Positions 1 to 64,000 of a DNA stretch of 64,000 nucleotides are shown in pieces (the first letter of the stretch is position 1; each line of letters begins with the position of its first letter). The stretch comes from Jiangella alkaliphila (GTDB lineage: Bacteria > Actinomycetota > Actinomycetes > Jiangellales > Jiangellaceae), in assembly GCF_900105925.1 (NCBI RefSeq), contig NZ_LT629791.1, positions 5,550,001 to 5,614,000 of the forward strand, given 5' to 3'. The position numbers were made by a program, and so were the translations under genes. The notes under the pieces are model-generated. The model searched no databases. It was not told where the DNA came from and saw only the letters and a list, made by a program, of their open reading frames with translations.

Positions 1-68
1 CCCGTGTCGCCGGTGCCGCGGGCGTGCTCGGCGATGATGGTCTCTTTGGTCTTCGTGTCGGTCGGCAC
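1..68 (-). CDS. rpsO: 30S ribosomal protein S15, N-terminal part (runs off the window)
   Basis: Reading the minus strand from a GTG at 68 gives about 22 residues, MPTDTKTKETIIAEHARGTG and on, before the window ends. This matches the start of ribosomal protein S15, a small-subunit protein that binds 16S rRNA early in 30S assembly. An AGGAG Shine-Dalgarno sequence lies 5 nt upstream of the GTG. In actinobacteria rpsO usually follows ribF directly; here two plus-strand genes lie between them. The identification rests on a short but characteristic N-terminus and on the synteny. Confidence 0.85.
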   Translation of the reverse strand, partial: MPTDTKTKETIIAEHARGTGDT

Positions 69-155
69 GGAACTCCTTGTCGAATCGTTGCGCGGCGCTT
101 CCGGGCATGTCCACCGGTGCACTCTCGAACCGCGGCCGTTCTAACGGCGGCGCCA

Positions 156-186
156 AGGATACCAGCGCGGACCAGCCGAGACCCAA
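156..186 (-). promoter_or_regulatory. candidate rpsO promoter
   Basis: On the minus strand, TATCCT (156-161) is preceded by TGG, giving an extended -10. A TTGGGT (181-186) sits 19 bp upstream, or TGGGTC (180-185) with an 18-bp spacer. The implied leader is about 80 nt and contains a small hairpin, GCCGTT/AACGGC, around 134-147. Autoregulation by S15 is possible but not shown. Confidence 0.4.
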
Positions 187-193
187 TCGACCC

Positions 194-199
194 TAGGGT
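194..199 (+). promoter_or_regulatory. leaderless-type -10 box of the methyltransferase gene
   Basis: TAGGGT lies 8 nt before the ATG at 208, with no Shine-Dalgarno between. That spacing is typical of leaderless actinobacterial transcripts. No convincing -35 is visible. Confidence 0.4.
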
Positions 200-207
200 T
201 GACACCC

Positions 208-1005
208 ATGACCGGTGGCATCTGGGACCGCGCGGCGGCCGAGTACGAGAATACCGGCGTCGACTTCTTCGCGCCGCTCGGGCGCGAGCTGGTGGCCCGG
301 GCCGAGGTGCGGCCGGGCGAACGGGTCCTCGACGTCGGCACCGGCCGCGGTCATGTTCTTGTCCCGGCGGCCGCCGCCGTGGGGCCGGCGGGTGCCGTCA
401 CCGGCGTCGACCGCTCCCCCGCCATGGTCGAGCTGACGGCGGCCGACGTCGCCCGCCGCGGGCTCGCGCACGTGTCGGTGCGGGTCGGCGACGCGGCTGC
501 CCCTGGCCTCCCTCCTGGGAGCGTCGACGCCGTGCTCGCCGGCTTCATCCTGTTCCTGCTGCCTGACGTCGCGGCCGCGCTGGGCGCCTATCGCTCGGTG
601 CTCGTGCCGGGTGGCCGGTTCGCCGCCAGCACCTACGGTCCGCCCGACCCGCACGCCGAGGAGGCGCGGTGCCGGCTGCGCGCCCGGGCCGGCCTGGGCG
701 CGGACGTCCCCGACGTGTTCGACGACCCCGACGCGCTGGCCGCCATGGTCCGGACGGCCGGCTTCGCCGACGTCGTGGTCGACGACGTCGCCGTCCCCGT
801 CCGCTACCGCGACGTCGACCAGTGGTGGGACTGGGCCTGGTCGGTCGGCTACCGCGGCGCGCTCGAGCGCATCGCGCCCGCGGACCTCCCAGCGGCCCGC
901 GCCGAGGTCGCCGACGCACTGTCGCCCGCCCGCCAGCACGACGGGACACTGCTGATCACCACGGGTGTTCGCTTCACGACGGCGACCAACGGCCGGGCCG
1001 CCTAG
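208..1005 (+). CDS. class I SAM-dependent methyltransferase
   Basis: This 265-residue protein is a predicted cytoplasmic S-adenosylmethionine-dependent methyltransferase. The SAM-binding motif I (VLDVGTGRG) is at about residues 40-48, followed by the acidic ribose-binding strand end (GVDRS, about 66-70) and a VDAVLAGFILF motif IV-like strand. The general fold is clear, but the acceptor is not predictable. ATG 208 is preferred to the in-frame TTG at 199 because a TAGGGT box sits 8 nt upstream. The gene abuts a GNAT gene on the same strand, and the pair interrupts the usual ribF-rpsO neighbourhood. Confidence 0.8.
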   Translation: MTGGIWDRAAAEYENTGVDFFAPLGRELVARAEVRPGERVLDVGTGRGHVLVPAAAAVGPAGAVTGVDRSPAMVELTAADVARRGLAHVSVRVGDAAAPGLPPGSVDAVLAGFILFLLPDVAAALGAYRSVLVPGGRFAASTYGPPDPHAEEARCRLRARAGLGADVPDVFDDPDALAAMVRTAGFADVVVDDVAVPVRYRDVDQWWDWAWSVGYRGALERIAPADLPAARAEVADALSPARQHDGTLLITTGVRFTTATNGRAA

Positions 1006-1008
1006 GGT
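1003..1008 (+). promoter_or_regulatory. leaderless-type -10 box of the GNAT gene
   Basis: TAGGGT begins with the stop codon of the methyltransferase and lies 7 nt before the ATG at 1016. The arrangement is almost identical to the one in front of the preceding gene. Confidence 0.4.
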
Positions 1009-1015
1009 GTCGCGC

Positions 1016-1570
1016 ATGAGCGCCCCACACCTGCTGCTGCACGGCGATCGGCTGGCTCTGGCCATGACCACGGCCGAGCACCTGGCGGAGTACCACCGCT
1101 GGGAGACCGACCCCGGGACGATCCTCGGCTACGGGACCCAGCTGCCGCAGAGCTTCGAGACCCGGTCGGCCGGGTACGAGTCGCAGGCGCGCAGCGACCG
1201 GCAGGCCCGGTTCGAGGTGGTCCGGCTGTCCGACGCCGCCCCGGTCGGGATGACGGTGCTGCACGTCGACCACGCGGTGCGGACGGCGGAGTTCGTCATG
1301 CTGCTGGCGCCGGAGGCCCGCGGGCAGGGGTACGCCGCGGAGGCGGCCACGCTCACGCTGGACTGGGGCTTCCACCTGGCCGCCCTGCGGATGGTCTGGC
1401 TGAAGGTCCTGGAGCCGAACGCGGCCGCGATCCGGGCGTACGAGCGGGCCGGGTTCCGACCGGCCGGTAGGCTGCGGCAGGCCGGCTGGTGGCACGGCGA
1501 GTCCTGCGACGAGCTGCTGATGGACGCCGTGCGAGCCGACTTCCCCGGACCGAGCCGCGTCCCGGGCTAG
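1016..1570 (+). CDS. GNAT family N-acetyltransferase (RimJ/RimL type)
   Basis: This 184-residue protein transfers an acetyl group from acetyl-CoA, probably to an amine such as a protein N-terminus or a small molecule. The acetyl-CoA pyrophosphate loop ARGQGYAAEA is at about residues 101-110, and the RimL-like LEPNAAAIRAYERAGF stretch is at about 132-147. The substrate cannot be inferred. ATG 1016 is chosen over upstream in-frame starts inside the methyltransferase because a TAGGGT -10 box is 7 nt away. Its stop codon shares a palindromic CTAG with the stop of the convergent ribF. Confidence 0.8.
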   Translation: MSAPHLLLHGDRLALAMTTAEHLAEYHRWETDPGTILGYGTQLPQSFETRSAGYESQARSDRQARFEVVRLSDAAPVGMTVLHVDHAVRTAEFVMLLAPEARGQGYAAEAATLTLDWGFHLAALRMVWLKVLEPNAAAIRAYERAGFRPAGRLRQAGWWHGESCDELLMDAVRADFPGPSRVPG

Positions 1571-2520
1571 ATGCCGAGGACGACGCGGGCTTTGGCGACG
1601 TCGTCGGTCATGGTGGCGATGAGGTCGTCGATGGAGTCGAACTTGAGGGTGGGGCGGAGGCGCTCGGCGAACTCCAGCAGGATCTCGTCGCCGTAGAGGT
1701 CGAGGTCGGTGCGGCCGATGACGTACGCCTCCACCCGCCGCGACACGCCGGCGAAGGTCGGGTTGGTGCCGATCGAGATCGCCGCCGGCAGCCGCGACCG
1801 CTCCCCCGCCTCAGGCACGACGACCGACAGCCAGCCGGCGTACACCCCGTCGGCAGGGACCAGGCCGTCGGCGTCGGAGGCGAGGTTGGCGGTCGGGAAG
1901 CCGAGCTCGCGGCCCCGCTTGTCGCCCTCGACGACGACGCCGCGCAGGCGGTGCGGGCGGCCGAGGATCTCCGCCGCGCCACTCACGTCCCCGAGAGACA
2001 GCAGCTCGCGCACCCACGTCGACGACCAGCGGCGGCCGCCGTCAGGGGTCTTGACGTCGTCGATCACCTCGACGGAGAAGCCGTGCTCGGAGCCAAGGGC
2101 GAGCATCGTCGACAGGTCGCCGGCGTTCTGCCAGCCGAACCGGACGTCGTGGCCGACCACGACGGTGCGCGCGTGCAGGCCGTCCACCAAGAAGCGGCGG
2201 ACGAACCGCTCGGGCGACTGCCGGGCGAAGTCCCAGGTGTAGGGCTGGACGAGCACGGCGTCGAGGCCGGTCGAGGCGAGCAGCTCGAGCTTGTCGCGCA
2301 CGCCGGTGATCAGCGGCGGCGCCTCGTCGGGCCGGTGCAGCTGCAGCGGGTGCGGGTCGAAGGTCACTGCGACCGCCCGGATGCCGGCCGCGCGCGCGTC
2401 GGCCACCATGCGGGTGAGGACCTGCCGGTGGCCGAGGTGGACGCCGTCGAAGTTGCCGATGGTGACCACGGACGGGCCGAACCCGGGAGGGACCTGGTCG
2501 AGATCGGTCCAGCGGTGCAC
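1567..2520 (-). CDS. ribF: bifunctional riboflavin kinase / FAD synthetase
   Basis: RibF phosphorylates riboflavin to FMN and adenylylates FMN to FAD in the cytoplasm. The 317-residue protein has the N-terminal nucleotidyltransferase motif TIGNFDGVHLGH at about residues 20-31. The C-terminal riboflavin-kinase domain begins near residue 187 and includes RGRELGFPTAN at about 202-212. The start is GTG 2520. In actinobacteria ribF normally follows truB; here two MarR genes and an MFS gene intervene. Its own -10-like CATAAT (2562-2567) may compensate for that separation. Confidence 0.97.
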   Translation of the reverse strand: MHRWTDLDQVPPGFGPSVVTIGNFDGVHLGHRQVLTRMVADARAAGIRAVAVTFDPHPLQLHRPDEAPPLITGVRDKLELLASTGLDAVLVQPYTWDFARQSPERFVRRFLVDGLHARTVVVGHDVRFGWQNAGDLSTMLALGSEHGFSVEVIDDVKTPDGGRRWSSTWVRELLSLGDVSGAAEILGRPHRLRGVVVEGDKRGRELGFPTANLASDADGLVPADGVYAGWLSVVVPEAGERSRLPAAISIGTNPTFAGVSRRVEAYVIGRTDLDLYGDEILLEFAERLRPTLKFDSIDDLIATMTDDVAKARVVLGI

Positions 2521-2539
2521 GCGTTCTCCCGGGTTCGGT

Positions 2540-2567
2540 GTCCTTGACAGCTGCCAAGGACATTATG
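2540..2567 (-). promoter_or_regulatory. hairpin and candidate -10 between the MFS gene and ribF
   Basis: GTCCTTG (2540-2546) and CAAGGAC (2555-2561) form a 7-bp hairpin just after the MFS stop codon. On the minus strand CATAAT (2562-2567) overlaps that stop and could be a -10 box for ribF. No U-tract follows the hairpin, so termination is doubtful. Confidence 0.3.
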
Positions 2568-4131
2568 CCCGCGCGGTGACCTCCTCCAGTTCGGCCAGCT
2601 CGGCGTCGCCCACCGTGGTGCGCAGCGAGGTCTCGCGGATGAACAGGACGGCGACGAACGCCAGCAGCGAGATCGCCCCGGCGATGAGGAACACCAGCGC
2701 CGTCGCGTCGCCGTAGGCGTGCTCGACCACGACCCGCACCGGCTCGGGCAGCCCGCTGAGGTCCAGCGAGGTCGAGCCGCCGCTCTGGGTGGCGTTGCCG
2801 GCGCCCGGCATCGACGCCAGGCCCTCGTTGATCAGGTCCGTGACGTGGGTGGCCAGAATCGCGCCGAGGACGGAGACGCCGGCCGCGCCGCCGAGCGAGC
2901 GGAAGAACGTCACCGTCGACGTCCCCGCGCCGAGGTCGCGGTAGTGCAGGCCGTTCTGCGCGGCCAGCACCAGGTTCTGCATGCTCGACCCGACGCCGAC
3001 GCCCAGGATCGCCATGTACACGCCGATCAGCACCAGCGAGGTCGAGTGGTCGATGGTCCCCAGCAGCCCCAGCCCGACGACGATCAGCCCGGACCCGGTG
3101 ACGAGGAACCTCTTCCACCGTCCGAACCGGGTCACCAGCTGGCCGGTGATGGTCGACGCCAGCAGCAGGCCGACGATCATCGGCAGCGTCAGCAGGCCGG
3201 CCGCCGTCGGCGAGTAGCCGCGGGAGATCTGGAAGTACTGCCCGAAGAAGACCGACGAGCCGAACATCGCGATGCCGATGGCGACGCTGGCGATGATCGC
3301 CAGCACCATGGTCCGGTTCCGCAGCAGCCGCGGCGGCACGACGGGGTCCTGGACCCGCCGCTCGACGACGACGGCGAGCGCGATCAGCAGCAGGCCACCG
3401 GCGACGAACGCGGCCGACGGCCACGACATCCAGCCGAAGTCCTTGCCGGCCAGCGTGACCCAGATGAGCAGCACGCTGATGCTGCCGGGGATGAGCAGCG
3501 CGCCCCTCCAGTCGATCTTCGTGTCCGACGTCAGCACCGGCAGCTTCAACGTCCGCTGCAGCAGCACCAGCGCGGCGATGCCGAACGGGACGCCGATCCA
3601 GAAGCACCAGCGCCAGCCGAGCAGCTCGGAGTCGACGAGGAACCCGCCGAGCAGCGGGCCGCCGACCGTCGCCACGGCCATGACGGCGCCGAAGTAGCCC
3701 ATGTACCGGCCGCGCTCACGCGGGCTGACGATCGAGGCCATGACGATCTGCACGAGCGCCTGCAGGCCACCGAGGCCCAGGCCCTGCAGCACGCGGAACC
3801 CGATCAGAGACTCGGTGTTCTGCGAGAACCCGGCCAGCACGGAGCCGATCACGAAGACGGTGATCGACAGCTGGACGAGCAGTTTCTTGTCCATGCGGTC
3901 GGCCAGCTTGCCCCAGATCGGGGTGGTGGCGGTCGCCGCGAGCAGGGTCGCCGTCACGACCCACGTGTACTGGTCCTGGTTGCCGCCGAGGTCGCCGATG
4001 ATGCGCGGCAGCGCGTTGGCGACGATCGTTCCGGACAGCATCGCCACGAACATGGCGAGCAGCAGGCCGGACATCGCCTCCAGCACCTGTCGATGGGTCA
4101 TCGTCGTCGGCGCAGTTGCGTCTGTCGTCAT
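2563..4131 (-). CDS. MFS drug transporter, DHA2 (EmrB/QacA) family
   Basis: This 522-residue integral membrane protein is of the 14-helix drug:H+ antiporter type. Its N-terminal region carries the motif D-like VVTATLLAATATTPIWGKLADR and the motif A-like GKLADRMDKK (loop 2-3). RVLQGLGLGGLQAL is the conserved helix-4 segment. It presumably exports hydrophobic or cationic toxic compounds, but the substrate is unknown. Its ATG overlaps the stop of the upstream MarR gene (ATGA), so the two are translationally coupled and the MarR protein is the likely local repressor. Confidence 0.93.
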   Translation of the reverse strand: MTTDATAPTTMTHRQVLEAMSGLLLAMFVAMLSGTIVANALPRIIGDLGGNQDQYTWVVTATLLAATATTPIWGKLADRMDKKLLVQLSITVFVIGSVLAGFSQNTESLIGFRVLQGLGLGGLQALVQIVMASIVSPRERGRYMGYFGAVMAVATVGGPLLGGFLVDSELLGWRWCFWIGVPFGIAALVLLQRTLKLPVLTSDTKIDWRGALLIPGSISVLLIWVTLAGKDFGWMSWPSAAFVAGGLLLIALAVVVERRVQDPVVPPRLLRNRTMVLAIIASVAIGIAMFGSSVFFGQYFQISRGYSPTAAGLLTLPMIVGLLLASTITGQLVTRFGRWKRFLVTGSGLIVVGLGLLGTIDHSTSLVLIGVYMAILGVGVGSSMQNLVLAAQNGLHYRDLGAGTSTVTFFRSLGGAAGVSVLGAILATHVTDLINEGLASMPGAGNATQSGGSTSLDLSGLPEPVRVVVEHAYGDATALVFLIAGAISLLAFVAVLFIRETSLRTTVGDAELAELEEVTARA

Positions 4132-4601
4132 CGGACGCGTTCCTTTCCCCCGCAGAGCTCCTCGCGGAGATCGCCGTTGAGCTTGGTGAGCAGGTCGACC
4201 AGCTGCCGGGCCTCGGCCTCGCTCCAGTCGCCGAGTGCGGCGGCGACGATCTCGCCGCTGCGCTCTCTGGCGCGCTGCAGGATGGCGTGGCCGTCGGCCG
4301 TGAGGTCGAGGAGGCCGGCGCGGGCGTCGTCCGGGTCGGGACGACGTTCCACCAGCCCCCGCTCCACCAGCTCGGCCGCCTGCCGGCTGGCGACGGACGT
4401 GTCGACCTGCAGCTGATCGGCCAGCGCCGTCAGCCGCATCGGACCGCCCTTGCTCAGCGCGGCGAGCATGCCGCCCAGCGTCGGACCCACGCCGTCGTAG
4501 ATCTCGACGTGGCGGTGGGTGAGCAGCCTGCCCAGCCGGACCAGGAGCCGTCCCTGGTCGACCAGGTCGCTCCAGACTTCGCTGCGCATGGCGCGACTCA
4601 C
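4128..4601 (-). CDS. MarR family transcriptional regulator, coupled to the MFS gene
   Basis: This 157-residue winged-helix regulator has the MarR core: a helix-turn-helix around LTALADQLQVDTSVASRQAA and the wing VERRPDPDDARAG with its conserved D-P-D-D-x-R. MarR proteins bind palindromes as dimers and release DNA when a ligand binds. The start is GTG 4601, with GAGG just upstream; ATG 4589 is the alternative. It is the first gene of a two-gene operon with the efflux pump. A large inverted repeat at 4608-4656 overlaps its promoter, so autorepression is likely. Confidence 0.9.
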   Translation of the reverse strand: MSRAMRSEVWSDLVDQGRLLVRLGRLLTHRHVEIYDGVGPTLGGMLAALSKGGPMRLTALADQLQVDTSVASRQAAELVERGLVERRPDPDDARAGLLDLTADGHAILQRARERSGEIVAAALGDWSEAEARQLVDLLTKLNGDLREELCGGKERVR

Positions 4602-4607
4602 CGCCTC

Positions 4608-4656
4608 AGTTGGTTGGTTGCTGCAACTATAGAGTTAATGGTTGCAACAACCAACT
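4608..4656 (-). promoter_or_regulatory. MarR-type operator and promoter of the MarR-MFS operon
   Basis: AGTTGGTTG near 4608 and CAACCAACT near 4656 are arms of an imperfect ~49-bp inverted repeat. Inner elements are GTTGCTGCAAC (4617-4627) and GTTGCAAC (4641-4648). On the minus strand TTGGTT (4649-4654), a 17-bp spacer and TATAGT (4626-4631) form a good promoter, which the repeat covers completely. The site is AT-rich compared with its surroundings. Confidence 0.65.
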
Positions 4657-4669
4657 TATTCCCCGGAGG

Positions 4670-5113
4670 CTACTCCTGCGACAGGGACTCGTTCAGGCGT
4701 TTGAGCAGAACGGCGAGGGTGTCGACGTCGGCGGGCGGCCAGTCCTCCAGCGCCTCGCCGAACCAGCGGCCGCGCGCGCCGCGCAGCTGCTGGATGCGGG
4801 CGCGGCCCTCGTCGGTGATGTGCAGCAGCCGGGCCCGGCCGTCCTGCGGGTCGGGCACCCGCTGGATCAGGCCCATCGACTCCATCTGGGTGATCTGGCG
4901 GCTGACGGTGGACTTGTCCAGCCCCAGCCGCTCGGAGAGGTCGGCGGCGCGCACGTCGCCGGCGTCGACGAGCACTCCGAGCAGCCCGTACGCGGCCGCC
5001 TCGAGACCCTCGTCGACCTGCCGGGCGAGGTCGATGGAGAGCCGGCGCACGCGCCGCCAGAGGAAGGCGAGCTCGGCCTCGAGCCGCTCGTGGACCTGCT
5101 GCCGATCGCTCAT
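4670..5113 (-). CDS. MarR family transcriptional regulator, coupled to truB
   Basis: This is a second, distinct 147-residue MarR protein. Its recognition helix segment LSERLGLDKSTVSRQITQME and wing QRVPDPQDGRARLLHIT are clear. Its ATG overlaps the truB stop codon (ATGA), so it is read from the infB-rbfA-truB transcript rather than from its own promoter. It lies directly upstream of the MarR-MFS operator, so either regulator could act there. Its effector is unknown. Confidence 0.9.
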   Translation of the reverse strand: MSDRQQVHERLEAELAFLWRRVRRLSIDLARQVDEGLEAAAYGLLGVLVDAGDVRAADLSERLGLDKSTVSRQITQMESMGLIQRVPDPQDGRARLLHITDEGRARIQQLRGARGRWFGEALEDWPPADVDTLAVLLKRLNESLSQE

Positions 5114-5982
5114 ACGAACACCGCCAGGTGCTTCGCGCGTGAACCCCGGTCCTCGACCAGGGACAGCAGCGTACCGTCCGGGCCGAACACCGCGACCGGC
5201 CCCGGCCCGCGCCCGGTGGCCGGCAGCGGCACGCCGTGCGCGACCTTGCCCGCGGTGCCCGCGTCGACGTCCAGCCGCGGGAACGCCGCCGCGGCGGCCT
5301 CGGCCAGCGGCACGACCGCGTAGTCCTCGGCGAGCGCCTCGAGCGTGCGCGCGCGGTCCAGGTGGTACGGGCCGACCGCCGTGCGGCGCAGCGCGGTCAG
5401 GTGACCGCCGACGCCCAGCGACGCGCCGAGGTCGCGGGCCAGCGCCCGGATGTAGGTGCCGGACGAGCAGGCGACCGACGCGTCGAGGTCGACGTACTGT
5501 CCCTCGCGGCGGGTGGCCAGCACGGCGAACCGGCTGACGACGACGTCGCGCGGCGGCAGTTCGACGTCCTCGCCGGACCGGACCCGGTGGTACGAGCGCA
5601 CGCCGTCGATCTTCACCGCCGAGACGGCGCTCGGCACCTGCTGGATCGGCCCGGTCAGCGCGGCGACGCCGGCGGCCACGGCGGCATCGGTCACACCCGA
5701 CGCGTCGGTGGTCGCGGTGACCTCGCCCTCGGCGTCATCGGTGACGGTGGTCGCGCCGAGCCGGATGGTGGCGTCGTACTCCTTCGCCGTCAGCGCCAGG
5801 TGGCCGAGCAGCTTGGTGCCCTTGCCGACGCCGACGACGAGGACGCCGGTGGCCATCGGGTCGAGCGTGCCCGCGTGGCCGACGCGGCGGGTGCCGGCCA
5901 GCCGGCGGATCCGGGCGACGACGTCGTGCGAGGTCCAGCCGCCGGGCTTGTCGACGACGACGAGCCCGTCGGGGTCAGCCAC
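5110..5982 (-). CDS. truB: tRNA pseudouridine(55) synthase
   Basis: TruB isomerises U55 to pseudouridine in the T-loop of tRNAs. The 290-residue protein starts VVVDKPGGWTSHDVV, typical of the family, and carries the catalytic GHAGTLDPMATG (catalytic Asp about residue 41). GTG 5982 is chosen because it gives the normal family N-terminus and overlaps the rbfA stop by only 8 nt; the open frame further upstream merely runs through rbfA. The normal downstream partner ribF is displaced by a MarR-MarR-MFS cassette. Confidence 0.95.
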   Translation of the reverse strand: MADPDGLVVVDKPGGWTSHDVVARIRRLAGTRRVGHAGTLDPMATGVLVVGVGKGTKLLGHLALTAKEYDATIRLGATTVTDDAEGEVTATTDASGVTDAAVAAGVAALTGPIQQVPSAVSAVKIDGVRSYHRVRSGEDVELPPRDVVVSRFAVLATRREGQYVDLDASVACSSGTYIRALARDLGASLGVGGHLTALRRTAVGPYHLDRARTLEALAEDYAVVPLAEAAAAAFPRLDVDAGTAGKVAHGVPLPATGRGPGPVAVFGPDGTLLSLVEDRGSRAKHLAVFV

Positions 5983-6433
5983 GAGCGCCGTCGTCCTCGT
6001 CGTCGTCCTCGTCCTCCGCCGGCTTGCGGTACGGGTCGGGGTCGCCGGCGTACTCGGCCTCGGCGGCCGTCTGGGCGACCCGCTCGTCGACCTCACGCGC
6101 CGTGCGCAGCAGGTCGTCGATGTTCGCGGCGTTCTCGGGGATCGCGTCGGCGACGAACTCCAGCGTCGGCGTGTACCGGACGCCGGTGCGCCGGCCCACC
6201 TCGGACCGGACCAGGCCCTTGACGCTCTCGAGCGCCGCCGCCGTGGCCGAGCGCTCCTCCTCGCCGCCGTAGACGGTGTAGAAGACGGTGGCGTCGCGCA
6301 GATCGCCGGTGATGCGGGCGTCGGTGACCGTCACGAACCCCAGCCGGGGATCCTTGACCCGTCGCTCCAGCGTCTCGGCCGCGATCTCGCGAATGCGGTC
6401 GGCCAGTTTGCGTGCCCGCGCTGGATCGGCCAT
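5975..6433 (-). CDS. rbfA: 30S ribosome-binding factor A
   Basis: RbfA binds the 30S subunit during late 16S rRNA maturation and cold adaptation. The 152-residue protein has the KH-like fold signature: RKLADRIREIAAETLERRVKDPRLG near the N-terminus, then VTVTDARITGDLRDATVFYTVYG. It ends in a very acidic tail (EDEDDDEDD), common in actinobacterial RbfA. ATG 6433 gives the standard MADPARARK start. It lies in the order infB-DUF503-rbfA-truB, overlapping truB by 8 nt. Confidence 0.95.
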   Translation of the reverse strand: MADPARARKLADRIREIAAETLERRVKDPRLGFVTVTDARITGDLRDATVFYTVYGGEEERSATAAALESVKGLVRSEVGRRTGVRYTPTLEFVADAIPENAANIDDLLRTAREVDERVAQTAAEAEYAGDPDPYRKPAEDEDDDEDDGARG

Positions 6434-6437
6434 GGCA

Positions 6438-6737
6438 CTACTCCTCGTCCTCATCGTTGTGAATCCGCCGGCGGGTCGAGAGCAGCTCGATCTCCGGCCG
6501 GTGGGCGACGTGCTGCTCGACCGCGTCGAGGACGTCGATGCACTGCCGGGAGTCGCCGGCGACGACGGCGACCCCGACCTCCGCGCGGCGGTGCAGGTCC
6601 TGGTGACCCACCTCGGCGACGGCCACGTCGAAGCGGCGCCGCAGTTCGGCCACGATGGGCCGAACCACGGCGCGCTTCTGCTTCAGCGAGTGAACGTCGC
6701 CAAGGAGCAGGTCGAACGTGATCGTTCCCACGAACAC
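6438..6737 (-). CDS. DUF503 (YlxP-like) protein
   Basis: This 99-residue protein belongs to the DUF503/YlxP family, small alpha/beta proteins usually encoded between infB and rbfA. The family start FVGTITFDLLLGDVHSLKQKR and the VAEVGHQDLHRRAEVGVAVV strand are clear. The role is not firmly established; the context suggests ribosome assembly or translation initiation. The start is GTG 6737. It is 22 nt downstream of infB and 4 nt upstream of rbfA, inside the same operon. Confidence 0.9.
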   Translation of the reverse strand: MFVGTITFDLLLGDVHSLKQKRAVVRPIVAELRRRFDVAVAEVGHQDLHRRAEVGVAVVAGDSRQCIDVLDAVEQHVAHRPEIELLSTRRRIHNDEDEE

Positions 6738-6759
6738 GGCTCGGGTCCCGCGAACGGCA

Positions 6760-9700
6760 TCAGCCGCGCGGCTTCTCCTTCATCTCGTAGGTCTCGATGG
6801 TGTCACCTGTCTTGATGTCGTTGAACGAGCCGAGGCTGATACCGCACTCGAAGCCCTCGCGGACCTCGGTGGCATCGTCCTTCTCGCGCCGCAGCGACAC
6901 GATGGTGAGACCCTCGCCGACCACCACGCCGTCGCGGACCAGCCGCGCCGATGCGTTGCGCCGCATGATGCCGTTGGTGACCATGCAGCCGGCGATGTTG
7001 CCGATCTTGGAGGACCGGAACACCTCGCGGATCTCGGCGGTGCCGAGCTGGACCTCCTCGAACTCCGGCTTGAGCATGCCCTTGAGGGCCGCCTCGATCT
7101 CCTCGATCGCCGAGTAGATGACCGAGTAGTACCGGATCTCCACGCCCTCGCGGTCGGCCAGGTCCTCGACCGTCCGGCTCTGCGGCCGGACGTTGAAGCC
7201 GATGATGATGCCCCGGTCGATGGAAGCGAGGTTGACGTCGTTGGCCGTGATGGCGCCGACGCCACGGTGGATGATGTTGAGGTCGACCTCGTCGCCCACG
7301 TCGATCTTGAGCAGCGCGTCCTCGAGCGCCTCGACCGAGCCGGACACGTCGCCCTTGAGGATCAGGTTCAGCGTCTCGACCTTGCTCTCGGCCATGAAGC
7401 TCTCGAGCGTGACCCGCTTGCGGGCCTTGGCCAGGGCCGCGTTGCGCTCCATGGCCTCGCGCTTCTCGGCGATCTGGCGCGCGGTGCGGTCGTCGTCGGC
7501 GACGAGGAACTTGTCGCCGGCGCCGGGCACCGCGGTCAGGCCGAGCACGAGGACCGGCCGCGACGGCTCGGCCTCTTCGACCGGCTTGCCGTACTCGTCG
7601 AGCATGGCGCGCACCCGGCCGTAGGACTGACCCGTGACGATGGCGTCGCCCGGGCGCAGCGTGCCGCGCTGCACCAGGACGGTGGCCACCGGGCCACGGC
7701 CGCGGTCGAGGTGACCCTCGATCGCGACGCCGCGCGCCGGCATGTCGGGGTTGGCCCGCAGGTCCAGCGCCGCGTCGGCGGTGAGCAGGACGGCCTCGAG
7801 CAGCTTGTCGATGTTGATGCCCGGCTTCGCCGCGACGTCGACGAACATGGTGTCGCCGCCGTACTCCTCGGCCACCAGGTTGTACTCGGTGAGCTGCTGG
7901 CGGATCTTGGACGGGTTGGCGCCCTCGACGTCGATCTTGTTGACCGCCACGACGATGGGCACACCGGCCGCCTGGGCGTGGTTCAGCGCCTCGATGGTCT
8001 GCGGCATGACGCCGTCGTCGGCCGCGACCACCAGGATGACGATGTCGGTCACCTGGGCACCACGGGCACGCATGGCGGTGAACGCCTCGTGACCCGGGGT
8101 GTCGATGAACGTGATGGCACGCTCTTGGCCGTCGTGCTCGACCGAGACCTGATAGGCACCGATGTGCTGGGTGATGCCGCCGGCCTCGGACTCGACGATG
8201 TTCTCCTTGCGGATGGCGTCGAGCAGCTTCGTCTTACCGTGGTCGACGTGGCCCATGACGGTGACCACCGGCGGCCGCGGCATGGAGATGGAGTCGTCCT
8301 CGGCCTCGAAGTCGATGTCGAACGACTCGAGCAGCTCGCGGTCCTCGTCCTCGGGCGAGACCATCTGGATCTCGAAGCCGAGCTCCTCGCCCAGCACCCG
8401 GAACGTGTCTTCGTCGACGGACTGCGTGGCCGTGACCATCTCGCCCAGGCCGAACAGCACCTGGACCAGCTGCGCGGGGTCGACGTCGATGCGCTCGGCG
8501 AAGTCGGCCAGGGACGCACCGCGAGGCAGCCGGACGACCTGTCCGTTGCCGCGCGGCAGCCGCACGCCACCGATCGACGGGGCCTGCATGTTGTCGTATT
8601 CCTGGCGCTTCTGACGCTTGCTCTTGCGGCTCTTCGCCGGCTTGCCGCCGGGACGGCCGAACGCGCCGGCCGTGCCACCGCGGCCGCGGCCACCGCCGCC
8701 ACCGGGGCGACCGCCGCCGGGACCGCCGCCGAAGCCGCCGCCACCGCCGGGACGGCCACCGCCACCGGGACCGCCGCCGAAGCCGCCGCCACCGCCGGGA
8801 CGACCGCCGCCACCGCCACCGCCGCCGGGACGGCCACCGCCGCCGCCGCCGCCACCGGGACGACCGCCACGGTCACCGCCGGGACGGCCGCCACGCTCGC
8901 CCGGGCCACTGGGCCGCTGCGACGGGCGCGGCGGCATCATGCCGGGGTTCGGGCGCGGGCCGCCGGAGCCGGCGCCACCGCCGGGACGCGGCGCCGGCGA
9001 GCTGGGCCGCGGGCCGCCCGGCGCGGACGAGCCGCGGCCGTCGGCGTCGCGGCGCGAGCCGGGACGCTGCATGCCGGTGGAGCCACCGGACGAGAACGGG
9101 TTGTTGCCCGGCCGCGGGCCGCCGCCGGGACGACCCCGGCCCATGCCGGTGTTCTCGCCGCCGAACGGGTTGTTGCCCGGCCGCGGGCCGGACTGCCGCG
9201 GTGCGCCGGGACCGGGCTTCGGTGCGCCCGGACGGGCACCGCCGCCGGGCCGCTGGCCCTGGTCGGAGCCGGGACGCGGACCGCGGCTGTCGCCGGGACG
9301 CTGACCCTGACCCGGGCGTTGGCCCTGGCCCTGGCCGCCGGGACGCGGACCACGGCTGTCGCCGGGGCGCTGGCCGTCGCCGGAGCGCTGGCCGTCACCC
9401 TGGCCGCCGGACGTACCCGGACGCGGCGACGGCGCGGGTGCCGGACCGGGACGCGGGCCGGCGGCCGGCTGGGACACCGGCGGTGCGGCCGGAGCGGGCT
9501 GCTCGGCCGCGGGCGCCGGAGTGGCCGGGCGCGGGGCAGGCCTCGCCGCCGGCGCGGCGGGTGCCGGCGCCGGTGCGGCCGCACTGGGACTGGGGGCTGG
9601 TGCTCCTGGCCTGGCCGCGGGGCCAGGGCGGCCGGGAGACCGCGGGGTCCCCTTGCCGGTCGATTGATTGGCGAATGCGTCGCGAAGCTTGCGGACGACG

Positions 9701-9822
9701 GGAGCTTCGACAGTCGACGATGCCGACTTGACGTACTCCCCGAGGTCACCCAGCTTGCCGAGGACATCCTTGCTCGTCACACCGAGCTCTTTCGCGAGCT
9801 CGTGTACCCGGACCTTTGCCAC
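6760..9822 (-). CDS. infB: translation initiation factor IF-2
   Basis: IF-2 is the GTPase that delivers initiator fMet-tRNA to the 30S subunit and promotes 50S joining. At 1020 residues it has the long form. An N-terminal IF2-N subdomain ([20 protein letters not shown]) is followed by a low-complexity Gly/Arg/Pro region, roughly residues 55-400. The G domain has GHVDHGKT near residue 524 and NKID near 627, followed by the beta-barrel and C-terminal domains. The start is GTG 9822. The linker is unusually rich in GGGGRPGG repeats, as is common in high-GC actinobacteria. Confidence 0.98.
8690..8900 (-). repeat. degenerate GC-rich tandem repeats encoding the Gly/Arg/Pro linker of IF-2
   Basis: This stretch consists of variants of a CCGCCGCCACCGGGACG-like unit repeated many times within infB. 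It encodes runs such as GGGGGRPGG. It is coding, in frame, and likely prone to length variation. Confidence 0.7.
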
Positions 9823-9912
9823 TGCTCTCCTTCTCGGCCCGGGCGTGTCGGCTCGGACCGGCTAGGTGGTGCGCGTGCTCATCGCTGCGTGCTCATCGAG
9901 CGCTCGTGAGCG

Positions 9913-10251
9913 TCACGTCGTGTCTCCTTCATCCGTTCCAGCCGGCCGTTGCGGCCGACCGGGTCGATCCTCGTGCTCAGCGAGCCACCGACGCAGCTCT
10001 AGATCGTCGAGCGGCCCCTCGGCGCGTAATGCGCGCGAGAACGCCCGACGACGCTCGGCTTGGTCGAGGCACCCCTGGCTCGGGTGCAGGTACGCACCCC
10101 GGCCCGGAAGCCGGCCGTCGAGGTCGGGAACCAGCGCCCGTTCGGCGCCGGCACCGCCCGCGACGACGCGGAGCAGTTCGGACTTCACCGCACGAGACCG
10201 GCATCCTACGCAGGTGCGCATAGGTGACCGGCCGGGCGCGCGGTCATTCAC
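9913..10251 (-). CDS. ylxR: YlxR family RNA-binding protein
   Basis: This protein of 112 residues (102 if ATG 10221 is used) belongs to the YlxR family, also named RnpM, found between nusA and infB. The family signature MRTCVGCRSR begins at residue 11, and the GRGAYLHPSQGCLDQAERRRAF motif follows. YlxR proteins bind RNA and have been linked to RNase P and to transcription. GTG 10251 and ATG 10221 are both plausible starts, the latter giving the canonical MRTCVGC N-terminus. It lies 33 nt downstream of nusA. Confidence 0.92.
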   Translation of the reverse strand: MNDRAPGRSPMRTCVGCRSRAVKSELLRVVAGGAGAERALVPDLDGRLPGRGAYLHPSQGCLDQAERRRAFSRALRAEGPLDDLELRRWLAEHEDRPGRPQRPAGTDEGDTT

Positions 10252-10284
10252 TCGAACAGTTTAGCGTCTATCGGGCCTGAACGG

Positions 10285-11286
10285 TCACGCGGGCGTGTCG
10301 GCGCCCCGTTCGGCCGTCTCTGGCTCGGTGTCGGGGCGGATATCGATGCGCCAGCCGGTGAGCCGCGCGGCCAGCCTGGCGTTCTGTCCTTCGCGCCCGA
10401 TGGCCAGCGAGAGCTGGAAGTCAGGCACCGTCACACGGGCCGACCGAGCGGCCAGATCGACGATGTCGACCCGCTGCACCCGGGCCGGCGACAGCGCGTT
10501 GGCGACCAGCTCAGCGGGGTCCTCGGCCCAGTCGATGATGTCGATCTTCTCGCCGTGCAGCTCGGTCATGACGGCGCGGACCCGCGAGCCCATCGGCCCG
10601 ATGCAGGCGCCCTTCGCGTTGACGCCCGGCACCGTCGAGAAGACGGCGATCTTCGTGCGGTGGCCGGCCTCGCGGGCGATGCCGGCGATCTGCACGGTGC
10701 CGTCGGCGATCTCGGGGACCTCGAGCACGAACAGCTTCTTCACCAGGTTCGGGTGGGTGCGCGAGACGGTGATGATCGGGCCGTGCTGGCCCTTGCGCAC
10801 CTGCACGACGTAGCAGCGGATGCGGCTGCCGTGCTCGTAGCGCTCGCCCGGCACCTGCTCGGCCGACGGCAGCACCGCCTCGACCTTGCCGAGGTTGACC
10901 ATGACGGTGCGGGGGTCGCGGCCCTGCTGGACGGTGCCGGAGACGATCTCGCCCTCGCGGTCGAGGAAGTCGCCGAACGTGTTCTCGTCCTCGGCGTCGC
11001 GCAGCCGCTGGAGGATCTCCTGTTTCGCGGTGGTCGCCGCGATGCGGCCGAAGCCGTCGGGCGTGTCGTCCCACTCGCGCACGACGGCGCCGTCGTCGTC
11101 GACCTCCTGTGCCCAGACGGTGACGTGGCCGGACTTGCGGTCCAGCTCGACGCGAGCGCGCGGCTGGTGGGTCTCGGAGCGCTGGTAGGCGAGCAGCAGA
11201 GCGCGCTCCGTCGCCTCGACGACCAGGTCGAAGGAGATGTCCTTCTCTCGCTCCAGTGCTCTCAGGAGCGAAAGGTCGATGTCCAC
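10285..11286 (-). CDS. nusA: transcription termination/antitermination factor NusA
   Basis: NusA binds RNA polymerase and nascent RNA to modulate pausing, termination and rRNA antitermination. The 333-residue protein has the N-terminal RNAP-binding domain ([20 protein letters not shown]), an S1 domain ([20 protein letters not shown], about residue 114 on), and tandem KH domains including [15 protein letters not shown] and [20 protein letters not shown]. It has no C-terminal acidic repeats, as expected for actinobacteria. The start is GTG 11286, 4 nt after the rimP stop. Confidence 0.97.
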
Positions 11287-11290
11287 GCTC

Positions 11291-11785
11291 TCAGTCCTCT
11301 TCCTCGAAATCGTCCAGATCGGTGTCGTCGGTCTTGCGGAACTCGACCTGCACCTTGGCCCGGCGGACGTCGGCGTAGGCCAGCTCGCGGCTGGCGCCGT
11401 CGACGTCCAGCACGGCGGAGGTGTCGCCGGCCGACACGACGCGGCCGGTGACGTCGTCGCCGTCGTGCAGGACCGCGCGCACCAGCCGGCCCGTGGCGCG
11501 CGACCAGTGCCGCGGCAGCGTCAACGGGCGGGAGACGCCCGGCGAGCTGACCTCGAGGGTGTAAGCGCGCTCGCCCATGACGTCGCTGGCGTCGAGCGCC
11601 TTGGCGATGTGCCGGGACACCTCGGCGCAGCGGTCGAGGTCGACCCCGCCGTCGGCGTCGACGAAGATGCGCAGCCGGCTGCGGCGGCCCGCCTGGGACA
11701 GCTCCAGCTGCTCGAGGTCGAGCCCCTCCGACACCACCACGGGCTCGATGACCTGTTGAAGAAGGTCATGAGTAGCCGATGTCAT
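11291..11785 (-). CDS. rimP: ribosome maturation factor RimP
   Basis: RimP assists 30S maturation. The 164-residue protein shows the N-terminal domain with [21 protein letters not shown] and the [21 protein letters not shown] motif, then the C-terminal SH3-like domain and an acidic tail. ATG 11785 is chosen because GAGGAAGGGG lies 6-10 nt upstream and [11 protein letters not shown] is a normal RimP start; the open frame continues upstream without support. It is the first gene of the rimP-nusA-ylxR-infB operon. Confidence 0.95.
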
Positions 11786-11917
11786 CGGATGCCCCTTCCT
11801 CGATGTCGAGTTGTCTGCGGTTCGTCTCATGGAATGGCGGAGTTCTTGACTCCCTGCCACCAAGAGTAGCCAAGACTACAGCGCAGACCGGTGATCCACG
11901 GGCCGGTTCGCACCGGT

Positions 11918-11923
11918 TACGGT
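11918..11923 (+). promoter_or_regulatory. leaderless-type -10 box of the DUF4439 lipoprotein gene
   Basis: TACGGT lies 7 nt before GTG 11931. This favours that start over GTG 11922. Confidence 0.35.
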
Positions 11924-11930
11924 GTGCACC

Positions 11931-12437
11931 GTGACGCAGAGGGTGGACGAGGGCCGGCGGCGGCTGCTCGCGCTGGTCGCCGGGGCTCCGGTGCTTGGCG
12001 TGGCGCTGGCCGCGTGCGGCTCCGACCCGCGTCCGAAGGCCGCTCCGGGCCCCCGCGCGACGCTCGACGCTGACGTGAAGCTGCGCTGGCGCGCGGTGCA
12101 CGCCGAGCAGGCGCTGCTGGCGCTGCACGCGGCCACCGTCGCGGCGCATCCGGACCTCGCGGAGCGGCTGCAGCCGCTGACCGCGCACCACGACGAGCAC
12201 CTGGCCGCGCTGCGCGACGACGGGCCGCTGCCGTACGGCGCGGGCGACGGCGCTCCGGCGGCCGCGGCCGAGGTGGCCGGCGACCCCGAGGCCGCGCTGG
12301 CCGCCGTCGCCGACGCCGAGCGGGCCGCCGCCGACGCCTGCGTCGTCGCGTCCCTCGCCGCCGCCGGGCCGCGACTGGCGGCGATGCTGGCGTCCGTCGC
12401 GGCGTCCGAGGCCGGTCACGGGGTGGTGCTGGCGTGA
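11931..12437 (+). CDS. DUF4439-like lipoprotein (ferritin-like)
   Basis: This 168-residue protein has an N-terminal export signal with arginines (GRRRLLALVAGAPVLGVALAACGS) and a lipobox-like LAAC, so it is probably a membrane lipoprotein. The remainder is Ala-rich and helical with acid/His pairs (HAEQALLALH, HHDEHL, ASEAGHG), consistent with the four-helix ferritin-like DUF4439 family. No biochemical role is established. The GTG start of the next gene overlaps its stop (GTGA), so the two are coupled and probably work together. It is divergent from rimP. Confidence 0.65.
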   Translation: MTQRVDEGRRRLLALVAGAPVLGVALAACGSDPRPKAAPGPRATLDADVKLRWRAVHAEQALLALHAATVAAHPDLAERLQPLTAHHDEHLAALRDDGPLPYGAGDGAPAAAAEVAGDPEAALAAVADAERAAADACVVASLAAAGPRLAAMLASVAASEAGHGVVLA

Positions 12438-12907
12438 CCACTCCCCCGTCGTCGGCGACGCCGTCGCCTTCCACCGCGCCCGCCGAGCCCGAGGGCGAGG
12501 TCGCGGCCGCCCAGGCGGCGCTGGCCGGCGAGCACGCCTGCGTCTACGGCTACGGCGTCGCCGGCGCACACCTGCCCGACGGCGTCGAGGCGGCGCTCGC
12601 CGCGCTGACCACCCACCGGACCCGCCGCGACGAGCTGATCGCGCTGATCGCCGCCGCTGGGGCCGAGCCGGTCGCGGCCGAGCCCGGCTACGCGCTGCCC
12701 GCCCCCGTCACCGACGAGGCGTCCGCGCTGACGCTGGCGGTGCTGCTGGAAGAGCGGCTCGGCGCGCTGTACGCCGACGTCGTCGGCGTCGCGATCACTC
12801 CTGAGCTGCGCGAGTTCGCCGTCCGCGGCGTCGTCTCTGCCACCGTCCAGGCGCTGGCCTGGGGCGGGGCGCCGACGGCCTTCCCCGGCCTCGACGGCCG
12901 CGTCTAG
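12434..12907 (+). CDS. DUF4439 ferritin-like protein
   Basis: This 157-residue protein shows the DUF4439 pattern: GEHACVYGYGVAGAHLPD, where Glu/His and the YGYGVAGAHL helix are diagnostic, followed by THRTRRDELIALI and LLEERLGALYADV. The fold is ferritin-like, but metal binding is not proven and the function is unknown. It is translationally coupled to the preceding lipoprotein gene. A 26-bp perfect hairpin follows 38 nt after its stop and probably ends the transcript. Confidence 0.8.
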   Translation: MTTPPSSATPSPSTAPAEPEGEVAAAQAALAGEHACVYGYGVAGAHLPDGVEAALAALTTHRTRRDELIALIAAAGAEPVAAEPGYALPAPVTDEASALTLAVLLEERLGALYADVVGVAITPELREFAVRGVVSATVQALAWGGAPTAFPGLDGRV

Positions 12908-12945
12908 CCCGGCCCGGCGCCGCCATCACCCAGCGCCGCCGCCAA

Positions 12946-13006
12946 GTTGATCATGGAGAAGGTCGGCTCCCGGCCGCGCTGGGAGCCGACCTTCTCCATG
13001 ATCAAC
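12946..13006. terminator. perfect 26-bp inverted repeat, probable bidirectional terminator
   Basis: The arms 12946-12971 and 12981-13006 are perfect reverse complements, starting GTTGATCATGGAGAAGG, around a 9-nt loop. The structure sits between the convergent DUF4439 and hydrolase genes, and its right end is 7 nt from the hydrolase stop. The perfect symmetry and the TGATCATGGA core shared with the element at 25606-25911 suggest a dispersed repeat that serves as a terminator. Confidence 0.7.
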
Positions 13007-13012
13007 GGCGGG

Positions 13013-13909
13013 TCAGCGGGCCGGCGGGGCCGTGTCGAGGACGTTGCCGGTGAAGGTGACGAGCTGGTCGGCGACCTCGGCGGCGTGGGTCTCGAGGAAG
13101 AGGTGCCCGCCGTCGTAGATGTGCGCCTCGAGCGTCTCCAGGTCCTCGTGGTACGCGAGGACCTCCGCGATGTCGAAGTAGATGTCGTGCCGGCCCCACA
13201 ACACCAGGCACGGCGGCTGGTGCTCGCGGTGGAAGGCGGCGATCTCGGGGAACCGGGCCACGTGGTGCTGGTAGTCGACGAAGAGCTGAAAGTGCGCCTC
13301 GATGTTGCCGGGCCGCGTCAGCCGCTCCCAGTCGAGGTGCCACGTCTCGTGCGGCTGCAGGGTCTGCAGCTCCGGCGACAGCCCGCTGAGGTACTGGTCG
13401 CGCGTGCCCTCGAAGGTCAGCCAGTCGGGCAGCGCCGCGCGGTGCTCCTCGGTCGGCTCGGCCCAGTACCTGCGCGCGGTGTCCCAGGTCTCGCCCATGC
13501 CTGCCTCGTGCGTGTTGCCGTTCTGCACGACCAGCCCCAGGATCCGCTCGGGGTGCCGCAGGGCCATGAGGTACCCGACCGGCGTGCTGTAGTCGGTCAC
13601 ATAGAGGATGTAGCGCCGCACGCCCAGGTCGTCGACCAGCGCCTCGATGGCCTGCGACAGACGCTCGTAGGTGTACTCGTACTCGTCCGGCGGCGGCGCG
13701 TCGGAGAACCCGAAACCGGGCATGTCCGGCGCGATGGCGTAGAAGCGCTCGCCCAGCTGCGGGAGCACCGCGCGGAACGAGTGCGACGAGGCGGGGAAGC
13801 CGTGCAGGAGCAGCACCGCCGTCGACGACGGGACGCCCGTCTCGCGGTAGTGCACTCGCAGCCCGCCGACGTCGCGGAACAGGTGTCTGGTCTTGGCCGC
13901 GTATCTCAT
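13013..13909 (-). CDS. alpha/beta hydrolase (epoxide hydrolase / haloalkane dehalogenase-like)
   Basis: This 298-residue cytoplasmic alpha/beta hydrolase has the oxyanion-hole HGFP (about 36-39), a nucleophile-elbow strand ILYVTDYSTPVGYLMA with Asp about 106 at the nucleophile position, WGRHD (Asp about 242) and GGHLFLE (His about 269). An Asp rather than Ser nucleophile points to the epoxide hydrolase/dehalogenase branch, although the elbow lacks the usual glycine before the nucleophile. The substrate is unknown. A TACGGT box 7 nt before ATG 13909 suggests a leaderless mRNA. Confidence 0.85.
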   Translation of the reverse strand: MRYAAKTRHLFRDVGGLRVHYRETGVPSSTAVLLLHGFPASSHSFRAVLPQLGERFYAIAPDMPGFGFSDAPPPDEYEYTYERLSQAIEALVDDLGVRRYILYVTDYSTPVGYLMALRHPERILGLVVQNGNTHEAGMGETWDTARRYWAEPTEEHRAALPDWLTFEGTRDQYLSGLSPELQTLQPHETWHLDWERLTRPGNIEAHFQLFVDYQHHVARFPEIAAFHREHQPPCLVLWGRHDIYFDIAEVLAYHEDLETLEAHIYDGGHLFLETHAAEVADQLVTFTGNVLDTAPPAR

Positions 13910-13916
13910 GGGCGTA

Positions 13917-13922
13917 ACCGTA
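13917..13922 (-). promoter_or_regulatory. leaderless-type -10 box of the hydrolase gene
   Basis: On the minus strand TACGGT is followed by 7 nt and then the ATG at 13909. Confidence 0.4.
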
Positions 13923-13951
13923 CCCAGGTGTTCACCGGTTACTCGGGGTGC

Positions 13952-15370
13952 TCAGAGGTCGAAACGGTCCAGCGCGCGCAGCTTGTTGGTGACGTCGAGC
14001 GCGGCCACCTTGTACGCCTCGGACAGCGTCGGGTAGTTGAACACGGTGTCGACGAGGTAGTCGACGGTGCCGCCGCAGCCCATGACCGCCTGGCCGATGT
14101 GGACGAGGTCGGCGGCGCCGGTGCCGAACACGTGCACGCCGAGGATGTGCCGCGTCGTCGGCGAGACCAGCAGCTTCAGCATGCCGTAGGAGTCGCCGAC
14201 GATCTGGCCGCGGGCCAGCTCGCGGTAGCGGGAGATGCCTACCTCGTACGGGACCGACTCGTTGGTCAGCTCGACCTCGGTGCGGCCGCAGTAGGAGATC
14301 TCGGGGATCGTGTAGATGCCGATCGGCTGGATCTCGCGCAGTTCGTTGGCCGGCTCGCCGAACGCGTGCAGCGACGCCAGCCGCCCCTGGTCCATCGACG
14401 TGGCGGCCAGCGCCGGGAAGCCGATGACGTCGCCGACGGCGAAGATGTGCGGCACCGTCGTGCGGTACTGGCCGTCGACGGTGATGCGCCCGCGGGTGTC
14501 GGCCTCGAGCCCGGCGTTCTCGAGCCCCAGCTCGGCGGTGACGCCCTGGCGGCCGGCGGAGTACATGACGGTCTCGGCCGGGACGCGCTTGCCGCTGGCC
14601 AGCGTCGTGACGGTGCCGTGCGAGCCGATCTCGACCTTCTCGACCTCTTCGCCGAACCGGAACGTCACCGAGAGGTCGCGCAGGTGGAACTTGAGCGACT
14701 CGACCACCTCGGGGTCGCAGAACTCCAGCATCTGCGCCCGCTTCTCGACGACGGTGACGCGGGTGCCGAGCGCGGCGAACATCGACGCGTACTCGATGCC
14801 GATGACGCCGGCGCCCACGACCACCATGGAGTCGGGGATGCGCTCGATGGTCAGGATGCCGTCGGAGTCGACCACCCGGCCCTCGTCGAACTCGACGTGG
14901 CTCGGGCGGGCCGGCGTCGTACCTGAAGCGACGACGATGTTCGCGGCGGTGATCTGGCGGTGCTCCCCCGGCCCGTCGACGGCGATGGTGTGCGGGTCGA
15001 CGAAGCGGCCGCTGCCGACCACGAGGTCGACGTGGTTGCGGAACAGCTGCGCCCGCACCACCTCGACCTCGCGGCCGATGACGTGCTGGGTGCGAGCCAG
15101 CAGGTCCTGCACGGTGATCTCGTGCTTGACCCGGTACGACTGGCCGTACAGCTCGCGCATGGACAGGCCCGTGAGGTACAGCACGGCCTCGCGCAGCGTC
15201 TTCGACGGGATGGTGCCGGTGTTGACGCAGACGCCACCGATCATGTGCCGGCGTTCCACCACACAGGCCCGTTTGCCCAGCTTGGCCGCGCCGATGGCCG
15301 CCTTCTGCCCACCCGGGCCGGAGCCGATGACGAGGAGGTCGTAGTCGTACTCGGGCTCATCCATGTGCAC
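13952..15370 (-). CDS. sthA: Si-specific (soluble) NAD(P)+ transhydrogenase
   Basis: SthA is an FAD flavoprotein that moves hydride between NADPH and NAD+, balancing the two pools in the cytoplasm. The 472-residue protein has the FAD-binding [12 protein letters not shown] near residue 15, the family segment [18 protein letters not shown], the NAD(P)-binding [13 protein letters not shown] and the second FAD motif IFAVGDVIG. Only one cysteine is present where disulfide reductases have CxxxxC, which separates SthA from lipoamide dehydrogenase. It lies 25 nt downstream of the EamA gene and could be read with it. Confidence 0.93.
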
Positions 15371-15395
15371 GCTCCAGCTCGCCGGTACCCCAACG

Positions 15396-16307
15396 CTAGC
15401 CGCGCCGACCCATCGCCGTCATCAGCACCGCCGCGCCGATGAGCACCGCGCCGGCCAGCCCGGCCGCGCCGAGCCGCTCGTCCAGCACGACGGCGCCCAG
15501 CGCGGCCGCCGTCAACGGCTCGAGCAGCGAGAACAGCGCCGCCGACCCCGTGGCGACCGTCCGCAGGCCGGTGAAGTACAGGCCGTAGGCCAGCGCCGTC
15601 GGGGCCAGCCCCAGATAGAGCAGCAGGCCGAGCGTCCCCGCGTCCAGCCCGACGGAGACGCCGCCGCTCAGTGCCGCGATCGGCAGCAGCAGCAACCCGC
15701 CCGCGCAGAACGACAGGCCCGCCGTCGGCAGCGCCCCGAGGTCGTCGACGGGCCGGGCGCCGAGCATGGTGATGGCGGCGAACCCGCAGGCCGAGCCGAG
15801 CGCGCACGCCGTACCGGCCAGCACCGCGGTGGGGTCGCCGGCCGCCGGCGTGCCCACCAGCAGCGCCAGCCCGGCGATGGCCGTCGCGATGGCCACCAGG
15901 ATGCGCCGGTCCGGACGTCGCCGCCCGAGCACGCTCTCGGCGAGGACGACGAGCACGGGCGACGCGCCCAGCGTCACCAGGGTGGCCAGGCTGACGGAGG
16001 TCAGCTGGACGGCGGCGAAGTAGCAGCTCTGGTACAGCGCGGCCAGCGCGCCGAGCAGCACCAGCCGGCGGACGCTGCGGCCGGGCAGGCGCAGGCGGTG
16101 CAGGCGCCCGGTCGCCAGCAGCCAGGCGGCGACCAGCCCGCCGCCGACCAGCAGCCTGAACGCCGCGACGGCGAGCACGCCGAGGCCGGTGCGGTCGATG
16201 AGCAACACCCCGGTGAGGCCGCCGGTCCCCCAGAGGACTCCGGCGCCCATGACCGAGAGCAGGTCGGTGCGGGTGGACAGGGGTGTGAGCGTACGAGTGT
16301 GTTCCAC
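15396..16307 (-). CDS. EamA/DMT family transporter
   Basis: This 303-residue membrane protein is built from two EamA repeats, about ten helices in all (for example [15 protein letters not shown] near the start, and the second repeat ending [22 protein letters not shown]). Family members export or import small metabolites such as amino acids; the substrate is not predictable. GTG 16307 has AGGAG 7 nt upstream. A short leader ORF and an intrinsic-terminator hairpin precede it, so expression is probably controlled by transcription attenuation. Confidence 0.9.
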
Positions 16308-16376
16308 GGATCAGCTCCTGCGTCGTGAAGAGGCTGTGACATGAACAGCAAGGCGCGGGAGCGGGGACACGACGGA

Positions 16377-16435
16377 GAAGAAAGCACGAAGAAGCCGGCC
16401 GCCGTCAGAGGGCAGCCGGCGCGCTGGGACGCGCC
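16377..16435 (-). promoter_or_regulatory. transcription attenuator upstream of the EamA gene
   Basis: On the minus strand a 10-bp stem (GCCGGCTGCC with GGCGGCCGGC, 16394-16420, 7-nt loop) is followed by a pyrimidine-rich TTCTTCGTGCTTTCTTC tract (16377-16393), an intrinsic terminator. A preceding hairpin, GGCGCG/CGCGCC (16418-16435), overlaps the terminator by 3 nt, so the two are mutually exclusive. The stop codon of a short leader ORF lies in the terminator loop. The arrangement is that of ribosome-mediated attenuation. Confidence 0.65.
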
Positions 16436-16479
16436 CCGCTAGGAAGCGGGGGCGGGGTGATCGGGAACAACCGATGCAT
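16405..16479 (-). CDS. putative 24-residue leader peptide of the EamA gene
   Basis: The ORF starts at ATG 16479 and begins MHRLFPITPPPLPSG, ending in an Ala-rich stretch. Its TGA (16405-16407) falls inside the loop of the attenuator hairpin. It has no Shine-Dalgarno, but TATGAT lies exactly 6 nt upstream of the ATG, so the mRNA would be leaderless and begin with this peptide. The triple proline (ITPPPLP) is a natural ribosome-slowing sequence, and stalling there could favour the hairpin that excludes the terminator. No homologue is recalled; the evidence is architectural. Confidence 0.55.
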   Translation of the reverse strand: MHRLFPITPPPLPSGARPSAPAAL

Positions 16480-16485
16480 GCCGGG

Positions 16486-16491
16486 ATCATA
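16486..16491 (-). promoter_or_regulatory. -10 box of the EamA leader transcript
   Basis: TATGAT on the minus strand overlaps the stop codon of the upstream AraC gene and lies 6 nt before the leader ATG. No -35 match is evident. Confidence 0.45.
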
Positions 16492-17287
16492 CGGGAACGA
16501 CGGACGCACCACGCCGTTCCGCCGCCAGCTGGGACGGGGTGCAGCCGGCCAGTGCGTGGAACTCGCGCACCAGGTGACTGTGGTCGGCGTAGCCGGCGTC
16601 GGCGGCGAGGTCGCTGATCGACGGCGCGGCGTCGAGGAGGCGCACGGTCCGCGCGAAGCGCAGCACCCGGGACGCCTCCTTGGGGCCGAGGCCGACCTGG
16701 TGGCGGAACCGGCCGGCCAGGTGCCGGCGGCTCCAGCCCACCTCCTCGGCCAGCGCCGTCACGCGCAGCCGGCCGCCCGTCCGCCGCAGCCGGTCCCACG
16801 CCCAGCCGACCTCGGCGTCGACCGGGCGGGCACGGTCGGCAAGGCGCAGCAGGAACTCGTCGGCCAGCGCGAACCGGGCCGCCCAGTCCGGCGTCTCGGC
16901 CAGGCGCGACACCAGCTCGTCGCCGGCGCGGCCCAGCACGTCGGACAGCCGCAGCGACCCGTCGCGCAAGTCGTCGCCGGACAGCCCGAGCAGGCGGTGC
17001 GCGCCGAGCGGCGTGAGGTCGACCTGCAGGCCGCACTGGGCGCCGACGAACTCGGTGACGGCGAAGGTGTCGTGGAACCCGGCGACGAACGAGGTCAGCT
17101 CCCCGCCGACACCGGGTGACCGCACCGACAGCACGTCGCCGAAGCTGATGATGACCGGCACCCGCGGGCCGGGCAGCTCGCGGCGGCGCACCGGCACCGC
17201 CGAGTGCTCGACGTACCCGCAGTACCCGACGACGTCGCCGGCCAGCGCCGGATGCGCGGCGCCGGCCGGGTACTCGCCCAGGCTCAT
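16487..17287 (-). CDS. AraC family transcriptional regulator
   Basis: This 266-residue protein has an N-terminal ligand-binding-like half and a C-terminal AraC domain with two helix-turn-helices. The first is around VTALAEEVGWSRRHLAGRF and the second around DLAADAGYADHSHLVREF, with the conserved G.TPSQL ending. It may control the neighbouring EamA gene, whose promoter overlaps its stop codon, but nothing in the sequence proves this. The start is ATG 17287. The effector is unknown. Confidence 0.9.
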   Translation of the reverse strand: MSLGEYPAGAAHPALAGDVVGYCGYVEHSAVPVRRRELPGPRVPVIISFGDVLSVRSPGVGGELTSFVAGFHDTFAVTEFVGAQCGLQVDLTPLGAHRLLGLSGDDLRDGSLRLSDVLGRAGDELVSRLAETPDWAARFALADEFLLRLADRARPVDAEVGWAWDRLRRTGGRLRVTALAEEVGWSRRHLAGRFRHQVGLGPKEASRVLRFARTVRLLDAAPSISDLAADAGYADHSHLVREFHALAGCTPSQLAAERRGASVVPV

Positions 17288-17308
17288 GCCCCTATTCTGC
17301 GCCCCGGC

Positions 17309-17540
17309 TCAGCACTTGTCGCTCTCGAGGAGCGCGAAGGAGCTGATGGTGTTGTTGCCGATGCGGTTGTCGCTGAGGTTCTTCTGCTCCGTCCCAGGCT
17401 CGAACTTCTGCGAGATGCCACCGCCCTCGGCCTGGCGGTAGCGACGACCGGGCAACCGGCGCGGTTCTTGAACGACGTGATGTCGTTGTTGACGCGGCCG
17501 TCGGTCTCGTCGCCGTCGTCGCCGACCCTCCAGCGTTGGC
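17309..17540 (-). pseudogene. remnant of a peptidase-inhibitor I36 / beta-gamma-crystallin-like gene
   Basis: The minus strand holds two readable pieces in different frames. One contains GRVNNDITSFKNRAGC, and the other contains GGGISQKFEPGTEQKNLSDN followed by RIGNNTISSFALLESDKC and a stop at 17309. The pattern (ND.I.SFKN...C, then GG..Q.F..GT...L....I.NN.ISSF) resembles secreted I36 inhibitors of actinobacteria. The signal peptide and start are gone and at least one frameshift is present. It lies between proS and the AraC gene. The family assignment is by eye and tentative. Confidence 0.45.
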
Positions 17541-17551
17541 GAGGTCGCGCG

Positions 17552-19312
17552 TCAGCCGGCGACGATCTGGCGCACGCGGTCGGCCGCGGCGCCGACGGCG
17601 ACCTCTTCCCGCTCGCCGGTGGCGCGGTCCTTGACCTCGACGACGCCGTCGGCGAGGCCGCGGCCCACGACGACGATGGTCGGGATGCCGATCAGCTCGG
17701 AGTCCTTGAACTTCACGCCGGGGCTGACCCCGCGGCGGTCGTCGTAGAGGACCCGCACGCCGGCAGCGTCGAGCTCTTCGGCCAGCGACGCGGCCGCCGC
17801 GAACACCGCGTCGTCCTTGCCGGTGGCGATCAGGTGGACGTCGGCCGGCGCGACCTCGCGCGGCCAGATGATGCCGGCGTCGTCGTGGGAGTTCTCGACG
17901 ATGGCCGCGACGGCGCGCGAGACGCCGACGCCGTAGGAGCCCATCGTGACGGTGACCAGCTTGCCGTTCTCGTCCAGCACCTGCAGGCCCAACGCGTCGG
18001 CGTACTTGCGGCCGAGCTGGAAGATGTGCCCCATCTCGATGCCGCGGGCGGTCTCGAGCGGGCCGGAGCCGTCGGGTGCGGGATCGCCGGGGCGGACCTC
18101 GGCGGCCTCGATGGTGCCGTCGGGGGTGAAGTCGCGCCCGGCGACGAGGTCGATGACGTGCCGGCCGGGCGTGTCGGCGCCGGTGACCCAGCGGGTGCCC
18201 TCGACGACACGCGGGTCGACCAGGTAGCGGATGCCGGAGGCGTTCTTCTCCCCCAGCGCGCCCGGCCCGATGTACCCCTTGGCCAGCGCCGGGTGCCGGG
18301 CGAAGTCGGCCTCGGTGAACGGCTCCAGCTCGGCCGGCTCGATCTGCGCCTGCAGCCGCTTCTCGTCCACCGCGCGGTCGCCGGGGACCCCGATGGCGAG
18401 CGGCTCGCGGGTGCCGTCGGGGTGGTGCAGGATGACCAGCACGTTCTTCAGAGTGTCCGACGCCTGCCAGGGCCGGTCGGCGCGCGGGAAGCGCTCGTTC
18501 AGGTGGCCGACCAGCGTCTCGATGGTCGGCGTGTCCGGGGTGTCCTCGACGTGCGCCGCGGGGGCGTCGTCGTAGGGCAGCGGATCGGGCACCGGGGTCG
18601 TGACGGCCTCGACGTTCGCCGCGTAGCCGCCGGGCGAGCGAACGTAGGTGTCCTCGCCGTTCTCGGCCGTGGCCAGGAACTCCTCGCTGGCCGAACCGCC
18701 CATGGCGCCGGACGTCGCCTTGACGATGACGTAGTCGAGGCCGAGCCGGTCGAAGAGCCTGATGTACGCCCCGCGGTGCGCCAGGTACGACGTCATGAAC
18801 GCTTCGTCGGAGATGTCGAAGGTGTAGGAGTCCTTCATGACGAACTCGCGGCCGCGCAGGATGCCTGCCCGCGGCCGGGCCTCGTCGCGGTACTTGGTCT
18901 GGATCTGGTAGAGATACAGCGGCAGGTCCTTGTACGAGGAGTACAGGTCCTTCACCAGCAGCGTGAACATCTCTTCGTGCGTCGGACCGAGCAGGTAGTC
19001 GCCGCCCTTGCGGTCCTTGAGCCGGAAGATGTTGTCGCCGTACTGTTCCCACCGGTTGCTGGCCTCGTAGGGCTCGCGCGGCAGCAGCGCCGGGAAGTGC
19101 ACCTCCTGCGCCCCGATGGCGTTCATCTCCTGGCGCACGATCTCCTCGATGTTGCGCAGCACCATGTAGCCCAGCGGCAGCCACGAGTAGATGCCCGGCG
19201 CGGCGCGGCGGACGTAGCCCGCGCGGACCAGCAGTTTGTGGCTCGGCACCTCGGCGTCGACCGGGTCCTCGCGCAGGGTTCGCAGGAACAACGTCGACAT
19301 GCGCAGGATCAC
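17552..19312 (-). CDS. proS: prolyl-tRNA synthetase
   Basis: ProRS charges tRNA-Pro with proline. The 586-residue protein is the bacterial type, with the class II core at the N-terminus ([13 protein letters not shown], then [13 protein letters not shown] and [17 protein letters not shown]), an inserted YbaK-like editing domain in the middle (about residues 220-390), and motif 3 ([16 protein letters not shown]) before the anticodon-binding domain. GTG 19312 is chosen because GGAG lies 8 nt upstream and the protein then starts with the usual (M)ILRMSTLF; a further in-frame GTG exists at 19348. Confidence 0.96.
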
Positions 19313-19383
19313 GGGGTTCTCCAGGGCGTTCACGGACGGATCGGGCACGAAAGGACGAGGATAACCGCCCGGTCAGCGGGCGG

Positions 19384-20583
19384 TCACGGGGATTCCAGGA
19401 GGGTCAGCCCGGTGGCCGCGCCGCCACGGCTCTGCACCACTTCGTTGGTGCGGTCGAGCGCCTGCTGCAGGCGGTCCGCCGACGCCGTCCCGGTGTCGCC
19501 GCTGGCCAGCGCGGCGGGCACGTCGAGCACCTCGACCGGCGGGTCGTAGGTCTGGTAGAGCGGCAGGAACTCGGCCTTCGTGACGGTGAAGCCGTCGCCC
19601 TGCTCGGTGAACGTGAACCGGGTGAGCAGCCCCTCGGCCTTCGGGCCCTCCGGCTCGGCGTGGTTGGCCATGAGGTTGCCCATGCCGTAGACGACCCACT
19701 CGCCGCCGATGTTCTCGATCGGCTGGACGACGTGCGCGTGGTGGCCGAGCAGCAGGTCGATGTCGGGTGACGCGATGAGCTGCGGCGCCAGCTCGCTCTG
19801 CAGCGCGTTCGGCTCGTGGACGTACTCGTCGCCCCAGTGCAGGGCCGTGACGACGACCTCGGCGCCCTCGGCGCGCGCGGTGGCGGCTTCGGCCAGGATG
19901 CGGTCCGGGTCGATCTCGTCGCCGCGCCAGGTCTCGCCGTCGGGCGCCGGGATGCCGTTGAACCCGAACGTGTACGACAGCAACGCGACGTCGACGGGGC
20001 CGGCGTCGGTCGCGACCTGGACGTGCGTGACGGTCTCGGCCTCCTCCGGCGTGCGGGCCGAGCCGGCGTGCGCCAGCCCGGCGGCGTCGAGGGCGTCGAG
20101 CGTGCGGTCGACGCCACCGGCCCCCTGGTCGAAGGTGTGGTTCGACGCGGTGGTGCAGGCGTCGTAGCCGGTCTCGACCAGCGCGGTCGTGACCTGCGGC
20201 GGGCCGGAGAACGTCGGGTAGCCCTCGTACGGGCCGCCGGCCGGCGCCAGCGGCGTCTCCAGGTGGCAGACGGCCAGCCCGGCGCCCTGGACGACCGGCG
20301 CGATGTTCGCCAGCTGCGGCGCGAAGTCCATCTCCTCGCCCGGCCCGGCGTCGTTGCGGGCCTGCGTCCACAGCCGCTCGTGCAGCAGCACGTCGCCGGT
20401 CGCGACCAGCGTGAACGTGCGCGGGTCGGGGGTCGGCGTCGGCGTGGGCGTCGGCGTGCTCGACGGCGTGGACGGCGTGCCGGACTGGGCGGCGCCGGGG
20501 TCGTCGTCGCCCCCGCAGCCGGCGACGGCGAGGAGGCCGGCGACGGCGGACGCGGCGGTAAGTCGGGCGAGTCGGCGGTTCAT
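19384..20583 (-). CDS. CapA family lipoprotein (metallophosphatase fold)
   Basis: This 399-residue exported lipoprotein has signal MNRRLARLTAASAVAGLLAV and a lipobox ending at Cys about 23, followed by a Pro/Thr spacer. The rest is the PGA_cap/CapA domain, with LVATGDVLLHERLW, ASNHTFDQGAGGVDRTLDAL, TALHWGDEYVHEPN and LLGHHAHVVQPIE...YGMGNLMANH. CapA-like proteins have a calcineurin-like fold and are linked to poly-gamma-glutamate or cell-wall polymers; a specific role here is unknown. It is 71 nt downstream of the GNAT gene's neighbourhood start and upstream of proS on the same strand. Confidence 0.88.
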   Translation of the reverse strand: MNRRLARLTAASAVAGLLAVAGCGGDDDPGAAQSGTPSTPSSTPTPTPTPTPDPRTFTLVATGDVLLHERLWTQARNDAGPGEEMDFAPQLANIAPVVQGAGLAVCHLETPLAPAGGPYEGYPTFSGPPQVTTALVETGYDACTTASNHTFDQGAGGVDRTLDALDAAGLAHAGSARTPEEAETVTHVQVATDAGPVDVALLSYTFGFNGIPAPDGETWRGDEIDPDRILAEAATARAEGAEVVVTALHWGDEYVHEPNALQSELAPQLIASPDIDLLLGHHAHVVQPIENIGGEWVVYGMGNLMANHAEPEGPKAEGLLTRFTFTEQGDGFTVTKAEFLPLYQTYDPPVEVLDVPAALASGDTGTASADRLQQALDRTNEVVQSRGGAATGLTLLESP

Positions 20584-20641
20584 CGCGGTCCAGTGTGCAC
20601 GACCGAGGTGACACGCACGGCCGACTTCAGCACATGCGGGC

Positions 20642-21487
20642 TCAGAACATGATCGTCGCGAACCGGCCGACCTCGGTGAAGCCGACCCGGCGGTACGCGC
20701 CGCGGGCGGCGACGTTGAAGTCGTTGACGTAGAGGGTGACGGCGGGGGCGATCTCGCGCAGCGCGTGCTTGACGACCGCGGCCATGCCCCCGACGGAGAG
20801 CCGCTCGCCGCGTCGCTCGGGGCGCACCCAGACGCCCTGGACCTGGCAGGCGTGCGGCGTGACGGCGCCGATCTCGGCCTTGAAGACGATCTCGCCGTCC
20901 TCGAACCGGGCGAACGCGCGGCCGGCCCGGACCAGCTCGGTGAGCCGCGCCTTGTAGTACGCGCCACCGTCGGTGCCGGTGGGCGAGACGCCGACCTCCT
21001 CGGTGAACATCGCGATGGCGGCCGGCAGCAGCAGGTCGATCTCGTCCGGGCGGACCCGGCGGACCAGCGGGTCGGCCTCGACGGCCGGCGGCGCGCCGAG
21101 CGCCATGACCGGCTGGCACGAGCGCACCTCGCGGGCCGGGCCCCACTCGGGGCGCAGCAGGTCCCACATCGAGAGGACGGCGTCGGCCGGCCCGACGATG
21201 GACGAGCAGCGGCGGCCGCGGCGGACGGCGAGGTCGGCGAACGTGCGGGCGGCCCGGCCCGACGCCGCGACCGGCACCAGGTTCGCGCCGGAGTAGCACA
21301 ACGACCGCAGCCGGCTCTCCTCGTAATAGCCCCACAGCTCGCCGGCCAGCCGCGACGGCGCGAGGCCGGACGCGTGCACGCGGGCGCCGACGAACACGTC
21401 CAGGCAGGGGTCGCGGCCGAGCAGCGCGACGGTGTCGTCCAGGTCGGCCTGGCTGAGCGGCCGCACCGCCGTCGACGTTCCGATCAA
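20642..21487 (-). CDS. DUF4081-GNAT acetyltransferase
   Basis: This 281-residue protein has an N-terminal DUF4081 region and a C-terminal GNAT domain (QGVWVRPERRGERLSVGGMA is the acetyl-CoA loop; VTLYVNDFNVAARGAYRRVG follows). The same architecture is found next to ispG in mycobacteria (Rv2867c-type genes), so synteny supports the call. The substrate is unknown. It lies 29 nt downstream of ispG and is probably co-transcribed with dxr-rip1-ispG. Confidence 0.88.
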   Translation of the reverse strand: MIGTSTAVRPLSQADLDDTVALLGRDPCLDVFVGARVHASGLAPSRLAGELWGYYEESRLRSLCYSGANLVPVAASGRAARTFADLAVRRGRRCSSIVGPADAVLSMWDLLRPEWGPAREVRSCQPVMALGAPPAVEADPLVRRVRPDEIDLLLPAAIAMFTEEVGVSPTGTDGGAYYKARLTELVRAGRAFARFEDGEIVFKAEIGAVTPHACQVQGVWVRPERRGERLSVGGMAAVVKHALREIAPAVTLYVNDFNVAARGAYRRVGFTEVGRFATIMF

Positions 21488-21516
21488 CGTCGCCCCCTTT
21501 CCCCCGAGGTCCGCCG

Positions 21517-22668
21517 TCAGGCGACCGTGACCACCGGCCCGCCGTCGCCGTCGCCGGCGTCCATCGACTCGGCGATGCGCATGGCCTCCTCGATCAGCGT
21601 CTCGACGATCTCCGACTCGGGCACCGTCTTGACGACCTCGCCCTTCACGAAGATCTGGCCCTTGCCGTTGCCGGATGCTACGCCCAGATCGGCCTCGCGC
21701 GCCTCCCCAGGTCCGTTCACGACGCAGCCCATGACCGCGACGCGCAGCGGCACCTCCATGCCCTCGAGACCCGCCGTGACGCGGTCGGCCAGCGTGTAGA
21801 CGTCGACCTGGGCGCGGCCGCAGGACGGGCAGGACACGATCTCGAGCTTGCGCGGGCGCAGGTTCAGCGACTGGAGGATCTGGTTGCCGACCTTGACCTC
21901 CTCGACCGGCGGCGCGGACAGCGAGACCCGGATGGTGTCGCCGATGCCCTGGCTCAGCAGCGCGCCGAACGCCGTGGCGGACTTGATGGTGCCCTGGAAC
22001 GCCGGGCCGGCCTCGGTGACGCCGAGGTGCAGCGGCCAGTCACCGCGCTCGGCCAGCAGCTCGTACGCGCGGACCATGACGACCGGGTCGTTGTGCTTGA
22101 CCGAGATCTTGAAGTCGTGGAAGTCGTGCTCCTCGAACAGCGACGCCTCCCAGACGGCGGACTCGACCAGCGCCTCCGGGGTGGCCTTGCCGTACTTCTG
22201 CAGCAGCCGGGGGTCCAGCGAGCCGGCGTTGACGCCGATGCGCAGCGAGATGCCGGCGTCCTTGGCCGCCTTGGCGATCTCGCCGACCTTGTCGTCGAAC
22301 TTCTTGATGTTGCCCGGGTTGACGCGGACGGCCGCGCAGCCGGCGTCGATGGCCGCGAAGACGTACTTCGGCTGGAAGTGGATGTCGGCGATGACCGGGA
22401 TCTGCGACTTCTTCGCGATGACCGGCAGCGCCTCGGCGTCGTCGGCGCTCGGGACCGCGACGCGGACGATGTCGCAGCCGGCCGCCGTCAGCTCGGCGAT
22501 CTGCTGCAGCGTCGCGTTGATGTCGGTGGTCGGCGTCGTCGTCATGGACTGGACGCTGACGGGTGCGTCGCCGCCGACCTCGACCTTGCCGACGCGGATC
22601 TTGCGCGACGGCCGGCGCGGCGCGAGCACGGGCGGCGGCAGCTGCGGCATCCCCAGGGCGACGTTCAT
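21517..22668 (-). CDS. ispG: 4-hydroxy-3-methylbut-2-enyl diphosphate synthase (GcpE)
   Basis: IspG converts MEcPP to HMBPP, the penultimate step of the MEP isoprenoid pathway, using a [4Fe-4S] cluster. The 383-residue protein has the TIM-barrel half starting [19 protein letters not shown] and the C-terminal cluster ligands in [11 protein letters not shown] and [10 protein letters not shown]. It sits 13 nt downstream of rip1, with dxr beyond it. dxr and ispG are two steps of one pathway, and this order is conserved in actinobacteria. Confidence 0.97.
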
Positions 22669-22681
22669 GTGTTTCTCTCTC

Positions 22682-23998
22682 CTAGCCCAGTAGCCGGACG
22701 GGGTTGACGAGGTCGGCGTAGATCAGCAGCGCGCTCATCCCGATGAGCACGACGGCGACCCCGTAGGCCAGCGGGAGCGCCTTGGCGACGTCGACCGGCT
22801 GCGGCTCGGGCCGGCGGAACACCTTGGCGAAGGCCCGCTTGATGGCCTCCCAGATGGCGCCGGCCGCGTGCCCGCCGTCCAGCGGCAGCAGCGGCACGAG
22901 ATTGAAGATGGCGATGGCCATGTTGAACGAGGCCAGCATCATGATGAACGTGGCCACCCGCTGCGCCGCGGTGAGCCCGTCGGCCGACGCGATCTCGCCG
23001 CCGATGCGGCCCGCGCCGACGATGCTGACCGGCGTCTCGGGGTTGCGCTCGCCGCCCCCGAACGCCGCGTCCCACACGTCGACCATGCGCTGCGGGATGC
23101 GCGACATGGCCTCGGCGGTGTTGCTGATGAAGCCGCCGGTCCACGCGAGCGTGCCGCCGACGTCCTCGCGCTCGAAATGGTCCAGCGTCGGGGCGATGCC
23201 GAGGAAGCTGGTCTCGATGGTGGCGCCCTCGGGGCCGTCCGGGTCGGGCCGCTCGGCCAGCTCGAGGTTCGGTGTGAGGTTCAGCTGCTCGCCGTCGCGC
23301 TCGACGATCATCGGCATCGGGCCGGGGCCGGCGGCCTGGATGGCGTCGGACACCTCGGTCCAGCTGTTCATCTGCTGGTCCTCGATCTCAAGGACGCGGT
23401 CGCCGGGCAGGATGCCCGCCGCGGCCGCGGGGGCGACCGTGTCGTCGTCGTTGCACACGGTGCGGTTCTCCGACGCGGGGATGACGCACTCGTTCACGAC
23501 GCTGACGACGGGGGCGAAGACCGGCTTGTCGGGGTTGCCGAACGTCATGAGCACGCCGCCGGCCAGCACGATGGCCAGGACGACGTTCATGGCCGGGCCG
23601 CCGAGCATGATGATGAGCTTCTTCCACCACGCCTTGCGGTAGAAGACGCGGTCCTCGTCGCCGGGGCCGATCTCTTCGCGCGAGGCGGTGCGGGCGTCGC
23701 GGGCCATCGTCTGGAACAGGCCGGTGCTGGACTGCCGCAGCTGGGTGCCGTCGCCGCCGGGCTCGGGCGGGAACATGCCGATCATGCGGACGTAGCCGCC
23801 CAGCGGGATGGCCTTGACGCCGTACTCCGTCTCGCCGCGCTTGCGTGACCACACCGTGCGGCCGAAGCCGATCATGTACTGACTGACCTTGACGCCGAAC
23901 AGCTTCGCCGGCACGAGATGGCCGATCTCGTGCAGCGCGATCGAGACGATGAGCCCGACCGCGAACAGCAGGATGCCGACGACGGCGAGCAGGTCCAT
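22682..23998 (-). CDS. rip1: site-2 protease (RseP/Rip1-like, M50 family)
   Basis: This 438-residue intramembrane zinc protease has HEIGH at residues 23-27 in the first transmembrane helix, a PDZ domain in the middle ([21 protein letters not shown]), and the C-terminal [13 protein letters not shown] motif that supplies the third zinc ligand. Such proteases release membrane-held anti-sigma factors and other single-pass proteins. The position between dxr and ispG matches Mycobacterium Rip1. Its ATG overlaps the dxr stop by one base (TGATG), indicating coupling. Confidence 0.95.
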
Positions 23999-25203
23999 CA
24001 GTGTTCCTCTTCCGATCCGGCGAGCTCGCGCGCCCGGGCTCGCGCCCAGTGCTCCGCGGCCGCCACGTCGTCGACGCTCCGTGCGTCACCACCACCGTAC
24101 TCGTCAAGGATACGGTCGATGGTGTCGACGATGCCCACGAACGGCAGCCGGCCGGCGACGAACGCGGCCAGGCACTCCTCGTTGGCGGCGTTGTAGACGG
24201 CGGGCGCGAGGCCGCCGCGCCGGCCCGCCGCCCGGGCCAGCTCGACGGCGGGGAACGCGTCGTTGTCGAGCGGCTCGAACTCCCAGGTCGAGGCCTTCGT
24301 CCAGTCGCACGCCGGCGCGGCGTCGGGGACGCGGTCGGGCCAGCCCAGCGCGAGCGCGATGGGGATGCGCATGTCCGGCGGGCTGGCCTGCGCGATCGTC
24401 GACCCGTCGATGAACTCGACCATGGAGTGGACGATCGACTGCGGGTGCACCACCACCTCGATCGCGTCGAACGGGACGTCGAAGAGCAGGTGCGCCTCGA
24501 TCAGCTCCAGCCCCTTGTTCACCAGGTTCGCGGAGTTGATGGTGACAACCGGGCCCATGGTCCAGGTGGGGTGCGCGAGCGCCTGCTCAGGGGTGACGTC
24601 GTGCTGTTGCGCGCGGCTGCGGCCGCGGAACGGGCCGCCGCTGGCCGTCAGGACGAGCTTGCGCACCTCTCCGCTCGTGCCTGCGCGGAGACACTGGGCG
24701 AGCGCGCTGTGCTCGCTGTCGACGGGGACGATCTGGCCGGGCTTGGCCCGTTGTTTGACCAGCGGGCCGCCCGCTATGAGCGACTCCTTGTTGGCCAGGG
24801 CGAGCGTCCGGCCGCTGTCGAGGGCCGCCAGCGTCGGGGCGAGGCCGATGGACCCGGTGATCGCGTTCAGCACGACGTCTGCCTGCTGGGTCGCCGCCAG
24901 TTCGGCGGCGGCGTCGGGCCCGGCGAGCACCTTCGGGACGCGGTACTCCCCCGTCTCGTAGCCCTTGTTCCTGGCCTCCTGATAGAACGCCAGCAGCAGG
25001 TCCTCGGCGGCGCCGGCCTTCGCCACCGCCACCGTCTCGACGCCCAGCTCCAGCGCCTGCGCCGCCAGCGCGGCCGGGTCGGCGCCGCCGGCGGCCAGGC
25101 CCGTCACCCGCAGCCTCCCCGGGTTCCGCCTGGCGACGTCGATGGCCTGCGTGCCCACCGACCCGGTCGAACCCAGGATGACGACGTCGCGGACGCTTGG
25201 CAT
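23998..25203 (-). CDS. dxr: 1-deoxy-D-xylulose-5-phosphate reductoisomerase
   Basis: DXR makes MEP from DXP with NADPH, the first committed step of the non-mevalonate pathway. The 401-residue protein has the NADPH-binding [16 protein letters not shown] at the start, [12 protein letters not shown], the metal and substrate segment [11 protein letters not shown], and [30 protein letters not shown] and [16 protein letters not shown] 25203 ([10 protein letters not shown]) is chosen because GGAG lies 10 nt upstream; an in-frame ATG at 25212 is too close to it. It heads the dxr-rip1-ispG-GNAT run. Confidence 0.97.
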
Positions 25204-25317
25204 GCGTCCCATTCTCCACCGGGAACCTGAGAGGGCGCTGATGGGTTCGCCTCGTTGTGCCGAGTCGGCCAAGCCCCCTGCTGCTCTCCATTGTCGGGGG
25301 GCCGCCCCAAGGATGGG

Positions 25318-26015
25318 CCCGGCCCCAAGCCTGCTTGAAGGCGACCTCCGCCGGCCGCTCACCGTCGTGGGTGGCGGGCGACCGACTCCGCCGCTGGTCC
25401 CGGTCCGCCAGCCTCCTCCGACCGCACCCACCTGGCTACCGACTCCGCTGTTCGTCACCCTCCGCTGGCCTCCTCACCCGCGCAGGTGCACCTCAACCCG
25501 CCAGAAGTGCGCACCCGACCCCGAACCGACCCCCAGGCGAGTAAGGAGCACCCCCAGCGAGTGAGGTGCCCCACCAACCCCGCCGGAAAGCGCTCACCCA
25601 CGCCTCCGTTCCATGATCATCAAAGAAACGGTGCGTCGGGGAGCCTGTTGCGGAATGGCGTGCGGTGGCGGGCGTTGCCGAAGAATCTTCGGCGGCCGCC
25701 GTTCTCGCCGCGACGCCCGATCGCCTTGGCCAGCCTGGTCGCCGCACCAGGCCGGGCATATCGGGCGCCGTCACGACGACCAGCCTTGCCAAGGGCGGCA
25801 CCGTGCCGTCGGCGCGTGACGCGGGCAGGAAGATCTCCGGCTCCAGCGCGTCGACCGCCGAAAGCGCAACAGGCTCCGGGGCGCACCGTTTCTTTGATGA
25901 TCATGGAACGGGTGGGGCCAGAGGAGGCCAGCGAACCCGCCACCAACAGCGGAGTCGGTCGCCAAAGGTGGCCACCGTGAGAGGCCGGCGGAGAGCGCAC
26001 AGTCAGCGGGCCTGA
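25318..26015. repeat. nested imperfect palindrome of about 700 bp
   Basis: Left-arm sequence 25318-25419 recurs inverted at 25921-26015 with roughly three-quarters identity. A related ~39-bp unit appears three times: ACCGACTCCGCCGCTGG... (25381-25419), ACCGACTCCGCTGTTCG... (25438-25476) and inverted at 25921-25959. The last two share ACCGACTCCGCTGTT and CGCTGGCCTCCTC exactly. The 306-bp element 25606-25911 lies in the centre. Confidence 0.6.
25606..25911. repeat. 306-bp MITE-like element with terminal inverted repeats
   Basis: The ends 25606-25651 and 25866-25911 are inverted repeats of about 46 bp with four central mismatches. They start CCGTTCCATGATCATCAAAG and include GGAGCCTGTTGC. Sequences inside, such as CCTTGGCCAGCCTGGTCG and its near-complement, are also partly complementary, so the whole element could fold into one long hairpin. 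There is no transposase and no clear target-site duplication. Confidence 0.6.
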
Positions 26016-26058
26016 AAGCCCGGTCCACTTTCCGGGAGGCCCCTGATGCTGTGAGAAC

Positions 26059-26150
26059 GAGGGCGCGGCGGCGCGGGTCAAGTCCAAGCCCCCGACCACA
26101 GCGCACAGCAACCACAACGGCGCGGACTTGAGGCGCGGCGCCGCGCCCTC
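26059..26150. repeat. 27-bp inverted repeat
   Basis: The arms 26059-26085 and 26124-26150 match at 24 of 27 positions, starting GAGGGCGCGGCG and ending TCAAGTCC, around a 38-nt loop. The function is unknown. Confidence 0.6.
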
Positions 26151-26210
26151 GACAATCGAACAGCAGGGGGCCGAGGAACGTGCGTTTCCAGCCGTTTCCA
26201 CCCCGCACGG

Positions 26211-26290
26211 CCGAATGTCCTGAATGTTTCCGGCATCACGGGAAGATCTGCAGTTCGGTCTCGATCGCGCAAAGGCCGCAGGACATTCGG
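26211..26290. repeat. perfect 12-bp inverted repeat with 56-nt loop
   Basis: CCGAATGTCCTG (26211-26222) and CAGGACATTCGG (26279-26290) are exact reverse complements. They lie upstream of the ABC operon promoter and could be a looped operator or an mRNA structure. Confidence 0.5.
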
Positions 26291-26311
26291 TCTCGCCACA
26301 GGTCCAGACCA

Positions 26312-26360
26312 TTGACGGCGTGTCGGGCCCAGTGGTAGACCAACCGGCCAATAGGTCTAC
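26312..26360 (+). promoter_or_regulatory. candidate promoter and operator of the first ABC operon
   Basis: TTGACG (26312-26317) with an 18-bp spacer to TAGACC (26336-26341) is a plausible promoter. GTAGACC (26335-26341) and GGTCTAC (26354-26360) form a perfect 7-bp inverted repeat with a 12-bp centre covering the -10 and start site, which suggests a repressor site. The ATG of the binding protein is at 26398, with GAGG 7 nt before it. Confidence 0.4.
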
Positions 26361-26397
26361 TGGCCGCGACTCCGCGTGTCGAAATGCGAGGTACACC

Positions 26398-28260
26398 ATG
26401 GCGACATCCGTTCCCCGCGGCAGAGCACGCCGGTTCGCCGCTGCCGCGGCAGCGGCGGCGGCGGCGCTCGGCATGTCCGGGCTGGCCGCCGCCGGGCTCC
26501 CGGCGGCCGCGACAGAGGACGCCGAGCCGACGTCGTTGACGATCGCCGTGGCGCAGGAGGTCGACTCGCTCAGCCCGTTCATCGCGGTGCGGCTGATCAC
26601 CACCAACATGGGCCGGTGGATGTACGACTTCCTCACCAACTACGACCCGGAGACCGGTGAGACGGTCCCGGCGCTGGCCGAGTCCTGGGACACGTCGGAG
26701 GACGGGCTGACCTGGACCTACACCCTCCGCGACGACGCCACCTGGACCGACGGCGAGCCGGTCACGGCCGACGACGTCGCATGGACGTTCAACACGATGA
26801 TGAACGACCCGGCGGCCGCCGAGGCGAACGGCAACTTCGTCGAGAACTTCGAGTCCGTCCGGGCCATCGACGAGCGGATGGTCCAGATCGTCCTGAACGA
26901 GCCGCAGGTGACGATGCTCGCGCTGGACGTGCCGATCCTGCCGGAGCACATCTGGGCGGAGATCGACGACTACGGCGCGTTCAACAACGACACCGAGTTC
27001 CCCATCGTCGGCAGCGGGCCGTTCATCCTCACCGAGTACGAACCGAACGTGTCGATCACGCTCGAGGCCAACCCGGACTACTGGCGCGGCGAGCCGAAGT
27101 TCGACCAGCTCATCCTGCGTTACATCGACGACCCCGACGCGCAGGTCGAGGCGTTGCGCAACGGCGAGGTCGACTTCGTCTTCAACCTCACCCCGGCGCA
27201 GTACGAGTCGCTGGAGAACGAGGACAACATCACCGTCAACGCCGCCCAGGGCAAGCGGTTCCAGGCCGTCACGCTGAACCCCGGCGCGCGCCTGCAGGAC
27301 GGCACCCCGTTCGGCGACGGACACCCGGCGCTGCAGGACCCCGCCGTCCGTGAGGCGCTGGTGCACACCATCGACCGCGACGCCATCTACGAGGTCGCGT
27401 ACGGCGGCTACGGCGAGCCCAACGGGGGCTACATCCCGTCGCGCTACGACACCTTCCACTGGGAGCCGTCCGGCGACGAGGAGAACGGCTTCGACATCGA
27501 CGAGGCCAACCGGCTGCTCGACGAGGCCGGCTACGCGCCCGGCGGCGACGGCATCCGCGTCGGCCCGGACGGGCGGCCGCTGTCGTTCCGGTTCAACGTG
27601 CACGGCGACAACCCGCAGTACATCCAGGCCGCCGAGATGATGGCCGAGTGGGCACGCGAAGCCGGCATGGAGCTGCTGGTCGAGCCGGTGTCCGAGGTCG
27701 GCTCGCTGCTCGACGAGGGCACCTACGACATCCTCACCACCGGCTGGAACGTCAACCCGGACCCGAACTACGTGCTGTCGATCAACCTGTGCACCGGGCT
27801 GCCGACCGAGCTGGGCGGGCCGTACCTGTCCGACGCGTACTACTGCAACGAGTCCTACGACCAGCTCTACGCCGAGCAGCTGTCCGAGCTCGACGTCGAC
27901 GCCCGCGCGGACATCGTCCACGACATGCAGCGCACCCTCTACGAGGACAACGTGTTCGTGGTCTGGGGCTACGCGGACGCGCTGGAGGCGTACCGCAGCG
28001 ACGTCATCGCCTCGATGACCCCGCAGCCGGACCCGGGCGGCAACTTCTACGGCCAGGACGGCTACTGGAGCTGGTGGTCCGCGGTCCCTGTCGGTGAGGA
28101 GAGCGACGACGCCGCCGGCTCGGGTGACGACGGCGACAGCGACGACGGCGGCTCGAACACCGGGCTGATCATCGGCATCGTCGCGGCCGCCGTGGTGATC
28201 CTGCTCCTGGTGCTGCTCCTGCTCCGGCGCCGCGGCAGCACCGCCGACGACCGCGAATAG
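26398..28260 (+). CDS. ABC transporter substrate-binding protein (peptide type, family 5) with C-terminal membrane anchor
   Basis: This 620-residue extracytoplasmic binding protein belongs to the DppA/OppA family and captures oligopeptides or similar solutes for the permeases encoded next. An Ala-rich N-terminal signal (about residues 10-40) lacks a lipobox cysteine. The family-5 fold is shown by ALAESWDTSEDGLTWTYTLR and TDGEPVTADDVAWTFNTMM. After an Asp/Gly/Ser linker, a hydrophobic segment (GLIIGIVAAAVVILLLVLLL) and RRR end the protein, so it is anchored by a C-terminal helix instead of lipid. The start is ATG 26398 with GAGG upstream. The downstream ATG follows its stop without a gap. Confidence 0.93.
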   Translation: MATSVPRGRARRFAAAAAAAAAALGMSGLAAAGLPAAATEDAEPTSLTIAVAQEVDSLSPFIAVRLITTNMGRWMYDFLTNYDPETGETVPALAESWDTSEDGLTWTYTLRDDATWTDGEPVTADDVAWTFNTMMNDPAAAEANGNFVENFESVRAIDERMVQIVLNEPQVTMLALDVPILPEHIWAEIDDYGAFNNDTEFPIVGSGPFILTEYEPNVSITLEANPDYWRGEPKFDQLILRYIDDPDAQVEALRNGEVDFVFNLTPAQYESLENEDNITVNAAQGKRFQAVTLNPGARLQDGTPFGDGHPALQDPAVREALVHTIDRDAIYEVAYGGYGEPNGGYIPSRYDTFHWEPSGDEENGFDIDEANRLLDEAGYAPGGDGIRVGPDGRPLSFRFNVHGDNPQYIQAAEMMAEWAREAGMELLVEPVSEVGSLLDEGTYDILTTGWNVNPDPNYVLSINLCTGLPTELGGPYLSDAYYCNESYDQLYAEQLSELDVDARADIVHDMQRTLYEDNVFVVWGYADALEAYRSDVIASMTPQPDPGGNFYGQDGYWSWWSAVPVGEESDDAAGSGDDGDSDDGGSNTGLIIGIVAAAVVILLLVLLLLRRRGSTADDRE

Positions 28261-29271
28261 ATGGCGAATCCGACCCTGGTCGTGCCTGCGCCGGACCGGT
28301 CACATGTCCGGCGCAGGCTCCGGTACTACGGCGAGAAGCTCGGCGGGTCGCTGGTCTCGCTCTTCGCCATCATCCTGACCAGCTTCTTCCTGTTCCGGAT
28401 CATCCCCGGCGACCCGGTGCGGACGATGACGCACGGCCGCCCGGTGAGCATCGAGCAGCAGGAGCAGCTGCGCCGCGAGTTCGGCCTGGACAAGCCGCTG
28501 GCCGAGCAGTTCTGGTCCTACCTGACGGGCGTCCTGCGGCTGGACTTCGGCGAGTCGTTCCAGTTCAACCGGCCGGTCACCGACCTCATCGGCGACCGGA
28601 TCTGGCCGACGGTGCTGCTGGTCGGCACCAGCGTGCTGATCTCGGCGGCGCTGGGCCTCTGGCTGGGCGTCCGCGGCGCCTGGAACCACGGCAGCGTGAG
28701 CGACCGCGTCAACACCGGAGTGGCACTGACGCTGTGGTCGGTGCCGAGCTTCTGGCTGGGCCTGATCCTCATCGTGATCTTCGCCTCCGGCCTCGGCTGG
28801 TTCCCCACCAGCGGCATGGAGGACACCGGCGTCGACGGCTGGGAGCGCATCCCCGACGTCGCGCACCACATGGTGCTGCCGCTGGTGACGCTGGTCGCCG
28901 TCGTGTACGCGCAGTACCTGATGATCATGCGGTCGTCGCTGCTGGACGAGATGGGCAGCGACTACATCGTCACCGCCCGGGCGAAGGGGCTGCGTGACAT
29001 CGTCGTGCGCCGCCGGCACGCCGTCCCGAACGCGCTGCTGCCCACCATCACGCTGATCTTCGTCAACCTCGGCTTCGTCGTCTTCGGCGCCGTGCTGGTC
29101 GAGACGATCTTCAGCTGGCCGGGCCTGGGCCAGCTGTTCTACACCGGCCTGAGCGTCCCGGACCTGCCGCTGGTGCAGGGGCTGTTCATCCTGTTCTCCG
29201 CGGCGGTCATCCTGATGAACCTGGTGGCCGACCTGCTCTACCCCGTCCTCGACCCGCGGGTGCGGCCGTGA
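28261..29271 (+). CDS. peptide ABC transporter permease (DppB/OppB type)
   Basis: This 336-residue inner-membrane permease has the DppB N-terminus (SLFAIILTSFFLFRIIPGDPV) and the EAA-like loop around ARAKGLRDIVVRRRHAVPNA, which contacts the ATPases. About six transmembrane helices are visible. It starts immediately after the binding-protein stop, and the next permease GTG overlaps its stop (GTGA). It forms a heterodimeric channel with that next permease. Confidence 0.93.
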   Translation: MANPTLVVPAPDRSHVRRRLRYYGEKLGGSLVSLFAIILTSFFLFRIIPGDPVRTMTHGRPVSIEQQEQLRREFGLDKPLAEQFWSYLTGVLRLDFGESFQFNRPVTDLIGDRIWPTVLLVGTSVLISAALGLWLGVRGAWNHGSVSDRVNTGVALTLWSVPSFWLGLILIVIFASGLGWFPTSGMEDTGVDGWERIPDVAHHMVLPLVTLVAVVYAQYLMIMRSSLLDEMGSDYIVTARAKGLRDIVVRRRHAVPNALLPTITLIFVNLGFVVFGAVLVETIFSWPGLGQLFYTGLSVPDLPLVQGLFILFSAAVILMNLVADLLYPVLDPRVRP

Positions 29272-30152
29272 ACGGGCTCGCGTGGGCGCGGCGACGGCGG
29301 ACGGCCACCCGGTTCTGGTCGCAGTTCCGGCAGAACAAGGCCGGCGTGTTCGGGCTGGTCGTGCTGGCGCTGTTCGTGCTGACGGCGCTGCTGGCGCCGC
29401 TGCTGACGGCCGACAACGCGCTCAGCGTCACCCGTCCCCCCGGATCGCCGCTGGACGGGCCGAGCGCGGACTTCCCACTGGGGACGGACCGGTCCGGCCG
29501 CTCGATGATCGACCTGCTCATCTGGGGGTCGCGGGTCTCGCTGACGGTCGGGTTCTGGGCGACGTTCATCTCGATCGCGTTCGGCACGCTGTTCGGGATC
29601 CTGGCCGGGCACTTCGGCGGCTGGGGGTCCAGCCTGCTGATGCGGGTGACCGACTGGTTCCTCGTCATGCCGTCGCTGGTCCTGGGCGTCACGCTGGCCG
29701 CGGTCCTGGGCCGCAGCCTGACGACGATCATCGTCGCGATCGGCGTGACGTCGTGGCCGACGACCGCCCGGCTGGTGCGCGCCCAGACGCTCGCCGTCGA
29801 GGCGCGGCCGTACATCGAGCGGGCCAAGGCGCTGGGTGGTGGGCACCTGCACGTCATGTCGAACCACGTGCTGCCCAACGTGATGCCGATCGTGCTGGCG
29901 CAGACGACCCTGACGGTCGGGTCGGCGATCCTGCTGGAGTCGACGTTCGCGTTCCTGGGGCTGGGCGATCCGACGACGGCGTCCTGGGGCGCGACCATCC
30001 AGGCGGCCCGCGACGTCGGCGCCGTCAGCTCGCGCATGTGGTGGTACATCCTGCCGCCGGGTTTCGCGATCGTGCTGGTCGTGCTCGCGTTCACGCTGGT
30101 CGGCCGGGCCATCGAGGGCGTCCTGAACCCGAAGCTGAGGGAGCGCCGCTGA
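29268..30152 (+). CDS. peptide ABC transporter permease (DppC/OppC type)
   Basis: This 294-residue partner permease has the DppC-type N-terminus with WSQFRQNKAGVFGLVVLAL and the PLGTDRSGRSMIDLLIWGSR motif. The EAA loop is around ERAKALGGGHLHVMSNHVLPN. It starts at GTG 29268, overlapping the DppB stop, and its own stop overlaps the next ATG (TGATG). Five to six membrane helices are evident. It works with the preceding permease. Confidence 0.93.
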   Translation: MNGLAWARRRRTATRFWSQFRQNKAGVFGLVVLALFVLTALLAPLLTADNALSVTRPPGSPLDGPSADFPLGTDRSGRSMIDLLIWGSRVSLTVGFWATFISIAFGTLFGILAGHFGGWGSSLLMRVTDWFLVMPSLVLGVTLAAVLGRSLTTIIVAIGVTSWPTTARLVRAQTLAVEARPYIERAKALGGGHLHVMSNHVLPNVMPIVLAQTTLTVGSAILLESTFAFLGLGDPTTASWGATIQAARDVGAVSSRMWWYILPPGFAIVLVVLAFTLVGRAIEGVLNPKLRERR

Positions 30153-31165
30153 TGGGCCTGCTGGAGGTCTCCGACCTGACGGTGACGTATCGGAGCGCCG
30201 GCGGCGACGTGCCGGCCGTCCGCGGTGTGAGCTTCGCGCTGGAGGCCGGGGAGAAGCTGGGGCTGGCCGGCGAGTCCGGCTGCGGCAAGTCGACGATGGC
30301 GCTCGCCCTGCTGCGGCTGCTGCCGAATACCGCCCGATTTACCGGTGAAATCCGTTTCAACGGTGAGGACGTCCTGACCATGTCGTGGGGCCGGCTGCGG
30401 GCGGTCCGCTGGGCCGGCGCGTCGATCGTCTTCCAGGGCGCCATGCACTCGCTCAACGCCGTCCAGCGCATCGGCGCGCAGATCGCCGAGCCGATCCGGC
30501 TGCACTCGAAGGCCACCGAGGCCGAGATCCGGCGGAAGACCGGCGAGCTGCTCGAGCAGGTCGGCCTGCCGGCCCGGCGCGCCGGCGCCTACCCGCACGA
30601 GCTGTCCGGCGGGCAGCGCCAGCGGGTGATGATCGCGATGGCGCTGGCCTGCGACCCGCAGCTGATCGTCGCCGACGAGCCGACGACGGCGCTGGACGTG
30701 ATGATCCAGGCGCAGATCCTCACGCTGATCGAGTCACTGGTCGCCGACCAGGGCATCAGCCTGCTGATGATCAGCCACGACCTGTCCGTGCTCGCCGACA
30801 CCTGCGACCGGCTGGCCGTCATGTACGCCGGGCGGATCGTCGAGGAGGGCCCGGCCGGGGCGGTCTTCGGCGCCGCCCGGCACCCCTACGGCGCGGCGCT
30901 GGCGGCGGCGTTCCCGCGGATCGGCGACCCGGCGTCGCGGCGGCGGCCGCAGGGACTGGCCGGCGACCCGCCCGACCCGGCCGAACTGCCCGCCGGATGC
31001 GCGTTCCACCCGCGCTGTGCCGTACGGCTGGACCACTGCGACGCCGTCGACCCGACGCTCTGGCCGGTGGACGGCGAGGACCGGCGGGCCGCCTGCGTCC
31101 GCGTCCTGCCCGACGACGGTCGCTCCCTGGTGGCCGTGACCTCGGAAGGGCGGGAGTCCGCGTGA
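30152..31165 (+). CDS. peptide ABC transporter ATP-binding protein (DppD/OppD type)
   Basis: This 337-residue ATPase has Walker [10 protein letters not shown], the signature [15 protein letters not shown], Walker [13 protein letters not shown] and switch His in MISHDL. The C-terminal oligopeptide-transporter extension contains the Cys-rich [12 protein letters not shown] motif seen in Opp/Dpp ATPases, some of which bind an Fe-S cluster. ATG 30152 shares a base with the upstream stop. It pairs with the next ATPase to drive the permeases. Confidence 0.95.
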
Positions 31166-32145
31166 GCGAACCGATCCTGTCCGCCGAGGACCTTCACGTC
31201 GAGTTCGCCTCCCGCCGCGGCGGCGGCCGGGCCCGCGCCGTCGACGGCGTCAACCTCGACATCGCGCGGGGCGAGATCGTCGCGCTGGTCGGCGAGTCCG
31301 GCTGCGGCAAGACGACCTTGGCCCGCACCCTGCTCGGCCTGGAGCGGCCGACGTCGGGACGGGTGCTGCACGGCGGCACTCCCCTCACCTACTCGTCGCG
31401 GGCGCTCAAGCGGTTCCGCCGCGACGTGCAGCTGGTGCTGCAGGACCCGAGCGGCTCGCTGAACCCGCGGCACACCGTCTACGACGCGGTCGCCGAAGGA
31501 CTGCGCATCCACGGCGACGTCCCGAACGAGCGGGAGCGGGTCGCCGACGCGCTGTCGCGGGCCGGGCTGCGTCCGCCGGAACGCTTCTTCCTGCGGTTCC
31601 CGCACGAGCTGTCCGGCGGGCAGCGGCAGCGGGTCGTCATCGCCGGCGCGCTGGTCCTGGATCCGAACGTCATCGTCGCCGACGAGCCGGTCGCGTCGCT
31701 GGACGCGTCGGTGCGCGGCGAGATCCTGGCGCTGCTGCTGCGGCTGCGCGACGACCTGGGGCTGGCGGCGCTGGTGGTGACGCACGACCTCGGGCTGGCG
31801 TGGAACATCGCCGACCGGGTCGCCGTCATGTACCTGGGCCGGATCGTCGAGACCGGGCCGGTGGAGAAGATCCTCACCGCGCCGGAGCACCCGTACACGC
31901 AGGCGCTGCTGTCGGTGTTGCCGGACGCGCCCGGCTCCCCCGTCGTCCTGCAGGGCGAGCCGCCGGACCCGACGCGGATCCCGTCAGGCTGCCGGTTCCA
32001 TCTGCGCTGCCCCGTGCTGGCGTCGGGCGCGGCGGCCGCGGCCGGGGTGGACGGCGCCTGCCGCGGCGAGGACCCCGGCGTGCTGGCCGGCGGGACGGCC
32101 ACCCAGGTGGCCTGCCACTACGCGGTTCATGTGACAGTGTGCTGA
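31162..32145 (+). CDS. peptide ABC transporter ATP-binding protein (DppF/OppF type)
   Basis: This 327-residue second ATPase has Walker [10 protein letters not shown], signature [15 protein letters not shown], Walker B VIVADEPVASLD and VTHDLGLAWNIADR. The C-terminal Opp extension has IPSGCRFHLRCPV. GTG 31162 overlaps the preceding stop (GTGA). It is the last gene of the five-gene operon, and its stop is 3 nt from the stop of the convergent TetR gene. Confidence 0.95.
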   Translation: MSEPILSAEDLHVEFASRRGGGRARAVDGVNLDIARGEIVALVGESGCGKTTLARTLLGLERPTSGRVLHGGTPLTYSSRALKRFRRDVQLVLQDPSGSLNPRHTVYDAVAEGLRIHGDVPNERERVADALSRAGLRPPERFFLRFPHELSGGQRQRVVIAGALVLDPNVIVADEPVASLDASVRGEILALLLRLRDDLGLAALVVTHDLGLAWNIADRVAVMYLGRIVETGPVEKILTAPEHPYTQALLSVLPDAPGSPVVLQGEPPDPTRIPSGCRFHLRCPVLASGAAAAAGVDGACRGEDPGVLAGGTATQVACHYAVHVTVC

Positions 32146-32148
32146 CGG

Positions 32149-32754
32149 TCAGCGACCTGGCTGCGGCAGCCCGGCCCTGACCAGCGCGAACGCCTCGGCG
32201 ACCAGGTCGTTGAGGGGGCGCTCGGACTTGCCCGTCGCCCAGAGGTCCAGGGCCGTCTTGAACGAGTGCCCCGCTGCGCCGGCGATGAGGTGCGGGTAGA
32301 GATCGCGGCTCGCGTCGGTGCCCGTGCGGGCGGCGATGGTCTCGGCGAACCGGCGGCGCATGGTGTCGAACGCGGCCAGCTGACTGGCGATGACGTTGGG
32401 ATGCGCCATGATCATGTCCATCTGTGCCATCATGCGGGCACGCGCCTGCGGACTGTCGTCGAGGGCGCCGAGGAAAACGGTCTGCAGACTGTCCCAGATG
32501 GGCTCGTCGGCCGGCCGCGCCTCGATCTCGTCGGTGAGCCTCTCGGCCCAGTCGATGATGGAGGCGACGATGGCCTCCTCGCGGCTGGAGAAGTAGTTGT
32601 GGAACGTGCGGGGCGAGACGTCGGCGGCCGCGGCGATGGCCTCGACGGTGACGTGCTCGACCCCGAGTTCGACGGCGAGCCGGTTGGCGGCGGCGGAGAG
32701 AGCGGCGCGAGTGGCCGCCTTCTTGCGCTCGCGCAGACCCACTTCTACTGTCAT
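32149..32754 (-). CDS. TetR family transcriptional regulator
   Basis: This 201-residue regulator has an N-terminal TetR helix-turn-helix: VTVEAIAAAADVSPRTFHNY at about 35-54, then FSSREEAI. The C-terminal ligand domain is of unknown specificity. ATG 32754 is chosen because a promoter (TTGCAG-17 bp-TAAAGT) places the transcript start at or next to it, a leaderless arrangement; the frame upstream is only read-through. A TTGCAG-AGA-CTGCAA palindrome over the -35 suggests autorepression, and a related palindrome lies at the MMPL promoter. Confidence 0.92.
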   Translation of the reverse strand: MTVEVGLRERKKAATRAALSAAANRLAVELGVEHVTVEAIAAAADVSPRTFHNYFSSREEAIVASIIDWAERLTDEIEARPADEPIWDSLQTVFLGALDDSPQARARMMAQMDMIMAHPNVIASQLAAFDTMRRRFAETIAARTGTDASRDLYPHLIAGAAGHSFKTALDLWATGKSERPLNDLVAEAFALVRAGLPQPGR

Positions 32755-32761
32755 GTCAACT

Positions 32762-32790
32762 ACTTTAGCAAAAAGTTGCAGAGACTGCAA
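32762..32790 (-). promoter_or_regulatory. TetR gene promoter with operator palindrome
   Basis: On the minus strand TTGCAG (32785-32790), a 17-bp spacer and TAAAGT (32762-32767) form a good promoter. The perfect palindrome TTGCAGAGACTGCAA (32776-32790) covers the -35. A second TTGCAGAG copy lies upstream at about 32810-32817. The expected start site coincides with the ATG. Confidence 0.6.
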
Positions 32791-32832
32791 AACTGCTGAG
32801 CAAGAAAAGTTGCAGAGCCGCGCCGGACAGGC

Positions 32833-32871
32833 GGACGGGCGGCCGGGACCTCTCCGTCCGGCCGCCCGTCC
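32833..32871 (-). terminator. terminator hairpin after the MMPL gene
   Basis: GGACGGGCGGCC and GGCCGCCCGTCC (12 bp), extended by GGAC/GTCC with one bulge, form a strong stem about 18 nt past the MMPL stop. A U-rich stretch (TCTTTC) follows on the plus-strand side only, so direction is uncertain. Confidence 0.5.
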
Positions 32872-32888
32872 TCTTTCACCGGGGGGTC

Positions 32889-35108
32889 TTAGCGCTGCTG
32901 CGCCGGTTCCGGTTCCAACTCCGCCTCGGGCTCCTCCCGATACTGGCGGTTGAGCTTCTCGCCCTCGACGTCGACGTTCGGGAGCAGGCGGTCCAGCCAG
33001 CGCGGCAGGAACCAGGCCCGGCTGCCCAGCAGCGTCATGACCGCCGGGACGATCGTCATGCGGACGACGAACGCGTCGAAGGCGACCGCCGCGGCCAGCG
33101 CGAGGCCGATCTGCATGATGAAGTCCTCACCGCCGAAGATGAAGGCGGCGAACACGCTGATCATGATCATTGCGGCGGCGCTGACCACGCGGGCGCCGTG
33201 CTGGAAGCCGATGACCACCGACTCAGTGGGCGATGCGCCGTGCACGTGTTCCTCGCGCATCCGGGTGACCAGGAAGACCTGGTAGTCCATCGCGAGGCCG
33301 AACACCACGCCGATGAGGAAGATCGGCAGCATGCTGACGATCGGGCCGGTCTGCTCGATGCCCAGCGCGCCGTTGAACCAGCCCCACTGGAACACCGCCA
33401 CGAGGGCGCCGAAGGTGGCGCCCATCGTGAGCAGGAACCCGAGCGCGGCCTTGAGCGGCACGAGGATCGAACGGAACACGATCGTCAGCAGAATCAGCGA
33501 CAAACCGACGACCAGCAGCAGGTACGGCAGCAGCGCGTCGGCCATCCGCTCGGTGAAGTCGATGTTGATGGCCGTCGTACCGGTGACGGCGAGCGTCGCC
33601 CCGGTCTCATCCGCCAGGCTCTCGCCCTGGTCGCGGATGGCCGCCACCAGGTCCTCGGTCTCGGTGCTCCCCGGCGCGGATTCGGGCACGACGTTGACGA
33701 TGGCGGTGTCGCCGGCCTCGTTGAACATCGGCGGCGAGACCGAGACGACGTCGTCGACCTCACCGAGCGTTCCGGCCACCTGGTCGGCCGCCGCCTGCGG
33801 GTCGCCGCTGCCGGTCGCGTCGACCACGATCATCAGTGGCCCGTTGAAGCCGGCGCCGAACCCCTCGACGGTCAGGTCGTAGGCTTCGCGCTGGGTGGTC
33901 CCCGGAGCTGAACTGCCCTCGTCGGGCAGGCCCAGGCGCAGGTCGAGCACCGGCGCCGCGAGGGCGAGCATGCCGACACCGGCCACCACGAGCACCGGGA
34001 TCGGGCGCCGGGTGATGAGGTTCGCCCACCGGCGGCCCAGGGTGGGCTTGCCGCCGTCCCCCTCCGGGTCGCGGACCTTGCGCAGGCCCGGGATGCGGCC
34101 GCCCATCACGCGGCGCTTCGCGAAGCCCAGCAGCGCGGGCAGCAGCGTCAGCGCGATGATGACGGCGACGCCGACGGTGAGTGCCGCCGCCAGGCCCATC
34201 TCCGTCAGCAGCGGGATGTTCACCACGAAGAGGCCGGCCAGTGCGATCATGACGGTCAGCCCCGCGAACACGACGGCGGAGCCGGCAGTGCCGACGGCGC
34301 GACCGGCCGCCTCTTCGCCTTCGCGGCCGATCGCCAGCTCGTGCCGGTACCGCGACACGATGAACAGTGCGTAGTCGATGCCGACGGCGAGCCCGAGCAT
34401 GAGAGCGAGCGTGGGCGTGCTGGAGCCGATGTCGATGAAGCCGCTGGCGGCCGTGATCGCGGAGATGCCGATCATGATGCCGAGGATGGCCGTGAGCAGC
34501 GGGAGCCCCGCGGCGATCAGTGAGCCGAACGTGATGACGAGGACCACCGCGGCCACGGCGATGCCGACGAACTCGGTGCCGCCACCCGGCTCCTCCTCGG
34601 CCATGGCCGCCTCGCCGCCGAGCTCCACCGTCAGGCCGGCGTCGCGGCCGTTCTCGGCCGCCTCGAACAACGCGTCCCTGGCCTCGTCGGTCAGGTCGGC
34701 GAACTGGACGGAGTAGGTCACCTGCGAGAACGCGATGCGCTGGTCGTCCGAGACGGTGCCGGCCTCGAAGGGATCTGGCACCTGCGCGACCTGCGGCGCC
34801 GACGCGAGCTCGGCCAGGACCTCCTCGACGGCGGCCTGGTTCTCGGGCTCGGTGAGAGTCTCGCCCTCGGGTGCGGCGAACACCACCCGCGCCTGCACCC
34901 CGTCGGCGTTGCTGCCAGGGAAGCGCTCGTCGAGGAGGTCGAAGGCCTCCTGGGACTCGGTGCCCGGGATGGAGAACGTGTCGGACGTGGGCCCGGAGAG
35001 CGTCGCCGCACCCACCCCGACGAGCGCGACGAGGCCGAGCCAGATGGCCAGCACCACCCCGCGGCGCCGATACGAGAACCGGCCGAGCCGGTAGAGGAAT
35101 GTCGCCAC
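32889..35108 (-). CDS. MMPL family (RND-type) membrane transporter
   Basis: This 739-residue protein has the duplicated RND topology of MMPL proteins: one N-terminal helix, a large extracytoplasmic loop, five helices, then a repeat of the same. The helix-4-type motifs GLAVGIDYALFIVSRYRHE and GLAMDYQVFLVTRMREEH are present in each half. Such transporters export lipids, siderophores or drugs; the substrate is unknown. GTG 35108 (MATFLYRLGRFSYRRR) is chosen because GGAG lies 6-9 nt upstream. A TetR gene with a related operator lies just downstream. Confidence 0.92.
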   Translation of the reverse strand: MATFLYRLGRFSYRRRGVVLAIWLGLVALVGVGAATLSGPTSDTFSIPGTESQEAFDLLDERFPGSNADGVQARVVFAAPEGETLTEPENQAAVEEVLAELASAPQVAQVPDPFEAGTVSDDQRIAFSQVTYSVQFADLTDEARDALFEAAENGRDAGLTVELGGEAAMAEEEPGGGTEFVGIAVAAVVLVITFGSLIAAGLPLLTAILGIMIGISAITAASGFIDIGSSTPTLALMLGLAVGIDYALFIVSRYRHELAIGREGEEAAGRAVGTAGSAVVFAGLTVMIALAGLFVVNIPLLTEMGLAAALTVGVAVIIALTLLPALLGFAKRRVMGGRIPGLRKVRDPEGDGGKPTLGRRWANLITRRPIPVLVVAGVGMLALAAPVLDLRLGLPDEGSSAPGTTQREAYDLTVEGFGAGFNGPLMIVVDATGSGDPQAAADQVAGTLGEVDDVVSVSPPMFNEAGDTAIVNVVPESAPGSTETEDLVAAIRDQGESLADETGATLAVTGTTAINIDFTERMADALLPYLLLVVGLSLILLTIVFRSILVPLKAALGFLLTMGATFGALVAVFQWGWFNGALGIEQTGPIVSMLPIFLIGVVFGLAMDYQVFLVTRMREEHVHGASPTESVVIGFQHGARVVSAAAMIMISVFAAFIFGGEDFIMQIGLALAAAVAFDAFVVRMTIVPAVMTLLGSRAWFLPRWLDRLLPNVDVEGEKLNRQYREEPEAELEPEPAQQR

Positions 35109-35241
35109 CGAAGTCTCCAAGCGTGTGAGAAGTGCGACGTCAGAACACCATGACGAACCTGTGAGCAGCCTGAGAGCGACGTGTGCGGCGCCCCACTCCG
35201 GTGTGAGACTGCTACTACCAGCCTGCCCCGTCCGCAATCTG

Positions 35242-35271
35242 ACACTAACTTACTTCTTGCGGATCATGCAA
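35242..35271 (-). promoter_or_regulatory. candidate MMPL promoter with TetR-like operator
   Basis: On the minus strand TTGCAT (35266-35271), an 18-bp spacer and TAGTGT (35242-35247) form a promoter about 125 nt before the MMPL start. The -35 is part of TTGCATGATCCGCAA (35257-35271). It matches the TetR-gene palindrome TTGCAGAGACTGCAA at 10 of 15 positions, including both outer half-sites. Confidence 0.45.
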
Positions 35272-35364
35272 ATCTTCCCAGCGGGCAAGTTTTCTTCCCG
35301 GGCATGACGGCCGCTGGTCATCTCCCCGTTGCCCGATCCCCGGCCGGTGGTCACCTGCGCCTCC

Positions 35365-35370
35365 TACCGT
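35365..35370 (+). promoter_or_regulatory. leaderless-type -10 box of the metallophosphoesterase gene
   Basis: TACCGT lies 6 nt before ATG 35377, and no Shine-Dalgarno is present. Confidence 0.4.
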
Positions 35371-35376
35371 CCGGCC

Positions 35377-37026
35377 ATGACGATCCGAGCGCGCAGACGC
35401 GCAGCTGTGACGGCGGCCTTGCTGAGCGCCGCGGTGGCCGCCCCGCTGGCGGTCATGGGGACGACGGCGGTCGCCGAGGAGTCGCGTCTGGGTCAGCAGA
35501 CCCTGTGGCGCGAGAGCTTCAACGGGCTGTCCGGCACGGTCGCGGACGACGGCTACACGCACGAGCCGCCGCGCGGCTGGACCGTCGAGGTCACCCCCGA
35601 GATGGAGGCCGGCGGCGTCGACGACTGGCGCGGCTGGTCGTTCACCACCCGCGAGTTCTGGACCGCGGCCGAGGACCAGATGCGGTTCCGGTTCGGCCGC
35701 GCCGACGACGTCATCGCCGTCGCCGACTCCGACGAGTACGACGACGCCGCGGGCGCCGCCGACCGGTTCGACACCACGCTGACCTCGCGGCCGGTGCGGG
35801 TGTTCGGGCACGACGAGCTGGAGCTGACGTTCGACTCGCACCTGCGCCCGTGGACCGGCCAGTCCGCCACCGTCACCGTCGAGTTCGACGGCAGCGGCGA
35901 GGAGACGACGCTGCTGCGCTACGACTCCACCAACACGACGAACGACTACGACGGCAACCTCGCCAACAGCACCGAGGCGCTGCGCTTCGCCGTCCCGTCC
36001 GGGGTGCGGCAGGCCGTGTTCCGGTGGCGCCTCGACGCCCCGCGCAACTCCTGGTACTGGGCGATCGACAGCGTGTCCGTGCGCACGACCGCGACGTCCA
36101 CCCCGTCGCTCGACGACGCGACCTCGCTGTGGGTCGTCAGCGACATCCAGGGTCATCCGCGCGACTTCGCCCACGGCCTGCGCGACCTCGACGCCGTCCG
36201 CCCCGACGGTGCCGGGCTGCTGATCGCCGGCGACATCGTCCCCACCGGGACGACTGCCGAGTGGCAGCAGATCAACGACGTCGTCGCGGGCGCTGAGACG
36301 GCGGGGATCATGCCGGACCAGCTGGTGGCCGCGATCGGCAACCACGAGAACTACGCGGCCGAGTCCTGGGAGACGCTGCGCGACCGGTTCCTCGACTTCG
36401 CCGGGCGCGACGAGGTCTACGGCGAGTACGTGCTGGAGGGCGGCGGCGGCTCGGTGCCGGTGCTGGTCATCGGCCAGGAGTTCCCCCGTCCGCCCGAGGT
36501 CGGCATGTCCGACGAGCAGGTCGCGTGGCTGGACGAGCGGCTCGACTACTGGACGGCGAGGAAGAAGCAGGTGCTGGTCATCGCCCACTTCCCGCTCGGT
36601 GACACCGTCTCGGCGTCGTGGATCCCCTGGTACCACGAGAGCTACGACCGCAACGACGAGCTCACCGCCATGCTCGGCGACCACCCCAACGCGATCTTCC
36701 TCAGCGGCCACACCCACTACCCGTTCGAGCTCGGCGACTGGGCCGTCCGGCGGCGCGTCCCCGGCGGTCACCCGGACGGCTTCCTCGCCATCAACACCGG
36801 CGCCATGCACATCGAGTGGGACGCCCGCGGCGAGAACACCAGCGGCATCGGCGAGGTCACCACCCGCGACATCAACCGCGGCCTCACCATCGACGTCTAC
36901 GCCGACCGCGTCGTCATCGAAGCGCGCGACTTCGGCCTGGCCGGCACGTCCGGCGACAACGACGTCAACGAGGTGCTGCGTCATCTCGAGGTCGGGAACC
37001 CGCTGCTGCACGGGCGGCCGCGCTGA
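35377..37026 (+). CDS. secreted metallophosphoesterase (calcineurin-like)
   Basis: This 549-residue exported enzyme has signal MTIRARRRAAVTAALLSAAV with an AVAEE-type cleavage region, then a beta-rich domain of about 200 residues (RESFNGLSG...), then a metallophosphoesterase domain. Metal motifs are SDIQGH, GDIV, GNHEN, IAHFP and SGHTHYP. The first motif is D-x-Q instead of the usual D-x-H, as in some extracellular relatives. It probably hydrolyses extracellular phosphoesters or nucleotides. A hairpin at 37045-37092 follows. The start is supported by the signal peptide and a TACCGT box. Confidence 0.85.
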   Translation: MTIRARRRAAVTAALLSAAVAAPLAVMGTTAVAEESRLGQQTLWRESFNGLSGTVADDGYTHEPPRGWTVEVTPEMEAGGVDDWRGWSFTTREFWTAAEDQMRFRFGRADDVIAVADSDEYDDAAGAADRFDTTLTSRPVRVFGHDELELTFDSHLRPWTGQSATVTVEFDGSGEETTLLRYDSTNTTNDYDGNLANSTEALRFAVPSGVRQAVFRWRLDAPRNSWYWAIDSVSVRTTATSTPSLDDATSLWVVSDIQGHPRDFAHGLRDLDAVRPDGAGLLIAGDIVPTGTTAEWQQINDVVAGAETAGIMPDQLVAAIGNHENYAAESWETLRDRFLDFAGRDEVYGEYVLEGGGGSVPVLVIGQEFPRPPEVGMSDEQVAWLDERLDYWTARKKQVLVIAHFPLGDTVSASWIPWYHESYDRNDELTAMLGDHPNAIFLSGHTHYPFELGDWAVRRRVPGGHPDGFLAINTGAMHIEWDARGENTSGIGEVTTRDINRGLTIDVYADRVVIEARDFGLAGTSGDNDVNEVLRHLEVGNPLLHGRPR

Positions 37027-37044
37027 GCTCTGCTCGTCCAGATC

Positions 37045-37092
37045 ATGGGTGAGCGTCTGCTGTTGCCATAGCGACACCAGGCGCTCACCCAT
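37045..37092 (+). terminator. hairpin after the metallophosphoesterase gene
   Basis: ATGGGTGAGCG (37045-37055) and CGCTCACCCAT (37082-37092) form an 11-bp perfect stem. Inner CTG/CAG and GTTGC/GCGAC pairs extend it to a nearly continuous 48-nt hairpin. No U-tract follows. It ends 4 nt before the -10 box of the toxin gene. Confidence 0.5.
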
Positions 37093-37096
37093 CGAT

Positions 37097-37102
37097 TACC
37101 GT
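37097..37102 (+). promoter_or_regulatory. leaderless-type -10 box of the toxin gene
   Basis: TACCGT lies 6 nt before ATG 37109, with no Shine-Dalgarno between. Confidence 0.4.
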
Positions 37103-37108
37103 GGGGCT

Positions 37109-38212
37109 ATGCAGGGCTGCGACGACGGCGACGGCGTGCGGCACGCCGCGGAGTCGCTGCGCGCCGCCCGCGATGCGCTGCCCGACCTCGCCGAACAGCT
37201 CGACGGCGCGGTGCGTCAGCGGGTGGACGAGACGAGCGGCGCGGTCGAGCACGCCGCTTCGGCTTCGGCCGGGGCGTCGGCTGAGCTGCGGCGGGAGTTG
37301 CTGGGGACGGCGCACGAGATCCGGCTGATCGGCACCCGCATGACCGCCGCCCGCGAGGACGCGTTCACCGAGGTCGCGCACGTGCTCGGCGAGTACGCCG
37401 ACGCCCTCGACACCCTCCTCCGCCCCGCCGACGGCGCCGAGCCGCCGGTCCTCTCGATCACACCGCCACCCGCGCCGGCCCCCAGCATCGTGACGACGGC
37501 GCAGGACACCGCGCTCGCCCAGCAGCACCTGCCCGGCGTGATCGCACAGAGGCGCGCGATCAACCAGGTCGTCGCCCGGTTCCCGCCGAAGCTCCAGGAA
37601 CTGGCGAAGAAACTGCTCTTCGGCCAGTCCTCCCACGCCGTCGAACGCCACGGCCACCACCTGCGACGTGAACACCTGACCGCCCGAGTCCAGTGGCGCC
37701 TCGACCCGTCCGGCGAGGACAGCTGGGAGCTCAACGCCGACGGATCGGTGCTGTCCCGGCGCTGGAATGGCGAACCTCATCAGGTCAGCACCACTGGTGG
37801 TCGCTACACGTCACCGGAAGCGGTCGCCAAGCCGCTGATCGCTCTCCTGCAGGCGGCTGGACGCACGCAGGCCGACCTGGATCGCTATCTGGACGCCAAG
37901 GCGAAGGGGAAGACGCGGCTCAAGATCTTCCTACGGCCCGCGGACACCGGCATCACCCCGGAGGACGTTTCCATCGTGCGCGCGCCCGGCACCGACACCG
38001 ACTCCGGCGAGCGCATGTGGAAGCGCACCCGGCAGGGGGCGATGGACGGACACGGCGAGGCGCCCGCGGTCCGTGAGCACGACGCCGTGAGACGCGGACG
38101 TCACTCTGGGAGCATGATCATGCTGGTGAGACGACCCCACCAACCGTGGCGGCTGGTGACGAGCTATTACACGGACGATCCCAAGCACCAGATGACCTAC
38201 ACGGAGCTGTGA
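37109..38212 (+). CDS. putative polymorphic toxin with helical N-domain and RNase-like C-terminus
   Basis: This 367-residue protein is in two parts. Residues 1-105 are Ala-rich amphipathic helix, resembling WXG100/LXG-type secretion domains but without a clear W-x-G. After a Pro-rich linker (about 117-127), the C-terminal region contains SHAVERHG (175-182) and ends with MIMLVRRPHQPWRLVTSYYTDD (336-357). H.ERH early plus a V.TSY strand at the end resembles BECR-fold RNase toxins of the CdiA-CT/RNase A-like kind. The next gene overlaps the stop by one base, as expected for an immunity partner. Family assignment is inference. Confidence 0.6.
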   Translation: MQGCDDGDGVRHAAESLRAARDALPDLAEQLDGAVRQRVDETSGAVEHAASASAGASAELRRELLGTAHEIRLIGTRMTAAREDAFTEVAHVLGEYADALDTLLRPADGAEPPVLSITPPPAPAPSIVTTAQDTALAQQHLPGVIAQRRAINQVVARFPPKLQELAKKLLFGQSSHAVERHGHHLRREHLTARVQWRLDPSGEDSWELNADGSVLSRRWNGEPHQVSTTGGRYTSPEAVAKPLIALLQAAGRTQADLDRYLDAKAKGKTRLKIFLRPADTGITPEDVSIVRAPGTDTDSGERMWKRTRQGAMDGHGEAPAVREHDAVRRGRHSGSMIMLVRRPHQPWRLVTSYYTDDPKHQMTYTEL

Positions 38213-38865
38213 TGGAGATCAGCGAGAACTTCCGCGAGTGGCGCCAGGAGTTCAGCGATGGCGGCGGCGAGCTGCGGGACTTCTACATGGAGGCCTGTGA
38301 GCAGGTGCCCGAGTGGTTGGAGAGCAACTTCAACGACCTGCGCGGCTTCCGCGATGAGCTGGCCGCGCACATCCGGGACTCGTCGGTCGGGCCGTTCCCG
38401 TCGGAGACGCAGTGGACGACGGATGAGATCTTGCGTGATCTGTGGTTCGACGTGTTCGGGGCCGAGCCGCCGCCGGGCGATCCGTACCCCGTTGCGCGGG
38501 AGCGTTGGGGGCGGTACCGGATGACCACCTACATGGAGGACATCCCGACGAAGGACACGTCGCGCGTCTCGGAGCCGACCCGCCAGTGGCTCGCGGCGCG
38601 CGGAGTGACATTCGAGGACCTCGCGGCCTACAAGGAGCCGGGGGCGGAGGTGGAGTACTCGCGGCCGGAACCGCCGGGGTTCCGGCAGCGGCTCGACGAG
38701 CTCACCGCGGCCGGCCGGCGAAACGGACCCGCGGAGGGTGACCGGGTCGCCGAAGCGCGCGCCGACCTGCTGGAGGCGAAGCAGAGCTACCTCGACACCG
38801 GCCACGAGGAGCAAGCGGCCGCCGTAGACAAGCTGCTGGCCGACCGCGAGCCGAGGGACGAATAG
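38212..38865 (+). CDS. putative immunity protein of the adjacent toxin
   Basis: This 217-residue soluble, acidic protein is of no recognised family. It begins MEISENFREWRQEF and is rich in Trp, Glu and Asp, with a charged helical C-terminal third (EGDRVAEARADLLEAKQSYL). Its ATG shares one base with the toxin stop (TGATG), giving tight translational coupling. Size, acidity and position fit an immunity protein that binds and neutralises the toxin, which is inferred from context only. It ends 3 nt from the convergent ZIP-like gene. Confidence 0.55.
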   Translation: MEISENFREWRQEFSDGGGELRDFYMEACEQVPEWLESNFNDLRGFRDELAAHIRDSSVGPFPSETQWTTDEILRDLWFDVFGAEPPPGDPYPVARERWGRYRMTTYMEDIPTKDTSRVSEPTRQWLAARGVTFEDLAAYKEPGAEVEYSRPEPPGFRQRLDELTAAGRRNGPAEGDRVAEARADLLEAKQSYLDTGHEEQAAAVDKLLADREPRDE

Positions 38866-38868
38866 CAC

Positions 38869-39594
38869 TCAGGCGAGCGTGCTCAACCCGAACGCCACGC
38901 TGAAGCCGAGCACCGTCACCAGGCCGGTCGACGGACCGCCGAAGTCGTAGGCCTCGGGGACCATCGTGTCCGTCAGCATGGTGAGCAGAGCGCCCGCCGC
39001 GAACGCTTGGACCAGCGCGACCGTCCCGCCGCCCGCGTCGCCGACGAAGTACCAGCCGGCCCAGGACGCCACCCCGGCCACCGCCGTCGTGCCGATCCAC
39101 AGCAGCAGGATCGTCCGGCGCGACGTCCCGGACTTGAGCAGGCCGGCGGTGGCGGACATCGCCTCGGGCAGGTTGGAGAGAAAGACGGCGGCCAGCATCG
39201 CCACGCTCACCCCGGACCCGGCGACCAGCGTCGTGCCCAGCACGACCGACTCAGGGATGCCGTCCAACACGGTGCCGAACGCGATCGCCGCACCCGCGCC
39301 GCCGGCCTGGACGCCGGTCGAGCGCTTCCGGTCCGCACCGCCGAGACGGTCGATCAGCAGGTCACCGACGTAGAACGTGAGGGCGCCGGCGGTCAGGCCG
39401 GTCAGCAGCACCCAGCCGTTGCTCTCGTCGAACGCGTCCTCGACGAGGTCGTACGCGACGGCGCTGATCAGCACGCCGGCGCCGAACGCCATGACCAGCG
39501 CGACCAGCCGCTGCGGCAGCGGCCGCGCCATGACGATCAGCGCGCCGACGATCAGCGACGAACTGGCCAGCAGGCCCCAGAGCAACGCGCTCAC
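38869..39594 (-). CDS. ZIP-like metal transporter family protein
   Basis: This 241-residue membrane protein has about eight helices. GTVLDGIPESVVLG and FLSNLPEAMSATAGLLKSG occupy the positions of the ZIP helix 4 and 5 metal motifs (HN.PEG and HE.PHE-like). The usual histidines are replaced by Asp, Ser and Asn, so metal specificity or even transport is uncertain. It may move divalent cations across the membrane. No regulatory site is seen. Confidence 0.75.
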   Translation of the reverse strand: MSALLWGLLASSSLIVGALIVMARPLPQRLVALVMAFGAGVLISAVAYDLVEDAFDESNGWVLLTGLTAGALTFYVGDLLIDRLGGADRKRSTGVQAGGAGAAIAFGTVLDGIPESVVLGTTLVAGSGVSVAMLAAVFLSNLPEAMSATAGLLKSGTSRRTILLLWIGTTAVAGVASWAGWYFVGDAGGGTVALVQAFAAGALLTMLTDTMVPEAYDFGGPSTGLVTVLGFSVAFGLSTLA

Positions 39595-39630
39595 AGCATC
39601 GGACGATAGTCGCCCGGCGCCGCGAGCGTC

Positions 39631-40032
39631 TCAGATCTCGACGACGTCGACCACCCGGACGACGTCGGCGAAGTCGCCGGGGTTGCGGGTCAGCAGCGGC
39701 AGGCCGTGCACGCCGGCGGTGGCGGCGATCTGCAGGTCCAGCCGGCGTGGTCGCGGGTTGCGCCCGTTACGCCGCACGAGCGACGCCAGGGTGCCGTACA
39801 GCCGGGCGGTCGCGACGTCGAAGGGCAGGATCTGGTAGTCGGTCAGCGCCCACTCCAGCCGCTCGGTTCGGATGAGCCGCTCGACCGGGTCGTCGACGTC
39901 GAGCCCGTAGGACAGCTCGGCGATCGTGACGGTGCTCAGCGCGGCAGGGGTGGAGGCGTAGGCCCCGAGGTCGACTGATTCGATGTCGATCAGTACCGAG
40001 GTGTCGAGCAGGATGCGGGAAGTGGCGGTCAC
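39631..40032 (-). CDS. vapC: PIN-domain ribonuclease toxin (VapC-like)
   Basis: This 133-residue PIN nuclease has the acidic quartet expected of VapC: Asp10 in LLDTSVLID, Glu39 in TIAELSYG, Asp in RRLDLQIAATA and Asp in TRNPGDF. VapC toxins cleave tRNA or rRNA when free of antitoxin. GTG 40032 is chosen because it overlaps the antitoxin stop (GTGA); frame upstream of it runs inside the antitoxin gene. It forms a classic two-gene toxin-antitoxin operon with the upstream gene. Confidence 0.88.
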   Translation of the reverse strand: MTATSRILLDTSVLIDIESVDLGAYASTPAALSTVTIAELSYGLDVDDPVERLIRTERLEWALTDYQILPFDVATARLYGTLASLVRRNGRNPRPRRLDLQIAATAGVHGLPLLTRNPGDFADVVRVVDVVEI

Positions 40033-40328
40033 CGCCGCTTGGCCCGCTCCCACTCGTCGGTCAGCGGATCGTCGGGGCCGAAGATCTCGTCGTCGGCGCG
40101 ACGCTCGGCCGCCCACCGCTCGGCGTCGATCGGCCGCATCCGACGGGCCTTCTCCTGCAGCTCGCCGAGCGTCGGCCAGGAACGGGCAGGTGCTCCCGCC
40201 TGGTGGGGAATCAGGTCGGCCACCGGAACCCCACGCCGGGTGACCACGAAGGTCTCACCGGCCTCGACCCGGCGGATGATCTCCGCGTTGTCGTTGCGCA
40301 GCTCCCGCTGCCCGATCGTCTCGGTCAT
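40029..40328 (-). CDS. Phd/YefM family antitoxin
   Basis: This 99-residue antitoxin has an N-terminal Phd/YefM DNA-binding domain (IGQRELRNDNAEIIRRVEAG, then FVVTRRGVPVADLIP). The charged C-terminal tail (ERRADDEIFGPDDPLTDEWE) is likely to block the PIN toxin. The start is ATG 40328. A TACAAT -10 box 6 nt upstream and an 18-bp palindrome overlapping it indicate a leaderless, autorepressed operon. Confidence 0.9.
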   Translation of the reverse strand: MTETIGQRELRNDNAEIIRRVEAGETFVVTRRGVPVADLIPHQAGAPARSWPTLGELQEKARRMRPIDAERWAAERRADDEIFGPDDPLTDEWERAKRR

Positions 40329-40334
40329 AGCACT

Positions 40335-40354
40335 ATTGTAGCGGACGCGCTACA
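40335..40354 (-). promoter_or_regulatory. antitoxin-operon -10 box and operator
   Basis: On the minus strand TACAAT (40335-40340) precedes the ATG by 6 nt. The palindrome TGTAGCGGACGCGCTACA (40337-40354), 7-bp arms with a 4-bp centre, overlaps it and is the probable site for autorepression by the antitoxin. Confidence 0.6.
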
Positions 40355-40360
40355 TAGGTG

Positions 40361-41296
40361 CTACGTCAGCGCGTCCGCGTCCAACGTCAGCGTGCCGGCA
40401 GCGGCGTCCAGCGTGGCCGGTACCCCCAGCGGAACGGTGATCGACGACGGGCCGTGGCCGAAGCCGAGCTCCGTCACGATCGGCACCCCGAGGCCGCCGA
40501 GGCGGTCCAGCACCAGCTCCTCCACCGGGTCGCAGTCGTGCCACGAACCCAGCGCGAAGCCGGCGACGCCGTCCAGCCAGCCCGACCGCAGCAGGTGCGT
40601 GAGGAACCCGTCCAGCCGGTACGCCTTCTCTCCGACGTCCTCCAGCAGGACAATCGCCCCCGCGGCCGACGGCAGCCCGGTCGGCGTGCCGATCTCGGCC
40701 GCCAGCAGCGCCAGGCAGCCGCCCACCGTCACGCCGGACGCGACGCCCGGCACCAGGGCCCGCACCGACGGCGACGTCAGCACCGTCCCGGCTGCACCGC
40801 CGAACAGCATCGAGCGCAGCCCGTCCGCCGTCGACGGCGACGTGACGAACGCCTCGGCGCCGGCCATGGGGCCGTGCAGGGTCGCCACCCCCAGCAGCCG
40901 GGCGAACGCCGAGTGCAGCGCCGTGATGTCGCTGTAGCCGACGAACACCTTGGGCGGGACGGCCGCCATCGCCGCCCAGTCCAGCAGCGACGAGAGCCGC
41001 TGGACGCCGTAGCCGCCGCGCGCGCAGACCACCCCCGCCACGGACGAGTCGCACCAGGCCTCCTGCAGGTCGGCGGCGCGCTCCTCGTCGGTGCCGGCGA
41101 GGTACTCGAACGACGGATGCACCGACAGCACGTGCGGCATGACGATGACGTCCAGGCCCCAGGAGCGCAGGATCGCGCACCCGGCGTCCAGGCGGTCCTT
41201 CGGCACCGGACCGGACGGTGCGACGACGGCGACGCGGTCGCCGGGGACGAGACGGCGGGGCCGGCGCAGCGGCACCATCGACGGCCGCCCGGTCAC
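40361..41296 (-). CDS. S66 family LD-carboxypeptidase (MccF/LdcA-like)
   Basis: This 311-residue serine peptidase of family S66 cleaves amide bonds next to D- or unusual residues, for example the L,D bond of muropeptide tetrapeptides (LdcA), or inactivates microcin C-like compounds (MccF). The N-terminal GDRVAVVAPSGPV, nucleophile-containing FVGYSDITALHSA, the Glu in VLLEDVGE and the His in LGFGHGPS are visible. GTG 41296 overlaps the stop of the S9 peptidase gene (GTGA). It is the last gene of a four-gene peptidase operon. Confidence 0.9.
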   Translation of the reverse strand: MTGRPSMVPLRRPRRLVPGDRVAVVAPSGPVPKDRLDAGCAILRSWGLDVIVMPHVLSVHPSFEYLAGTDEERAADLQEAWCDSSVAGVVCARGGYGVQRLSSLLDWAAMAAVPPKVFVGYSDITALHSAFARLLGVATLHGPMAGAEAFVTSPSTADGLRSMLFGGAAGTVLTSPSVRALVPGVASGVTVGGCLALLAAEIGTPTGLPSAAGAIVLLEDVGEKAYRLDGFLTHLLRSGWLDGVAGFALGSWHDCDPVEELVLDRLGGLGVPIVTELGFGHGPSSITVPLGVPATLDAAAGTLTLDADALT

Positions 41297-43257
41297 GAGA
41301 CCGTGAACCCGAAGACCTTGGCGTACAGCGCGAGTTCCTTCTCCAGTGCGGTCACGATGGTCTCCTTGCGTCGGAAGCCGTGTTGTTCCCCCTCGAAGGT
41401 GACGTACTCGTGCTCGACCCCCAGCTCGGCCACCCGCTGCGCGAACCGTGCCGTCGCGGCCGGCGGGCAGACCTCGTCCTCCAGCCCCTGCAGCAGCAGG
41501 AACGGGACGGTGAACTTCTCCGGGACGTTGATCGGCGACCGCTCGCGATACCGCTCCTCCGTCGCCGGCCAGGGCCCCACCAGGCCCTCCAGGTACTGCG
41601 ACTCGAAATCGTGCGTCTCGCCGTTGCGGAACGCGACGAGGTCCAGCACCGGGTACATGATCGTCGCGCAGGCGAACACATCGGTGAACGCCAGCGCGCA
41701 CGCCGCCGTCCAGCCGCCGGCCGACCCGCCGCGGATCGCCAGCCGTGCGCCGTTCGCCAGGCCCTCGTCGACCAGCGCCTTCGCGGCGGCGACGCAGTCC
41801 TCGACGTCGACGACGCCCCACTGCTCCCGCAGCCGATCGCGGTACTCGCGGCCGAACCCGGCCGACCCGCCGTAGTTGACCTCGAGGACGCCCAGGCCGC
41901 GGCTGGTGAAGTAGGCGACCTCGAGGTCGTGCACCATCGGCATCCGGTGCGTCGGCCCGCCGTGCGCGAACAGGACGTACGGCGGCTTCTCCCCGCCGAC
42001 GCCGCCGAACCGCGATCCCGACGGCGGGTACACGACGGCGTGCACGTCGCGCCCGCCCGGCCCGGCGAACGTGCGCGACTGCGGCGACGGCAGCGACGTC
42101 ACCGGCACCGACGCCACTGCCGGCACGACGGCCGACACCGTGCCGGCGGACAGCTCGACCACCTCGAACGGCGTCACCCGCGACGCCGCCACGCCGTACA
42201 CCGTGCGGCCGGACACCGCCAGGGTCGGCGCCCACTCGGTGTGCTCGTCCGCGAGCAGGTCGTAGAGCAGCCCGCTCCGGGTGTCCAGCAGATTCAGCCG
42301 CGCCGCCGCACGGCCGCGGATCACCGCGACCTCGCCCTCGCCGAGCGGCACGAACCAGCGCAGCCCCAGCTGCCACAGCGGCCCGGAGAACTCCTCGGCC
42401 CGCTCGCCCAACACCTCCGGCTCCCCGACGGCCCCGACGGCGCCCGCGGGAGCGCCGTCCCCGCCCAGCCGCACCCGGTGCAGGTTCCACCAGCCGGTCC
42501 GGTCGGTCGCGACGAGCAGGGCGTCAGGCGTCTCCCACTCGGCCTGCGGGATCGACTCCGACGCTCCGCCCGCGACGGTGACCGGCTTGCCCACGCGGCC
42601 GTCGGCGCCGACGTCCGCGACCCGCACGAGCGTCCCGTCCCACGGCATGTTCGGGTGGTCCCAGCCGATCCACGCCAGCCGCCGCCCGTCAGGCGACGGC
42701 CGCGGGCAGGTCAGGAAGTGGGTGTCCTCGACCAGCACCCGAACGTCCTCAGAGCCGTCCAGCGGCACGGCCACCAGCGCGCGCCGCACGTCCGTCGGCG
42801 CCGGGCCGGTGTGCTCCTCGCGGACGCACCACACCTCGGTCCCCGACGGTGACAGCGCCGGCTCGACGTAGCGCAGCCCCGACGGGATCGACGGCGACGG
42901 CGTCAGCGGCACCGGCTCCTCCCCGGACCCGGGAACGTACCGGTACAGCCGCTGGTCGGTGAACTCGGCGAACACCACGACGCCGTCGGGCGTCACGACG
43001 TAGGCCAGCCCGCCGTACTCATGCACCCGGCTGCGCACGTTCCACGGCGCCGGCAGCACGACCTCCGGCTCGCCGCGCTCGCCGCCGCCGTCGGGCAGCC
43101 GCAGCAGCGCCACCCGGCCGTCCTCGGCCGGCTGCGGACGGACCCACCACAGCGCGCCGCCGGCGTGGCTCACCCAGCCGGGCCGCCCGTCGTTCTCGGC
43201 GACGATCTCGGCGGTGACCGGCGACGGCCAGCTCCCGTACGGTGCGGAATCGGGCAC
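41293..43257 (-). CDS. S9 family prolyl oligopeptidase-like peptidase
   Basis: This 654-residue cytoplasmic peptidase has an N-terminal beta-propeller (several repeats from about residue 20 to 390) and a C-terminal alpha/beta hydrolase domain. The domain contains [11 protein letters not shown] (oxyanion region), [11 protein letters not shown] (nucleophile Ser in GGSAGG), LEDEVCPP (Asp) and GEQHGFRR (His). Acylaminoacyl-peptidase or dipeptidyl-peptidase activity is likely. No signal peptide is present. It lies 25 nt downstream of the M20 gene and overlaps the S66 gene. Confidence 0.93.
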
Positions 43258-43282
43258 AGACTCTCCCAGCGAGAAGACGAGG

Positions 43283-44569
43283 TCAGGTGGTCAGGAACCG
43301 GTCCAGGACCCGGACGCCGAACTCCAGCGCGTCGACGGGCACCCGCTCGTCGACGCCGTGGAACAGCGCCGAGTAGTCGAGGTCCGGCGGCAGCCGCAGC
43401 GGCGAGAAGCCGTAGCCGGTGATGCCGAGCCGGGAGAACTGCTTGGCGTCGGTGCCGCCGGCCATGCAGACGGGGACGACGTGCGCGCCGGGGTCCTCGG
43501 CCAGCAGCGCGGCGGCCATCGCGGCGAACGCCGGCGACGCGGGGTCGGCGGACAGCGCGACCTCGGCGTGCTCGTACTCCCAGGCCACCGCCGGCCCGAT
43601 CAGCGACGCGACGGTCGCCTCGAACTCGTCGCGGGCGCCGGGCACGACCCGGCCGTCGACGAACGCCGTCGCGGTCTCCGGGATGACGTTCACCTTGTAG
43701 CCGGCGCTCAGCATCGTCGGGTTCGTGCTGTTGCGCAGGACGGCCTCGACCAGTGCCCGCGCCGGCCCGAAGCGCTCGATCGTCGCGTCGACATCGTCGA
43801 GGTCGACGGCGACGCCCAGCGCCGCCCCGATGGCCTCCAGTGACGCCCGGACCGTCGGTGTCAGCCGCAACGGCCACTCGTACTCGGCCAGCCGGTGCAC
43901 CGCCCCGGCCAGCGCCGCCACCGCGTTGTCGGCGTTGATCCGCGACCCGTGCCCGGCCCGGCCGTGCGCGGTCAGCTTCAGCCAGGCGGTCCCTCGCTCC
44001 CCCGCGGCAACGGGGTACAGGCGCTCACCGCCGGCGTGGAAGGTGTAGCCGCCGGACTCGCTGATGCCCTCGGTGACGCCCTCGAACAGGTCGGCGTGCT
44101 TGGTGACCAGCCAGGTCGAGCCGTGCGCCGCGCTGGCCTCCTCGTCGGCGGTGAACGCGAGGACGACGTCGCGGGCCGGCCGGCGGCCCTCGCGCGCCCA
44201 GGCCCGCACGACGGCGAGCATCATCGCGTCCATGCCCTTCATGTCGATGGCCCCGCGGCCCCACAGCATGCCGTCGCGGACCTCGCCGGAGAACGGGTGC
44301 ACGGACCAGTCGGCGGCCTCGGCCGGGACGACGTCGAGGTGACCGTGGACGAGGATCGGGTCGCGGCCGGGATCGGTGCCGGGCACCCGGGCGACGACGT
44401 TCGCGCGGTTCGGCGCCGACTCGATCAGCGTCGCCTCGATGCCCGCCTCGCCCAGCTTCTCCGCGACGTACTCGGCGGCCGGCCGCTCCCGCCCGGTGCC
44501 GTCGCCGGGGTTGGTGGTGTCGATGCGGATGAGGTCGGCGGCGAGGGTCAGGACGTCGGGCTCAGCCAT
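43283..44569 (-). CDS. M20 family metallopeptidase
   Basis: This 428-residue zinc peptidase/deacylase has the M20 signatures: VHGHLDVVPA with His and Asp, GRGAIDMKGMDAMML with the bridging Asp, TADEEASAAHG with the catalytic Glu pair, and a C-terminal His in GGTDAKQF-type context. A dimerisation lid domain sits in the middle. It probably cleaves dipeptides or N-acyl amino acids. Its start overlaps the M55 gene end by 8 nt, so it belongs to the same operon. Confidence 0.92.
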   Translation of the reverse strand: MAEPDVLTLAADLIRIDTTNPGDGTGRERPAAEYVAEKLGEAGIEATLIESAPNRANVVARVPGTDPGRDPILVHGHLDVVPAEAADWSVHPFSGEVRDGMLWGRGAIDMKGMDAMMLAVVRAWAREGRRPARDVVLAFTADEEASAAHGSTWLVTKHADLFEGVTEGISESGGYTFHAGGERLYPVAAGERGTAWLKLTAHGRAGHGSRINADNAVAALAGAVHRLAEYEWPLRLTPTVRASLEAIGAALGVAVDLDDVDATIERFGPARALVEAVLRNSTNPTMLSAGYKVNVIPETATAFVDGRVVPGARDEFEATVASLIGPAVAWEYEHAEVALSADPASPAFAAMAAALLAEDPGAHVVPVCMAGGTDAKQFSRLGITGYGFSPLRLPPDLDYSALFHGVDERVPVDALEFGVRVLDRFLTT

Positions 44570-45398
44570 AGTGGTTCTCGATACCGTTCGAAATGAGGGT
44601 CGTGACCGCCTTGAAGCAGCGGATGAGGTCGTACGCGGTCGCGGCGGTGTAGCGCACCCGGCGCTCGGCGACGCGTTCCACGGTCGGGACCATACCGGCG
44701 AAGTCGGCCAGCTGGGTGGCGTCGACCTCGATCTCGACGGTGAACGGCCCGCGGCCGGTGGCCGGCTCGTGCCTGACGGCGAGCCCGACGGCCGCCTTCG
44801 CCTCGGCGCGAATGTCCTCGAACGTGCGCGACGGCGGGCGGCAGCGGGCCGCGTAGCGCGACACGTAGTTTTTGACGGCGGACGTGCGGGCCAGCGGCGC
44901 GTAGGTGGCGGCGTCGGCGCAGGCGCGGTCGTCGCCGGTGACCAGCACGACCGGCGTACCGTACTCGGCCGCGACCAGCGCGTTCAGCCGGCCCTCGCTG
45001 GCCGGGTCGCCGTCGACCCAGACCCCGGTGATGGAGTTGGGCAGGTACGTGTGCGCCAGGACGCCCTCGGCGCCGGCACCCGCGTGGTAGCCGAGGAAGA
45101 CGACGCCGTCGACGTCGCCGGCCTGCAGGCCCTCGACCATCGTCAGCGCCTTGTGCCGCCCGGTGATCATGGTGGCGCGGTCGTCCAGCTGCTCGAGCAG
45201 CAGGTTGCGCATGGTCGCGTGCGCCTCGTTGACCAGCACCTCGTCGGCGCCGCCGTCGAACAGCCCGGCGATCGCGCCGTTGACGTCGGAGGTGAACATC
45301 GCCCGGCAGCGCTGCCACTGCTCGGTACCCGGCTCGACGTCCGCCGGCCAGGTGACGCCCGTGGCGCCCTCCATATCAGCCGAGATCAGCACCTTCAT
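44562..45398 (-). CDS. M55 family D-aminopeptidase (DppA-like)
   Basis: This 278-residue zinc peptidase is like Bacillus DppA, which removes D-amino acids from peptides such as D-Ala-D-Ala. Zinc-ligand motifs MKVLISADMEGATG (Asp8, Glu10), NEAHATM and LGYHAGAG are present. No signal peptide is present. It is the first gene of the M55-M20-S9-S66 operon. A TACGGT box 8 nt before the ATG suggests a leaderless promoter. With the S66 enzyme it points to recycling of peptidoglycan peptides. Confidence 0.9.
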   Translation of the reverse strand: MKVLISADMEGATGVTWPADVEPGTEQWQRCRAMFTSDVNGAIAGLFDGGADEVLVNEAHATMRNLLLEQLDDRATMITGRHKALTMVEGLQAGDVDGVVFLGYHAGAGAEGVLAHTYLPNSITGVWVDGDPASEGRLNALVAAEYGTPVVLVTGDDRACADAATYAPLARTSAVKNYVSRYAARCRPPSRTFEDIRAEAKAAVGLAVRHEPATGRGPFTVEIEVDATQLADFAGMVPTVERVAERRVRYTAATAYDLIRCFKAVTTLISNGIENHYG

Positions 45399-45404
45399 AG
45401 GGCG

Positions 45405-45950
45405 CTACCGTACATCGGCCCCCGGCCGGTCCTCCGCATCGAACCGTGTCGTCAGGTCGCGCAGCAGCGTCTTCAGCAGCCCCGCCAGGGCCACGCGCTG
45501 GGCGTCGTCGAGGCCGTCGAGCAGTGTCTCCTCGTGCCGCAGCAGGTCCGCGACGACGCGCTCGTTCAGCGCCCGCCCCTCGTCGGTGAGCGCCACGACG
45601 GCGGAGCGGCCGTCGTCGGCGGACCGTTCACGCCGGACCAGACCGGCCCCCTCGGCGCGGGCGATGCGCTGCGACACCGCGCCCGCCGTGACGAAGCTGC
45701 GCGCGGCGATCTGCCCCGGCGTCAGCCGGTACGGCGCCCCGCTGCGGCGCAGGGTGCTGAGCAGGTCCTGCGTCGGGTTGTCGATGCCGAGCCGGTCGAG
45801 CGTGCGGCGACGCTCGTCGGCGAGCAGCTGACCCAGCCGCCAGACGCGGGTGATGACGCCGATCGACTCGACGGGCACGCCCGGCAGCTCGCGCCGCCAG
45901 GCCGCCTGGATGCGGTCGGGGCCGTCCAAATTCGTCCGCGGGGCAGACAC
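45405..45950 (-). CDS. MarR family transcriptional regulator, divergent from an SDR gene
   Basis: This 181-residue MarR regulator has the recognition region LTPGQIAARSFVTAGAVSQR and the wing LVRRERSADDGRSAVVALT. It is divergent from the SDR gene at 46108, and a perfect CTTTAG/CTAAAG palindrome lies just upstream of that gene, so it probably represses the SDR gene. The start is GTG 45950. The ligand is unknown. Confidence 0.9.
   Translation of the reverse strand: MSAPRTNLDGPDRIQAAWRRELPGVPVESIGVITRVWRLGQLLADERRRTLDRLGIDNPTQDLLSTLRRSGAPYRLTPGQIAARSFVTAGAVSQRIARAEGAGLVRRERSADDGRSAVVALTDEGRALNERVVADLLRHEETLLDGLDDAQRVALAGLLKTLLRDLTTRFDAEDRPGADVR
45407..45412 (-). promoter_or_regulatory. leaderless-type -10 box of the peptidase operon
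   Basis: On the minus strand TACGGT is followed by 8 nt and then ATG 45398. It overlaps the 3' end of the upstream MarR gene. Confidence 0.35.
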
Positions 45951-46084
45951 GATCAGTCACTCGCTCCAGTCGTACTCAGGCCTGGACCGACGGTTCGAGG
46001 GGACCTCCGGCCCCCTGTCACCGCCGGTGTGTCCGCCCCTCAGAGGGACGTGGCCGGCTCGGGGTAGGCTGTCATCGACAAGTA

Positions 46085-46098
46085 CTTTAGCACTAAAG
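46085..46098. promoter_or_regulatory. MarR-type operator upstream of the SDR gene
   Basis: CTTTAGCACTAAAG is a perfect palindrome (6-bp arms, 2-bp centre), typical of MarR-family sites. It overlaps the Shine-Dalgarno AAGGAG of the SDR gene, so bound repressor would lie at the transcript start region. Confidence 0.6.
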
Positions 46099-46107
46099 GA
46101 GTTTACG

Positions 46108-46842
46108 ATGAGCACACGCACGATCGTCGTCACCGGCGGCGGCACCGGCATCGGGCGGGCCGTGGCCGCGGGCTTCGCGGCCGCGGGCGACACCGTCGTC
46201 CTCACCGGGCGGCGGCGCGAGAAGCTGGACGAGACGGTCGCCGAGCTCGGCCCGAAGGCGACGGCGGTGGACTTCGACGCGTCCGACCCGGCCGCCGTCA
46301 CCGAGGCGCTGGACCGCCTGCCCGGCACGGTGGACGTCCTGGTCAACGCCGCCGGCGGCAACACGGCCTTCGGCCGGCCCGCGGCGCAGCCAGGCGACCT
46401 CGCCGCCGTGGCCGAGGCGTGGCGAGAGAACTTCGACGCCAACGTGCTGACGGCGGTGCTCGTGACGACGGCGCTGCTGCCGCGGATGCCCGAGGGTGGG
46501 CGGATCGTGACCATCAGCTCGATCGCGGCCAAGCGCGGCGGCGGCAGCTATGGCGCGGCCAAGGGCGCCGTCGAGTCGTGGACGGCGTCGCTCGCAGCCG
46601 ACCTCGGCCCGCGCGGCATCACCACGAACCTGGTGGCTCCGGGGCTGACCGCCGGCACCGAGTTCTTCCAGGGCCGGCTCACCGACGAGCGGCGGCGGAA
46701 GAACATCGCCGAGACCATGACCGGTCGCGCGGGCACCGTCGACGACATCGCGGCGGCCGTCCACTACCTGGCCTCACCCGTCGCCGGGCACGTGACCGGT
46801 CAGGTGCTGCACGTCAACGGAGGCGCCTACCTCGGCCGCTGA
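46108..46842 (+). CDS. short-chain dehydrogenase/reductase
   Basis: This 244-residue classical SDR has the cofactor-binding TGGGTGIG near residue 11, NAAGG (about 80), the catalytic Ser in TISSIAAK, and Y-x-x-x-K in SYGAAKGA. It ends VTGQVLHVNGG. An NAD(P)-dependent oxidoreductase of unknown substrate is predicted. An Arg after the glycine loop region (LTGRRREK) favours NADPH. ATG 46108 has AAGGAG 7 nt upstream. It is probably induced by the ligand of the divergent MarR protein. Confidence 0.93.
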   Translation: MSTRTIVVTGGGTGIGRAVAAGFAAAGDTVVLTGRRREKLDETVAELGPKATAVDFDASDPAAVTEALDRLPGTVDVLVNAAGGNTAFGRPAAQPGDLAAVAEAWRENFDANVLTAVLVTTALLPRMPEGGRIVTISSIAAKRGGGSYGAAKGAVESWTASLAADLGPRGITTNLVAPGLTAGTEFFQGRLTDERRRKNIAETMTGRAGTVDDIAAAVHYLASPVAGHVTGQVLHVNGGAYLGR

Positions 46843-46872
46843 GGCCGCCGAGGCGGGCGGCATCGTTTCCCG

Positions 46873-47985
46873 TCAGGGAGCGACGACCTCGACCTCGTAG
46901 CCGTCGTCGTTCTCCATGTAGGCCGCGTAGTGGTGCGGGCCACCGGCGTGCGGGTGGCGGTCGGCGAACATCAGGTGCCAGCCGTACGCCGGCGCCTCGG
47001 AGACGATGCGGTCGACCATCCACTGCTCCGGCACCGCCAGCGCGAGGTGGTTCAGGCCCGGGGCCTTGCGGTCGTAGGCGACCCAGCTGAGGTCGGGCGA
47101 GCACTCGATGACGACGTACGGTCCGCCGCCGGGTGCTTGCCACGACCGGCCGTTCTCCCAGGCCTGGAAGAGCGTCCAGCCGAGGCGCTCGAACAGCCAG
47201 CCGAACGAGCGGGTGGCGGCGTCGAGGTCGCGGACCCAGACCTCGATGTGGTGTAGGCCGGTGGACGGCGTGCTGGACGGCGCCAGCGAGGCGTCGTCGG
47301 CGGACGGCTCGGGCGCGCGCTGGTACTGCTCCTGCTGCTGCGGGGCGGCCGGCGGCGGTGACGACCCGTAGGAGGTGTCGAGCGCGCGCAGCACGGGGTC
47401 GAGCTCGTTGACCGCGGAGTCGGTGAGCGGGTCGTACGCCTGGGTGTCGTATTGGCTGGTGCCGTGCGACGTACCGTGCGAGGTGTCGTAGTAGGCGGCC
47501 GGGTACGACGGGTTCGACGGCGGGCCGGCCGGGCCGGTGGGCGCGCCGTAGCCGCCGGCGGCGGGCGGGGGCATGACCGGGGGTGCGACGGGCGGCGGCG
47601 ACACCGGTGCGACCGGTGCGGCGCCCATGCCGGGTGCTCCGGAGGGCATGCCGGATCCGCCGGGCGGCAGCCCGGGACCCTGCGCGTAGGCATTCGCCGG
47701 CACCTGCTGGTGCTGCTGCGGCTGCTGCGCGGCGGCCTTGCGGCGGGTGCGCAGCTCGGACGCCGCGGCGTCGAGCCAGTCGTCGACGTCGTCCATGACG
47801 TAACCCTCACGCATGCGGACGACCTTGAACTCCTCGGCCTCGATCTGCTCCGGCGTGATGCCGCGTGCCGCGGACCGCCCATCCAGGGCATCGATCACCA
47901 CGTCGACGAAGTCGTCGACGGCGTCCAGGTCATAGCCCTCACGCATACGAGTGGTGCGGAACTCAGGCTCACGACTGACGGCCAC
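46873..47985 (-). CDS. DivIVA-repeat and VOC (glyoxalase-like) fusion protein
   Basis: This 370-residue protein combines two N-terminal DivIVA-type motifs, FRTTRMREGYDLDAVDDFVD (about residue 9) and FKVVRMREGYVMDDVDDWLD (about 53), a Pro/Gln/Ala-rich linker (about 85-235), and a C-terminal VOC domain (HHIEVWVRDLDAATRSFGWL, then GLNHLALAVPEQW and AAYMENDDGYEVEVV). DivIVA motifs mark membrane-curvature and polar-growth scaffolds, while VOC domains are small metal-binding enzymes or binding modules. The combination suggests an enzyme or sensor tethered to the growth machinery, but the function is unknown. It lies downstream of rlmN. The start is GTG with GGAGGAG upstream. Confidence 0.85.
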   Translation of the reverse strand: MAVSREPEFRTTRMREGYDLDAVDDFVDVVIDALDGRSAARGITPEQIEAEEFKVVRMREGYVMDDVDDWLDAAASELRTRRKAAAQQPQQHQQVPANAYAQGPGLPPGGSGMPSGAPGMGAAPVAPVSPPPVAPPVMPPPAAGGYGAPTGPAGPPSNPSYPAAYYDTSHGTSHGTSQYDTQAYDPLTDSAVNELDPVLRALDTSYGSSPPPAAPQQQEQYQRAPEPSADDASLAPSSTPSTGLHHIEVWVRDLDAATRSFGWLFERLGWTLFQAWENGRSWQAPGGGPYVVIECSPDLSWVAYDRKAPGLNHLALAVPEQWMVDRIVSEAPAYGWHLMFADRHPHAGGPHHYAAYMENDDGYEVEVVAP

Positions 47986-48113
47986 CAGGTGTCACTCTCC
48001 TCCCGAACACAGATCGGCCGGCTTCGGGCGATTCCACGGGCAGCGAGTCCAGCCAGCTCACTGCCCGCGAAGCCGATATCCCCCGAGACCGGCCGAGCAA
48101 AGCGCAATGCATA

Positions 48114-49247
48114 CTAATCACCAACGGTAGCCAACTGACCACATGCCCCGTCGATGTCGCTACCGCGGGTGTCCCTGATGGTCACCGGAACACCCCGTTC
48201 TTCCAGCGCCGATACGAACGCGGCCTCGTCTTCGGGCCGCGACGCGGTCCACTTCGAACCCGGTGTCGGGTTCAGCGGGATCGGGTTGACGTGCACCCAG
48301 CCGCGGCCGCGCTCGTTGAGCAGCTTCCCGAGCAGGTCGCCGCGCCACGCGTGGTCGTTGATCTCGCGGATCAGCGCGTACTCGATGGACACCCGGCGAC
48401 CGGTCTTCTCGAAGTAGGCCCGCGCGGAGTCCAGCGCCTCGCCGACCTTCCAGCGGGTGTTCACCGGCACCAGCTCGTCGCGCAGCTCGTCGTCGGGCGC
48501 GTGCAGAGACAGCGCCAGCCGCACGCCCAGGTTCTCGGCGGCCAGCTTGTCGATGGCCGGCACCAGCCCGACGGTGGACACCGTCACGCCGCGCCGGCCG
48601 ATGCCCAGGCCCGACGGCGCGGGGTCGATCATGCGGCGCACGGCGGTGACGACGGCCTTGTAGTTGGCCAGCGGCTCACCCATGCCCATGAAGACGACGT
48701 TGGTGACCCGCCCGGTTCCCCCGGCGATCTCGCCGTCAGCCAGCATGCGCTCCGCCGCCACGACCTGTTCGACGATCTCGGCCGCCGACATGTTCCGCGT
48801 CAGCCCCTGCTGCCCGGTGGCGCAGAACGGGCAGTTCATGCCGCAGCCGGCCTGGCTCGACACGCACAGCGTCACGCGCGGGCGGTCGCCGGTATAGCGC
48901 ATGAGCACGCTCTCGACCAGCGCGCCGTCGAACAGCCGCCACAGTGTCTTGCGCGTCGTGCCGCCGTCGGTCTCGAGGTGCCGGACGGGCGTCGTGAGGG
49001 TGGGCAGCATGGTCGCCGCCAGCGTGTCGCGCACGGCCGCCGGGACGTCCGTCATCAGCGCGGGGTCGTTCACGTGCCGCGCGAAGTAGTGCCGCGACAA
49101 CTGGTCGGCCCGGAAGGGCTGCTCCCCGAGTTCGGCCACCGCTTGGCGGCGGGCATCGACGTCGAGGTCGGCGAGATGGCGGGGCGGTTTGCCACGCCGG
49201 GCGGGAACGAGCGTCAGCTCACCGGGTCTGGGCATGATGGCGACCAT
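48114..49247 (-). CDS. rlmN: 23S rRNA (adenine(2503)-C(2))-methyltransferase
   Basis: RlmN is a radical-SAM enzyme that methylates C2 of A2503 in 23S rRNA and A37 in some tRNAs. The 377-residue protein has the cluster motif CGMNCPFC (C-x3-C-x2-C), [33 protein letters not shown] and the C-terminal Cys in [10 protein letters not shown], which forms the methyl-Cys intermediate. ATG 49247 or 49235 are alternative starts. It follows cdsA, as in many actinobacteria. Confidence 0.95.
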
Positions 49248-49421
49248 TGTCCCACGATCGGCGCGCTGATGACGTATGTCGAGGTCGAGGGGGCCGATCG
49301 GCCGGTCCGCGCAGCGGCCGAACGTCCTAGGCCGTGCGACCGGTCGCTGGATGGTTGCGGGATCCGGGTCGTCCTGGCAGCACCTTTCCCTCACCCATCC
49401 GCGACCGCGCCGTCGCGATCG

Positions 49422-50270
49422 TCAGGCCGTGACGACGTACTCGAGGACCAGCCACACGAGCGGCGCGGTGGGCAGCAGCGAGTCGAGGCGATCCATCAGC
49501 CCGCCGTGGCCGGGCAGCAGCTGGCTCATGTCCTTGATGCCGAGGTCGCGCTTGATCAGCGACTCCCCCAGATCGCCCAGCGTGGCGCCGACGACGCCGG
49601 TGACGCCCAGCACGACGCCGGTCCACCAGGGCGCGTCGAAGGCGTACATCGCCACCGGGACGGCCACGCCGACACCGAGGATCACCGAGCCGGCGAACCC
49701 CTCCCACGACTTCTTCGGGCTGACGCTCGGCGCCATCGGGTGCCGTCCGGCCAGCACGCCGGCCAGCAGGCCGCCGGTGTCGGACGCCACCACGACGATG
49801 AGCAGCGCGAACACCCGCCAGGCGCCGTCGTCGTCGGGCCGCACCATGAGCAGCGCGAACCCGGCGAGGAACGGCACGTAGACGCTGGTGAAGATGCCCG
49901 CCGACACGTCGCGCAGATAGCCCGGACGGGGATCGCCCAGGCGCCAGGCGCACACCGCGGCCACCGTCAGGCCGAGACCCACCAGCAGCGGCGAACCGCC
50001 GCCGAGATAGGCGCCGACCAGCATGAGCACGGTGCCCAGCACCACCGGTACGACCGGGACCTGGATCGACCGCGCGCCGAGCGCCGTCGCCAGCTCCCAG
50101 ACCGCGACCACCATGACCACGACGACGAGCCCGGCGAACGCCTGCTCGAGCAGGAACAGGGTGCTGAGCACGATGGCGCCCAGCCCGAGACCCACCAGCG
50201 TCGCCGCCCGCAGGTCACGGCCGGCTCGCCCGTGCCGGCGTGCCCGGCTGCCCGTCGGCCCGTCCGTCAT
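49422..50270 (-). CDS. cdsA: phosphatidate cytidylyltransferase
   Basis: CdsA makes CDP-diacylglycerol from phosphatidate and CTP, the precursor of all phospholipids. The 282-residue integral membrane protein has about eight helices and the family signature near the C-terminus, SLIKRDLGIKDMSQLLPGHG followed by GLMDRLDS. It also has PSVSPKKSWEGFAGS. ATG 50270 is preceded by in-frame GTG codons that could serve instead. It lies between frr and rlmN in the standard order. Confidence 0.95.
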   Translation of the reverse strand: MTDGPTGSRARRHGRAGRDLRAATLVGLGLGAIVLSTLFLLEQAFAGLVVVVMVVAVWELATALGARSIQVPVVPVVLGTVLMLVGAYLGGGSPLLVGLGLTVAAVCAWRLGDPRPGYLRDVSAGIFTSVYVPFLAGFALLMVRPDDDGAWRVFALLIVVVASDTGGLLAGVLAGRHPMAPSVSPKKSWEGFAGSVILGVGVAVPVAMYAFDAPWWTGVVLGVTGVVGATLGDLGESLIKRDLGIKDMSQLLPGHGGLMDRLDSLLPTAPLVWLVLEYVVTA

Positions 50271-50296
50271 CACCACGTGTGTACTCGCCGGCACCC

Positions 50297-50857
50297 TCAG
50301 ACCTCGAGGAGCTCGGCTTCCTTGTGCCTGAGCAGATCGTCGATCTGCTCGACGTAGGTCTTCGTGACCGTCTCCAGGTGCTTCTCGGCGCGCGTGACGT
50401 CGTCCTCGCCGACCTCGCCGTCGCGGGCCAGCTTGTCCAGCGTCTCCTTGGCGTGCCGGCGCACGCTGCGGATGGACACCCTGGCGCCCTCGGCCTTCTC
50501 GCGGGCCAGCTTGATGTACTCGCGCCGGCGCTCCTCGGTGAGGGCGGGCAGCACGACGCGCAGGATGTTGCCGTCGTTGCTCGGGTTGACGCCCAGGTCG
50601 GAGTCGCGGATGGCCCGCTCGACGGCCCCGAGCGAGCCCTTGTCGTAGGGCTGCACGGTGATCATGCGGGCGTCGGCCACGTGGAACGACGCGAGCTGGC
50701 TGACCGGGGTCGGCGCACCGTAGTAGTCGACCAGGATCTTGTTGAACAGCGACGGATGGGCGCGGCCGGTCCGGATGGTGGAGAAGTCCTCCTTGCCGAC
50801 GGATACGGCTTTCTCCATCTTCTCCTCGGCCTCGAGGAGGGTCTCGTCGATCACCAC
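50297..50857 (-). CDS. frr: ribosome-recycling factor
   Basis: RRF, with EF-G, splits post-termination ribosomes. The 186-residue protein has the family length and motifs: [28 protein letters not shown] at the start, [23 protein letters not shown] in the middle, [18 protein letters not shown] and a C-terminal helix. It is encoded between pyrH and cdsA, 62 nt downstream of pyrH. Confidence 0.97.
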
Positions 50858-50919
50858 TACTCCTTCGCTTGCTGTGTGGCGACGATCCTAGAGGACCGCC
50901 CGGGCCTTGCCGCCGCGAT

Positions 50920-51714
50920 TCAGCTCTCGACGACCGTCTCGATGTTCGAGGCGACCAAGGTACCGATCCGCTCGCCTCGGATGGCACGCGCGATGCCGTT
51001 CGGCTCGCCGAGTCCGAACACGACGATCGGCAGCTGGTTGTCCATGCACAGGCTGAAGGCGGCGGGGTCGGCGACGTTGAGCCGCTGCCGCAGGACGTCG
51101 GCGTAGGTGATGCTGCTGTATTTACGGGCCGTCGGGTCGTGTCGCGGGTCGGCCTCGTAGACGCCGTCGACGCCGTTCTTGCCCATCAGGAGCCGGTCGC
51201 AGTTGATCTCCAGGGCGCGCTGCGCGGCCACGGTGTCGGTCGTGAAGTACGGCATGCCGGCGCCGGCACCGAAGATGACGACGCGGCCCTTCTCCAGGTG
51301 CCGGGCGGCGCGGCGCGGGATGTACGGCTCGGCGACCTGGCCCATGGTGATGGCGGTCTGCACGCGGGTGTCGACGTCGAGGTGCTCGAGGAAGTCCTGC
51401 AGCGCCAGGCAGTTCATGACCGTGCCCAGCATGCCCATGTAGTCACCGCGGGCGCGGTCCATGCCGTGGTGCTGCAGCTCCGCGCCGCGGAAGAAGTTGC
51501 CGCCGCCGACGACCACGGCGACCTGGACGCCGTCCTTGACGACGACCTCGGCGATCTGGCCGGCGATGCCCTTGACGACCTCGGGGTCGACGCCGACGGC
51601 GCCGCCGCCGAACACCTCGCCGGACAGCTTCAGCAACACGCGGGTGGGTTCCCCCGCGGGCCCACCTGGCACGGCCGGGGCCGGCACCGTATCGGTTCCG
51701 TTGGTCTCCGTCAC
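50920..51714 (-). CDS. pyrH: UMP kinase
   Basis: PyrH phosphorylates UMP to UDP in pyrimidine nucleotide synthesis and is hexameric and allosteric. The 264-residue protein has a short extra N-terminus (about 23 residues, Pro/Gly-rich) before the conserved [12 protein letters not shown], then [27 protein letters not shown] and [12 protein letters not shown]. It lies between tsf and frr in the normal order. Confidence 0.97.
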
Positions 51715-51775
51715 GGTGCCGGCCTCCTGTGCGTCGAGATGGGCGTGTCCTGAGCTCGTCGTTCCCGCAGCCTGG

Positions 51776-52606
51776 TCAGGCTTCGAGGCGGACGATCCGC
51801 TGGACGGTGACGCCGGCCTCGCCCAGCACCGCGCCGACCGACTTCTTCGACTCCTTCACCGACGGCTGGTCGACCAGCACGGTCTCCTTGAAGAAGCCGT
51901 TGACCCGGCCCTCGATGATCCGCGGCAGCGCCTGCTCGGGCTTGCCCTCCTCACGGGCCGTGGCCTCGGCGATGCGCCGCTCGTTCTCGACGACGTCCGC
52001 GGGGACCTCGTCGCGGGTGGCGTAGGTGGCCTTCAGCGCGACGACCTGCATGGCCGCGTCGCGGGCGACCGTCTGCGCGGCCTCGGATCCGTTGGAGGTG
52101 TACACGACGTACGAGCCCACCTGGTACGGCAGGTCGGCGGCGCGCCGGTGCAGGTAGGTGGCGTACTCGCCGTCGACGACGGCCAGGCCGCCGATCTCGA
52201 CCTTCTCGCCCACGACCGCCGCGATGGCGTCGACGGCCTCGCTGATCTTGCGGCCGTCGGCCAGCTGCGCGTTCAGCAGCGCCTCGACGTCGGCCGGCTT
52301 GGCCTCGGCCGCCGCGGCGGCGATGTCGGCGGCGAGCTGCTGGAAGTCCTCGTTCTTGGCGACGAAGTCGGTCTCACAGGCCAGCACGATCATGGCCGGG
52401 CCCGACGCCGCGACCAGGCCGTTGGCCGTGGTGCGCTCGGCGCTGCGCTTGGCGACCTTGGCCGCGCCCTTGATGCGCAGTGCCTCGATGGCCTGGTCGA
52501 AGTCGCCGCCGGTCTCCTCCAGCGCCTTCTTCGCGTCCATCATGCCCGCACCGGTGGCATCGCGCAGCCGCTTGACGTCGGCCGCAGTGACGTTCGGCAT
52601 CCTCAC
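51776..52606 (-). CDS. tsf: elongation factor Ts
   Basis: EF-Ts is the nucleotide-exchange factor of EF-Tu. The 276-residue protein has the UBA-like N-terminus ([20 protein letters not shown]) and the [10 protein letters not shown] motif of the core domain, with full family length. It lies 75 nt downstream of rpsB, separated by a strong hairpin (52645-52670) that may reduce read-through. pyrH and frr follow. Confidence 0.97.
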
Positions 52607-52644
52607 ACTTCTCTCTGACTAGTTCGCTGGGTGGTCTGGTGTGC

Positions 52645-52670
52645 GGCCCGGGCGGTCGCCCGCCCGGGCC
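52645..52670 (-). terminator. GC hairpin between rpsB and tsf
   Basis: GGCCCGGGCGG and CCGCCCGGGCC form a perfect 11-bp stem with a TCGC loop, 12 nt after the rpsB stop. No U-tract follows, so it may only attenuate or protect the rpsB mRNA end. Confidence 0.5.
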
Positions 52671-52681
52671 GGGACTTGTCG

Positions 52682-53794
52682 TCAGGCCTTGGCGGGCTCG
52701 TCGGCCGGCGCCTCGGCAGCCTCGGCCTCGACGGGCTCCGCGACCGGTGCCTCGACCTCGGCGGCCGGCGCCTCGACCTCGGCGGCCGGCGCCTCGACGG
52801 CCTCGGCCTCAGCGGCCGGAGCCTCAGCGGCCGGAGCCTCAGCGGCCGGAGCCTCAGGGGCCTCAGCGGCCGGAGCCTCGGCGACCTCAGCGGCCGGGGT
52901 CTCGGCGGCCGGGGTCTCGGCGGCCGGGGTCTCGGCGGCCGGGACCTCGGCCTCGGGGGCGGCGGTCGCCTCGGGCGCCGCGGCCGGCTCCGGAGCAGCG
53001 TCGGCGGGCGCGTCGGGCTGCGACTGCAGCAGCTCCTTCTCCCACTCGGCCAGCGGCTCGTCGGAGGCCAGCTCGGTGCCGTCGCCGTTGGCGCCGCGCT
53101 GGCCCTGGCGGCCCAGCAGGCCGTCGGCCACGGAGTCGGCGACGACGCGGGTCAGCAGGCTGACCGCGCGGATGGCGTCGTCGTTGCCCGGGATCGGGTA
53201 GTCGACCTCGTCGGGGTCGCAGTTGGTGTCGAGGATGGCCACGATCGGGATGCCGAGCTTGCGCGCCTCGTCGACGGCCAGGTGCTCCTTCTTGGTGTCG
53301 ACGATCCACACCGCGCTGGGCACCTTCGCCATGTTGCGCACGCCGCCGAGGGTGCGCTCGAGCTTGTCCTTCTCACGCTTGCGCATGAGAAGCTCCTTCT
53401 TCGTGAAGCCGGAGCCGGCGACGTCGTCGAAGTCGAGCTCCTCGAGCTCCTTGAGCCGCTGCAGCCGCTTGTTCACGGTCTGGAAGTTGGTCAGCATGCC
53501 GCCCAGCCACCGCTCGGTGACGTAGGGCATGTTGACGCGCGTGGCCTGCTCTTTCACGGCCTCCTGCGCCTGCTTCTTCGTGCCGACGAAGAGCACCGTG
53601 CCACCGTGGGCGACGGTCTCCTTGACGAACTCGTAGGCGCGGTCGATGTAGGACAGCGACTGCTGGAGGTCGATGATGTAGATGCCGTTGCGCTCGGTGA
53701 AGATGAAGCGCTTCATCTTCGGGTTCCAGCGCCGGGTCTGGTGTCCGAAGTGGACACCGCTCTCGAGCAGCTGACGCATGGTGACGACGGCCAT
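52682..53794 (-). CDS. rpsB: 30S ribosomal protein S2 with long C-terminal extension
   Basis: S2 binds the 30S body and is needed for mRNA engagement with S1. Residues 1-257 are the normal S2 fold ([52 protein letters not shown]). The last ~113 residues are a low-complexity Ala/Glu/Pro tail made of AEAPA and AAETP units. The whole is 370 residues, against about 240-300 usually. The start is ATG 53794. It heads the rpsB-tsf operon and has a promoter about 200 nt upstream. Confidence 0.96.
52760..52945 (-). repeat. 15-bp tandem repeats in the rpsB tail
   Basis: Two families of 15-bp units recur in tandem: GCCTCAGCGGCCGGA (about 52800-52880) and TCGGCGGCCGGGGTC (about 52893-52940). They encode repeated AEAPA/ETPAA pentapeptides. 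They are in-frame with no spacers, so this is not a CRISPR array. Confidence 0.75.
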
Positions 53795-54289
53795 GGCCTC
53801 GTCCCCTCCTCTCGCGCCGGCGCGAAGACTCGCACTCCGGCACGCTCGTTCGGTTCATCGCGACGGGGGTCGGCCGTCGCGCCTGGTGCCCACCGGCCTA
53901 CCGCCACCCGCCGTGCGCTTGCGCGAACGTCAGGACCGACGACGAAGGACCGTGCTCAGGGCACGCGAATTTGACCCAGCGGAACTGGGCCGCTCACCAG
54001 TGTACGGGACGGCGCCGTCCCACCTCCAATGACCAGCAGATCCACCCATGCGGCTCTTGTGCCCGACTTCTCGGGCATAACGCGCTTCTAGTCGGTTGGA
54101 GTCGCTGCTCGCGGTCGCCGACGTCCTGGGCTGCACAATCGCCCTCGTCCCCCGGTCCGAGGTCGGCGGTGGTCGTGCAACGGTGTGAGCGTCGTTCATG
54201 GGCGGCGCTGCACCGCCTCGGCGAACTGACCCCCGGCTGACCGCTCGGCGTTCACCGCGGGTTCACGGCGGTGCGCTTGGCTGTCGGGC
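53795..54289. other. 495-bp non-coding interval upstream of rpsB
   Basis: This interval between divergent rpsB and the HupE-N-like gene holds the rpsB leader (about 200 nt), the rpsB promoter with a 16-bp palindrome, and a hairpin TGCCCGA-CTTC-TCGGGCA (54060-54077). The leader also contains CCCAG/CTGGG (about 53975-53989). No gene is evident. Confidence 0.7.
53999..54029 (-). promoter_or_regulatory. rpsB promoter with 16-bp palindromic spacer
   Basis: On the minus strand TGGAGG (54023-54028), an 18-bp spacer and TACACT (53999-54004) form a promoter. The spacer contains the perfect palindrome GGGACGGCGCCGTCCC (54006-54021), a possible repressor site or DNA-shape element. The predicted leader to rpsB is about 198 nt. 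Confidence 0.5.
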
Positions 54290-54904
54290 GTGCTTCCCGC
54301 CCACCCGTTCGGCCCGCCCCTGGTCGCCACTCTCGCCGCCGACGGCGAGCAGGTCACGCTGCAGTGGGAGGCGGCCGACGACGACTGGGTGTCGCTGGGC
54401 GAGCACGTCGGAGCGTTCGACGTGCCCGACGCGGACTCGTTGACCGGCGCGGAGCTGCTGGCCCAGTCCCCCGGCGTCACCGACTACCTGCTGGAGCACC
54501 TGACGGTGACGCAGGACGGCGCCGCCTGCGCGGGCCGCATCGACGCCATCGACCCGCTGGGTGAGGGCGCGCGGCTGGTGTTCGACTGCGCCGCGCCGGT
54601 CACCGAGGTCGAGCTGACGGTGTCGGCGCTGACCGACATCAACGAGAGCTACCGGACGGTGGTGTCGACGGAGGGGTCGGAGGCGCAGACGCTGTTCACC
54701 GCCGGCACCGCGACGCAGCCGTGGGACTTCACGGCCGGCGACGGGACGTCGTCGGGGCTGCCGCTGCTGATCGCGGCCGGCGCGCTGCTGCTGATCGGCG
54801 CCGTCGCGGGCGTCCTGTGGTGGCGACGCTCGGCCGCCAAGGCCGACGCGTCCGCCGACGCCCCCGACGCCCACCCCGTCGAGGAGCCGGTCACCGGTCC
54901 GTGA
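54290..54904 (+). CDS. HupE/UreJ N-domain-like protein with C-terminal membrane helix
   Basis: This 204-residue protein begins at GTG with [14 protein letters not shown], which resembles the mature N-terminus of the exported domain in front of HupE/UreJ-2 proteins. The matching features are [31 protein letters not shown] and [13 protein letters not shown] single hydrophobic helix ([20 protein letters not shown]) and a charged tail end it. No Sec signal precedes it; only short in-frame sequence with a stop lies upstream, so the signal may have been lost or frameshifted. Function unknown. It overlaps the convergent ABC ATPase gene by 14 nt. Confidence 0.65.
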
Positions 54905-55847
54905 CGCCGTGCAGGTGGCAGGCCGCGGCCTGCTCCGGCCCGGTCGGCTGCAGCACGGGGTCGTGGTCCGGGCACGGCTCGAACGCCTTCGGGCAGCGGG
55001 TCCGGAACCGGCAGCCCGACGGCGGATCGGCCGGGCTGGGCACGTCGCCGGTCAGGACGATCCGCCGCCGCGTCCGCTCGCGCGTCGGCTCCGGCACCGG
55101 GACCGCCGACACCAGCGCCTCCGTGTACGGGTGCGCGGGCGCGGACGACACGGAGGCGCCCGCGCCGAGCTCGACGACCCGGCCCAGGTACATGACGGCG
55201 ACACGGTCGGCCACCTGCCGCACGGCCGCGAGGTCGTGCGAGACGAACAGGTAGGTCAGGCCGAACTCGCGCTGCAGCCGGACCAGCAGGTTCACCACCT
55301 GCGCCTGCACGGACACGTCGAGCGAGGCGATCGGCTCGTCGCACACGACGAAGTCCGGCTCGCCGGCCAGCGCGCGAGCGATGCCGACCCGCTGCCGCTG
55401 CCCGCCGGAGAACTCGTGCGGGTACCGGCCGCCGAGATCCGGGTTCAGCCCGACGACCTCCATCAGCTCGCCGACGCGGGCCCGCCGGGCGACGCGGCCG
55501 CGATGCAGGCCGTGGATGGCCAGCGGCTCGCCGATCGACTCCGCGACCGTCCGCCGCGGGTCCAGCGACGCGTACGGATCCTGGAAGATCATCGCGGTCC
55601 GCCGGCGCAGCGCCCGCAGCTCGCGCCGTCCGGCGGCCGTCACCTCCAGGCCGTCGAACTCCACCGTCCCCTCCGTCGGCTCGACCAGCCGCAGCAGCGC
55701 GTTGCCGAGCGTCGACTTGCCGCAGCCGGACTCGCCCACCAGGCCCAGCGTCTCGCCGCGGCGGACCTCGAGGTCGACGCCGTCGACGGCGCGCACCGGG
55801 CCGAAGTGCACCTTCAGGCCGCTCGCCCGCACCAGGACGTCGCTCAT
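54891..55847 (-). CDS. peptide ABC transporter ATP-binding protein (OppF/DppF type)
   Basis: This 318-residue ATPase has Walker [10 protein letters not shown], signature [15 protein letters not shown], Walker [13 protein letters not shown] and switch [14 protein letters not shown]. The Opp-type C-terminus has [13 protein letters not shown]. Walker B has Cys before Asp-Glu (VVCDEP), a common variant. Its ATG overlaps the OppD stop (ATGA). It is the last gene of the second oligopeptide ABC operon. Confidence 0.95.
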
Positions 55848-56848
55848 GCGCGCTCACCACCGGCGACGTAGAAGCTGGCGGCGCGGTGCTCGGCGGCGCT
55901 GCCCGGCACGGGCGCCAGCGGCGGCGGCTCGGTCGCGCAGCGGGCGTCGGCGCGGACCGGGCAGCGCGGGTGGAACGCACAGCCCGGCGGCAGGTCGGCC
56001 GGGTCCGGCGGCAGGCCGGGCATCGTCACCAGCTCGTCCCGCTCGCGGGCCGGTCGCGGGTCGTCCACGACCGGCAGCGCGCCGAGCAGGCCGCGCGTGT
56101 ACGGGTGCGCGGGCCGGCCGAACAGTTCGTCGACGGCGCCCTCTTCGACGCAACGCCCCGCGTACATGACGACGACGTGGTCGGCGATGCCGGCGACGAC
56201 GCCGAGGTCGTGGGTGATCCAGACGACGCCCATGCCGTGCTCGTCCTGCAGCTTCTCGATCAGCTCGATGATCTGCGCCTGGACCGTGACGTCGAGCGCG
56301 GTCGTGGCCTCGTCGGCGATCAGCACCTTCGGGTTGCCGGCCAGCGCGATCGCGATCATGACCCGCTGGCGCATGCCGCCGGAGAGCTGGTGCGGGTACG
56401 CGCGCAGCCGGGTGGTCGCGTCGGGGATGCCGACCTCGGTGAGCAGCTCCGCGGCGCGTGAGCGGACGCCGTCGCCGGACACCTTCTCGTGCGCCCGCAG
56501 GGCCTCGCCGATCTGCCGCTCGATGGTCAGCACCGGGTTGAGCGAGGTCATCGGGTCCTGGAAGACCATGCCGATGCCGGCGCCGCGGACCTTCCGGAGG
56601 TCTTCCTCGGAGCGGCCGATCAGCTCGTCCCCGTCGAAGATCGCGCTGCCCCTGACGTCGGCGGTGCCGGGCAGCAGGCCGAGCAGCGCGAGCGAGCTGA
56701 CGCTCTTGCCCGACCCAGACTCCCCGACGACGGCGAGGGTGCGGCCCGGGTGCAGTTCGAACGAGAGGCCGTTGACGACGCGCGCGGGACCGCGGCGGGT
56801 GCGGAACGCGACGTGCAGGTCGTCGACGGCGAGTAGCGGCGTGGTCAT
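55844..56848 (-). CDS. peptide ABC transporter ATP-binding protein (OppD/DppD type)
   Basis: This 334-residue ATPase has Walker [10 protein letters not shown], signature [15 protein letters not shown], Walker [12 protein letters not shown] and [14 protein letters not shown]. The C-terminus has [16 protein letters not shown] 56848 overlaps the upstream permease stop (ATGA); the longer open frame is only shadow of the permease gene. It pairs with OppF to power the transporter. Confidence 0.95.
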
Positions 56849-57708
56849 GCAGACACCCCCGTGCCCGCCATCGCCTGACGTTGCCGCGGGTCGAGCACGT
56901 CGCGCAGCGCGTCGCCGAGGACGTTGAAGGCCAACACCGTCACGAAGATCGCCAGTCCCGGGAAGACCGCCATCCACCAGGCCTGTTCGACGAAGCCGCG
57001 GCCCTCGGCGAGCATCCGGCCCCACGACGGGTCCGGCGGCTGGGTGCCGAGGCCGACGAAGCTCAGCGCGGCCTCCGAGAGGATCGCGAACGCCAGGCTG
57101 ATCGACGTCTGGACGATGATCGGCGCGGTCACGTTCGGCAGCACATGCCGGCCGATGATGCGCAGGTCGCCGGCGCCGGCCGAGCGGGCCGCCTTCACGT
57201 AGACCTCCTCGCGGACGCTGAGCACGCTGGCCCGGGTGATGCGGGCGAAGATCGGCGTGTAGACGATGCCGATCGCGATCATCGCGTTGGTCGAGCCGGG
57301 GCCGAGGATCGCCAGCACCGCGATCGCCATCAGCATCGCCGGGAACGCGAACAGCACGTCCGACAGCCGCATCAGCACGTCGTCGACCCAGCGGCCGTAA
57401 TAGCCGGCCAGCAGGCCGATCAGCACGCCGGCGACCAGCGAGATCCCGACCGCGACGGCCCCGACCCGCAGCGACACCTCGGCGCCCAGGATCACCCGCG
57501 ACAGCACGTCGCGGCCGAGCTCGTCGGTGCCGAACCAGTGGTCGCCGCTCGGGCTCTGCAGCCGGTTGGACACGTCGGTCTCGGTGGCGCTGTGCGGGGC
57601 GAGCTGCTCGCCGAGGAACGCCGTCAGGACGAGTCCGGCCAGGATGACCGCCGCGACGATCGCCGTCGGGCCGCGGAACAGCAGCCGCAGCGTCTCGCCG
57701 GCCCTCAT
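56845..57708 (-). CDS. peptide ABC transporter permease (OppC/DppC type)
   Basis: This 287-residue permease has about six helices. The family segments WFGTDELGRDVLSRVILGAE and the EAA loop KAARSAGAGDLRIIGRHVLPN are present, and it ends with the usual GDALRDVLDPRQR. ATG 57708 overlaps the OppB stop (ATGA). It forms the channel with OppB. Confidence 0.93.
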   Translation of the reverse strand: MRAGETLRLLFRGPTAIVAAVILAGLVLTAFLGEQLAPHSATETDVSNRLQSPSGDHWFGTDELGRDVLSRVILGAEVSLRVGAVAVGISLVAGVLIGLLAGYYGRWVDDVLMRLSDVLFAFPAMLMAIAVLAILGPGSTNAMIAIGIVYTPIFARITRASVLSVREEVYVKAARSAGAGDLRIIGRHVLPNVTAPIIVQTSISLAFAILSEAALSFVGLGTQPPDPSWGRMLAEGRGFVEQAWWMAVFPGLAIFVTVLAFNVLGDALRDVLDPRQRQAMAGTGVSA

Positions 57709-58658
57709 CGCGCGCCCCGGTAGGTGATGCGCGGATCCAGCCGCGCGTAGGCGAGGTCCACGACCAGGTTGACCAGCAGGAAGATGACGGCGAACAGCAG
57801 CACCGCGCCCTGCAGCACCGGATAGTCGCGCGACTCCACCGCCTGGAAGGCCAGCTGCCCGAGGCCCGGCCAGGCGAACACGTACTCCACCACGACGACG
57901 CCGGACAGCAGGTAGGCCAGCTGCACGCCGCCGACCGTCACCAGCGGGACCAGCGCGTTGCGCAGCACGTGCCACGTCAGCACGTCACGGGCGCGCATCC
58001 CCTTGGCCCGGGCGGTCCGCACGTGGTCCTGGCCGAGCGACTCCAGGACCGACGAGCGGACGAACCGGGTGAGGATCGCGCCGCTGGAGACGCCGGCGGT
58101 GATGGCGGGGAGGATCAGGTGCCTCAGCCAGTCGCCGGGGTCCTCGGTGAGCGGCGTGTAGCCCGACGACGGCAGCCAGCCGAGCGTCCCGGCGAACACC
58201 AGGATGAGCATGATGCCGAGCCAGAAGTCCGGCACGCTCAGCCCGGCCTGGCTGGAGAGGCTGGCGAACCAGTCGACCGGCTTGCGGGGGTTGAGCGCGG
58301 ACAGGGTGCCCAGCGGGATGGCGATGAGCAGGGCGACCAGCGTGGCGCCGATCGCGAGGGACAGTGTGGCGGGGACGCGTTCGACGATCAGCGACAACAC
58401 CGTCTCGCCGGTGCGGAAGCTGACCCCGAAGTCGCCGGTGAATGCGTGGCCGATCCAGGTGACGAACTGCTGCGGCACGGGATCGTCGAGGCCGGCCCGT
58501 TCCCTGAGTGCTTGATAGGTCTCAGGGTCGGCCTGCTGGCCCAGCGCGGCGCGGATCGGGTCGCCCGGCACCAGCTGCATGATCGCGAAGACCAGCACGC
58601 TGACACCGAGCAGCACCGCGACCGACTGAGCCAGCCGCCGCAGCGCGTACCGCGTCAC
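57705..58658 (-). CDS. peptide ABC transporter permease (OppB/DppB type)
   Basis: This 317-residue permease has the DppB N-terminus (YALRRLAQSVAVLLGVSVLV, FAIMQLVPGDP), the EAA loop ARAKGMRARDVLTWHVLRNA, and VFAWPGLGQLAFQAVESRDY near the end. GTG 58658 overlaps the stop of the binding-protein gene (GTGA). Confidence 0.93.
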   Translation of the reverse strand: MTRYALRRLAQSVAVLLGVSVLVFAIMQLVPGDPIRAALGQQADPETYQALRERAGLDDPVPQQFVTWIGHAFTGDFGVSFRTGETVLSLIVERVPATLSLAIGATLVALLIAIPLGTLSALNPRKPVDWFASLSSQAGLSVPDFWLGIMLILVFAGTLGWLPSSGYTPLTEDPGDWLRHLILPAITAGVSSGAILTRFVRSSVLESLGQDHVRTARAKGMRARDVLTWHVLRNALVPLVTVGGVQLAYLLSGVVVVEYVFAWPGLGQLAFQAVESRDYPVLQGAVLLFAVIFLLVNLVVDLAYARLDPRITYRGAR

Positions 58659-60217
58659 TCCGGGAGCCTCACGGTCTCGAAGTTGATCGCCTTGTCAGCG
58701 CGGATCTCGTAGCCCTCCAGACCCGGCGCCCACGCCTGCACGACGTCAGGGTTGTACAGGTACAGGTAGCTGACGTCGTCGACGATCAGCTCGGCCGCCT
58801 GGTCGTAGAGCGCCTTGCGGGCGTCCTGGTCGGTCTCCGCCGCCGCCTGGTTGAGCAGCGTGTCGACCTCGGGGTTGCAGTAGCCCTGGAAGTTCGACGT
58901 GCCCTCGCAGAGATGCTGCGCGTGGTAGAAGCCGAACGGGTCCAGGTTGCCCAGCCAGCCGAGCAGGAACGCGTCGTAGTCGCCGGCGGCCTGGCGGTCC
59001 AGCCACGTGGCGAACGCCTCCTGCTCGATGCCGACCTCGACGCCGACCTCGGCCAGCTGTGCCTGGATGACCTGGGCCGCCTGAACGGTCTCGGGGTACT
59101 CGTCGGTGACCATGAGGGCCATGGGCTGGGGGCTGCTCGTGCTGTTGGCCCCGATGAGTTCGGTGGCCTGGTCCGGGTCGTGGTCGAACGGGGCGTACTC
59201 GTGGTACCAGCGGCTCTGCTCCGGGATGGCCGCTTGGTTCGTCGTCGCGGCGCCGAATCTGGCCGCTTCGGTGACCTCGTCGCGGTCGATGCCGAACGCG
59301 ACGCCGCGGCGGAAGTCGCGGTTGTCGAACGGCGGTCTCGTCTGGTTCATCGCGAGGTACCAGTAGTCGACGCTCGGGGTGACGCCCAGCTCGACCTCGT
59401 CGTCGCCCTCCAGGCCCTCGATGTCCTGCGGCGGGACGTTGTCCGTCCAGTGGACGTCGCCCGACCTCAACGCCGTCAGGGCGGCGGCCGGCTCGCTCAC
59501 GTACTGGAACTCGACGCCGTCGACGAGGGCCGGCTCGCCCCAGTACTCGTCGTAGCGAGCCAGGGTGACGCCGTTCGCGCCGGCCTCCTCGAGGGTGAAC
59601 GGGCCAGTGCCGACGGCGGTGGTCGCGAGGTCGGTGGCCTCGGCGGCGCCCTCGGGGATGATCGACATGCCCTTGAAGCCGCCGATGTTGTCCAGCAGCG
59701 CCGGGGTGGGCGCGCTGAGCGTGATGGCGACGGTCTGCGGGTCCGGCGCGTCGACGCTCGCGACGCTGGCGAAGCGGTAGGCGTTGGCCAGCTGCTCGGT
59801 GATGATGCGGTTGTAGGAGTAGACGACGTCGGCGGAGTCGAACGCGCTGCCGTCGTGGAACGTGACGCCCTCGCGGAGGGTGAACGTCCACGTGAGGCCG
59901 TCGTCGCTGGTCGTCCACTCGGTCGCGAGGCTGGGCTGGAACTCCCCTTCCGCGTCCGGGACGACAAGGGTGTCGTAGACGTTCTCGAGGATCTGGAAGC
60001 TGGCGTAGGCCTGGGTCTTGTGCGGGTCGAACTGGTCGGGCTGGGCGCTGATCGCGGCGATCAGCGTGCCGCCGCCGTCGCCGTTCGGGGCGTCGCCCTC
60101 GTTTCCCGAGCCGCCCGGTTCGTCGACATCGACGTCGTCCCCGCCGCCGCAACCCGCGCTGACCAGCGCGACCACCGCGAGAGCGGCCGCATGACCACGG
60201 ACCTTTCCACGATTCAT
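58655..60217 (-). CDS. ABC transporter substrate-binding lipoprotein (peptide type, family 5)
   Basis: This lipoprotein of about 520 residues captures oligopeptides outside the membrane. MNRGKVRGHAAALAVVALVS and lipobox SAGC give a lipid-anchored protein, unlike the helix-anchored binding protein of the other operon. SBP_bac_5 features include DGLTWTFTLREGVTFHDGSA and VAFGIDRDEV. ATG 60217 is preferred for a normal signal length; ATG 60229 is the alternative. It is the first gene of the operon. Confidence 0.94.
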   Translation of the reverse strand: MNRGKVRGHAAALAVVALVSAGCGGGDDVDVDEPGGSGNEGDAPNGDGGGTLIAAISAQPDQFDPHKTQAYASFQILENVYDTLVVPDAEGEFQPSLATEWTTSDDGLTWTFTLREGVTFHDGSAFDSADVVYSYNRIITEQLANAYRFASVASVDAPDPQTVAITLSAPTPALLDNIGGFKGMSIIPEGAAEATDLATTAVGTGPFTLEEAGANGVTLARYDEYWGEPALVDGVEFQYVSEPAAALTALRSGDVHWTDNVPPQDIEGLEGDDEVELGVTPSVDYWYLAMNQTRPPFDNRDFRRGVAFGIDRDEVTEAARFGAATTNQAAIPEQSRWYHEYAPFDHDPDQATELIGANSTSSPQPMALMVTDEYPETVQAAQVIQAQLAEVGVEVGIEQEAFATWLDRQAAGDYDAFLLGWLGNLDPFGFYHAQHLCEGTSNFQGYCNPEVDTLLNQAAAETDQDARKALYDQAAELIVDDVSYLYLYNPDVVQAWAPGLEGYEIRADKAINFETVRLPE

Positions 60218-60396
60218 ATCAGCACACATACCCGTCTACTCGCATCGTTCACACCAGCTACGTCACACCCGTCTCCCTTTCGACCCTTCCGGCCGAGGGG
60301 GTGGGGTCGTCCAGTCGAGCCCCGCGCCGGCCCGCCTTCGTTGCCCTTTCGTGACCCACCTGTGAGCGGATCGCTCGGCGTGTCGCGTCCGCCGAG

Positions 60397-60434
60397 TTGT
60401 CCACAGCCCCGACGACTTCGCCGACTTGTCCCCA
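60397..60434 (+). promoter_or_regulatory. two DnaA-box-like sites
   Basis: TTGTCCACA (60397-60405) matches the actinobacterial DnaA-box consensus, and TTGTCCCCA (60426-60434) is one mismatch away in the same orientation. They lie between the divergent binding-protein and M23 genes. They might titrate DnaA or regulate transcription, but chance is possible. Confidence 0.3.
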
Positions 60435-60485
60435 AATCCGCTCCGGCCCGCTGCCCCACTTCGATCCGGCGCGGAGGCTCGCAGC

Positions 60486-61553
60486 ATGACCTCTCTTCTC
60501 GCCGCCCTCCTCCTCATCGGCTGCCTGTCCGCGGCCCCGCCCTCGACCGCCGCTCCGCCCGTCGCCGCCGGCAGTTCGGCGCGCGCTGCGTCGGCGTCCG
60601 CGGAGGTCCCCATGCCCCCGCCGAGCGCCGGCTGGGTCTACCCGGTCGGCCCACCCGGTGGTCCGGTCGACGTCGTCCACGGCTTCGATCCGCCGGATCA
60701 GCCCTGGCTGGCCGGTCACCGCGGCGTCGACCTCGCCGTGACCGCTGGCGCCGAGGTCCGCGCCGCCGGTCCGGGCACCGTCAGCTACGCCGGACCACTC
60801 GCCGGCCGCGGCGTCGTCGTCATCGATCACGGATCTCTGCGCACCACTTACGAGCCGGTCACCCCGGCAGTCGCCGTCGGGGACGAGGTCGGCGCCGGGC
60901 AGCCGATCGGGACGCTGGAGCCGGCCGGGAGCCATTGCGCGCCCGCCGCCTGCCTGCACTGGGGCGCGCGCGAGGGCGAGCGGTACACCGACCCACTCGC
61001 GCTGGTCGGCGGCGGACCGGTCCGGTTGCTCCCGCTCGGCCCGCGGACCCTCACCGGTGACCCACCCCCGCCTCCGTCGCAACCGCCCTCGTCAGGCGGG
61101 CTGGCCTGGCCGGTCGCCGTCCCATCCGTCACGTCGCCGTACGGGATGCGGGTGCACCCGATCACCGGCGAGCACAAGCTGCACGACGGCGCCGACCTCG
61201 CCGCAGCCTGCGGTGCGCCGATCCGGGCAGCAGCGTCGGGCCGCGTGACCGACGCCGGCGTTCGCGGGGCCTACGGGCTGCAGCTCTCCGTCGACCACGG
61301 CCGGATCCGCGGCACCCCGCTCACCACGTCGTACAGCCATCTGTCGGCGTTCTCGGCGACGGCCGGCCAGCCGGTCCGGGCGGGCCAGGTGATTGGGCGG
61401 GCCGGCACCACGGGCCTCTCGACCGGCTGCCACCTGCACTTCATGCTCTACGCCGCCGGCCTGGTCACCGATCCCGTGCCGTGGCTGCCCACGTCGTCGT
61501 CCGCCGCGACAAGTTACCTTGCCAAGGCAATCCGCGAGGGATACCGTCGTTGA
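60486..61553 (+). CDS. secreted peptidase with two M23 (LytM) domains
   Basis: This 355-residue exported cell-wall peptidase family protein has signal MTSLLAALLLIGCLSAAPP, then two M23 domains. The first (about residues 50-180; HRGVDLAV, TTYEPV, CLHWGAR) lacks the His of Y.HL and the first His of HLH, so it is degenerate and may bind without cutting. The second (about 200-345; LHDGADL, TSYSHLSAF, GCHLHFMLY) has all zinc and catalytic residues. It probably cleaves peptidoglycan cross-links. ATG 60486 has GGAGG upstream. The next gene overlaps its stop. Confidence 0.92.
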   Translation: MTSLLAALLLIGCLSAAPPSTAAPPVAAGSSARAASASAEVPMPPPSAGWVYPVGPPGGPVDVVHGFDPPDQPWLAGHRGVDLAVTAGAEVRAAGPGTVSYAGPLAGRGVVVIDHGSLRTTYEPVTPAVAVGDEVGAGQPIGTLEPAGSHCAPAACLHWGAREGERYTDPLALVGGGPVRLLPLGPRTLTGDPPPPPSQPPSSGGLAWPVAVPSVTSPYGMRVHPITGEHKLHDGADLAAACGAPIRAAASGRVTDAGVRGAYGLQLSVDHGRIRGTPLTTSYSHLSAFSATAGQPVRAGQVIGRAGTTGLSTGCHLHFMLYAAGLVTDPVPWLPTSSSAATSYLAKAIREGYRR

Positions 61554-61777
61554 CAGACCCATTCATCGCACCCAGCGCCCGCAAACACGGAATCGCCGAC
61601 GACGACCTGCTCCACGCCTACCGTTGTGCGATCCGAGACGAAGACCAGGACGAGCAGATCGTGCTGTTGATCGGGCCCGACCGATCGGCTCGGCTACTGG
61701 AGATCGCCGTCCTCCGATCCACCCGCGGACCAGTGATCATCCACGCGATGGCCGCCCGACCGAAGCCCCTACGGTGA
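61550..61777 (+). CDS. small protein, possible toxin of a toxin-antitoxin-like pair
   Basis: This 75-residue protein starts at TTG 61550, overlapping the M23 stop (TTGA), with GAGGGAT about 8 nt upstream. It reads TDPFIAPSARKHGIADDDLL, then HAYRCAIRDED and LLIGPDRSARLLEIAVL, ending PVIIHAMAARPKPLR. This pattern of a KHGI helix, two strands and a closing I-H-AM-AR helix is like BrnT/HigB-type small toxins of actinobacteria. A helix-turn-helix gene overlaps its stop. Family assignment is tentative. Confidence 0.65.
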   Translation: MTDPFIAPSARKHGIADDDLLHAYRCAIRDEDQDEQIVLLIGPDRSARLLEIAVLRSTRGPVIIHAMAARPKPLR

Positions 61778-62055
61778 TGCCCATGCCCATGTCCCTCGAA
61801 GAAGCCCTGCAACATGCCGATGAGCTCGCCCGCCGCATCGAGGAGCGCGAGCCCGACCAGGACCACTGGAGAGACGCCCGGTCGCTGGCCGCCATCTATC
61901 GAGCCGTCCAGGCGCGTGCCCAGGCGGAGCGTGACATCGTCGAGGCCGTCGCCGAGGCCCGGCGGACGGGACATCCGTGGTGGCTGATCGGGTCGTACCT
62001 CGGCACGTCCGGTGAGGCGGCCCGGCAGCGGTATGGCAAGCTGATCGCCGCCTGA
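61774..62055 (+). CDS. small helix-turn-helix protein, possible antitoxin
   Basis: This protein of 92-93 residues starts at GTG 61774 or ATG 61777, overlapping the preceding stop. The N-terminal half is a charged helix (LEEALQHADELARRIEERE). The C-terminal half has HTH-like spacing, AVAEARRTGHPWWLIGSYLG then TSGEAARQRYG, as in small actinobacterial antitoxins or regulators. The tight coupling with the upstream small gene suggests a toxin-antitoxin-like pair with the toxin first. Confidence 0.65.
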   Translation: MMPMPMSLEEALQHADELARRIEEREPDQDHWRDARSLAAIYRAVQARAQAERDIVEAVAEARRTGHPWWLIGSYLGTSGEAARQRYGKLIAA

Positions 62056-62254
62056 CGATGACGGGCTGATGTCACAGCCGTCACATTCGTGCGCATCGAG
62101 CGGAATCGGTTGTGCCGCGGATCACCACTGGGCACCCTGGAGTGATCCACTTCACTGGGGACTGACGTCGAACCGTGCGGTCGGCCGGAACAGCCGAGCC
62201 TCGGCGGGGCACGTCTGTGTCCCCGACCTCTCGCGTCCGGAGCTGACGTCCGCC

Positions 62255-63547
62255 ATGTCCGTCCCTGTGTCCCCGACCCTCGCCCTCAACGAAGCCCTGG
62301 CGGACAAGCGCCGCCACGGCCTGCCGGTCCTGCCGCTCGGGTTCGGTGAGGCCGGGCTGCCGGTGCACCCGGCGTTGCGTGAGGCGCTGGCGATCGGGAG
62401 CAGCCGGAATGCGTACGGCCCGGTGGCGGGGACGGCGGATCTGCGCGAGGCGGCGGCCGGCTACTGGACGCGCCGCGGCCTGCCCACGGACCCGGGGCTC
62501 GTCGTGGCCGGCCCCGGCAGCAAGCCGCTGCTGTACGGGCTGCTCCTCGCCCTCGGCGGCGACATCGTCGCGCCGTCTCCGGGCTGGGTGAGCTACCGGG
62601 CACAGGCGCGGCTGACCGGTCACCGGCCCATTCATGTGCCGACGGTGCCGGGTCAGGGCGGCGTGCCGCGACCCGACCTCGTCGCCGACGCCGTGCGCGC
62701 GGCGCGAGCGGCCGGGCGCACGGTCCGCAGCCTCGTCGTCACGACGCCGGACAACCCGACCGGCGACGTCGCGTCGCGCGGCACCATCGAGCAGATCGCC
62801 GACGTGGCCCGCGAGCTGGACCTCGCCATCGTCTCCAACGAGATCTACCGCGACCTCGTCCACCACCCCAGCACGTTCGTGCACAGCCCGGCCGAGTTCG
62901 CGCCGGAGCGGACGATCGTCACCACCGGCCTCTCGAAGAGCCTGGCCCTGTGCGGCTGGCGGCTCGGCGTCATGCGGCTACCGGACAGCCCGCTCGGCCA
63001 GTCGCTGCTGGCCGACGTCCTGGGCGTCGCCAGCGAGGTGTGGTCCAGCCCGGCGGCGCCGGTCCAGTACGCCGCCGCCTACGCGTTCGGCGAGCCGGAG
63101 GAGCTGACCGAGCGGGTCGAGCGCAGCCGCCGCCTCCACGGCGCCGTCGTCCGGGCCGTCGCGGACCGGCTGCAGCGCGCGGGCGCCGTCGTCCCGACTC
63201 CGCGAGCCGGCTTCTACCTCTACCCGGACTTCGGCGGCTGGAGCGGCTACCTCGAGCGTGAACACGGCATCACGACCGGCCGGCAGCTGGCGGCCCACCT
63301 GCTGGACACGTACGGACTCGCCGGGCTGCCCGCCGCGGACTTCGAGGGCGGCCACGACGCGCTGCGGCTGCGTCTGGCGACCAGCCTCCTGTACGGCGAC
63401 ACCGACGTGCAGCGCTACGCCGCCCTCGCCGCCGACGACCCGACGCGGCTGCCCTGGATCCGGGCGCACCTCGACCGCCTCGACGAGATCCTCACCGACC
63501 TCGCCCAGCACGCCGACCCGATCCAGGCCCGCGGCTGGGCCTGCTGA
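62255..63547 (+). CDS. PLP-dependent aminotransferase, class I/II
   Basis: This 430-residue fold-type I aminotransferase has GSKPLLYGLLLALGGDIV (PLP phosphate region), the N-P-T-G motif in TTPDNPTGDV, SNEIYRDLVH (Asp/Tyr ring contacts) and the Schiff-base Lys in GLSKSLALCGWRLG with the downstream Arg. The amino-acid substrate is not determined. ATG 62255 is chosen for family length and GGAG 11 nt upstream. About 200 bp without genes precede it. It is not coupled to neighbours. Confidence 0.92.
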   Translation: MSVPVSPTLALNEALADKRRHGLPVLPLGFGEAGLPVHPALREALAIGSSRNAYGPVAGTADLREAAAGYWTRRGLPTDPGLVVAGPGSKPLLYGLLLALGGDIVAPSPGWVSYRAQARLTGHRPIHVPTVPGQGGVPRPDLVADAVRAARAAGRTVRSLVVTTPDNPTGDVASRGTIEQIADVARELDLAIVSNEIYRDLVHHPSTFVHSPAEFAPERTIVTTGLSKSLALCGWRLGVMRLPDSPLGQSLLADVLGVASEVWSSPAAPVQYAAAYAFGEPEELTERVERSRRLHGAVVRAVADRLQRAGAVVPTPRAGFYLYPDFGGWSGYLEREHGITTGRQLAAHLLDTYGLAGLPAADFEGGHDALRLRLATSLLYGDTDVQRYAALAADDPTRLPWIRAHLDRLDEILTDLAQHADPIQARGWAC

Positions 63548-63696
63548 CCCGGGCTCTTCACCCAAACGCTGCCCCCGGTCCCCGTCTGCGCGAGGCGGCC
63601 GGTGACGACCCGGCCGGACTTGCCGATGCGGCTCGTTCCCGGATCCCGCGCCGGACGCCGTCTCCGCGGGACGCCGGCGACGCGACCGGGTCCGGG

Positions 63697-64000
63697 TCAC
63701 GCGCGCGGGTGCGCCTGCTTGTAGGCCTTGCGCAGCCGGTCGACCGAGACGTGCGTGTAGATCTGCGTCGTGCCGAGCGAGGCGTGGCCGAGCAGCTCCT
63801 GGACGCTGCGCAGGTCGGCGCCGCCCTCCAGGAGGTGCGTCGCGGCGGTGTGACGGAGCCCGTGTGGCCCGAGGTCGGGAGCGCCTGGCACAGCCTGCAG
63901 CCGCCGATGCACGACCGTGCGGGCGGCGCGCTGGTCGAGCCGGCTGCCGCGTACGCCGACGAACAGTGCGGGACCGGCGGCGGGCGTGAGCAGGCGCGGC
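63697..64000 (-). CDS. xerC: tyrosine recombinase (XerC type), C-terminal part
   Basis: The last ~101 residues of a tyrosine recombinase are present; the gene continues beyond the window. The visible part has [20 protein letters not shown], the box [21 protein letters not shown] with [17 protein letters not shown] with the catalytic Tyr, and the ending [12 protein letters not shown], typical of XerC. XerC resolves chromosome dimers at dif. The position near rpsB agrees with actinobacterial xerC. Confidence 0.92.

Follow-up and report, generated by a model that had tools for sequence, protein, structure and literature searches.

The palindrome upstream of dxr in Jiangella alkaliphila is a stack of repeats: a mini-element lies in the tip of a hairpin, and the hairpin lies within a larger dispersed repeat. 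The core of the stack ends like a transposon, is flanked by a target-site duplication, lies precisely at the hairpin apex, and is linked to an IS1182-family transposase; these features go beyond the sequence-only reading of this DNA. The genome holds the nesting, the ends, the duplication, copies of the hairpin that are empty or otherwise filled, and insertions centered on the axis of many differing stems.

A dispersed composite palindromic repeat lies between dxr and a solute-binding-protein gene, with a TGATCAT-footed hairpin in its middle. We propose that a 236-bp mini-element inserted at the hairpin tip and duplicated 4 tip bp, mobilized in trans by a transposase of the IS1182 family whose gene lies elsewhere in the genome. 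The transposase would engage the extruded hairpin (cruciform) itself and join the two element ends to the two sides of the apex in a staggered manner, and gap filling would duplicate the apex. As a whole, this nested-insertion explanation is, in our judgment, quite probable. Recognition of hairpin structure by the transposase is suggested by the insertion position and the diversity of the target sequences.

Symmetry and anatomy of the palindrome

The window, the whole stretch of DNA analyzed, has a length of 64,000 nt and comprises bases 5,550,001–5,614,000 of a genome of 7,716,500 bases. The gene beside the palindrome was identified as dxr (TIGR00243, above cut-off) and is divergent from a family-5 solute-binding-protein gene (PF00496). 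The sequence-only reading had placed the palindrome at 25318–26015, the query used to search the own genome by BLAST; homology to other genomic copies spans 25258–26179 and so extends beyond it. The search gave at least 61 matches (best 40 of 310 candidates), which split into an inner family (query about 289–594) and an outer family. These copies support the earlier proposal that small mobile repeats inserted repeatedly or recombined with one another.

The structural description in that reading was borne out. It had outer inverted arms at about three-quarters identity, and we measured 76% for 25404–25475 against 25921–25992 and 71% for another pairing, 25346–25429 against 25910–25993. The enclosed 306-bp inverted-repeat element maps to 25606–25911. 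The 39-bp unit, described as present three times in two orientations, was located by repeat comparison at 25377–25418 and 25434–25475 (both + strand) and inverted at 25921–25963 (− strand). Identity no higher than chance had been named as the outcome that would overturn the reading; the symmetry exceeds that of shuffled sequence and of other window positions, and the palindrome is confirmed as real. Local alignment of the outer arms scored 54, against a maximum of 38 in dinucleotide shuffles (n = 500) and of 35 for the same layout placed at up to 500 other window positions. The two halves of the inner unit scored 98 against one another (shuffle maximum 30). Its terminal arms, 25606–25652 and 25865–25911, are complementary at 94% over 47 nt; aligned with its reverse complement, the complete unit shows 72.5% identity across 320 columns. 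For the 236-bp core taken by itself, the two halves scored 43, above the shuffle mean of 18.8 but within the shuffle maximum of 46, so the inner unit owes most of its symmetry to the target hairpin and the terminal repeats.

Anatomy was read from an alignment of 13 inner copies and from inspection of outer copies. Mini-element A (a MITE; 25641–25876, 236 bp) carries no transposase gene and has ends GAGCCTGTTGC/GCAACAGGCTC, which match those of the IS1182-type element at locus L042. Within it lies an inverted-repeat core of ~85 bp (25714–25799) that is also found alone elsewhere in the genome and genus. The mini-element is flanked by CGGG on each side (left copy, the hairpin apex, 25637–25640; right copy, 25877–25880; both +) and then by the arms CCGTTCCATGATCATCAAAGAAACGGTGCGT and GCGCACCGTTTCTTTGATGATCATGGAACGG; the junctions read TGCGT-CGGG/GAGCC...GGCTC/CGGG-GCGCACC. 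Joined by a single CGGG, the arms fold into a hairpin with CGGG at its tip. Alignment and folding define this target hairpin as 66 bp with feet TGATCAT/ATGATCA, its left arm (CCGTTCCATGATCATC...) at 25606–25636 and its right arm (...GATGATCATGGAACGG) at 25881–25911.

The outer composite dispersed repeat (25258–26179) is 922 bp with the insert and 575–680 bp without it. It matches loci L039, L041, L042, L043, L046, L047, L052, and more by BLAST, and its edges are defined by the extent of homology. By eye, no convincing target duplication was found at its ends. Around the hairpin it consists of end modules, the 39-bp unit (two forward, one inverted) and a module of ~100 bp. The left end module, GCCCCCTGCTGCTCTCCATTGTCGGGGGG (25273–25301, +), is inverted relative to the right end (pair 25273–25286/26158–26171). 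The right end is a hairpin, GGCCCCTGATGCTGT...ACAGCAGGGGGCC (26038–26172, 85% complementary), with an inner stem at 26058–26090/26119–26151 and a center that varies among copies. The ~100-bp module, GTGCACCTCA...GAGTGAGGTGC (25472–25572, approximate edges), is also dispersed alone (query 176–278), for example at C1:2355923, 19467, 7271310, and 1820013.

Empty and filled hairpins and the partner element

Comparison with an empty site, as the sequence-only reading had advised, was possible within the genome. Outer copies L039, L041, and L043 hold the same hairpin, empty at the corresponding spot. At that spot, L046 carries a different mini-element of 190 bp with CATG present twice, and L042 carries a full element of 1779 bp with CGGG present twice. 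The rebuilt L042 target is identical to the empty L043 hairpin (C1:3848666), and the L042 CGGG is therefore truly a duplication.

The L042 element has ends GAGCCTGTTGC/GCAACGGGCTC, a length inside the 1.6–1.9 kb size range of IS1182, and a gene for a 542-aa transposase. Against the IS1182 model NF033551 the transposase scores 266.1 bits (E 6.5e-79), slightly short of the cut-off of 270, and it passes for Pfam DUF772 and DDE_Tnp_1_6; its tree relatives at L220 (302.4) and L217 (319.5) exceed the IS1182-model cut-off. The 11-bp ends are common to the window mini-element and five full copies. Judged from ends, duplication length, and target, the mini-element was probably mobilized by this partner transposase. 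Its class comprises eight paired copies of 233–236 bp, five with a perfect 4-bp duplication and one with a shifted 5-bp repeat. Like other bacterial MITEs, these are short, lack a transposase, and have the ends and target habit of a full element in the genome; they differ in an interior unrelated to the full element (by eye) and in that all lie at hairpin tips or remnants. Three of the five full IS1182 copies in the genome are interrupted (L127, L128, and L130, at C1:297931–301139, 2761149–2765790, and 5358891–5363532), and each keeps its own hairpin and 4-bp duplication. The interrupting genes at L127 and L128 are IS256-type, the L127 protein scoring 390.7 bits on the IS256 model.

The mini-element occurs at full length and high identity at least in its own genome, the only one with such a copy among the best 40 candidates per genome in 12 genus genomes. 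Among the matches listed, a single diverged one comes from G002 (200 of 248 bases, 72%). A piece, mostly the 85-bp core, is present in at least 9 of the 12. The 85-bp core (query about 76–161) stands alone at L049–L053, L056, L057, and L060, and does so many times in G002. The partner transposase is present in two of the 12 genomes. In the named-genome collection, its relatives were found solely on two contigs of Jiangella anatolica GTF31 (81–88%, partial stretches), and the flanks on both contigs are the same as those of two loci in the congener G005. With the J. anatolica records included, G005 has three distinct copies of the insertion sequence, and an CATGATCATC arm precedes each of them on its one readable side.

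Target choice by IS1182 elements

Ends were paired across 41 loci and the window, and the 24 resulting rows represent 22 distinct insertions: five full elements, eight of ~235 bp, eight of ~190 bp, and one of 168 bp. Rows 4222208 and 5061377 each have an end in common with another row and were left out as spurious. End pairs >260 bp apart with more than one duplication mismatch were omitted, all five full copies still being present; copies whose ends are mutated (L040, L044, L045, and one at L035) stayed unpaired. A perfect 4-bp duplication flanks 19 of the 22 insertions, and in none of the 19 does the repeat exceed 4 bp. Duplications are mismatched at C1:4753322 and 5474817, and C1:6112231 has a shifted 5-bp repeat only. 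Such mismatches could stem from recombination between copies, as is argued for ISRm22 (PMC1525189).

When rebuilt targets were folded, the duplication lay exactly on the hairpin dyad in 15 of the 19. The other four are offset by 2.5, −1, 12.5, and −4.5, and include C1:5061407, where the left arm is lost. A looser folding criterion (at least 10 enclosing pairs, offset at most 2) accepted 15 of the 19 but was passed by 260 of 2000 random positions as well. Because this control is weak, a strict ungapped dyad score was used: 12 of 19 insertions reach at least 18 of 26, vs 12 of 62,869 window positions. Stems vary among targets, and the target at C1:3804365 is without TGATCA.

An alternative that we consider unlikely is recognition of primary sequence, the TGATCATC foot or another, in which case a fixed spacing from two symmetric sites would place the insertion centrally. 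Hairpins with the TGATCATC foot are favored, at 19:2 among insertions vs 7:34 among empty hairpins (Fisher p = 2e-8), in a comparison that sampled 41 of 94 hairpins and used the C-foot/G-foot split alone, as sorting by pattern misplaced GGAGAAG stems. Hairpins of this kind are also similar in length, as a fixed distance would have it. Shape is thus not the sole factor, and sequence or loop features matter too. However, the feet are unrelated at C1:3804365 (AAAACGATCAGGTGACG...) and at C1:297931 and 6076628 (TGATCATG), and relatives enter other feet (CGATTTGTG in G059 and G190; GC-rich stems in G097 and its relatives) and other stem lengths. Insertion sequences ISPsy8, IS1397, ISKpn1, and IS621 likewise insert inside palindromic repeats (REP sequences), but they belong to the IS3 and IS110 families and the REP consensus adjoins their insertion point. 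ISPsy8 inserts at the symmetry axis of the REP hairpin with a 3-bp repeat (PMC1525189), a paper whose main text names IS1182 zero times. Axis insertion into a dispersed palindrome is found in Jiangella too (the 15 of 19 above), whereas a single REP consensus is not, the stems being unrelated and the feet of more than one kind.

The analysis also covered relatives beyond the genus. The IS1182 model has matches in 79 of 197 class genomes, 14 above cut-off. Sixty copies from other genomes and two from the own genome were analyzed; ends were located in 53 of the 62 (nine without), and 24 of the 53 have complementary flanks. Copies were labeled as hairpin insertions if no more than 5 among 300 random flank pairs did equally well. 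L257 (a 113-bp inverted duplication) and L258 (its group shares a target sequence) passed but were set to "none" by hand. On a transposase tree built with four references (a one-query version reached nine transposases only), the label changes five times, vs a shuffled mean of about 17. One hairpin clade contains Jiangella, G063, G059, and G190, and the other contains genomes of another actinobacterial family, f19. Targets in G097 and relatives are GC-rich, non-repeated stems of varying length. In G059 and G190 (L220–L224, another actinobacterial family), IS1182 elements enter another type of hairpin, whose feet are CGATTTGTG/CACAAATCG.

Direct repeats in the f19 hairpin clade are 6–13 bp long, the exact end being uncertain by one or two bases. 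End pairs were found in 21 of 44 loci. In 9 of the 15 f19-clade copies with a repeat of at least 6 bp (L218, L219, L236, L237, L238, L246, L247, L250, and L253), at least 11 perfect pairs start at the next base outside; the other six (L216, L217, L241, L242, L243, and L261) have no such flush stem, and 50 of 809,616 control positions do. Since the stem begins directly outside the duplication, the duplication equals the loop in these nine. Also in the hairpin clade, L244 and L245 are without a direct repeat and L239 has a repeat with a mismatch. Other f19 subgroups showed no hairpin, and L264–L271 (eight rows) all have 6-bp repeats. In Jiangella the duplication is always 4 bp though predicted loops run from 4 to 12, which limits the equation of duplication with loop to the f19 clade.

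The target duplications of DDE transposases are normally of fixed length. If the duplication instead matches the loop, the structure of the target would decide where both strands join. On balance, we lean toward a reading in which one or two IS1182 branches read structure, capture an extruded hairpin and join at the loop base; duplication length would be set by the loop in one clade (6–13 bp), not by a constant enzyme spacing, and the Jiangella clade would have a 4-bp apex version. The choice of related insertion sequences seems to fall on hairpin tips and not on a particular sequence. Wan et al. propose for IS1272 that joining occurs at the stem foot and the hairpin is lost, and their Fig. 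13 legend has loop joining with loop duplication as a possible "pathway c" (PMC5678879). The f19-clade insertions fit this pathway, and those in Jiangella fit a version of it with a constant 4-bp apex. Among the open-access PMC papers listed, none was seen to report that IS1182 elements make loop-length duplications, and none was on Jiangella insertion sequences by title. Entry of IS1182 elements into hairpins is itself already known; in the same literature we found no earlier description of a hairpin-tip habit in this family. Separately, an IS1182 subgroup (L258, L260, L261, and L263) lies at a AATGCCGT/ACGGCAT-like sequence, so that these related elements seem sequence-specific, and L213–L215, L227, L230, and L231 are located at CTAG.

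Two IS1182-family elements of staphylococci, IS1272 and TnSha1, target hairpins without shared sequence, several of them transcription terminators, and in the cases described all of the hairpin or a portion of the stem disappears and no duplication is made (PMC5678879, PMC4923244). Replacement of this type, with the element standing where the hairpin or some of its stem had been, would involve the same transposase family and the same kind of target as here (PMC5678879, PMC4923244), but we consider it very improbable in Jiangella: a perfect 4-bp duplication is kept at most insertions, as counted above, and both arms are kept in nearly every case. It was rejected on L042 and L043, where one and the same hairpin is seen filled and empty with nothing lost. 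ISPse1 (IS1182 family, Paracoccus, 1653 bp) resembles the Jiangella elements in its 4-bp direct repeat and differs in that its account in PMC3281130, as far as it concerns the insertion, mentions no hairpin target.

Movement of the 306-bp or 922-bp palindrome as a single REP/BIME-like unit, with symmetry built in, is scarcely credible. The outer element is itself dispersed, at least as pieces, in all 12 genus genomes, but the arms around the core vary from site to site. This reading was rejected because each part is found without the other: the core in further hairpins that lack the outer repeat, and the outer repeat in copies that lack the core; among the matches listed (best 40 of 310 candidates), none places the whole nested unit at several sites.

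TGATCAT hairpins and the dxr site in congeners

The pattern TGATCATSN{12,42}SATGATCA has 94 sites in the own genome, and the same pattern read backwards has none. It was matched in 69 of 148 class genomes, with 24–141 hairpins per genome in the genus (8 of 8 genomes), 5, 107, and 160 in three other family members, and a maximum of 45 elsewhere. Stems are lineage-specific and vary by genome; the constancy of the feet is fixed by the search pattern. Like REP/BIME sequences, TGATCAT hairpins are numerous, mostly intergenic, and landing sites for insertion sequences; they differ in having a constant TGATCAT foot on stems that vary between and within lineages. A rough gene caller, trained on the window, placed 41 hairpins from 40 loci between convergent (16), codirectional (19), or divergent (2) genes, or inside a called gene (3), with one undetermined. 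Among those between convergent or codirectional genes, 29 of 35 lie within 60 bp of a gene 3′ end. In some cases the stop codon supplies the first bases of the hairpin (the TGA in TGATCA).

By this placement, TGATCAT hairpins look like putative two-way terminators. Stem-loop transcript ends without a U tract are described in Streptomyces clavuligerus (PMC8269248). TGATCA was absent from the matches listed in an open-access literature search for TGATCA hairpins. If IS1182 transposases do read structure, gene-end hairpins would serve across the genome as a landing pad that depends on shape and not on sequence, is usually located past stop codons, and is enlarged by the palindromic ends of the element itself. 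This would explain nested palindromes like the present one and offer a simple test for cruciforms at gene ends in living actinomycetes.

The sequence-only reading had also advised comparing the region upstream of dxr in relatives. BLAST found the inner element there in none of 11 congeners, two of which (L066 and L069) stop short of the solute-binding-protein gene. Six congeners (L063, L064, L065, L067, L068, and L069) have a GATCAT-footed hairpin at the site, each with another stem; four (L070–L073) have no hairpin, and L066 has other neighbors. Outer modules match in L063, L067, and L069, and the left end is visible by eye in L065. A structured regulatory RNA or an operator for dxr or the transporter gene would suit the position between divergent genes and the strong predicted structure, yet is hardly tenable given that hairpins among congeners are different or missing as counted above while the flanking gene-proximal blocks are conserved. 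No Rfam family reached its gathering score anywhere in the 64-kb window. The palindrome may have a side effect on expression.

The sequence just upstream of the solute-binding-protein gene is conserved, which places the insertions next to it. At about 26305–26370, before this gene, the window has conserved GGTCCAGACC/TGGTAGACCA/AGGTCTACTGG motifs, which we take to resemble DasR-type operators. In the left arm at L069 (G010), the 39-bp unit is expanded to a tandem array of several ~70-bp repeats.
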